A stretch of 32,515 nucleotides of DNA from Caldilineales bacterium. Lineage in GTDB: Bacteria; Chloroflexota; Anaerolineae; J102. A model generated the notes under the pieces. The model saw nothing but the letters and a program-made list of their open reading frames with translations. It was not told where the DNA came from and ran no database searches. The translations under genes and the position numbers were made by a program. Shown piece after piece: positions 1 through 32,515 of the stretch. Location of the stretch: NCBI GenBank assembly GCA_026417535.1, contig JAOADB010000001.1, positions 1 through 32,515 of the forward strand, given 5' to 3'. The first letter of the stretch is position 1. The number at the start of each line of letters is the position of its first letter.

Positions 1-27
1 GCAGCGTCAGATGTGTATAAGAGACAG
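1..27 (+). other. Residual Nextera sequencing adapter
   Basis: These bases match the last 27 bases of the Illumina Nextera read-1 adapter. Positions 9-27 are the 19-base Tn5 mosaic end AGATGTGTATAAGAGACAG. This is library-preparation sequence left on a contig end and is not part of the genome. Genomic sequence begins at about position 28. Confidence 0.97.
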
Positions 28-31
28 GAAA

Positions 32-64
32 GACGTAGCGCAAGATGGCATCTTGCGCTACATC
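32..64. repeat. 33-base palindromic repeat, copy 1
   Basis: The arms GACGTAGCGCAAGATG and CATCTTGCGCTACATC face each other around a single central G, with 15 of 16 positions paired. The element lies about 20 bases beyond the stop of the membrane-protein gene ending at 85, and on the minus strand it is followed by a weak T-rich stretch, so it could help end that transcript. Related copies are at 3607, 3685 and 18679. It also sits right at the contig end, where repeats commonly break assemblies. Confidence 0.85.
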
Positions 65-84
65 TAACCCTCAGCTAGCGGTCT

Positions 85-1443
85 TCAATCCCCCATTCCC
101 CCCTCTTCGGCGAAATACCCCAACGCGAAAAGGGCCAGCAAGAAGCCCAGGTAGTTTTCGTTTAGAAAGCGCGAGAAGTAGGCGAAAGCGAACAGCAGCA
201 AGGCGCCGTGCCAGACGGCATGGCCGAGGGTGTTCGTCCGCCGTTGCCGCTCCAGCAGGTACAGGAGCAAAGGCAGACCCACCACCAGCTCCGGAATCCA
301 GAAAGGCCAGTAGGCAAAACGGTCAGGCAACGCGCCGGTGGCCAGGACGAAGTTGGCAAAACCCCAGCCCCAAATCTGATAGTGGGTTGCCGCCGTGCCG
401 GCCGCCCACCGCCAGACGTCATCCACGAAGGCGTTGGCATCCCAGGCCAGGTAGGGCACCACAAAACCCAAGAAGACGAGCAGACCGGGCCAGCCCCGCC
501 GCCACAGGAGCGGTAGCCGGCTAGGTAGCTCGCGCCAGGCGAAAGGACGGTCGGCCAATAGGGCCAAACCCCAAAACGGCACCAGAAACCAGGCCGTGGG
601 CTTGCTGGCGCAGGCCAGGCCGAGACAGACAGCGCTCCATCCCGGCCGTCCTCGTCGCAGCAGCCACAGACCCAGCACCACCCAGGCCAGGACGAAACTG
701 TCGTTCTGCCCGAAGACGACATCGAGGCCCATAATCGGGTTGAGACCGATCAGCATCGTCAGCAGCAGGCCATCCCGGCGGTTTCCACTCACCAATCCCG
801 GCAAGAGCACCAGGGTCAGCAGCATGAGCAGCAGATAGGTGAACCGCTGGTCGTACCAGCCGAAAAGGGCCTGGGATACGACCCGCACCGGCGCCGACAG
901 GACAAAGGTCGCCGGCAGATACGGGTAGTGCTCCAGCGCCGTGCGGAATTCGGGAAAGCCCCACTCGGCCATGGGTGTCCCGGCGTAGCTCTCGCGGTAG
1001 GGGTTGCGACCTTCGAGAAAGTACGCGATGGCGATCTCGGTCTGGATGACGCCGCCGTCGTGGCTATAGGAATGGGGCAGGTTGTCGTGGCGCAACAGGG
1101 CCAGCTTGAGCGCAGGCAAGAAGAGCAGCACCGCCAGGATGACCCCGAGCAGACCCATCTTCAGCCGGTAGATCGTTTCGGCGCGCCAGCGCTCCTGGAG
1201 CAGGTCAACCAGGGCGTAGAGCAGCATGGCCAGCAGGCTCACCGCGGCCAGCAAAAGGAAAACGGGGTCGCCGAACCACGGCCCGAAGGCATTGATGGCC
1301 GCTGGCGGCAACCAGCCGCCCACCCAGGGATGGCGGACGACATTGGCGAAATGCTCGAACAGGCCGGCCTCGGCGAAGCTGTTGATGCGCAACCGGGCTG
1401 TGATGAGCAGAAAGAGGATGAGGACATCCAGAGAGCGGCGCAT
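85..1443 (-). CDS. Polytopic membrane protein, GT-C/GT87-like glycosyltransferase candidate
   Basis: A 452-residue protein dominated by hydrophobic segments, about ten probable membrane helices. The stretch around residues 125-165, with the motifs SYSHDGGVIQTE and NPYRES, and a later GQND motif resemble prokaryotic GT-C-fold mannosyl/arabinosyl transferases of the GT87/DUF2029 type, which move sugars from polyprenyl-phosphate donors on the outer face of the membrane. That function is inferred from fold type only; the acceptor is unknown. The ATG at 1443 is taken as the start; a GTG at 1464 in the same frame would add seven residues, and neither has a clear Shine-Dalgarno site. The gene stands alone: its downstream side is the contig end and the upstream neighbour is divergent. 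I am sure it is a real membrane protein and less sure of the enzyme class. Confidence 0.72.
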   Translation of the reverse strand: MRRSLDVLILFLLITARLRINSFAEAGLFEHFANVVRHPWVGGWLPPAAINAFGPWFGDPVFLLLAAVSLLAMLLYALVDLLQERWRAETIYRLKMGLLGVILAVLLFLPALKLALLRHDNLPHSYSHDGGVIQTEIAIAYFLEGRNPYRESYAGTPMAEWGFPEFRTALEHYPYLPATFVLSAPVRVVSQALFGWYDQRFTYLLLMLLTLVLLPGLVSGNRRDGLLLTMLIGLNPIMGLDVVFGQNDSFVLAWVVLGLWLLRRGRPGWSAVCLGLACASKPTAWFLVPFWGLALLADRPFAWRELPSRLPLLWRRGWPGLLVFLGFVVPYLAWDANAFVDDVWRWAAGTAATHYQIWGWGFANFVLATGALPDRFAYWPFWIPELVVGLPLLLYLLERQRRTNTLGHAVWHGALLLFAFAYFSRFLNENYLGFLLALFALGYFAEEGGMGD

Positions 1444-1520
1444 AGGACGGATACGGGAAAGCACAAGACGAGGCGGACGCCGTTCGTCACAGGGTTGGGC
1501 TGTTGGCCGGGACGGACGAT

Positions 1521-1570
1521 GAAGGACGAAAGAGGGCAGGGCTTCGTTATCGTTCGCCCTTCGTCCTCTC
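1521..1570. repeat. GACGAA-word inverted element A1
   Basis: A left arm containing GAAGGACGAAAGAGGGC is followed by a right arm containing CGCCCTTCGTCCTCTC, forming an imperfect hairpin. It belongs to the GACGAA/TTCGTC word family also found at 1731, 5710, 11643, 11921, 19722, 22665 and 29168. It lies in the 379-base divergent gap between the membrane protein and the alcohol dehydrogenase. Confidence 0.6.
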
Positions 1571-1708
1571 GCTTTGGACCAACGACGGGGCCAGAAACCC
1601 CACCCGGCATGTTACACGATGCTTGGGGGAAGGGCGAAGCGGCCGTCGCGCCGGGTGTTGACCGGCCCGACGGAGCCTTGGCTGCCTCTCGATCCGCCTG
1701 CGCTCTTG

Positions 1709-1717
1709 TGCTACAAT
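1709..1717 (+). promoter_or_regulatory. Candidate extended -10 promoter for the alcohol dehydrogenase
   Basis: TGC-TACAAT is a good extended -10 sequence. There is no convincing -35 hexamer 17 bases upstream. A transcript starting near 1724 would have a leader of about 100 bases before the GTG at 1823, carrying the A2 hairpin and the TTGACC palindrome. Confidence 0.35.
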
Positions 1718-1730
1718 CGCAAGCGCAGCC

Positions 1731-1780
1731 TTCGTCTTCCTTCGTCCTCCGTCTTCGCCCCAGCGGGCACGAACGACGGT
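1731..1780. repeat. GACGAA-word inverted element A2
   Basis: The left arm holds TTCGTCT, TTCGTCC and TCCGTCT words. A shorter right arm, CACGAACGACGG, can pair with part of it. It falls in the presumed leader of the alcohol dehydrogenase. It is a weaker member of the word family than the copies at 11643, 22665 and 29168. Confidence 0.5.
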
Positions 1781-1789
1781 TCTTCTTCA

Positions 1790-1813
1790 AAAATTGACCA
1801 CGGTCATTTTTTG
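1790..1813. repeat. TTGACC-palindrome repeat, copy 1
   Basis: TTGACCACGGTCA with flanking A and T runs. It matches the copy at 1898-1921 at 21 of 24 positions. The arms TGACC and GGTCA face each other over two bases. It lies directly before the Shine-Dalgarno site of the alcohol dehydrogenase, a position suited to an operator or an RNA hairpin controlling translation. Confidence 0.7.
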
Positions 1814-1822
1814 AGGTCGCTC

Positions 1823-2821
1823 GTGTTGGCCCAAGTGTTATACGAACCCCGCCCCATCACCCAGCAACCGTTGCAGCTCCGTGACGTGCCGACACCTAAA
1901 ATTGACCGCGGTCAACTTTTGCTGAAAGTCACGGCCTGCGGGGTGTGTCGCACCGACCTGCATACGGTCGAAGGCGAGCTGGAATTGCCCCGGTTGCCGC
2001 TAATCCCCGGCCACCAGGTGGTGGGGATTGTGGCGGCCGTGGGGGCCGATGTGCACACGATTCGCGAGGGCGACCGGGTTGGCGTGGTGTGGCTGTATCG
2101 GACGTGCGGCGAATGCCGATATTGCCGGGCCGATCGCGAGAACCTGTGCGAGCGAGGCGAGTTCACCGGTCTCCATGCCGACGGTGGCTATGCCGAGTAC
2201 ATGGTCGTAGACGCGGCCTTTGCCTACCCGCTGCCGGGCCTGCTGAGCGACGTCGAGATGGCGCCGTTGCTATGCGGCGGCGTCATTGGCTATCGGGCCT
2301 TGCGCCTGAGCGAGGTGCGACCGGGCGAAACCTTGGGTCTGTACGGCTTCGGGAATTCGGCCCATGTGACCATCCAGGTGGCGCGGCATTGGGGCTGTCA
2401 GGTCTTCGTGTTCACACGTAGCCCCGGTCACCAGGCCCACGCCCGTGAGTTGGGCGCAGCGTGGGTAGGGCGTGCCGAGGATACGCCGCCGGAACCCCTC
2501 GATGCGGCCATCATTTTCGCTCCGGCCGGCGAGCTGATCCCCCAAGCGTTGCGCGTCTTGCGGCCGGGCGGGACGGTGGCCCTGGCCGGTATTCACATGA
2601 GTCCGTTGCCGACCATGCCCTACAGCTTGCTGTATCGCGAGCGCACCCTCCGCAGCGTGGCCAATAGCACCCGCCAGGATGCCCGCGAGCTGTTGACCCT
2701 GGCAGCCGAAATCGGCATCCGCACGGACGTGACGCCGTTTCCGCTGGCCGCTGCCAACGAGGCCTTGTTGGCCCTCAAGGAGAGCCGACTGCGCGGGGAT
2801 GCCGTGCTTGTGATGGGATAA
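1823..2821 (+). CDS. Zinc-dependent alcohol dehydrogenase (MDR family)
   Basis: A 332-residue medium-chain dehydrogenase that should oxidise alcohols or reduce aldehydes with NAD(P)H in the cytoplasm. Catalytic zinc ligands are visible as the GVC cysteine (about residue 42, in GVCRTD) and the GHQ histidine (about 64). The structural zinc loop has four cysteines at about 95, 98, 101 and 109 (CGECRYCRADRENLC). A nucleotide-binding region with YGFGNSAH follows. GTG at 1823 is chosen because GAGG sits 6 bases upstream and the amino terminus then aligns with relatives; TTG at 1826 is the alternative. Oddly, the usual proline/glycine-rich turn before GQLL is replaced by KIDRGQ, encoded by a perfect TTGACC palindrome that also occurs upstream of the gene. 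The gene converges on the pRiA4b ORF-3-like gene with a 14-base gap. Substrate is not predictable. Confidence 0.88.
   Translation: MLAQVLYEPRPITQQPLQLRDVPTPKIDRGQLLLKVTACGVCRTDLHTVEGELELPRLPLIPGHQVVGIVAAVGADVHTIREGDRVGVVWLYRTCGECRYCRADRENLCERGEFTGLHADGGYAEYMVVDAAFAYPLPGLLSDVEMAPLLCGGVIGYRALRLSEVRPGETLGLYGFGNSAHVTIQVARHWGCQVFVFTRSPGHQAHARELGAAWVGRAEDTPPEPLDAAIIFAPAGELIPQALRVLRPGGTVALAGIHMSPLPTMPYSLLYRERTLRSVANSTRQDARELLTLAAEIGIRTDVTPFPLAAANEALLALKESRLRGDAVLVMG
1898..1921. repeat. TTGACC-palindrome repeat, copy 2 (inside coding sequence)
   Basis: TTGACCGCGGTCAA at 1902-1915 is a perfect 14-base palindrome within the alcohol dehydrogenase coding sequence. With its flanking A and T runs it matches 1790-1813 at 21 of 24 positions. 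The two centres are 108 bases apart, close to ten helical turns. Confidence 0.75.
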
Positions 2822-2835
2822 CGGGACGGGGTCGG

Positions 2836-3582
2836 TTATTCCCCCACCGGCGGCGCCGTTTCTTCAAACACCAAAGCTTCGTAGTAGGTGCCATCGTAAC
2901 CGCAATCACCCGTGCGCGGAGAGTTGACCAGGGGCAAGAAGGAATCCGGCCATTCCGGGTGGTCCTCGGCGTGGGAGTCGCAATAGGGCGCGTAGTCCTC
3001 GTAATAGAGCCAGCCGGCCCGCTCCCCGCATGCGGAGCAGGGGATGACCGGCGCGTAGTTGCGCGCCAGGATGCGGACACCCTTCCCGCCGGCCGGTGCC
3101 TGGCCCTTGCGTTCGCTCACCACTTTCAGCGCAAGCTCGGTCGTTGTGCCGAAATCGTACTCGTGCCGAAACCTATCCCCAGGCGACAGGACTTGCGAGA
3201 GGGGCACGTCCATCGAGGCCCTCGACCCAAAAGGCTCGAAGCCAAGCCCCGGAAAGGGGAGAGCGAAGTCCTCCTCTTCATCGGCATTGGAGTCATAGGA
3301 GACGCCGTGAATGGTAAAGGCGCTGAGATGACCGCAACACTCCAGCCAGATGGCGCGCAGAAAACCGTCGAGCTGCGATAGGGTATGGTCGGCGGGAATT
3401 TCGATATGGAGCCAGTACTCGGGTCGGTCCTTTCCCTCGATGGAAAGGTGATACAACCGCTTCTGGTGGCCGCTGGTGTCGTGGGCCGGCACGCATTTGG
3501 CGAGATGGCGGCCGATGGTGTTTTTGGCAAAAGTCTGACCGCAGACGAAACATTTGCCGTAGGATATGGTACGGGTAGGCAT
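2836..3582 (-). CDS. Plasmid pRiA4b ORF-3-like protein with two added zinc knuckles
   Basis: A 248-residue protein whose centre (about residues 55-155) shows the pRiA4b ORF-3-like pattern: YWLHIEI, LDGFLRAIWLECCGHLSAF and EYDFGTTTELALKV. The molecular role of this family is not established, although members often occur near mobile elements. Outside the core, residues 11-30 form a Cys-x2-Cys...His-x3-Cys knuckle and residues 182-204 form Cys-x2-Cys...Cys-x2-His, so two metal sites are likely. ATG at 3582 is fixed by an AAGGAG Shine-Dalgarno site 6 bases upstream; longer versions read through a repeat. The gene is last in the leftward run and is separated from the DUF6062-like gene by two copies of the 33-base palindrome. 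No transposase is visible nearby. Confidence 0.85.
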   Translation of the reverse strand: MPTRTISYGKCFVCGQTFAKNTIGRHLAKCVPAHDTSGHQKRLYHLSIEGKDRPEYWLHIEIPADHTLSQLDGFLRAIWLECCGHLSAFTIHGVSYDSNADEEEDFALPFPGLGFEPFGSRASMDVPLSQVLSPGDRFRHEYDFGTTTELALKVVSERKGQAPAGGKGVRILARNYAPVIPCSACGERAGWLYYEDYAPYCDSHAEDHPEWPDSFLPLVNSPRTGDCGYDGTYYEALVFEETAPPVGE

Positions 3583-3606
3583 GGAACACTCCTTGAGACG
3601 ATAGAC

Positions 3607-3639
3607 GATGTAGCACAAGATGCCATCTTGCACAACGTG
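3607..3639. repeat. 33-base palindromic repeat, copy 2
   Basis: The arms GATGTAGCACAAGATG and CATCTTGCACAACGTG surround a central C; the right end is diverged. It sits about 24 bases upstream of the pRiA4b ORF-3-like start. A segment reading CTTGAGACGATA precedes it at 3592 and recurs before copy 3 at 3662, so the two copies look like a local tandem duplication about 70-80 bases apart. Confidence 0.8.
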
Positions 3640-3684
3640 ATGAATTCCTCCCTCATGCGTTCTTGAGACGATAACGATATAAAC

Positions 3685-3713
3685 GATGTAGCGCAAGATG
3701 CCTCTTGCACTAC
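3685..3713. repeat. 33-base palindromic repeat, copy 3 (shortened)
   Basis: GATGTAGCGCAAGATG followed by a shortened right arm, CTCTTGCACTAC. It lies just beyond the stop codon of the DUF6062-like gene, as copy 1 lies beyond another gene end. Confidence 0.75.
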
Positions 3714-3715
3714 CC

Positions 3716-4393
3716 TCACACGTTCTCGGCCTCACCGGCTACGAGGGCCACGGCGCGTGCCCAGGCGTCCTTCTCGACGCCAAAGGGTTCGTGGCGAAAC
3801 CGATGGTCATGCTTGCGGATGAACTCGTCGAGTTGGGCAATCAGGCGGCGATAGACCGCCAGCTGCCGGGTTTGCAGGATGCGGGCCTGTTCCTCGTCGG
3901 CCAAAGCCAGCGCCGCGCGCAGGTGGGGCAGACACAGCCCACCGGCCGCGTCGTAGGCCGGGGCCAAATCGGGATGGTTCAGCCGGGCCAGCAACGTCCG
4001 GCCGTAGCGTTCTACGGCCTCGAGTTCGACAGCGCAGGCCGGACAGGGTCCGGTCGGTTGCAGCCCCGCGGCAGGAGAGCGACGCCCTCGGCGCAGTCCC
4101 GTCCAGGCTTTGGTCCCGTTTTCCATAACGGTGGCCAGGTCTTTGACCAGATGGCGATAGACGATGGCCACGCCCAGGGGACTGCCGCGCATGCGCGTCC
4201 ATTGCCAGGCATGGCGATGGCACAGCCCTTGGGCTTTTTGCAGGGCCTGACGGAGACCGGGATCGTTGACGCCTTCGTAATTCAGCGTGTCGAGATACCG
4301 GGCCGCAGCCCGCTGACCCAGCCGACAGAGGGGGCACCCTCCCGCCCGAAACGCATCCAGCAACTCAAAAAAGAGAGGGTCTTCGCCGGCCAT
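3716..4393 (-). CDS. DUF6062-like cysteine-rich protein
   Basis: A 225-residue soluble protein of unknown function. Two similar cysteine modules are visible. The first is CPLC at 20-23 with GLCHRHAW near 58. The second is CPAC at 117-120 with GLCLPHL near 154. Each module pairs a Cys-x2-Cys with a downstream Cys plus His, which suggests metal binding. The layout FELLDAFRAGGCPLC...YLDTLNYEGVNDP matches my recollection of DUF6062 proteins. ATG at 4393 follows the MFS stop codon by 11 bases, so the two are probably co-transcribed and coupled. The reading frame stays open upstream as far as 5350, but that stretch is antisense-type shadow of the MFS gene in another frame and is not part of this protein. 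Confidence 0.78.
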   Translation of the reverse strand: MAGEDPLFFELLDAFRAGGCPLCRLGQRAAARYLDTLNYEGVNDPGLRQALQKAQGLCHRHAWQWTRMRGSPLGVAIVYRHLVKDLATVMENGTKAWTGLRRGRRSPAAGLQPTGPCPACAVELEAVERYGRTLLARLNHPDLAPAYDAAGGLCLPHLRAALALADEEQARILQTRQLAVYRRLIAQLDEFIRKHDHRFRHEPFGVEKDAWARAVALVAGEAENV

Positions 4394-4404
4394 GGGGTTC
4401 GCTC

Positions 4405-5607
4405 TCAGAGAGGACCGGACATGCGCCGGGCTACGGCGAAGAACAGCGGTATGCTGGCCAGCTGCGCCGCCACCGAGAAGGCGATCAGACCGGGCAAGGA
4501 GACATCGTAGAGCACGCCCATGAGCGCGCTGCCCAGGAACCAGAACAGGCCGTAGCCCGTGTTGAAGATACCATAGGCTGAGCCGCGACGTTCGCGTGCG
4601 ACCATGTTGCCCACGGCCGCCCGCAGGATGGATTCCTGAGCGCCCATACCGATGCCCCACAGGGCCATGCCGGCCAGAGCGGCCGCAAATCCTCCCAGGA
4701 AGACAAGCGGCGCAAACAGCGCCGAGAGTAGGGCCACGAGCATCAGGATGCGGAGACCGACGCGGTCGAACCAACGGCCGAACAACAGCGCCGCCAGCGC
4801 GTCCACGCCCATGGCCACAGCATACAGCAGCGGAATCCAGGGGCCGGGCACCGAACCCGTCTTCTCGAAATGGAACGCGATCAGCGGGAAATCGGCATAA
4901 CCGGCTGCCACTAGGGCCACGGCCGCCAGATAAAGCCAATAGGCGCGCGGAAAACCTGCCGGCCGCAGTTCGGGGGTCGTCGGTTCCAGGTCTTGCGGCC
5001 GCGGGTAGAGCCGCCGCGCCGTCAGCAGGACCGTCAACGCCAGCACGGCGGGAATGGCCAGCACGGCGAAGGCAGCGGGGTAATCTGCACGCGCGGCGAT
5101 GACCAGGGTGACGATGACGGGTCCGGCCACGGCGCCGATTTGGTCCATGGCCTCGTGTAGGCCGAAGCCCCACCCGCGACCGGTTTCCCGGGTGGCATAC
5201 GACAGCATGGCATCCCGGGCCGGTGTGCGCAGGGCCTTTCCCAACCGTTCGGCGATGAGGAGGGCCGCGGCCAGTTCCCAGCGGTCCGCCAAGGCCAGCA
5301 GGGGCACGGCGAGCAGATTGATGGCATAGCCGGTCAGGGTGAGCGCCCAATAGCGACGGGTACGGTCGCTGAGATAGCCCGAAACCAAACGCAGACTGTA
5401 GCCGATCAGCTCACCGAAGCCGGACACCACGCCGACAACCGTGCCACCGGCGCCCAACAGGGCCAGGTATGGCCCGGCAATGCTGCGCGCACCCTCATAA
5501 GTCGTATCGGCAAGCAAGCTGACCAGACCCAACAGGACGACGAACCGAATGGCCCTCGCCCGGGTCAAGGCAAGGTGTGAAGCAGAGACGGTGGGGGATG
5601 AGGACAT
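4405..5607 (-). CDS. Major facilitator superfamily transporter
   Basis: A 400-residue, roughly twelve-helix membrane transporter. The cytoplasmic loop after the second helix carries the family signature (about residues 65-75, GYLSDRTRR), and a second copy-like loop, GRWFDRVGLR, occurs in the second half. It should export or import a small solute using an ion gradient; no substrate-specific motif is recognisable. ATG at 5607 begins MSSSPTV; a longer version starting at 5700 would run through the intergenic word repeat and is less likely. It is followed at 11 bases by the DUF6062-like gene and preceded by the radical SAM genes. In that context it may move the product of the radical SAM pathway, but this is inference from position only. 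Confidence 0.85.
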   Translation of the reverse strand: MSSSPTVSASHLALTRARAIRFVVLLGLVSLLADTTYEGARSIAGPYLALLGAGGTVVGVVSGFGELIGYSLRLVSGYLSDRTRRYWALTLTGYAINLLAVPLLALADRWELAAALLIAERLGKALRTPARDAMLSYATRETGRGWGFGLHEAMDQIGAVAGPVIVTLVIAARADYPAAFAVLAIPAVLALTVLLTARRLYPRPQDLEPTTPELRPAGFPRAYWLYLAAVALVAAGYADFPLIAFHFEKTGSVPGPWIPLLYAVAMGVDALAALLFGRWFDRVGLRILMLVALLSALFAPLVFLGGFAAALAGMALWGIGMGAQESILRAAVGNMVARERRGSAYGIFNTGYGLFWFLGSALMGVLYDVSLPGLIAFSVAAQLASIPLFFAVARRMSGPL

Positions 5608-5709
5608 GGCCTTGCCGGAAGCGCGAAAGCCGGAGAGGCAGGACAAAGCGATGGTCGCGACGAAGCGTCGCGCATCCCATCGTACACCCCCCAAAGCCAA
5701 AATGAAAAA

Positions 5710-5766
5710 CGACGGAAAGACGAAGGACGAAAAGGGTACTCTTCCCTATTCCTCTCTCGACTTTCC
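5710..5766. repeat. GACGAA-word element A3
   Basis: Three consecutive 7-base words, CGACGGA, AAGACGA and AGGACGA, occupy 5710-5730. A weak pyrimidine-rich right arm follows. It lies in the 163-base gap between the third B12 radical SAM gene and the MFS gene. Confidence 0.55.
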
Positions 5767-5770
5767 CCGT

Positions 5771-7201
5771 TCAGACGGCGGCTTCGGTTGCCCAATCGGG
5801 CCGGAAGACAAGCCCCCGCCGGGCGGCCCCGCGTACCGGATAGCCGATGCCGTCTTCGGCCGGCACCCAATCGCGGTGGGCGCATTCCATCCGGTAGCCG
5901 AAATCGGTGCTGAAACTGGTGAAGGCCTTGCGTCGCCAGTCCCGTGGAGGGTAGCGCAGCAATTGGCGCAGGCCGCGGTAGGCAATGCCGGCATAGCCGT
6001 AGAGCTTGCGCGAAAGCCAGTCGTACCCGCGCGCCAGTTGTTCCACCGTCATCCTGGCCGGATAGTAGGTGACGTGGTTCGTATCGTAGAGCGACCACGG
6101 CACTCCCGGAATGAGCCGGCCCTGCGCCTCCCAGGTGGCGCGCTGCGGCGTGCCCACATACGGCGTCAGGATGGTGATACTGACCCCATCCAGCCCGCTC
6201 GTGCGGATGAAATCGTAGGTGTGTTGGAAGATGCTCGGCGGGTCGGCATCGAAGCCGAAAACGAAAAGGCCGACGACGCCGATACCGGCAGCATGAACCC
6301 GCTCGATGACCTGACGATAACGTTCGACGTTGCCTTTGGCCTTGCCGCCCAGCTCGCGGCGGTTTTCGGGATTGGCGCTCTCGAAACCGATGAAGAACTT
6401 GTCGAGATGAGCTTCGCGCGCCAGCTTGAGCAGGTCGGGATAGTCGGCCACCATCTGCTCGGCCTGACAGGTCCAGCCGTCCAGGGGCAGCTTGCGCAAG
6501 GCCCGGAACAGCTCCTCCATGTAGTCGGGATGGAGACGGAAGTTGAGGCCGAAGTTGTCGTCGGTCAGAAAGAAGCGCCGGATGCGGCGGCGCTCGATCT
6601 CCTCGACGATTTGCTCCACCGGACGCAGGCGCATCACCCGGCCCGACACGCGGATGGCCGTGCAGAAGGTGCAATTGCGCGGGCACCCGCGGGTGATCTC
6701 CAGGTAGGGCGTCCAATAGCGGCGGTTTTCGTCCACCTGGCGCAAAACGCGCTCCGTGAGGGGTTTGAGGTCATCGAGGTCGGTCCATTCCTCGTCCACG
6801 TAGCGCGGTTGCAATTGCCCGCGGTCGAAATCGGCCAGCATCTGCGGCCACGTGCGATAGCCCTCGCCCACGGCCACGCTATCGGCCCATTGGGCCACTT
6901 CGTCGGGCGCAAGGGTGGCGTGGGTGCCGCCCACGACCACGGTGGCCCCGCGCGCCTGTGCGCGGCGCGCGATCCAGCGTGCCCGGTCAATCTGCAGGGT
7001 CTTGGCCGTGATCCCCACTAGGTCGCCCGGCCCCATCTCGTCGAAAGGAACCGCCTCCAGGTCCTCGTCCACGATCGTGACCGGGATCTCATCCGGTACC
7101 AACGAGGCCAGGCGCATGAGGGTGTAGGGCGCCATCGTGCCCCTACCCAGGACGGCGCCATCGCGACCGGGTTGGATGAGATAAACCTTGCGCAAGGCCA
7201 T
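5771..7201 (-). CDS. B12-binding-domain radical SAM protein
   Basis: A 476-residue cytoplasmic enzyme. Residues 1-125 form a cobalamin-binding-like Rossmann domain (VVVGGTHATLAPDEV near 88-102). The radical SAM core follows, with its iron-sulfur cluster cysteines at about 173, 177 and 180 (CPRNCTFC) and a glycine-rich SAM-binding stretch after it. Enzymes of this type (class B) cleave SAM to a 5'-deoxyadenosyl radical and often use methylcobalamin to methylate unreactive carbons; substrates span lipids, chlorophylls and antibiotics, so the target is unknown here. ATG at 7201 (MALRKVYL) leaves a 28-base gap to the upstream SPASM gene; an in-frame start at 7252 would overlap that gene by 23 bases. 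It is the last of four radical SAM genes in a leftward operon. Confidence 0.88.
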   Translation of the reverse strand: MALRKVYLIQPGRDGAVLGRGTMAPYTLMRLASLVPDEIPVTIVDEDLEAVPFDEMGPGDLVGITAKTLQIDRARWIARRAQARGATVVVGGTHATLAPDEVAQWADSVAVGEGYRTWPQMLADFDRGQLQPRYVDEEWTDLDDLKPLTERVLRQVDENRRYWTPYLEITRGCPRNCTFCTAIRVSGRVMRLRPVEQIVEEIERRRIRRFFLTDDNFGLNFRLHPDYMEELFRALRKLPLDGWTCQAEQMVADYPDLLKLAREAHLDKFFIGFESANPENRRELGGKAKGNVERYRQVIERVHAAGIGVVGLFVFGFDADPPSIFQHTYDFIRTSGLDGVSITILTPYVGTPQRATWEAQGRLIPGVPWSLYDTNHVTYYPARMTVEQLARGYDWLSRKLYGYAGIAYRGLRQLLRYPPRDWRRKAFTSFSTDFGYRMECAHRDWVPAEDGIGYPVRGAARRGLVFRPDWATEAAV

Positions 7202-7229
7202 GGCGATACGGCGGACGAAGACAGGCCGC

Positions 7230-8342
7230 TCAGTCCGGCAGGAACAGGTCAATGGGCGCGGTCTGCGACGATTCGTGTCCGTTCGTGCGCACGGCCTGGC
7301 CGCTGAACTGCTCCTGCACCGGCCGATTGCCGAAACCCGAGGTCAGCGTCGGTTTCCACCAGGCCCATTCGGTGCAGGTGTTGCAGGGTTTCACCCGGTC
7401 GTACTGGCCTGTGACGTGCAAACGGCGCAGCTCCTGCATGCGCGGGCCGTTCCAGTTTTTCATCACCCGCACCACGCCATCGGGATCGATCACATTGCCC
7501 AGGTCGAAGGCCAGGTTGAAATCGCGGTCGCACATGGCAATGGAACCGTCCCAGTAGATGTGGACATGGTACCACAGATTGGGACAGGGGAAACGCGGGG
7601 GCAGAGGCTTGCCGTTGTCCACCTTGAGCGCGCTGATGGCCTCCACCTGGTCGCCCCAAGAGTCGAAAGGCTTGACATGGACGAGGTCCACGCCGGGGAT
7701 GTTTTTCCAGTATTCGACAAAGGCGGCCGTTTCGTGCCGGGTGTGGGCCATTTCGATGATTTGCAGGTTGACGAAGGTCGAATAGCCCCCGCGGTGTTTC
7801 ATCTCGACGAATCGCCGGATGTTCTCGTTGGTCCGTTCGAAGTCGGCGTTGACGCGCACACTCTCGTAGGTCTCTGGCCGGATGCCATCCTGACAGAGGT
7901 AGATGACGTTGAGACCGGCTTCGAGCAGGCGGCGGCTGCGGTCTTCGGTCAGGAGGGTGGCATTCGTGCTGATCTCGGCCCGCAGCCCTTTTTCTCGACA
8001 ATAGGCCACCATATCGAAGATGCGCTTGTGCAACAGCGGTTCGCCCCAAATGTGCAGCGTGGTGGCCTTGACGTGAGGAGCCATCTCGTCCACGATCTGC
8101 TTGAAGACCTCCCAGCGCATGTAGCCGTGGGGCCGGGTGATCTCCTTACGGCCGGTCGGGCACATGATGCAACCGAGGTTGCAGACGTTGGTGGACTCGA
8201 TGTACATGCGGTCGGGCGGCGGCACCAGGCGGGTCTGGCCGGTGACGTAGGCCAGCCACTTGAGCGGTCCCAGGGCCTGGCGTCGGTAGATGCGGGCTTT
8301 GTGGCGCAGTTTCGTCGTGAAGGACAGCTTGGGTACGCTCAT
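7230..8342 (-). CDS. Radical SAM/SPASM domain protein
   Basis: A 370-residue protein with the radical SAM cluster cysteines at about 54, 58 and 61 (CNLGCIMC) and no B12 domain. The carboxy-terminal third has SPASM-type cysteines: FPCPNLW, AMCDRD and PCNTC, which would hold at least one further iron-sulfur cluster. SPASM enzymes modify peptides or proteins, or act on small molecules. No short cysteine-rich or repeat-bearing precursor peptide gene was seen beside it, so a RiPP role is unproven. ATG at 8342 begins 5 bases after the preceding gene's stop, with GGAG about 8 bases upstream inside that gene, indicating translational coupling. A GTG at 8357 is the alternative start. Its place among three B12 radical SAM proteins suggests a joint pathway. 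Confidence 0.88.
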   Translation of the reverse strand: MSVPKLSFTTKLRHKARIYRRQALGPLKWLAYVTGQTRLVPPPDRMYIESTNVCNLGCIMCPTGRKEITRPHGYMRWEVFKQIVDEMAPHVKATTLHIWGEPLLHKRIFDMVAYCREKGLRAEISTNATLLTEDRSRRLLEAGLNVIYLCQDGIRPETYESVRVNADFERTNENIRRFVEMKHRGGYSTFVNLQIIEMAHTRHETAAFVEYWKNIPGVDLVHVKPFDSWGDQVEAISALKVDNGKPLPPRFPCPNLWYHVHIYWDGSIAMCDRDFNLAFDLGNVIDPDGVVRVMKNWNGPRMQELRRLHVTGQYDRVKPCNTCTEWAWWKPTLTSGFGNRPVQEQFSGQAVRTNGHESSQTAPIDLFLPD

Positions 8343-8347
8343 GCCTC

Positions 8348-9820
8348 TCAGCTCCACGCACCGGCGCCGAAATAGGCTTCCTTGACCCGGCGGAAATGGC
8401 CGAAGAACCCGACGCGGGTCAGGGCGCTGCCCATCTTACGCAGCGGCTCCACCCGCGAGACCGCCCACAGCAGGTCGCCGAGGGGTTCGCCGAAACTCTG
8501 GCGGTACATCCGCCGCTTTTTGGCCTCCAGAAAACGCTGGCGCGCCTTGATGGCCATGGCGCTGAGCACGTCATCGCTCACTTCCGAGACGTTCATGAAG
8601 GGCGCGATCTCGGAGGTGTAGCTGTTGTAGTAGTAGCTTTTGGTGAAATCGGCGTTGTACTTCGTCTCCGGCCGCTTGCGCAGCAGTTCTTCCCACAGCT
8701 GCGTGCCGGGCATGGGCGTCGCAATGGAGAACATGGCTTCGGTCAACGGCAAACTGGCGGCAAACTCGATGGTCTCTTCCATCGTCTCGATGGTGTCGCC
8801 GGGCAAGCCCAGGATGAAATAGCCCTTGCTGTGGATGCCAGCCTCTGCCGTCCAACGGACGGCATCGCGCACCTGGTTCAGGTTGATGTGCTTGGCCGTG
8901 CGCTTGAGCACCTCCGGGTTGCCGCTTTCGATGCCGTAGTGGATCTGCCGACAGCCGGCTTTGTACATCTTCTTGAGCAGCTCGGGATTGACCCGGTCTA
9001 CCCGCGCCAGACAGCGCCAGCGGATATCGAGCTTGCGCTCGATCAGGTGGTCGAGGATACCGTTGAGCCGCCGCACGTCAATGGTGAAGAGGTCGTCAAT
9101 GAAGTAGAAGTTGCGCACGCCGTAGGTCTCGATGACGTGTTCGAGCTCGTCGGCGATGTTCTTGGGGCTGCGCTGCCGATACGTGCGGCCGACGATGCCC
9201 TTGAAGCAGAAGGAGCAGTTCCAGGGGCAGCCGCGGCTGCTGAGCACGGTCAGCATGGGTTCGCCGTTGGGCGCGTAGAGGGGGTACTTGTCCAACTCGA
9301 AGAGATGCCGGGCCGGATAGGGCAGGGCATCGAGGTCTTTGATCAGGGGGCGCTCGCCGCCGCTGACGATGTGACCATCTTCCTTGTACCAAAGCCCCTT
9401 GATCTTGCCCCAATTCGTGTCGCCGGCTTCGAGGGCGCGCAGGAAATCGCGAAAGACTTCTTCGCCTTCGCCGTACACGAGAAAGTCAATGTTCGGATTT
9501 TCCAGGGTCAGATCGGGTAGGGTGGTGGCGTGGGGGCCGCCGATGACAATGGTCACCCCCAGGGCCTCTTTGAGCATGGCCGCGGCCTCTTCGACGCTGG
9601 CGTAGCTGGTCGTCATCGAGGTAAACGCTACCAGGTCGGGCTTGAAGTCCACGACATCCTGCACTTCTTCGGCCAAGGGGCGCTTGGGCCGCAGGCCGAA
9701 GTCGAAAATGCGACACTCATGGCCATCCTGCTCGGCCACGGCGGCTAGATAGCCCAATCCCAGCGAGGGATAGGCATTGACCATTTCGTTCCACTTGGGG
9801 CCGATAAAAGCGATTTTCAC
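8348..9820 (-). CDS. B12-binding-domain radical SAM protein
   Basis: A 490-residue protein with an amino-terminal B12-binding-like domain (about 1-130; IVIGGPHATTLPD near 91-103) and a radical SAM core with cysteines at about 198, 202 and 205 (CPWNCSFC). The segments YFIDDLFT, GIESGNPEVLKRT and GYFILGLPGDTIETM are typical of this superfamily. The GTG at 9820 (MKIAFIGPKW) is preferred because GGAGG lies 8 bases upstream; the in-frame ATG at 9835 contains that GGAGG and would have no site of its own. It is close in sequence style to the split protein encoded just upstream, suggesting duplication. Its stop is 5 bases from the start of the SPASM gene. The substrate is unknown. Confidence 0.88.
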   Translation of the reverse strand: MKIAFIGPKWNEMVNAYPSLGLGYLAAVAEQDGHECRIFDFGLRPKRPLAEEVQDVVDFKPDLVAFTSMTTSYASVEEAAAMLKEALGVTIVIGGPHATTLPDLTLENPNIDFLVYGEGEEVFRDFLRALEAGDTNWGKIKGLWYKEDGHIVSGGERPLIKDLDALPYPARHLFELDKYPLYAPNGEPMLTVLSSRGCPWNCSFCFKGIVGRTYRQRSPKNIADELEHVIETYGVRNFYFIDDLFTIDVRRLNGILDHLIERKLDIRWRCLARVDRVNPELLKKMYKAGCRQIHYGIESGNPEVLKRTAKHINLNQVRDAVRWTAEAGIHSKGYFILGLPGDTIETMEETIEFAASLPLTEAMFSIATPMPGTQLWEELLRKRPETKYNADFTKSYYYNSYTSEIAPFMNVSEVSDDVLSAMAIKARQRFLEAKKRRMYRQSFGEPLGDLLWAVSRVEPLRKMGSALTRVGFFGHFRRVKEAYFGAGAWS

Positions 9821-9910
9821 CGTGTCATCCTCCATCAGGGTGCGGCGACGGCAGCGGGTGGGCGGCAAGGGGGCCGGGTGAGGCTTCGCCATGGCCCGGC
9901 CCCTGCCCTC

Positions 9911-9919
9911 AGTATAGCA
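9911..9919 (-). promoter_or_regulatory. Candidate internal extended -10 promoter
   Basis: On the minus strand this reads TGC-TATACT, a good extended -10, about 90 bases before the GTG of the second B12 radical SAM gene. No good -35 is visible. It could supply transcription if the upstream interrupted gene causes polarity. Confidence 0.3.
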
Positions 9920-10009
9920 GGCGCCGATGAAAAAGGGATGAAAACCGTGCCTGCCGATGATGACAGTTCAGACAGGCAAACGGTTACGGCTTTGTTCCTC
10001 CGACGACGC

Positions 10010-11071
10010 TCAAACGAGGGCTTCGGCTTCGATCTGCTTGCGCAGCTTAGTCTTTTCCTTCTTGGGGAAGAAGGTGCGCGTGGCGATGCGGATGTTGCGT
10101 GGCAGATTGAGCCAGAAATCCTTCGTCTTCACGCGGCGAAGGATGGGCGAAGGCCGCAGATAGAAGCGCCGGTAGGCCTTGCGATACATCTCCTCCACCA
10201 GTTCGGCCGTCACCTCGCCCATTTCGTAGCGCGCCTTTTGGTCGAAGAACACGTAATCTTCCCAGTCCTTGATCAGCATGCGCCCTTCGCGTTTGACCTG
10301 TGCATACACTGCCGTGCCCGGATACGGCGTCATCATGCTGAAATTGGCGATCAGCGGGTCGAGCTCGATGGCGAAACGGATGGTATCCTCCATCGTCTCG
10401 CGCGTTTCGCCAGGCAGACCGATGATGAAAAAGCCGATGGTCTCCAGCCCGACTTCTTTGCAAATCTTGAAAGCCTGGCGGATCGTGTCAAGGTCAATGT
10501 TTTTGTCGATTTGCTTCAGAATTTGCGGATTGCCCGTTTCCACGCCAAAAGCCGTGCGTTTGAGGCCGGCCTTCTTGAGCTTGGTCATCAGCTCGTAGTC
10601 CACCAGATTGGCGCGAATGCCGTTGACGAAAATCCAGGGCACGTGGTTCAGATTGTTGGCGATGAGCAGGTCGGCCAGCTCGTGCAGGCGCTTCTTGCGG
10701 ATGTTGGCGCTGTCATCGAGGACGCCGATTTCCTGCGCCCCCATGTCCCTAACCAGATGACGCCATTCCTCGACCACGTTTTCGGGCGTACGGCTGCGCC
10801 ACTTGATGGGCATGATGGATTGGGAGCAGAAGGTACAGCGATAGGGGCAGCCCCGGCTGGTGAGGATGCTGAAACTGCGGGCGCCATCCACGTGGTCGGT
10901 GGCGGGCTGCAGGTTCGTGTACTTGTGCATCTTGAAGAGGTGATAGGCCGGCCAGGGCAGACTATCGAGGTCGGCAATGGCAGGTCGGTCGGGGTTGCGA
11001 TGGAGCTCGCCGTCGCTGGTCTTGTACGTGATGCCCAACACGCCCTTCCACAGGTCGTGACCCGGGTCCAT
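10010..11071 (-). CDS. Radical SAM core of an interrupted B12 radical SAM protein
   Basis: This 353-residue piece carries the catalytic half: cluster cysteines at about 75, 79 and 82 (CPYRCTFC), then GVETGNPQILKQI and GFFIIGLPGETRETM. It is in the same reading frame as the B12-binding piece just upstream; only a TAA at 11087-11089 separates them, followed in frame by five codons (SVKAL) and this ATG. Relatives, including the neighbour at 8348-9820, have both halves in one chain. One base change (for example CAA, GAA or AAA) would restore a full protein of about 500 residues. An AGGAGG precedes the TAA but is 20 bases from this ATG, so re-initiation is possible but not ideal. It is either a fresh nonsense mutation, an assembly error, stop read-through, or a true two-subunit form. 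Confidence 0.8.
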   Translation of the reverse strand: MDPGHDLWKGVLGITYKTSDGELHRNPDRPAIADLDSLPWPAYHLFKMHKYTNLQPATDHVDGARSFSILTSRGCPYRCTFCSQSIMPIKWRSRTPENVVEEWRHLVRDMGAQEIGVLDDSANIRKKRLHELADLLIANNLNHVPWIFVNGIRANLVDYELMTKLKKAGLKRTAFGVETGNPQILKQIDKNIDLDTIRQAFKICKEVGLETIGFFIIGLPGETRETMEDTIRFAIELDPLIANFSMMTPYPGTAVYAQVKREGRMLIKDWEDYVFFDQKARYEMGEVTAELVEEMYRKAYRRFYLRPSPILRRVKTKDFWLNLPRNIRIATRTFFPKKEKTKLRKQIEAEALV

Positions 11072-11086
11072 CAGCGCCTTGACCGA

Positions 11087-11512
<426 letters not shown>

Positions 11513-11642
11513 GGGCGCACCTCTCTTGGCGAAGGGAATGGGGTCTTGAACCTGCCGGGTCTCAGGGTATAGCCGGGCTGCGAGCAGAACAGCCCCCACA
11601 GCACGGTCACACGTAACGGCTCATCACTGCCTCGACTTCTTG

Positions 11643-11765
11643 ATGGGACTTCCCTTCCCGCCATTGGCCCCTCACGGGGATGAGGAACGGAGGACGAAGA
11701 GCGGTCGTCTTTCGTCATTCGTCTTTCGTCTGCTCGGCATGGGCCAGGGTGGGAATCGGGGCCAT
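11643..11765. repeat. Composite GACGAA-word inverted element A4
   Basis: The core has a left arm with GGAGGACGAAGAG and a right arm of three exact 7-base words at 11711-11731 (TTCGTCA, TTCGTCT, TTCGTCT). Beyond the words, CCGCCATTGG (11658-11667) and CATGGGCCAGGGTGGGAAT (from 11738) match the flanks of the element at 22665-22790. The element lies within the leader of the radical SAM operon. Confidence 0.7.
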
Positions 11766-11815
11766 CATCGTCATCAGGCTGAATCGTTACGGTCATGCAA
11801 CATTCAAGCGGGCGG

Positions 11816-11844
11816 ATTATAAGGTCTAAGGGAGCTGAAGTCAA
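11816..11844 (-). promoter_or_regulatory. Sigma-70-type promoter of the radical SAM operon
   Basis: On the minus strand TTGACT (11844-11839) and TATAAT (11821-11816) are separated by exactly 17 bases, a near-consensus promoter. Transcription would start near 11809, leaving about 300 bases of leader before the ATG at 11512. The hairpin element A4 lies within that leader. Confidence 0.8.
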
Positions 11845-11871
11845 ATTTTTATGAAGTGTGTCATAAAAATT
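11844..11871. promoter_or_regulatory. Candidate operator palindrome next to the -35 box
   Basis: AATTTTTATGA and TCATAAAAATT form a perfect 11-base inverted repeat over the 6-base spacer AGTGTG. It abuts the -35 hexamer of the radical SAM promoter, sharing its edge base, in an otherwise GC-rich region. This spacing fits a dimeric transcription factor acting at that promoter. Confidence 0.6.
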
Positions 11872-11920
11872 AGGCGCATGTCGTGGTCCGGCCTCCGTCC
11901 CGGAGTGGGGCCGCGGGCGG

Positions 11921-11948
11921 GGACGAAGGACGAACGACGAAGGACGAA
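11921..11948. repeat. GACGAA 7-base word array A5
   Basis: Four exact tandem 7-base units: GGACGAA, GGACGAA, CGACGAA, GGACGAA. No matching inverted arm lies within about 100 bases, making this a one-armed member of the family. It lies in the 541-base gap 11513-12053, which also holds the radical SAM promoter, its palindrome, element A4 and the terminator at 11998. Confidence 0.75.
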
Positions 11949-11997
11949 GAAAAATTGGAAAAAAGTCCCAATCACACTGGGCACAGGCGCCAGGCAC

Positions 11998-12028
11998 AAA
12001 AGAAGACGCCAGCAGTGCTGGCGTCTTC
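11998..12028 (-). terminator. Intrinsic terminator after the small membrane-anchored protein
   Basis: On the minus strand GAAGACGCCAGCA pairs perfectly with TGCTGGCGTCTTC over a single central base (13-base arms), followed by TTTT. It lies 25 bases beyond the stop at 12054 and should end the sensory-block transcript. Confidence 0.75.
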
Positions 12029-12053
12029 GACGGCGTCGTCGGCAGTGCGACGT

Positions 12054-12776
12054 TTACCGGTCGCCCCAGTCCAGATCCCAAAACGGCGTCGGCAGGCGCA
12101 CCGCGGCGTCGGCGACGCCGACCAGCTTCTGCACCTCGTAGGCTGTCGTGTCCACCAGGTAGACCCGTGGATCGGCCAGAAGCCTGCCCAGGCTTTGCTC
12201 AGAGACGGTCAGCACCCCGTCCACGACCATGAAGCCGGCCATGGTCGCGCCGTAGTCCGGCGCGGCCGGGTCCGACGAGATGGCCTCCTGGGCCGCCCGC
12301 TCGAGGTCGAAGTCGGTGGCGCCCGAATCCCTGAAGATGGTCGAAGCCATGCGCTGTCCGGCGGCCGTCCAGCCGACCTGGGTGTAGCTGGCGGCCTCCA
12401 CGCCGGCATTGCGGAGCAGCTGCTCCACCTCTCGCGCCGGCAGGGGCCGCGCAAAGGTGATAGTGGTCCGGAGGCGCTCGCCTACAGCCGACCGAAGCAA
12501 AGCCTGTGCTCGTGCGGCGTTGGCCTCCAGATACCGTTGAACGTCTGCCCGGCCGCCGCGGCCGCTGAACGTGACGTCAATCTCTACCGATCCATGTTCC
12601 CGGTGAACGGCGTACTCGAAGGCTCCGCCGGGAGCAGACCGGGTGAAGCCACCCGAGAGGACAGCGGCCATTCGAGGGCCAAGGAGCCCCAGGCTGAGCA
12701 CGAGAACCACGGCGGCGATGGCGATGGTCGCCTTGGTGTAACGAGATGCGCTACTTCGTTGAATGTCCATACGCAT
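12054..12776 (-). CDS. Membrane-anchored protein of unknown function
   Basis: A 240-residue protein I do not recognise. After a short basic start there is one membrane segment at about residues 15-33 (TIAIAAVVLVLSLGLL), then a soluble, probably extracellular domain. That domain has one long charged stretch, RYLEANAARAQALLRSAVGERLRTTITFARPLPAREVEQLLRN broken into helix-like pieces, and later GFMVVDGVLTVSEQSLGRLLADPRVYLVDTTA. The end, FWDLDWGDR, is rich in Trp and Asp. The ATG at 12776 has AGGAG 4 bases upstream; a second ATG at 12770 would lie 10 bases from it. The gene begins 32 bases after the stop of the secreted six-cysteine protein, so they are probably co-transcribed, and a strong terminator follows. 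Confidence 0.72.
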   Translation of the reverse strand: MRMDIQRSSASRYTKATIAIAAVVLVLSLGLLGPRMAAVLSGGFTRSAPGGAFEYAVHREHGSVEIDVTFSGRGGRADVQRYLEANAARAQALLRSAVGERLRTTITFARPLPAREVEQLLRNAGVEAASYTQVGWTAAGQRMASTIFRDSGATDFDLERAAQEAISSDPAAPDYGATMAGFMVVDGVLTVSEQSLGRLLADPRVYLVDTTAYEVQKLVGVADAAVRLPTPFWDLDWGDR

Positions 12777-12808
12777 GAGTCTCCTGTGCGCAAGGGAGCT
12801 TGCGCCTC

Positions 12809-13441
12809 CTAACAACCCGGAGAACCGCTCAGGATACCGGATGGCGAGGCGCACGTGGGAAAATAGCCAAAATATGGCGCCCCAGACTCCATACGATAGC
12901 GTATCTTTCCAGCCCACCAATCAGTGGTCAGGTTAGAGAACGCCCAGTTAACCTCGTGAACCTGGCCATTCACGGCGTTGTATTTGTAACTCCTTGTCAG
13001 CGTCCAGTACTCGACGTTGTTACCAATTGAGCTACTCTTGATGGGAAATTTGGTCTCCTCCTTGTAGGTTGCAGACCCGCACCCATTAGCAACCGATGGA
13101 CTACTCCTCAGTGGTAGGGTATAACTCGTTGAGTACGTATGCAGCTTGTCACAGCTTGAACCACCCCCTGCTGGATTATATGCCTCGGCCTCAAGCTGAT
13201 ACCAGTCTCCGGCGCCGTTGATGCAGCTGTACTGCGAGCCGCTCCATTTTGCGTACTGATACCACGTAACGTCACTGGTGCTTTTACTCTGGCTCCATAT
13301 GAAATTGCCTTGCGTTGGTCCACAAGCATGTCCATGTGTCAAGTTGACCCAACCCGCCAGAACCGTTGCAACGGCAGAAATCAAGAGCATCAGACTTGCT
13401 GAAGCGCCAATTGCGAGACGAAGCTTTACAGACTTGACCAT
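12809..13441 (-). CDS. Secreted six-cysteine protein of unknown function
   Basis: A 210-residue protein with a clear signal peptide: basic KSVKLRLA, a hydrophobic core to about residue 28, and a likely cut near VLA-GW. The mature part has six cysteines, at 40, 73, 97, 121, 197 and 210, with the last as the final residue; three disulfides are plausible. It is rich in Ser, Tyr, Trp and Gly, suggesting an extracellular beta-rich fold. I recognise no family. The start is fixed by AGGAGG 4 bases before the ATG. Base composition is visibly lower in GC than its neighbours, hinting at acquisition. Upstream are a candidate promoter and a CTGTCA/TGACAG inverted repeat, next to the response regulator gene. 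A structural or adhesive surface role is only a guess. Confidence 0.75.
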   Translation of the reverse strand: MVKSVKLRLAIGASASLMLLISAVATVLAGWVNLTHGHACGPTQGNFIWSQSKSTSDVTWYQYAKWSGSQYSCINGAGDWYQLEAEAYNPAGGGSSCDKLHTYSTSYTLPLRSSPSVANGCGSATYKEETKFPIKSSSIGNNVEYWTLTRSYKYNAVNGQVHEVNWAFSNLTTDWWAGKIRYRMESGAPYFGYFPTCASPSGILSGSPGC

Positions 13442-13488
13442 GCTGCCTCCTGGAAATCGAACTAATTAGATTTACCAATGGCAAAGCC

Positions 13489-13517
13489 ATGATAGCAGCG
13501 CTGAGGTCAATACACAA
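13489..13517 (-). promoter_or_regulatory. Candidate promoter of the secreted-protein gene
   Basis: On the minus strand TTGTGT and TATCAT are separated by 17 bases. The -10 is good and the -35 poor, which is usual for promoters needing an activator. The inverted repeat at 13541-13556 lies about 24 bases upstream of the -35. Confidence 0.4.
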
Positions 13518-13540
13518 CGGCCAAAACGATAGGTCGCGAT

Positions 13541-13556
13541 CTGTCACTTTTGACAG
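13541..13556. promoter_or_regulatory. Candidate activator site, CTGTCA-N4-TGACAG
   Basis: A perfect 6-base inverted repeat over four bases. It sits roughly 60-75 bases upstream of the inferred start of transcription for the secreted-protein gene and just downstream of the NarL-type regulator gene, which makes that regulator the obvious candidate to bind it. Confidence 0.45.
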
Positions 13557-13601
13557 TTTGCGTCTATGAGAACTGATTGCTCCAAGCCCATGATACTCGT
13601 A

Positions 13602-14249
13602 TCAGCCCTCCCCGAACCCGTTCCGCACCGCCCACACCGCGGCCTCCGTGCGGGTCTGGACGCCGATCTTCTCGCAGATATTGCGCAGATGAAAGCGAAC
13701 GGTGTGCTCGCTGATGTGCAACTCCCGGCCGATGCGCCGGTTGTCCCATCCTTTGGCCAGCAGGCGCAACACCTCTTGTTCGCGACTGGTCAGATCAGCG
13801 TTTCTCTCGCTTGAGGTAGAGCGAACAGCCCAGGCAGCCAGCCGCGACGCCACCCTCGCGCTCCACCGCCCCTCCCCGCGCGCTGTAGCCCGTACGGCCT
13901 CGACGATGGTAGCTGCTGCCTCTTCCTTAAGCAGATAGCCTACGGCGCCGGAGGCCACCATGCTCTGGATGGTTGCGTCGTCGGCGTAGGCGCTCAGGGC
14001 CAGCACCCGGGTAGACAGCCCTAGCCGGTATATCTCTGTCGCCACCTGGCTACCGGGCATGTCGGGCAACTGGTAGTCCAACACAGCCACGTCAGGCCGC
14101 AGCGTCTGGATCAACGCCAATGCCTCCTGACCGGAGCCGGCCTCGGCGATCACTTGCACGTCCGGTGCCTGCTCCAACATGATGCGCAGCCCTACTCGCA
14201 GGGCGGGATGGTCGTCAACTAGGATCACGCGAATGCTAGTGTTACTCAT
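13602..14249 (-). CDS. NarL/FixJ-type response regulator
   Basis: A 215-residue two-component transcription factor. The receiver domain (about 5-122) has the acidic pair D12-D13, the phosphate-accepting D58 (in VAVLDYQLPD) and the conserved lysine in YLLKEE. A LuxR-type helix-turn-helix follows near 150-210 (LTSREQEVLRLLAKGWDNRRIGRELHISEHTVRFHLRNICEKIGV). When phosphorylated it should dimerise and bind inverted repeats. It follows the glycosidase-like gene by 43 bases and is probably in the histidine-kinase operon. The kinase there is of the HisKA class, which normally pairs with OmpR-type regulators, so the pairing is unusual. Its likely local target is the secreted-protein gene downstream. 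Confidence 0.93.
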   Translation of the reverse strand: MSNTSIRVILVDDHPALRVGLRIMLEQAPDVQVIAEAGSGQEALALIQTLRPDVAVLDYQLPDMPGSQVATEIYRLGLSTRVLALSAYADDATIQSMVASGAVGYLLKEEAAATIVEAVRATARGEGRWSARVASRLAAWAVRSTSSERNADLTSREQEVLRLLAKGWDNRRIGRELHISEHTVRFHLRNICEKIGVQTRTEAAVWAVRNGFGEG

Positions 14250-14292
14250 CGCTCCATCTGTGAAGGAATGAGCTGGACCGATCCCGTTTACC

Positions 14293-15771
14293 TTACGGTG
14301 TCGTTCTCAGCAGCGCATCGAACTCTGCCGCCGCGTCGGCCATACGTCCCCGGCCCAAGGTCAAGCTGAAGTTGTCCCAGCGGCGATCGCCGGATCGATC
14401 CTGGTCCAGAAACCAGCACAATGCTTGCACCTGCGGCGCTTGTCTGACCTCAGCAAGCGCCGTGCTGAGCCAGCCGGCTGGATAGTTATCGGCCGGCGCC
14501 ACGCCTTCAGCCGCAACGAAGGTGTTGGTGGAGGTGATGAAGACCGGCAACCCACGGGTGGTCGGGAAGGCATTGATGATGTCCAGCCAGTCGCGATAGA
14601 CACGGAAGCCGGCCTGGGCCCCGTTCCATTCAGGGCGGCGTTGGTCGGTCCGCGGCTCCAGCGCGCCGAGGTCGCCGACGCGGCCAGGCGCGTGCAGGGC
14701 AAAGCCGTCGGGTGCTGCCAACGCATAGCCTGCAGCGTGTTTAGTCTGAGCGCCGGCGTCCAGCATGGCGACCAGGGTGTACATGTAGTTCAGCCAGGGC
14801 GCATCGGTGGCTGTGGGCAAGTCTCCGTCTTGATCCTCTACCCAGGGGCGCACGGGACCTACCAGCAACCGCACCTGTCCATTCTCCGCCCGCACGATTT
14901 GGATGGCGTTGTCATCTCGGTCCACCGGCTCGCCGTAGCCGTTGAAGATGCGGGCATACCACTGCGGCGTCACGGGCCGCTGGGGATCCAGCTTATTGCT
15001 GCTCAGCTCGTTGTATCCGCTTCCCAGCACGTAGCCATAGACCCCGGTCAGCCGTTGGTCGCGCGCCAGCCTTCGCAGATAGCCCAGGTAGAGGGCCAGA
15101 GCCTGCTGGTCGCCAGCCGGCGGCATGCTCTGGCCCTGGTCGTAGTCCACCCGCACCAGCACACGCAGGCCTCGAGCCGTGACCTGGTGCACGCGCCAGG
15201 CCAGATCGTCAATGCCCCAGTGGGGTTGATCAGCCAATCGCGCATAGGTGAGAGTCACGGCCCAACCGCTGCGGCCATACCAGTTGCGGTCAGGGTTTGC
15301 CTCTACCGCGCACAACGGGGTCGGCGCAGCCGCTCGCTGCGGGAGGCGCGTTGCATTCCTTTCCGATCCGTCCGAGCCCAGAACGATGCTCGATCGTCGC
15401 TGGCACCCCGTGTTGCAATGGTGGTAGAATGCCACCTCCACGACCTCGCCATCGGTCGAAACGGGGAGCACGAAGGCCCAGGCATAGACGCTCGGCGTAG
15501 CGTCAGACAGCAATTGCACGGGCACAGGCTGACCGTTAACGGTGGCCAGGACGTACGGCCAGCCCACGACGTCGCTGATCTGCACCGTCGCGGGGCCGTC
15601 GCCTCCGTTGGCTGAACTGATTCGCCAACGCGGCCAGGGCTCTTCCCATTCACCGCCTGGCGCAATGATCACCTGGCCGCGGATGGGCAACAGCCAATAG
15701 AGCGCCATCAGGGCCAACACGCCCAGACCCCATCCTACCCGCCGCAGCCAGGGTCCAGTCGGCCGACTCAT
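14293..15771 (-). CDS. Membrane-anchored glycosidase-like protein, possibly a sensor
   Basis: A 492-residue protein with an amino-terminal membrane anchor (about 12-30) and a large outside domain. Residues from about 165 read like a TIM-barrel glycoside hydrolase: DLAWRVHQVTARGLRVLVRVDYD, then VYGYVLGSGYNE, whose Glu fits a strand-4 acid/base. The strand-7 position where a nucleophile Glu is expected (usually ITE-x-N) reads PVFITSTNTF, with Ser instead of Glu. Residues 35-150 look like a separate beta-rich domain. If the alignment by eye is right, it is a glycan-binding pseudo-enzyme. The ATG overlaps the histidine kinase stop by four bases (ATGA) and has GGAGG 7 bases upstream, so the two are tightly coupled, which favours a role in signal sensing. 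Confidence 0.72.
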   Translation of the reverse strand: MSRPTGPWLRRVGWGLGVLALMALYWLLPIRGQVIIAPGGEWEEPWPRWRISSANGGDGPATVQISDVVGWPYVLATVNGQPVPVQLLSDATPSVYAWAFVLPVSTDGEVVEVAFYHHCNTGCQRRSSIVLGSDGSERNATRLPQRAAAPTPLCAVEANPDRNWYGRSGWAVTLTYARLADQPHWGIDDLAWRVHQVTARGLRVLVRVDYDQGQSMPPAGDQQALALYLGYLRRLARDQRLTGVYGYVLGSGYNELSSNKLDPQRPVTPQWYARIFNGYGEPVDRDDNAIQIVRAENGQVRLLVGPVRPWVEDQDGDLPTATDAPWLNYMYTLVAMLDAGAQTKHAAGYALAAPDGFALHAPGRVGDLGALEPRTDQRRPEWNGAQAGFRVYRDWLDIINAFPTTRGLPVFITSTNTFVAAEGVAPADNYPAGWLSTALAEVRQAPQVQALCWFLDQDRSGDRRWDNFSLTLGRGRMADAAAEFDALLRTTP

Positions 15772-16865
15772 GACCCTTCCTCCGGCTGGGGCGCCGCCGT
15801 CAGCAGGAAGTGAGCGTGGACGCCAGTAGCGCTGCCCGGGACGGGGCTTTCGATTTGCAGGGCGCTGCCGTGACGGCGCAGCACCTCTTCGACCAGGGCC
15901 AAACCTAGGCCGCTGCCGGCCTGCTCCGGCGCCGCGGCGCGGTAGAAGCGCTGGGTAATGTAGGGCAGGTGCTGGGGAGGGATGCCGGGACCGGTATCGC
16001 TCACGGCGCACCTCACACCCGCGGCCTCGCAGCGCAGGCTAAGGGTAACGCAGTCGCCGGGCCGGCTGTATTTGACCGCGTTGTCCAGCAGGTTAAGCCA
16101 AACGCGCAACAACGCGTCGGCGTCGCCAAGTACAGGGGGCAAGGGGGCGTCAGCCTCTAGCGTCAGCGTAATTCCCTTGGTCGCAGCCTGAGCGCTCATT
16201 TGCTGCATGGCAATCTCGGCCAAGGGCAGCAGGTCCACAGGACGCAGGTCTAAGTCGCCACCGGTTTCCAGCCGGCCCAGGTCTAACATCGCGTTGACCA
16301 GACGAATGGCGCGCTGTGTCTCTTCCTTGAGCAGCCGCAGCGACTCGACGCGCGTCGGTTCAGATAGGTTGGGAAGCGCCTGTACCTCGGCGTGGGTCAG
16401 GATGGTGGTCAGAGGCGTGCGCAGCTCATGGCCCAGGTCGTTGAGCAAACGGCTGCTGGCTCGCACCGCCCGCTGCTGCTCCGTGGCATCGAAGAGGAAA
16501 ACCAGCGCGCCGTCTTCGCTGATCCAGGCCCGCAACCAGCGATCGCGCGGCAGCGCTACCAGCCGGTAGCGGCTGCCCACGGCCTCTTCGTCGGCCAGCA
16601 AATGGTCAACCCATTCTTCTTTTGGCCAGGGGCTGCCGCGAGCCGGCAGGTCCAGCAGGCGTTGGGCGGCCGGGTTGGCGTACTGTACCTGGCCTTCAGG
16701 AGCAAGGCGCAGCACACCAAAGGGGGCATCGTCGAGCGTGCGGCCGAGGACCCATCGCCACCGGCGGCGGCTGGCCACGCGATCCAACCAGACCGCCCCA
16801 CTGACCAACGTGGCCAGCAGGGCGATCAAGACAAAGAGGATAAGTCTCAGATCGAGAATGACCAT
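15768..16865 (-). CDS. Sensor histidine kinase (PAS-HisKA-HATPase)
   Basis: A 365-residue membrane kinase. One hydrophobic helix at about 7-27 anchors it, with almost nothing outside the membrane. A PAS-like domain follows (about 45-130). The HisKA dimerisation helix has the phospho-acceptor H146 (LGHELRTPLTTIL), and the ATPase domain shows the N box (NLLDNAVKYS, about 258-267), G1 (DTGPGI, 290-295) and G2 (GSGLGLAL, 317-324). It should autophosphorylate and pass phosphate to the regulator at 13602-14249. Since it lacks its own outside domain, an external signal would have to come through a partner; the glycosidase-like protein whose gene overlaps its stop by four bases is the natural candidate. 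The upstream AGGT spacing supports the ATG at 16865. Confidence 0.93.
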   Translation of the reverse strand: MVILDLRLILFVLIALLATLVSGAVWLDRVASRRRWRWVLGRTLDDAPFGVLRLAPEGQVQYANPAAQRLLDLPARGSPWPKEEWVDHLLADEEAVGSRYRLVALPRDRWLRAWISEDGALVFLFDATEQQRAVRASSRLLNDLGHELRTPLTTILTHAEVQALPNLSEPTRVESLRLLKEETQRAIRLVNAMLDLGRLETGGDLDLRPVDLLPLAEIAMQQMSAQAATKGITLTLEADAPLPPVLGDADALLRVWLNLLDNAVKYSRPGDCVTLSLRCEAAGVRCAVSDTGPGIPPQHLPYITQRFYRAAAPEQAGSGLGLALVEEVLRRHGSALQIESPVPGSATGVHAHFLLTAAPQPEEGS

Positions 16866-16945
16866 AGATGACCTGGTGATGCTGTCGTTGCCAGCATTCT
16901 ACCCTGGTCTCGGTCTATTGAGAGGTTTGAGAGATCCGCCAGATG

Positions 16946-18397
16946 TCACCCCTTCACCACGGCGATGGGCCGCAGACGGGCAACTTTGCGGGCGATGCCG
17001 GCGTTGTGGACGACCTCGACCACGCGGCTAACATCCTTATAGGCGATAGGCGCCTCCTCGGCCAGACCGCTCATGCTGCCGGCACGGACGACGATGCCGC
17101 CCGACTCCAGCTCGTTCTTGAGCCGGCTGCCCTGGACCTGTTTCTTAGCCGCAGCCCGGCTCATCTGCCGGCCGGCGCCGTGACAGGTCGAACCAAAGGT
17201 TTGGCGCATTGAGCCTTCGGTCCCGGCCAGGACGTAGCTGGCCGTGCCCATGCTCCCCGGCACGAGCACCGGTTGCCCGGCTTCCATGTAATCGGGCGGA
17301 AGGACATGGCTGCCCGGCCCGAAGGCGCGTGTGGCACCCTTGCGATGCACGCACACCCGCAGGTCCCGGCCGTCCACCTCGTGGATTTCCAGTTTGGCCA
17401 TGTTGTGGGCGATGTCGTACACCTGGCGCAGGTCCCCGCCCTTCACCTTGCCGGCCCGCACGGCCTCGAAGGCCTGGCGAGTCTGATGGGTGAGGGCCTG
17501 GCGGTTGGCCCAGGCAAAATTGGCCGCCGCGGCCATGGCGGCGATGTAATCCTGGCCCTCTGGCGACTGGATCGGCGCGCAGACGAGCTGGCGGTCGGGC
17601 AGGGTGATGCCGTAACGCTTGACCGCGCCCTGGAACAGGTTGACGTAGTCGGTGCAGACCTGATGCCCCAACCCGCGCGAGCCGCAATGGATCTGCACGA
17701 CGACCTGACCGGGGAAGAGGCCAAAGGCGCGGGCGATCTCCTCGTCGAAAATTTCGTCCACGACGTCAATTTCGGCGAAGTGGTTGCCGGCGCCCAAGGT
17801 GCCGAGCTGGTCTTGACCGCGTTTCTTGGCCTCCTTGCTCACCTTGTCGGCGCGAGCACCCGGCATCGTCCCGTTCTCCTCGGTGTGGACCAGGTCTTCA
17901 CGTCGGGCCATGCCCCGCTTCAGGGTCCAGGCGGCGCCGGTTTCCAGCACCTCGTCCATTTCCTTGTCGCTCAGGCGGATAAAACCCTCGACGCCCACAC
18001 CGCTGGGCACCTTATGATAGAGGGCCGTGGCCAGGTCTTGCAGATACGGCCGCACCTCGCCTTCTTCCATCTCCGAGGCCAGCAGACGCACGCCGCAGTT
18101 GATGTCATACCCGACGCCTCCGGGCGAAATGACTCCGTCCTCGACCCGCGTGGCCACGACGCCGCCGATGCTGAAGCCGTAGCCCTGGTGGATATCGGGC
18201 ATGGCCAGCGCGTACTTGACGATGCCCGGCAAGGTGGCCGTGTTCACCAACTGGTCGAGGGACTGATCGCCCAACGCCGCCTGCAGGATGGCCTCATCGG
18301 CATAAATCCGCGCCGGCACACGCATATCGGCGCGGAACGACTTGTCAATTTCATACAGATAAGGACCGATCTGGCGCAAATCCTTGCGTGTAACCAT
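16946..18397 (-). CDS. rtcB: RNA-splicing ligase RtcB
   Basis: A 483-residue RNA ligase that joins 2',3'-cyclic-phosphate or 3'-phosphate ends to 5'-hydroxyl ends using GTP and manganese, acting in tRNA or damaged-RNA repair. All key residues are visible: D98 and C101 (DINCGVR), H206 (GAGNHF), H237 (HCGSRG), H331 (IAHN) and the guanylylated histidine H406 ([10 protein letters not shown]). Length is normal. ATG at 18397 follows AAGGAGG after an 11-12-base spacer. There is no archease gene next to it. The leader immediately before the Shine-Dalgarno site holds a long inverted array of 7-base words (18424-18569), which in the transcript would fold into a long double-stranded stem. That is an unusual place for such a structure, and it may control translation. 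Confidence 0.97.
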
Positions 18398-18423
18398 AAT
18401 GACAAAAAACCTCCTTTTGGATT

Positions 18424-18569
18424 GGTTACTGGTTACTGGTTACTGGTTACTGGTTATTGGTTACTGGTTATTGATAACTAAGAAAACCGCATCTTTCAAC
18501 TTATTAAACCAACAACCAATACCTAGTAACCAATACCTAGTAACCAATAACCAGTTACCAATTACCAGC
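18424..18569. repeat. GGTTACT-word inverted array B1
   Basis: Seven exact tandem 7-base units run from 18424 to 18472 (GGTTACT or GGTTATT). After a 34-base AT-rich spacer, nine tandem 7-base units run from 18507 to 18569 (AACCAAT, ACCTAGT, AACCAGT and similar), roughly the reverse complement. The whole is an imperfect hairpin in the rtcB leader, ending a few bases before its Shine-Dalgarno site. The remainder of the 560-base gap 18398-18957 holds palindrome copy 4, array C1 and a candidate promoter. Confidence 0.9.
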
Positions 18570-18678
18570 CAAGCTGGAATAACGGCGAAACAGCCGGCCA
18601 GTCGTTATCACTTTATCGTAATGACTCAAGCCGATGATAGCCCAGGTTCCGACAGGGCTCCATCACAGGCGGACGAAA

Positions 18679-18711
18679 GATGTCACGCAAAATGGCATCT
18701 TGCGCTACGTC
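18679..18711. repeat. 33-base palindromic repeat, copy 4
   Basis: The arms GATGTCACGCAAAATG and CATCTTGCGCTACGTC surround a central G. It is the same length as copy 1, and the arms are extended by GGACG before and CGTCC after the core. It lies in the intergenic gap between rtcB and the DUF5763-like gene. Confidence 0.8.
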
Positions 18712-18834
18712 TTGCGTCCGTCGTGCTGGCGAGCGGCCGCTGGCAGGAAGGGAAGCCCCATCCGGAACATAAGGCAGTGGGCCAAGTATTTACATTTTAT
18801 CACACAACTGCTCCGACGGGCCTCCTTTCACCTC

Positions 18835-18881
18835 CCATCGTCCATCGTCTAACCCATCGTCCATCATCCACCGTGCATCGT
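18835..18881. repeat. CCATCGT-word array C1
   Basis: Tandem 7-base units CCATCGT, CCATCGT, then after CTAAC, CCATCGT, CCATCAT, CCACCGT, GCATCGT. It lies just upstream of the DUF5763-like gene. An inverted short copy (GATCGATGGACGATG) lies just downstream of the same gene at 19655. Confidence 0.8.
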
Positions 18882-18888
18882 CTGACAA

Positions 18889-18917
18889 TTGCGCGTCTTT
18901 TGCGCCTCCGTTATGAT
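18889..18917 (+). promoter_or_regulatory. Candidate promoter of the DUF5763-like gene
   Basis: TTGCGC (18889-18894) and TATGAT (18912-18917) are 17 bases apart. Transcription would start near 18924, about 34 bases before the ATG. Confidence 0.45.
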
Positions 18918-18957
18918 GAAGCCAACGCCCGTCCTTGCTCCCCTCAGGAGAAACCCC

Positions 18958-19644
18958 ATGAGCACACCCACCCGTCTTTGCGCCGCCACCACCAAGGCCG
19001 GCACGCCTTGCAAACGGCCTGCCCGCCCCGGTTCGGCCTATTGCGCCACCCACGCCGCACTGGAAACGGCTCCCGCCCCGCCCCAACCCGAAACCGTGGC
19101 CGAAGCCACCCCGCCTGCGCCGACGGCCCCAACCCCAGCAACGCCTTCGGCCGACGCCACCCAGGCCCTGCGTGAGCTAGCCCGCGAGCTCAACGAGTTG
19201 GCTGCCGAGCTGCAGCGGCTTGTGCCCGAGTACGCGGCTCCGCCTTTCTCACCCCAGGCCCTGCGCAACCTGCTCCATCACGGCCTGGAGCGGTTGGCAC
19301 CTGGTCAGCGTCTGCAAATCCTGGCCGACCTGCGGGCCAGTTTCGAGGGGACATCGCTGGAAGATTTCAAGGACGTCGAGACCTGGAAAGGGCTGTGGTA
19401 CACCCTCAACTACCTGGTCACGAGTGAGGCCGGTCGCCGCAAGGACTGGCTGATCGAACGGCTGCAGCGCCTGCCGGGCATTGGCACGGTGGCCGGCCTC
19501 AAGGAGATGCTGGCCGATACGCCGCCGGAAGAGTTCCTGAAACCCGAAACGTGGAAGGGCCTGTGGTTCATCGCCCACTACGAACTCCAAACCCAGGCGG
19601 CTGCCCTCAAGCGTCGCCTGCTCGGCGGCGAGAGCGGCGAGTAG
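18958..19644 (+). CDS. DUF5763-like zinc-motif protein with a repeated carboxy-terminal module
   Basis: A 228-residue protein with three parts. Residues 8-32 contain a Cys-x9-Cys-x10-Cys-x2-His motif in the context CAATTKAGTPCKRPA...SAYCATH, which matches my recollection of DUF5763-type knuckles; its role is not known. Residues 37-68 are a Pro/Ala/Thr-rich linker. The rest is helical and contains a duplicated module: SLEDFKDVETWKGLWYTLNY (about 133-152) and TPPEEFLKPETWKGLWFIAHY (about 188-208). A coiled-coil-like stretch (LRELARELNELAAELQRL) lies at 71-88. ATG at 18958 has AGGAG 7 bases upstream. The gene is alone on its strand and is flanked by inverted CCATCGT-word repeats. No function can be assigned; metal or nucleic-acid binding is possible. 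Confidence 0.8.
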   Translation: MSTPTRLCAATTKAGTPCKRPARPGSAYCATHAALETAPAPPQPETVAEATPPAPTAPTPATPSADATQALRELARELNELAAELQRLVPEYAAPPFSPQALRNLLHHGLERLAPGQRLQILADLRASFEGTSLEDFKDVETWKGLWYTLNYLVTSEAGRRKDWLIERLQRLPGIGTVAGLKEMLADTPPEEFLKPETWKGLWFIAHYELQTQAAALKRRLLGGESGE

Positions 19645-19654
19645 CCGGGCAGAT

Positions 19655-19674
19655 CGATGGACGATGAATGGAAG
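19655..19674. repeat. CCATCGT-word element C2
   Basis: GATCGATGGACGATGAATGG, the reverse complement of the C1 word, lies 10 bases beyond the DUF5763-like stop codon. Together C1 and C2 bracket that gene in inverted orientation. Confidence 0.5.
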
Positions 19675-19721
19675 CGTCCGTCGTCGTTTGTCTGCGGTTT
19701 CGGTGATTCGGCCTCAATTCA

Positions 19722-19762
19722 GGACGGAAGACGAAGGATGAAAAATCGTCGTCCTTCGTCCT
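19722..19762. repeat. GACGAA-word inverted element A7
   Basis: Three tandem 7-base units (GGACGGA, AGACGAA, GGATGAA) face a right arm TCGTCGTCCTTCGTCC, giving a stem of about 18 bases. It lies upstream of the glycosyltransferase gene. Confidence 0.7.
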
Positions 19763-19771
19763 GTTCTTATG

Positions 19772-19798
19772 CCGATGGGAGAACGAAAGCCCCATCGG
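19772..19798 (+). other. Hairpin just before the glycosyltransferase start
   Basis: CCGATGGG and CCCATCGG pair perfectly over an 11-base loop, 15 bases before the ATG at 19814. In the transcript it would cover the region where a ribosome binding site is expected; no clear Shine-Dalgarno sequence is present otherwise. Confidence 0.5.
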
Positions 19799-19813
19799 AA
19801 CGGTGAAACCAGC

Positions 19814-20512
19814 ATGAACCAAGCACCCGACCCGGCCATCCTTGCCCTCATCCCTGCCTACAACGAAGCGGCCCACATCGGTGCGGTCGTCACGGCCACG
19901 CGGGGTTATCTGCCGGTGCTGGTGGTGGATGACGGTTCGACCGATGCCACGGCGGCAATAGCGACGGCGGCCGGCGCTATCGTGCTATCGCAACGACCCA
20001 ATCAAGGGAAGGGCGCGGCCTTGCGCCTGGGGTTTCGGCAAGCCTTGGCGACTGGTTACGAAGCCGTCATCACCCTGGATGCCGACGGTCAACACGCTCC
20101 CGACGACATCCCGCGTTTTCTGGAATGTTATCGCGTTACTCAGGCCGATTTGATCATCGGCGCCCGCGATTTCGGCCACATCCCACCGGTGCGCCGTCTA
20201 GCCAACATCCTGGGGCGTTTGTCGTTTTCCTGGGCCGTAGGGCAACCCATCCCCGACAACCAATCGGGCTATCGTCTGCTCAGCCGGCGCTTGCTGGAGC
20301 GCGCCCTGGCCGGCCGCGAAACGGGTTACGAGTTCGAGGTCGAGATGATCGTGCTGTGCCTGGAAGCCGGTTATCGCCTGGAGTGGGTTCCCATCCGCAC
20401 CATCTACGCCCACGAGACCAGCCACATCCGGCCGTTGCCTCACGTCATCCACTTCACCCGCTTGGTCTGGCAAACCCGGCGCCGGATGCGCCGCCGCGGT
20501 GATAACTGGTAA
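19814..20512 (+). CDS. Family 2 glycosyltransferase (polyprenyl-phosphate-sugar synthase-like)
   Basis: A 232-residue GT-A fold enzyme. The order of motifs is classical: LIPAYNEAAHIG (12-23), VVDDGSTDAT (37-46), NQGKGAALRLGF (63-74) and the metal-binding DADGQH (89-94), then a QSGYRLL acceptor-site segment and an FEVEM pair. The family includes dolichol- and undecaprenyl-phosphate mannose or glucose synthases, which charge a lipid carrier with a sugar from a nucleotide donor at the inner membrane face. There is no carboxy-terminal membrane segment, so it belongs to the soluble or peripheral type. ATG at 19814 is chosen by fit to the family; an upstream ATG at 19769 lies inside a hairpin. The last codons and the stop are supplied by a repeat, B2. 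Such a donor enzyme could serve the GT-C-like protein at 85-1443. Confidence 0.88.
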   Translation: MNQAPDPAILALIPAYNEAAHIGAVVTATRGYLPVLVVDDGSTDATAAIATAAGAIVLSQRPNQGKGAALRLGFRQALATGYEAVITLDADGQHAPDDIPRFLECYRVTQADLIIGARDFGHIPPVRRLANILGRLSFSWAVGQPIPDNQSGYRLLSRRLLERALAGRETGYEFEVEMIVLCLEAGYRLEWVPIRTIYAHETSHIRPLPHVIHFTRLVWQTRRRMRRRGDNW

Positions 20513-20532
20513 CTGGTAACCAGTTACCAGTT
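20504..20532. repeat. AACTGGT-word palindrome B2
   Basis: AACTGGTAACTGGT and its exact reverse complement ACCAGTTACCAGTT meet at one central base. This is the same word as B1 in perfect palindromic form. It spans the final codons and stop codon of the glycosyltransferase gene. Confidence 0.85.
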
Positions 20533-20547
20533 ACTAGTCCCTCATTC

Positions 20548-20590
20548 ACCCTCCAGCAGGCGAGCACTCGTGCCGGACCTGCGGGAGGGT
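20548..20590. terminator. Long hairpin between convergent glycosyltransferase and rplL genes
   Basis: ACCCTCC-A-GCAGG pairs with CCTGC-G-GGAGGGT, with an inner GCAC/GTGC stem. It lies 15 bases beyond rplL and 35 beyond the glycosyltransferase. Neither side has a strong T run, so its role as a terminator is probable by position but unproven. Confidence 0.45.
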
Positions 20591-20605
20591 AGGCCGCAAG
20601 GGTGC

Positions 20606-20995
20606 CTATTTGATCTCGGCCACGGCGCCTTCGGCTTCGAGCTTGGCTTTGGCCTCCATGGCCACTTCCTTGCTCACGCCTTCCAACAGGGTGGTCGGCA
20701 CGCCTTCGACCGCGTCCTTGGCCTCTTTCAGGCCCAGGTTGGTCAGCTGGCGCACGACTTTGATCACGGGGATCTTGTTGGGGCCGCTTTCCTTGAGGAT
20801 GACGCTGAATTCGGTCTGTTCCTCTACCGGTTCCGGCGCGGCCGCTGCGGCGGGGGCGCCGGGTAGCGGACCGGCTACGGCCACAGGCGCGGCGGCGGTG
20901 ACGCCCCAGCGCTCTTCCAGCATTTTCTTGAGTTGGGCAGCCTCGAGCAGGGTAAGCGAGCTCAGTTCCTGGTAAAGCTTTTCGAGATCGGCCAT
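20606..20995 (-). CDS. rplL: 50S ribosomal protein L7/L12
   Basis: A 129-residue stalk protein. The amino-terminal dimerisation domain ([29 protein letters not shown]) is followed by an Ala/Pro-rich hinge and the factor-binding carboxy domain, with EKTEFSVIL-like [21 protein letters not shown] and [13 protein letters not shown] in its usual place. It recruits translation factors to the ribosome. It is the last gene of the cluster, 69 bases after rplJ; AAGGAG lies 11 bases before the ATG. In many bacteria rpoB and rpoC come next, but here the following gene is a convergent glycosyltransferase. Confidence 0.97.
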
Positions 20996-21064
20996 GGTAA
21001 AACGGACTCCTTGAGCAAAAGGGATGAGATGGCGAAAGGGAAACGGAGAAACGATAGGGGCAGA

Positions 21065-21607
21065 TCAGGCCGCCGCTGCCGCGCCGCCTTCTTTGTCTAT
21101 GCGGGCCTGCAGCAGGCCGATGAGATCGCGGTGCGGCGCGGTGATCATGCCGACCAGGGTGGTCAACGGCGCGGCCAGGGCGCCCAACAGCTGCGCCAGC
21201 TGCACCTCACGTGTGGGCAGATCGGCCAGGGCCACCGCGCCGGCGGCGTCGAGCACGGTTTGGCCCAACACGGCGCCGCGAATCGTGAAATTGTCGCCCA
21301 TTTCTTTGGCGAAATCCCGCAGCACCTTGGCGCCAGCGGCAATGTCATCGCCTAGAAAGGCAAAACCGACAGGGCCGACCATGGCCTGTTCCGGCACGGG
21401 ATGACCCGTTTCGGTCAGCGCCAGGGCCATGAGGGTCTTCTTGGCGACAACAAAGCGGGCATTGGCCGACCGCAGCGCCCGGCGCAGGTTCTGCAGCTGG
21501 GGCACGGTCAGCGCGCGATACTCGGCCACAACCACGGCCTGGCTTTTGGCGATCTGCTCTTTGTATTCGTTGAGCAGCTCTTGTTTGCGTTCACGGGTAA
21601 CGGGCAA
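21065..21607 (-). CDS. rplJ: 50S ribosomal protein L10
   Basis: A 180-residue protein that anchors L7/L12 dimers to 23S rRNA. The family opening (PVTRERKQELLNEYKEQIAKSQAVVVAEYRALTV, read in pieces) and the central GPVGFAF and KVLRDFAKE segments are clear, and an alanine-rich end follows. The start codon is TTG at 21607, fixed by AGGAGGTG seven bases upstream; no ATG or GTG fits that site. Rare start codons in highly expressed ribosomal genes are notable. It is preceded by an L10-type leader with an intrinsic-terminator hairpin, so L10-L7/L12 complex probably represses its own synthesis. Confidence 0.96.
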   Translation of the reverse strand: MPVTRERKQELLNEYKEQIAKSQAVVVAEYRALTVPQLQNLRRALRSANARFVVAKKTLMALALTETGHPVPEQAMVGPVGFAFLGDDIAAGAKVLRDFAKEMGDNFTIRGAVLGQTVLDAAGAVALADLPTREVQLAQLLGALAAPLTTLVGMITAPHRDLIGLLQARIDKEGGAAAAA

Positions 21608-21636
21608 GGTGATTCACCTCCTGAGAGTGGGAGTTG

Positions 21637-21665
21637 GACGATGGAGTTCCATCATCTATCGTCTA
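21637..21665. repeat. CCATCGT-word hairpin C3 before rplJ
   Basis: GGACGATGGA and TCCATCATC/TATCGTC form a short hairpin of the C word. It lies between the L10 attenuator and the rplJ Shine-Dalgarno site. Confidence 0.55.
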
Positions 21666-21666
21666 G

Positions 21667-21702
21667 AAAAAAACTGCCTTCGCGCCGAGGACGCGAAGGC
21701 AG
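21667..21702 (-). terminator. Attenuator hairpin of the L10 leader
   Basis: On the minus strand CTGCCTTCGCG pairs perfectly with CGCGAAGGCAG over a 7-base loop and is followed by seven T. This is a textbook intrinsic terminator placed about 60 bases before the rplJ start codon, inside the cluster, so it must be conditional. Confidence 0.88.
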
Positions 21703-21800
21703 GAAGAACGTCAGTTGACGCCCTTTCCTTCGTTGTCTCGGCAGGACATTAAGAGGGACTAGCCCTCACCTGCTGTCATCGACGCCGACAGGGCAAAAGG
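21703..21800 (-). promoter_or_regulatory. Ribosomal protein L10 leader
   Basis: The minus strand carries a segment TTAATGTCCTGCCGAGACAA (21751-21732), which matches my recollection of the conserved core of L10 leaders, with GACAGCAGGTG before it. In that RNA family L10 complexed with L7/L12 binds the leader and tips folding toward the terminator. Exact boundaries are estimates. Confidence 0.7.
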
Positions 21801-21856
21801 GTATCGGTTTGATGGGAACGTGGCTGGCGCGGAATGGGTCCGCAAGGATGGCCTTC

Positions 21857-22573
21857 TCAGGCCAGAGCGCGCAGCGCTGTCAGGGCGTTCACGTCCACCC
21901 GCAGCGAGGGGCTCATCGTGGTCGTCAAATAGGCCTTTTTGATGTAGGCGCCCTTGCTGGCGGCGGGCTTGTTGCGCAGAACCGAATCCACGGCCGCGCC
22001 CAGATTGTGGAGCAACGCCTCGGTCTCGAAGCTGCGCTTGCCGAAGGGGATGTGGATGTTGGCGGTTTTGTCCACGCGATACTCGACGCGACCTTTGCGG
22101 GCCTCCTCGATGACGCGCTTGATCTCGGTGGGCTGGACGACCGTGCCGCTCTTAGGGCTGGGCATCAACCCACGCGGGCCGAGGATACGACCCAGGCGGC
22201 CGACCTTGCCCATGACTGCCGGCACGGCAATCGCCATGTCGAAATCGAGCCAGCCACCCTGAATCTGGGCGATGAGGTCATCCAGACCAACGTAGTCGGC
22301 GCCGGCCTCGCGGGCCATTTCGGCCGCTTCGGTGTCGGCAAAAACGAGAATACGCACCGTCTTGCCCATACCGCGGGGCATGACGACGACCCCACGCACC
22401 ATCTGATCGGCATGTCGCGGGTCCACGCCCATGCGCAGATGGAGCTCGAAGGTCTCATCGAAACGCGCGGGCGCGTTGGCTTTCAGCCATTCGAGGGCTT
22501 CCTGGGGCTGGTAAATTTTGGTGCTATCGAGTTGAGCTTTGAGCGAGCGATACTTTTTGCCGTGTTTGGGCAT
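21857..22573 (-). CDS. rplA: 50S ribosomal protein L1
   Basis: A 238-residue protein forming the L1 stalk of the large subunit and, in many bacteria, repressing its own operon. Family segments are clear: GKKYRSLKAQLD, ETFELHLRMGVDPRHADQMVRG, PRGMGKTVRILVFAD, GPRGLMPSPKSGTV and GRVEYRVDKTANIHIPFGK. ATG at 22573 has AGGAG 8 bases upstream. The 253-base gap to rplK is much wider than usual and contains a large composite word-hairpin. Confidence 0.97.
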   Translation of the reverse strand: MPKHGKKYRSLKAQLDSTKIYQPQEALEWLKANAPARFDETFELHLRMGVDPRHADQMVRGVVVMPRGMGKTVRILVFADTEAAEMAREAGADYVGLDDLIAQIQGGWLDFDMAIAVPAVMGKVGRLGRILGPRGLMPSPKSGTVVQPTEIKRVIEEARKGRVEYRVDKTANIHIPFGKRSFETEALLHNLGAAVDSVLRNKPAASKGAYIKKAYLTTTMSPSLRVDVNALTALRALA

Positions 22574-22664
22574 GATTCACACTCCTGTGGTGCTGGCGGA
22601 CCGAAGAGGTCCTCCCACATCAAGATGGATGTAACTTATTCAGCTTACCGTTTTCATCTTCCGA

Positions 22665-22790
22665 ATGGGTCGCCGTTGCCGCCATTGGGCTCGAAGGACG
22701 AAAGACGAACGAGGGAAGGCGACGTTTTTCCTCTTTCGTCTTCCGTCTTCCGTCTCTTCGACATGGGGCAAGGTCGGGAACGGGCCCATT
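22665..22790. repeat. Composite GACGAA-word inverted element A6
   Basis: The left arm has GGACGAA and AGACGAA words (22696-22709). The right arm has TTTCGTC, TTCCGTC, TTCCGTC (22734-22754). Outside them CCGCCATTGG (22679-22688) and CATGGGGCAAGGTCGGGAA (from 22762) match the flanks of A4, and the outer ATGGG...CCCAT segments also pair. The whole 126 bases can fold as one imperfect hairpin between rplK and rplA. Confidence 0.8.
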
Positions 22791-22826
22791 ACGGACATCG
22801 GCCGATTATAGGCCGATCAAAACGGG

Positions 22827-23255
22827 TCAGTCTTCGACGATTTCGAGGCCCATGCTGCGGGCGCTACCCTCGATCTGGCGCATGGCGCCCTCGATGTCGA
22901 GAGCATTCAGGTCTTTCATCTTGATTTCGGCAATCTCGCGAATCTGAGAACGTTTGATCTTACCGGCTTTTTCCCGGCGCGAGTTGCCGGAACCCTTGGC
23001 GATACCTGCCGCTTTGCGCAGCAGGTCGGCCACCGGCGGCGTCTTGGTCACAAACGTGAACGAGCCGTCCGTGTAGATGGTGATTTCGGCCGGGATGATG
23101 CTCCCTGCCTGGGCAGCGGTGCGGGCGTTGTATTCCTTGCAAAAACCGACGATGTTGACGCCATGCTGACCCAGGGCAGGACCTACCGGCGGCGCGGGGG
23201 TGGCTTTACCGGCCGGAAGTTGCAGAGTAACGATTGCTTTGATTTTCTTGGCCAT
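22827..23255 (-). CDS. rplK: 50S ribosomal protein L11
   Basis: A 142-residue protein of the GTPase-associated centre. The motif order is standard: [35 protein letters not shown] in pieces, FCKEYNA, then [15 protein letters not shown] and the carboxy-terminal rRNA-binding [16 protein letters not shown] at 23255 is fixed by alignment; GAG lies about 6 bases upstream. A longer open frame upstream to 23657 is antisense-frame shadow of nusG and is not part of the protein. Confidence 0.97.
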
Positions 23256-23329
23256 ACCGGACTCAAAAAAGCGGAGATGTTGGGGAGAAAACGAAAAAAG
23301 CGACGCGCCGAGGCGAAACCTGCCCTCAT

Positions 23330-23347
23330 CGCTCTGCAACCAGAGCG
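23330..23347. other. Short hairpin between nusG and rplK
   Basis: CGCTCTG and CAGAGCG pair perfectly over a 4-base loop, a few bases beyond the nusG stop and about 75 bases before rplK. It could be part of an L1/L11 leader or a processing site; I cannot identify an L1-binding motif with confidence. Confidence 0.45.
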
Positions 23348-23349
23348 TT

Positions 23350-23949
23350 TCAGACCTTTTGCAATTGCAGGAAGTCCACCTCGACCGGCGTGTCCCGGCC
23401 GAAAATGCTGACGAGGATGCGCGCCTTGCCGCGGTCGAGGTCAATGCCATCCACCACGCCGTGGAACTCGGCAAAAGGCCCCTCGGTGATCCGCACGCGT
23501 TCGCCGACCTTAAAGTCAATCTGGACCCGCGGCGCCTCGGCTTCGATGCGCCGCATGATGCGCTCGACCTCTTCATCGGAAAGGGGCGTCGGTTGATTAC
23601 CGATACCCACGAAGCCGGTGACGCCGGGCGTGTTGCGCACGACATACCAGCTCTCATCGTCCAGGATCATCTGTACCAGGATATAGCCGGGGAAGACGCG
23701 TCGTTCGACCACGCGACGCTGCCCCTCTTTCAGTTCGATTTGCTCTTCCGTGGGCACGATCACCTGGAAGATTTTGTGCCCCACGTGCATGGACTCGATG
23801 CGATGTTCCAGGTTCTTTTTGACCTTGTTTTCCATGCCCGAGTACGAGTGGACCACGTACCAGGCGCGCGCGTCCTTCGGCTCCTGCTTCTGCTCAGGGG
23901 CCGCGGCGATGTCTTCGGTTTCGGGACGGAGTTCGGGGCGCTCGGGCAC
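23350..23949 (-). CDS. nusG: Transcription termination/antitermination factor NusG
   Basis: A 199-residue transcription elongation factor. About 28 extra amino-terminal residues rich in Glu and Pro precede the NGN domain ([49 protein letters not shown]). The KOW domain follows near 145-199 ([23 protein letters not shown]). GTG at 23949 is the start and leaves a 36-base gap after secE. The acidic extension is somewhat unusual but contains no recognisable domain. Confidence 0.96.
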
Positions 23950-23985
23950 GGTGCTTTCCGTTCGGTCGAAGGATGTGGCGAAGGA

Positions 23986-24207
23986 TTACAGTCGCAACAG
24001 CAACTCGATCAGTTGGGAACCGATGGCGTCGGCCACACCCAAGATGACGGCCATGATGGCTGTCACGACGAGGACGATGCCGCTCAGACGCAGCCACTCC
24101 TCGCGGGTGGGCCAGGTGACCTTGGCCAGTTCGGCGCGGGTCTCGCGCAGGTAGCGCGTGACGGGGGTGAGAGGTGACCTGGAAGTCGTGGCCTCGTTAT
24201 CGGCCAT
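23986..24207 (-). CDS. secE: Preprotein translocase subunit SecE
   Basis: A 73-residue single-helix subunit of the SecYEG protein-export channel. The signature YLRETRAELAKVTWPTREEW (about 19-38) lies before one membrane helix (about 42-66). Its size is typical of Gram-positive-like and Chloroflexota SecE. CAGGAG lies 11 bases before the ATG. It keeps its classical place directly before nusG. Confidence 0.95.
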   Translation of the reverse strand: MADNEATTSRSPLTPVTRYLRETRAELAKVTWPTREEWLRLSGIVLVVTAIMAVILGVADAIGSQLIELLLRL

Positions 24208-24283
24208 GAGGGGAAAAACTCCTGGCGTAAGGGATGAAAAGGCAGAATGGTCGCCAAAGGGCTTGGTGAAACAGGCCCTCTAC

Positions 24284-24327
24284 GTTTCAAGACACCGTCC
24301 CCGTTACGGAGAGCGGTGTCTTGAAAC
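24284..24327. other. 14-base-pair hairpin between tRNA-Trp and secE
   Basis: GTTTCAAGACACCG and CGGTGTCTTGAAAC pair perfectly over a 16-base loop that contains a smaller CCG/CGG stem. It begins five bases after the tRNA 3' end and has no T run, so a role in RNA processing of the mixed tRNA-mRNA transcript is more likely than termination. Confidence 0.6.
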
Positions 24328-24331
24328 AGGA

Positions 24332-24403
<72 letters not shown>

Positions 24404-24438
24404 ACGAGGAGCAGTGCTCGGCGATGTATTAGGATAGC

Positions 24439-24606
24439 CTATTTGGTCTCGCGATGCAAGCGGTGAGACCGACAACGCGGACAATACTTGCGCAGCTCCA
24501 GACGACCGGTCTGGTTGCGGCGATTTTTGCTGGTAATGTAGTTGCGTTCCTTGCACTCGGTGCAGGCAAGGATGATGTGTACGCGATTCGCACCTTTTTT
24601 GGCCAC
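24439..24606 (-). CDS. rpmG: 50S ribosomal protein L33
   Basis: A 55-residue protein starting at GTG (24606) and ending at TAG. It begins [19 protein letters not shown] and ends [15 protein letters not shown], giving the two Cys-x2-Cys pairs (about 15/18 and 42/45) of the zinc-binding form of L33, plus the family segment [11 protein letters not shown]. It lies between tuf and tRNA-Trp, its usual place. Confidence 0.96.
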
Positions 24607-24656
24607 GGTTTACAGGACTCCGTTGGGAATGGCGTCGCAGGCGACGATTGGCAGGG

Positions 24657-24686
24657 AAAAGGGGAGCAGACCGCAGTCTGCTCCCC
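24657..24686 (-). terminator. Intrinsic terminator after tuf
   Basis: On the minus strand GGGGAGCAGAC pairs perfectly with GTCTGCTCCCC over a 4-base loop and is followed by TTTT. It lies about 30 bases beyond the tuf stop and should give partial termination before rpmG, which fits the need for far more EF-Tu than the downstream products. Confidence 0.82.
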
Positions 24687-24716
24687 GACGAATAGACAGC
24701 CTTGAGAGACCGGTGG

Positions 24717-25916
24717 TTATTCCAGGATTTTGGTGATGACGCCAGCGCCGACGGTGCGACCGCCCTCGCGGATGGCAAAGCGAGAGCCGGCCTCCAGCGC
24801 CACGGGCACGATCAGGTCCACCTCGAAGGTCACGTTGTCTCCGGGCATGACCATCTCGACACCCGGCGGCAGCTTCACCGAGCCCGTCACGTCCATCGTC
24901 CGAATGTAGAACTGCGGCCGATAGCCGTTGAAGAAGGGCGTGTGCCGACCACCCTCCTCCTTCTTCAGCACGTACACCTCGGCCAAAAACTTCGTGTGCG
25001 GCGTGATGCTGCCCGGCTTCGCCAACACCTGGCCGCGCTCCACCTCGTCGCGGTCCACCCCGCGCAGCAGCACACCCACGTTCTCGCCGGCCTCGGCGTA
25101 ATCGAGGGTCTTGCGGAACATCTCCAGGCTCGTCGCCACCACCTTCCGGGTGGGTCGCAGCCCCACGATCTCGACCTCACTCATGGGGGTGATGCGGCCG
25201 CGCTCGACACGACCCGTCACCACCGTGCCACGACCCTTGATCGAGAACACGTCCTCGATGGGCATCAGGAAGGGCTTGTCCACCTCCCGCACGGGGATGG
25301 GGATGTACTCGTCAACGACCCGCATCAGCTCCCAAATGCAGGCGTATTCGGGCGCATTCGGGTCGGTGGAGGTGCTCATCAGGGCATTCAGGGCGCTCCC
25401 GCGCACGATGGGCGTTTCATCACCGGGGAAGCCGTAGTTGTCCAGAAGCTCGCGCAGTTCGAGTTCGACCAACTCCAGCAGTTCCGGGTCGTCCATCATG
25501 TCCACCTTGTTCAGGAACACGACCATGGCCGGAACTTCCACCTGGCGAGCCAGGAGGACGTGCTCACGGGTCTGGGGCATGGGGCCTTCCGGCGCCGCCA
25601 CGACAAGGATGGCGCCGTCCATTTGGGCAGCCCCGGTGATCATGTTCTTGATGTAGTCGGCGTGACCGGGGCAGTCCACATGGGCGTAGTGGCGCTTCTC
25701 CGTCTCGTACTCGACGTGGGAGATGGCGATGGTGATGCCGCGGGCGCGCTCTTCGGGGGCGTTGTCAATGGAATCGAAGGGCCGAAACTGCGCCAGACCT
25801 TTGAGGGAGAGGACCTTGGTGATGGCGGCGGTCAGGGTCGTCTTGCCGTGGTCAATGTGGCCGATGGTGCCCACGTTGACGTGGGGCTTCTTGCGCTCAT
25901 AGACGGGCTTGGACAT
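24717..25916 (-). CDS. tuf: Elongation factor Tu
   Basis: A 399-residue GTPase that delivers aminoacyl-tRNA to the ribosome. The GTP motifs are all present: GHIDHGKT (19-26), RGITI, DCPGH, NKVD and the GSAL segment. Domains 2 and 3 follow with [17 protein letters not shown] and the normal end [13 protein letters not shown]. One small variation is [10 protein letters not shown] in place of the more usual INTAHVEYET after the switch-1 threonine. AGGAG lies 9 bases before the ATG. It is preceded by three tRNA genes, as in the Escherichia coli thrU-tyrU-glyT-thrT-tufB order, but without the glycine tRNA. Confidence 0.98.
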
Positions 25917-25971
25917 GCGTTGCTACTCCTGAAGTCTGCTTTGAGGATACAAAACAGTAACAGGCCTTTGG

Positions 25972-26009
25972 CGTTTTTTGGCCGCCCGTGGAAGGGCGGC
26001 CAAAAAACG
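25972..26009. other. 16-base-pair hairpin between tRNA-Thr(GGT) and tuf
   Basis: CGTTTTTTGGCCGCCC and GGGCGGCCAAAAAACG pair perfectly over a 6-base loop. The T run lies on the 5' side and the A run on the 3' side on both strands, the reverse of an intrinsic terminator. It is better read as a processing hairpin that separates the tRNAs from the tuf message. Confidence 0.7.
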
Positions 26010-26025
26010 GAAACCGTATTCAGGA

Positions 26026-26101
<76 letters not shown>

Positions 26102-26147
26102 AAGAGAAGCGAGAGCGCAGGGGGCTAACCACCTGAGTTCTCGGAAG

Positions 26148-26232
26148 TGGGCCGGGCAGGACTCGAACCTGCGAAGGCGCTATCGCCAGCGGATTTACAG
26201 TCCGCACCCTTTGCCGCTCGGGACACCGACCC
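26148..26232 (-). tRNA. trnY: tRNA-Tyr (GTA anticodon)
   Basis: A class II tRNA of 85 bases: acceptor GGGTCGG with CCGGCCC, anticodon loop CTGTAAA, a long variable arm and discriminator A. The 3' CCA is not encoded. Confidence 0.97.
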
Positions 26233-26305
26233 AATTGCAGATTATAGCAGAACAGGCCGGAATAGGCAACATCCGGACGGCCGTTTGTAAAGGGTTCGGC
26301 GCCAA

Positions 26306-26380
26306 AAGCCGACGAAGGGACTCGAACCCATAACCCGCGGTTTACAAAACCGCTGCTCTGCCGGTTGAGCTACGTCGGCT
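26306..26380 (-). tRNA. trnT: tRNA-Thr (TGT anticodon)
   Basis: A complete cloverleaf: acceptor AGCCGAC with GTCGGCT, anticodon loop TTTGTAA and discriminator T. The 3' CCA is not encoded. It is the first gene of the translation cluster, about 13 bases from the inferred transcription start. Confidence 0.97.
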
Positions 26381-26399
26381 GGCGTAGTATCAACCGTTT

Positions 26400-26428
26400 A
26401 TTTTAGCCGGATCGAGTCAAAGCGTCAA
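26400..26428 (-). promoter_or_regulatory. Promoter of the tRNA-tuf-ribosomal cluster
   Basis: On the minus strand TTGACG (26428-26423) and TAAAAT (26405-26400) are separated by 17 bases. The inferred start near 26393 is about 13 bases before the first tRNA. An overlapping TTGACT follows the -35 but would be too close to the -10. Confidence 0.82.
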
Positions 26429-26454
26429 AAAACCTGAAGCACGAATGGGGAATG

Positions 26455-26483
26455 TTGCACCGCACCCCGGCCGATGATAGACT
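26455..26483 (+). promoter_or_regulatory. Candidate promoter of the molybdopterin-domain gene
   Basis: TTGCAC (26455-26460) and TAGACT (26478-26483) are 17 bases apart. The leader would be only about 18 bases long. It is divergent from, and about 30 bases away from, the tRNA-tuf promoter. Confidence 0.35.
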
Positions 26484-26507
26484 TGCGCCTGACTTCTCTA
26501 TCCGCGT

Positions 26508-26996
26508 ATGACCGCTTTCGTCCCTCCCCATCGCCACGATCCCAACCCCTTTCCGCCTTCCGACGATCCCACCTTCACCCTCGAACAGCCTGACGGCAGC
26601 GCCGTCCGGCTGACGGTGGCCGATCTCCGCGCCTTGCCCGCCGTGACCGTGCCCAATTGCTACATCGTCAGCACCGGCCACGGCACGTCTGGGCCTTTTA
26701 CCTTCGGCGGCGTCCTGGTACGGGACCTATTGGCAGCCTATCTCCCTGCCGAGATGCCCTGGTCGGCCGTCGTCGTCCTCAGCGGCGATGGATTTGGCAC
26801 GCGGCTATCCGCGGCCGAAGTGCAAGCGGAACCGGTCCTGCTGGCCTATACGGTTGACGGCCGGCCGCTGACCCGTCGGGAGGGGCTGGTGCGGTTGATC
26901 GTGCCCGGCGAAACCGACGATGCCCTCAAGCAGGTCAAATGGGTGGAAAGGGTGATGGTGATTACAGAATTCGCGCGAGATCGCGCAGGGCCATGA
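26508..26996 (+). CDS. Small oxidoreductase molybdopterin-binding domain protein
   Basis: A 162-residue protein that matches the sulfite-oxidase-type molybdopterin fold in compact form: VADLRALPAVTV, then NCYIVSTGHGTSGPFTFGGVLVRDLL, VVVLSGDGFGTRLSAAEV, and LIVPGETDDALKQVKWVERVMV. C51 is a candidate molybdenum ligand, though its alignment with the sulfite oxidase cysteine is uncertain. No signal peptide is present, and no heme or dimerisation domain follows. Stand-alone short members exist, and their reactions are mostly unknown. No Shine-Dalgarno site is evident before the ATG. The last 35 bases overlap, convergently, the end of the phosphofructokinase gene, which is unusual and may cause antisense interference. 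Confidence 0.82.
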   Translation: MTAFVPPHRHDPNPFPPSDDPTFTLEQPDGSAVRLTVADLRALPAVTVPNCYIVSTGHGTSGPFTFGGVLVRDLLAAYLPAEMPWSAVVVLSGDGFGTRLSAAEVQAEPVLLAYTVDGRPLTRREGLVRLIVPGETDDALKQVKWVERVMVITEFARDRAGP

Positions 26997-29151
26997 ACCA
27001 CTCCTGATGGGGCCGTTCGGCGGGCCAAGCGATCTCGGCCAGGGCCTCGCTCAACTCGGTGGTGACGATATGCTTGCCGCGCAGGCCGATGGTGTGGAAA
27101 CCGGCCTGATCGTGCATGCGCAGCAGGGCTTCCACAGCCGCCTTGCCCAACCGTGCCGCCAGGATGCGGTCAAACGGCGAAGGTGAGCCACCTCGCTGCA
27201 CATGGCCCAGGGTCACCGAGCGCACATCGAACAGGCCGCTGCCTTCGGCGTCGAGGATACGGCGGATCATTTCGGTGGTGTAGGCAGGCGAGGCCCGCTC
27301 GTTGTAGATGAGGATGGCCAAACGTTTGCCCGCTTGAAAATCCCGGCGCAGACGCTCGGCGTCGGCCGCCAGGCGTTGCAGGGTCACCCCTTCTTCGGGC
27401 AGGTAGACCTGCTCGGCGCCACTCGCCAGCGCCGCCATCAGGGCCAAATAGCCACAATCGTAGCCCATCACCTCGACGACGTAGGCCCGTTTGTTGGCGC
27501 CGGCCGTGTCCTTGACCTTGTCAACGGCGGCGATGATGTTGTTGAGGGCGGTGTCGGCGCCGATGGCGAAGTCGGTACCGGGCAAGTTGTTGTTGATGCT
27601 GGCCGGGACCACGAGGACGGGGATCTGCATGGCCGGATAGCGGCGATAATGGGCGGCCATGACCTCGGCGTTTTGATAGGCGTCCATGCCGCCAATGAGG
27701 ATCATGGCCGTGACGGCATGCTCGTGCAGGACCGCAGCCAGCCGGTCCAAGTCGCCGGGCTGAAGCAAATAGCGCCCCGATCCCAGCTCCGAACCCCCGC
27801 GCGCGGCCCAACCGCTCACCGTCATCCACGCCAGCTCGATCACATCCCCGCGCAAAAGCCCTTCCAGACCGTATTGGGCGCCGAGGACGCGGTAGCCGTG
27901 GTCGCGGGCCACGCGCGTCACTACTCGCACGCAGGCATTCATCCCCGGCGCGTCGTGCCCGGCCGTCACGACCAGGATGGTGCCGGCATGGGTGTCCTCC
28001 TTCGGAGCCACCTCGGTCAGCAATCGCAACAGGGCCAGCTGATCCTGGAAGCTGGGGCCGCGCAAAGTCAGGGCGGTCTCGTAATCGCCGGCGTCAATGC
28101 ACTTGCCCACGGCTTGGCTCTTCTCCACCACCTCCACCAAAGGGGTGCTCTGCACCTCATTGTTGACGATGCCGAGAAAGCGCGGGGGCTGCTCGGCGCC
28201 GTGGGCCAGCAGATCCTCGACCGCAGCCGCGCCTAGGCGGGTGGCCAGGATGCGGTCGTAGGCGCTGGGCGAGCCGCCCCGCTGCACATGGCCGAGCACG
28301 GTCACACGGGTTTCGGCGCCCAGTTGCTTTGTGAGGATGTCGCTGACGGTGGCCGCCGAAAGGGGCAGGCCGTCGGGATGGCGAGCGCCTTCGGCCTGGA
28401 TGACGATGGCATGTTTGCGCCCCGCCTCGCGACCGCGACGCAGGGATGCCACCATCTCCTGGTGCCACCGCGGCTTCAACTCCTCTTCGGGGATGATGAT
28501 CCAGTGCGCGCCCGAAGCCAGCCCGCCGGCCAGGGCCAAGTAGCCGCAATTGCGGCCCATGACCTCCAGGACGAAGGTGCGCTGGTGGGCCGAAGCCGTG
28601 CTGACGAGCTGATCGGCGGCCTCGACGATGCGATGCAGGGCCGTATCGGCGCCGATGGACATGTCGGTGCCGTAGGTATCGTTGTCAATGGAACCGGGCA
28701 GGCCGACAACGGCCAGGGTGGGGCGGGCATCGGCGGGCAACTCGATTTCGCCCGCGGTTGCCGCCTCGCGCAGCAGGTCGGGCCATTCCTCGGCCAGGAT
28801 GCGGGCGCCGGTCAACGACCCATCGCCGCCGATGACCACGAGACCGTCAATCCTGTGGCGGTAGAGGTTGACGGCGGCCTTGCGCCGGCCTTCGCGGGTG
28901 CGGAACTCCTGGGACCGGGCCGTGCCCAAAACGGTGCCGCCCTTTTGCAGGATACCGCCTACCGACCACCAGTTCATCGGCTCGATGGCCTCACCCCCCT
29001 CAACGGCCCCTTGCCAACCGTTGTGAATGCCATACACCTGGAGGCCGTGGTACAGGGCCATGCGCACCACCGCGCGCACGGCTGCGTTCATCCCCGGTGC
29101 ATCACCCCCGCTGGTGAGCACTGCAATGGCGCGGACTTTGCCTGACGTCAT
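26962..29151 (-). CDS. pfkA: Double-length 6-phosphofructokinase, eukaryotic type
   Basis: A 729-residue protein made of two fused phosphofructokinase halves; usual bacterial enzymes have about 320 residues. It phosphorylates fructose 6-phosphate in glycolysis. The first half (1-385) keeps the active site: TSGGDAPGMNA, GGDGS (108-112), PGSIDND (152-158, catalytic D156), MGRNCG (198-203), AEGA and GHVQRGGSP. Glycines in GGDGS and PGSIDND indicate ATP rather than pyrophosphate as donor. The second half (390-729) has GGMDA and PASINNN (516-522), so the catalytic Asp is N520 and MGR is MGY, yet GADTALN and GHVQRGGSP remain. This matches the catalytic/regulatory split of animal and fungal enzymes. 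ATG at 29151 has AGGA about 8 bases upstream; an ATG at 29160 is the alternative. A word hairpin (A8) abuts the start. Confidence 0.93.
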   Translation of the reverse strand: MTSGKVRAIAVLTSGGDAPGMNAAVRAVVRMALYHGLQVYGIHNGWQGAVEGGEAIEPMNWWSVGGILQKGGTVLGTARSQEFRTREGRRKAAVNLYRHRIDGLVVIGGDGSLTGARILAEEWPDLLREAATAGEIELPADARPTLAVVGLPGSIDNDTYGTDMSIGADTALHRIVEAADQLVSTASAHQRTFVLEVMGRNCGYLALAGGLASGAHWIIIPEEELKPRWHQEMVASLRRGREAGRKHAIVIQAEGARHPDGLPLSAATVSDILTKQLGAETRVTVLGHVQRGGSPSAYDRILATRLGAAAVEDLLAHGAEQPPRFLGIVNNEVQSTPLVEVVEKSQAVGKCIDAGDYETALTLRGPSFQDQLALLRLLTEVAPKEDTHAGTILVVTAGHDAPGMNACVRVVTRVARDHGYRVLGAQYGLEGLLRGDVIELAWMTVSGWAARGGSELGSGRYLLQPGDLDRLAAVLHEHAVTAMILIGGMDAYQNAEVMAAHYRRYPAMQIPVLVVPASINNNLPGTDFAIGADTALNNIIAAVDKVKDTAGANKRAYVVEVMGYDCGYLALMAALASGAEQVYLPEEGVTLQRLAADAERLRRDFQAGKRLAILIYNERASPAYTTEMIRRILDAEGSGLFDVRSVTLGHVQRGGSPSPFDRILAARLGKAAVEALLRMHDQAGFHTIGLRGKHIVTTELSEALAEIAWPAERPHQEWFMALRDLARIL

Positions 29152-29167
29152 GGAAGCCATCCTGACG

Positions 29168-29238
29168 AGAACGAAGACAAAGGACGAAAGACGGAAGACG
29201 AAAAAACACCTTCGTCCTTCGTCTTTCGTCTTTCGTCC
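29168..29238. repeat. GACGAA-word inverted element A8
   Basis: The left arm reads as consecutive 7-base units AGAACGA, AGACAAA, GGACGAA, AGACGGA, AGACGAA (29168-29202). After 8 bases the right arm reads TTCGTCC, TTCGTCT, TTCGTCT, TTCGTCC (29211-29238). It is the clearest GACGAA hairpin in the window and lies immediately before the phosphofructokinase start, in the 140-base gap after metK. Confidence 0.9.
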
Positions 29239-29291
29239 TAAAGGCGAGACCGAAAGCGGAACGAAGGACAGACGACGCCCGAAAGCGACGC

Positions 29292-30533
29292 TCAGGACGA
29301 CACCCCGCGACGGGGCGGCGGTCCATCCAAACCCGCAGCCCGGCGCAGTTCCTCGGCCCGATCGGTGTGCTCCCAAGGCAGGTCAATGTCGGTGCGACCG
29401 AAGTGGCCGTATGCGGCCGTCTGCCGGTAGATGGGCCGGCGCAGGTTCAGGTCGCGGATGATGGCGCCCGGCCGTAGGTCGAAATGCTCACGCACGAGCC
29501 GCTCGATGAGGGCATCATCCACCTTGCCCGTGCCGAAGGTCTCGATGCTGATGCTTAGAGGTTCGGCCACACCGATGGCATAGGAAATCTGGATTTCGCA
29601 GCGGTCGGCCAGGCCGGCGGCGACGATGTTCTTGGCCACCCAACGGGCCGCATAGGCGCCGGAACGGTCCACCTTGGTGGGGTCTTTGCCCGAAAAGGCG
29701 CCGCCGCCATGCCGACCGACGCCGCCGTAGGTGTCCACGATGATCTTGCGACCGGTCAAACCGGCATCGCCCAGCGGACCACCCAGGACAAAACGCCCCG
29801 TCGGGTTGACGAAAATCTTGGTCGAGCCGTTCATCCAACGGCCCAGGACCGGCTCGATGACATATTCGATGATATCGGCCCGGATCTGCTTTTGTTCGAT
29901 TTCCGGCGCATGCTGGGCCGACACGAGTACGGTATCCACCCGTTGGGGCTTGCCGTAGCTGTACTCGACCGTAACCTGGGCTTTGCCGTCGGGCCGCAGA
30001 TAGGGCAGGATGCCGGTCTTGCGCACCTCGGCCAGCCGTCGGGTCAGGCGATGGGCCAAGCTAATGCTGAGGGGCATGAGTTCGGGCGTTTCGTCGCAGG
30101 CAAAGCCCACCATCATCCCCTGGTCGCCGGCGCCGATGAGGTCAATCTCGGCATCGGTCATCCGCCCTTCCTTGGCCTCGAGGGCCCGGTCCACCCCCAT
30201 GGCGATGTCGGGCGATTGGGCGGCGATGGCCGACTGGACGGCGCAGGTATCGGCATCGAAACCGTAGGCGCTGCAGGTGTAGCCGATCTCGCGGATGGTC
30301 TGGCGCACGAGCTGGTCGAAGTTGACGACGGCCGTGGTGGTAATTTCGCCCAGCAGCATGACAAAGCCGGTCTTGGTCGCCGCCTCGCAGGCCACGCGGG
30401 CGTAAGGGTCCTGGGCCAGGCAGGCATCCAGCACGGCATCGCTGATCTGGTCGCACATCTTGTCGGGATGCCCTTCCGTCACCGATTCGCTGGTGAAGAA
30501 GAGCTTGGGCGAACGCATGAAGGTGGTACTCAT
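29292..30533 (-). CDS. metK: S-adenosylmethionine synthase
   Basis: A 413-residue enzyme that makes SAM from methionine and ATP. Signatures are complete: GHPDK (about 21-25), [35 protein letters not shown] and [16 protein letters not shown]. Length is close to the norm, with a short Pro/Arg-rich tail. ATG at 30533 is used; no strong Shine-Dalgarno site is visible because the space before it is filled by an 8-base-word repeat (D). It lies 51 bases after ahcY and is part of the SAM recycling operon. Confidence 0.97.
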
Positions 30534-30544
30534 AGGCGGATTTG

Positions 30545-30584
30545 GAAACGTTGGAGGGTTGGAGCGTTTGCACGTTGGAACGTT
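30545..30584. repeat. AACGTTCC 8-base word array D
   Basis: On the minus strand five consecutive 8-base units follow the ahcY stop codon directly: AACGTTCC, AACGTGCA, AACGCTCC, AACCCTCC, AACGTTTC. The array fills almost all of the ahcY-metK gap. It has no inverted partner arm, but individual units contain AACGTT palindromes. Confidence 0.8.

Positions 30585-32515
<1,931 letters not shown>

Follow-up and report, generated by a model that had tools for sequence, protein, structure and literature searches.

A perfect palindrome within the coding sequence of a zinc-dependent alcohol dehydrogenase gene of this Caldilineales bacterium is conserved as DNA in another genus, where it occupies the same codons, and neither codon usage nor a dispersed repeat accounts for it. 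Together with a closely similar segment in the 5' leader, it probably represents a pair of operator sites for one DNA-binding regulator of the dehydrogenase gene. A distant relative that retains the palindrome at exactly the same codons, written with very unusual codon choices, makes an operator likelier than a mobile repeat or coincidence. Below, the window is the whole stretch of DNA analysed (32,515 nucleotides), G000 is this genome, other handles (e.g. G001, G003, G006) are relatives, and g4 is the genus of G003 and G004. The features under discussion are as follows.

85..1464, minus strand: glycosyltransferase family 87-like membrane protein gene, divergent, with a common intergenic region (GT87, 28.8 bits, cut-off 25)
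1709..1717, plus strand: predicted extended -10 element TGCTACAAT of the dehydrogenase promoter, +1 at about 1724 (sequence by eye)
1788..1813, plus strand: upstream operator-like site CAAAAATTGACCACGGTCATTTTTTG in the 5' leader, abutting the Shine-Dalgarno sequence; centre at about +76; 1 mismatch of 22 to CAAAAnTTGACCnnGGTCAAnTTTTG
1813..1817, plus strand: Shine-Dalgarno sequence GAGGT, by eye, 5 nt before the GTG at 1823
1823..2821, plus strand: zinc-binding alcohol dehydrogenase family protein, 332 aa (TIGR02822 adh_fam_2, ADH_N and ADH_zinc_N)
1896..1921, plus strand: intragenic operator-like site CTAAAATTGACCGCGGTCAACTTTTG, codons for KIDRGQLL; centre at about +184; same codons kept in G006; rare codons

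The dehydrogenase matched TIGR02822 with 379 bits (cut-off 283.5) as well as the Pfam ADH_N and ADH_zinc_N models, and its GTG start at 1823 aligns with the MRA... start of the orthologues. No convincing -35 element was found by eye for the predicted G000 promoter, and several orthologues carry TATAAT- or TACAAT-like boxes ahead of their start codons. The divergent arrangement with the GT87-like gene was also observed in G001, G003, G004, G005, G006, G016, and G019; since the dehydrogenase is usually divergent to this gene (in G000 and at least seven relatives), the promoters of the orthologues represent the same locus. The shared intergenic region contains a conserved ATGTTACACGA (TCGTGTAACAT on the opposite strand) at about 1610-1622 of the window and in relatives, which is probably the promoter of the divergent GT87 gene. 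In G005, G013, G015, G016, and G019 (L244, L245, L247, L249, L251) the dehydrogenase is adjoined by a small helix-turn-helix-like protein (MALYVRPLS..., approximately 171-205 aa) and a 405-aa enzyme-like gene. The orthologous dehydrogenase of G011 (L019, L031; G011:C17:2901-3883) is split across two frames, through a frameshift or an assembly error.

The first-pass annotation described two similar 24-base segments, and direct reading of the sequence confirmed them: positions 1790-1813 (AAAATTGACCACGGTCATTTTTTG) and 1898-1921 (AAAATTGACCGCGGTCAACTTTTG) are identical at 21 of 24 bases, with a start-to-start distance of 108 nt, or 36 codons. The inner copy contains TTGACCGCGGTCAA (1902-1915), a perfect 14-bp palindrome as had been reported, with AAA ATT GAC CGC GGT CAA translated as KIDRGQ, and occupies codons 25-33 of the dehydrogenase gene. 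Flanking A- and T-runs extend both copies to 26-mers (1788-1813 and 1896-1921), each matching CAAAAnTTGACCnnGGTCAAnTTTTG at 21 of 22 positions. Four ungapped pairs of 24-mers in the window have 21 or more matches and lie no more than 300 nt apart, namely this pair, two pairs from one 7-base tandem-repeat array, and one other repeat pair; ten local shuffles of the window gave zero such pairs. Allowing up to two mismatches, TTGACCGCGGTCAA had 3 matches against 0.07 expected. Several further repeats are present in the window: a dispersed imperfect inverted repeat resembling GTAGCGCAAGATGGCATCTTGCGCTAC (28-65, 3603-3640, 3679-3702, and 18675-18712), 7-base tandem repeats (TGGTTAC and relatives, on both strands) that flank a short region (18421-18568 and 20500-20541) and have similar arrays in relatives (L025), and low-complexity repeats rich in GGACGAA/TTCGTC in several intergenic regions (1499-1533, 11667-11944, 22678-22754, and 29164-29237).

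The position of the inner site was compared in 15 orthologues (69-75% identity) and in more distant ones. Relatives mostly carry an EPGPGQ-like segment encoded by GC-rich codons, in agreement with the Pro/Gly-rich turn proposed earlier, and KIDRGQ proved to be a same-length replacement, with no insertion, relative to the close orthologues. G006, which belongs to a different genus and shares 72% protein identity, contains CAAAAGTTGACCCTGGTCAAATTTTG at the identical codon offset, 73 nt from the start, where its residues are K-V-D-P-G-Q-I-L vs K-I-D-R-G-Q-L-L in G000. In each of these two genes the site is the best 26-bp palindrome. Codon choice at the site is extreme: in the G006 gene, GGT accounts for 1 of 36 glycine codons and CAA for 1 of 13 glutamine codons, both within the site. 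Of the 2,614 nine-codon windows in G006, those over the site have the four lowest codon-typicality ranks, while the best-placed site window of G000 ranks 7 of 4,242. Furthermore, where a G000 codon ends in A or T, G006 has the same third base in 5 of 7 cases within the patch vs 9 of 63 outside it. When synonymous codons were redrawn at random from each genome's own usage, leaving the protein unchanged, an equally good palindrome arose with P=6e-5 for G000 and in none of 200,000 draws for G006 (P<5e-6).

Both sites are absent from G018 and G019, which are listed in the same genus as G000; the upstream region of G006 has no second copy, leaving the inner site only; and an order-wide orthologue search added zero genomes. 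A protein tree built without the patch did not group G000 with G006, yet the grouping was not rejected (p-AU 0.24), so that the G000 and G006 sites may go back to one origin, by common descent with slow loss, or to two.

These comparisons bear on whether the copies could have arisen by coincidence, the codons for xDxGQ (GAC CNN GGT CAR, i.e. GACCNNGGTC) yielding the inner palindrome and the leader copy being a chance resemblance. In keeping with this, nearly all other TTGACCnnGGTCAA-like words of the genome are in-frame L-T-x-V-N/K coding words, the PDPGQ of G001 gives TGACCCTGGTCA at the same place, and 24-mers shared by G000 and G006 at 20 of 24 or better are not rare in the gene (207 of 967). 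However, the protein requires neither the AAAA/TTTT flanks nor the rare codons, the synonymous randomisation results speak against chance, and there is a third copy in the leader as well as upstream sites in G003 and G004. The D-x-G-Q codons account for part of the core, as in G001, but, on the sequences compared, leave the flanks, the rarity of the codons, and the leader copy unexplained, and coincidence is considered unlikely.

The alternative offered in the first-pass annotation, a repeat that invaded coding sequence, was addressed through copy number. In the G000 genome (3.6 Mb, 79% complete), TTGACCnnGGTCAA occurs at three sites: this locus, a lipoyl synthase-like gene, and one further coding sequence. 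With up to one mismatch the core has 39 sites, an excess attributable to in-frame L-T-x-V-N/K words, which make up nearly all sites outside the locus. Across 20 family genomes the 26-mer CAAAAnTTGACCnnGGTCAAnTTTTG (three mismatches or fewer) was found at only three sites, two in G000 and one in the G006 orthologue, rather than the hundreds that a dispersed repeat might show. A looser search of the family with AAAnnTGACCnnGGTCAnnTTT returned matches that, among those inspected, were mostly coding and had no common target. The 396 genomes of the class yielded one extra good match plus weak ones, and the 400 genomes of the phylum yielded, beyond this locus, one 2-mismatch site only. Taken together, searches for the core or 26-mer in the genome itself, the 20 family, 396 class, and 400 phylum genomes, and viral contigs detected no dispersed repeat. 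The good class match (L174, G049:C55:56147-56172), from another family of the class, is a perfect 26-bp palindrome, CAAAAAATGACCGCGGTCATTTTTTG, of the same motif class, located near the 3' end of an ABC transporter ATP-binding gene and just upstream of a permease gene. The weak matches include one of two tandem intergenic palindrome copies (ATGACC..GTCAACTTT) situated approximately 46 nt apart in G203 (L175, G203:C133, ~30850-30922).

Invasion by a short palindromic repeat in the style of the Rickettsia palindromic elements would fit two near-identical copies, one of them coding, and the atypical codons. It is contradicted by copy number, with no further copies in the genome or in the 20 family genomes, and by protein length, which is unchanged; the element, furthermore, is only 26 bp. 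A dispersed palindromic element of this type was rejected both for its lack of many copies and for the lack of an in-frame insertion, and we regard it as extremely improbable.

Related palindromes were present upstream of orthologues. The 350-nt upstream regions of 77 orthologues contained 3 exact matches to WTGACCnnGGTCAW, namely the G000 leader copy, one in G003, and one in G004; permuted half-site palindromes gave a mean of 0.014 per motif over the same upstream sequence. The W and n positions had been chosen after the relatives were seen. With G000 excluded and only TGACCnnGGTCA considered, the expected count was estimated at about 0.03. Because W was set post hoc and the two matches other than G000 come from a single lineage, this upstream enrichment lends moderate support to the operator reading. 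In both g4 genomes the palindrome abuts the predicted -35 hexamer and is centred at -41.5 (predicted promoters TTGCCT-17-TACGAT in G003 and TTGTCG-17-TATGAT in G004); across 396 genomes this arrangement was found at the two g4 dehydrogenase promoters and three other matches. In G014 and G016 an imperfect TTGACTATGGTCAG overlaps the -10 box. Promoters at all of these loci are predictions.

A role in RNA was also considered, in which hairpins near or after the ribosome-binding site, or pairing between the copies that hides the Shine-Dalgarno sequence, would control translation. The copies fold as hairpins (-7.5, -4.6, and -5.9 kcal/mol), and the predicted leader fold pairs both copies and AGGU with ACCU. 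Hairpin folding, however, is expected of any DNA palindrome, no compensatory changes were seen (the mismatches are T:T in the leader copy, A:C in the inner copy, and G:A in G006), and the folding energy of the leader is unremarkable (z -1.54). Moreover, G006 has one copy only, and in g4 the sites precede the predicted start of transcription. Folding yielded no convincing switch, and control at the RNA level is considered very unlikely.

The operator proposal of the first-pass annotation is supported by the conservation of inner-site DNA in G006, the extreme codon choice, and the related palindromes at g4 orthologue promoters. The primary site would be that in the 5' leader, against the ribosome-binding site, and the one within codons 25-33, 108 bp further downstream, would be auxiliary. 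Since both sites lie downstream of the predicted transcription start, repression is the likeliest action, and in G000 the sites probably act in this way; protein binding, repression, and the identity of the regulator are matters that we infer from sequence. Such repression could mean that RNA polymerase is blocked or made to pause, the second site serving to increase local occupancy. A bound internal operator in the E. coli gal system need not stop elongation, hence a roadblock here is uncertain too.

It had also been claimed that the spacing suits DNA looping, which it does not specifically support: 108 bp corresponds to 10.29 turns at 10.5 bp per turn, and G006 has the inner site only. A narrower version of the operator reading, in which the sites act specifically through a DNA loop joining two bound dimers, would be in keeping with two sites 108 bp apart, one of them intragenic, as in gal (113 bp; PMC4693257). 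In gal, however, a spacing of 108 bp does not fit the helical phase: repression by looping works at 103 and 113 bp but is lost at exactly 108 bp (PMC4693257). The single site in G006 likewise disfavours such a mechanism. Looping in this specific sense is judged improbable; a flexible regulator may allow it.

Regulator genes near the dehydrogenase locus were examined across relatives and none was consistently linked. The small helix-turn-helix-like protein beside the dehydrogenase in five relatives was rejected as a candidate, as its distribution does not follow the motif. TetR regulators were likewise set aside; G000 has three TetR_N genes and G006 four, and the best nearby motif match has 3 mismatches. 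CRP/FNR regulators are encoded by several G000 genes, with further ones in relatives, and no motif lies near those fetched (the best match has 2 mismatches). Two groups of these CRP/FNR candidates are widespread in the family, one of which has an FNR-like recognition helix without the iron-sulphur cysteines of FNR.

The palindromes at g4 promoters support movement of the site during evolution, with turnover of the operator between the promoter, the leader, and coding sequence. More specifically, a regulator-binding site may have moved into the reading frame of a conserved enzyme gene and been retained across genera at the cost of rare codons and an altered Pro/Gly turn, with the promoter, leader, and coding positions seen in relatives representing turnover of one operator; we put this forward tentatively, as a fuller account that could well be wrong. 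If true, the locus would be a clean natural case of a regulatory DNA site and a protein sequence on the same bases, in which regulatory demand has visibly changed both codon choice and amino acids. It would also provide a defined motif and locus for finding the regulator of alcohol/aldehyde metabolism in uncultured Chloroflexota.

Comparison with known systems revealed partial likenesses. Rickettsia palindromic elements place a palindrome within protein-coding sequence, as is seen here, but the present case involves no insertion, a single locus, and 26 bp. The FNR box, TTGATnnnnATCAA, is 14 bp long with a class II position of -41.5; CRP/FNR boxes share with this motif the 14-bp two-fold symmetric TTGAC-N4-GTCAA format and, at the predicted promoters of G003 and G004, the centre at -41.5, whereas the G000 and G006 sites lie downstream of the predicted start and the CRP/FNR proteins of the genome have no motif link. 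The consensus of E. coli RutR, a TetR family regulator, is TTGACCAnnTGGTCAA, a palindrome that has TTGACC/GGTCAA in common with this motif. Four bases separate TTGACC from GGTCAA in RutR boxes vs two here, and no TetR gene is linked here. RutR boxes are palindromic and approximately 16 bp long (PMC10891134), and many are located within genes (PMC9659370).

The E. coli gal operators OE and OI offer a similar arrangement: both are bound by one regulator, GalR, they lie approximately 110 bp apart, and one of them falls within the opening codons of the gene under control. The sequence of GalR boxes is not that of this motif. The gal spacing is in phase and OE precedes the promoters, whereas here both sites are 3' of the predicted start and 108 bp apart. 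The gal operators are 113 bp apart from centre to centre, with OI at +53.5, inside galE (PMC4693257). At the present locus a second copy, 21/24 alike, lies within the regulated gene, and DNA conservation extends beyond coding need, as judged by the G006 codons and synonymous randomisation. The inner site is best read as a putative intragenic auxiliary operator of the gal OI or lac O2 type, an arrangement of a known kind that would here occur in Chloroflexota, a phylum with little experimental work on regulation, and with an unusually visible coding cost.
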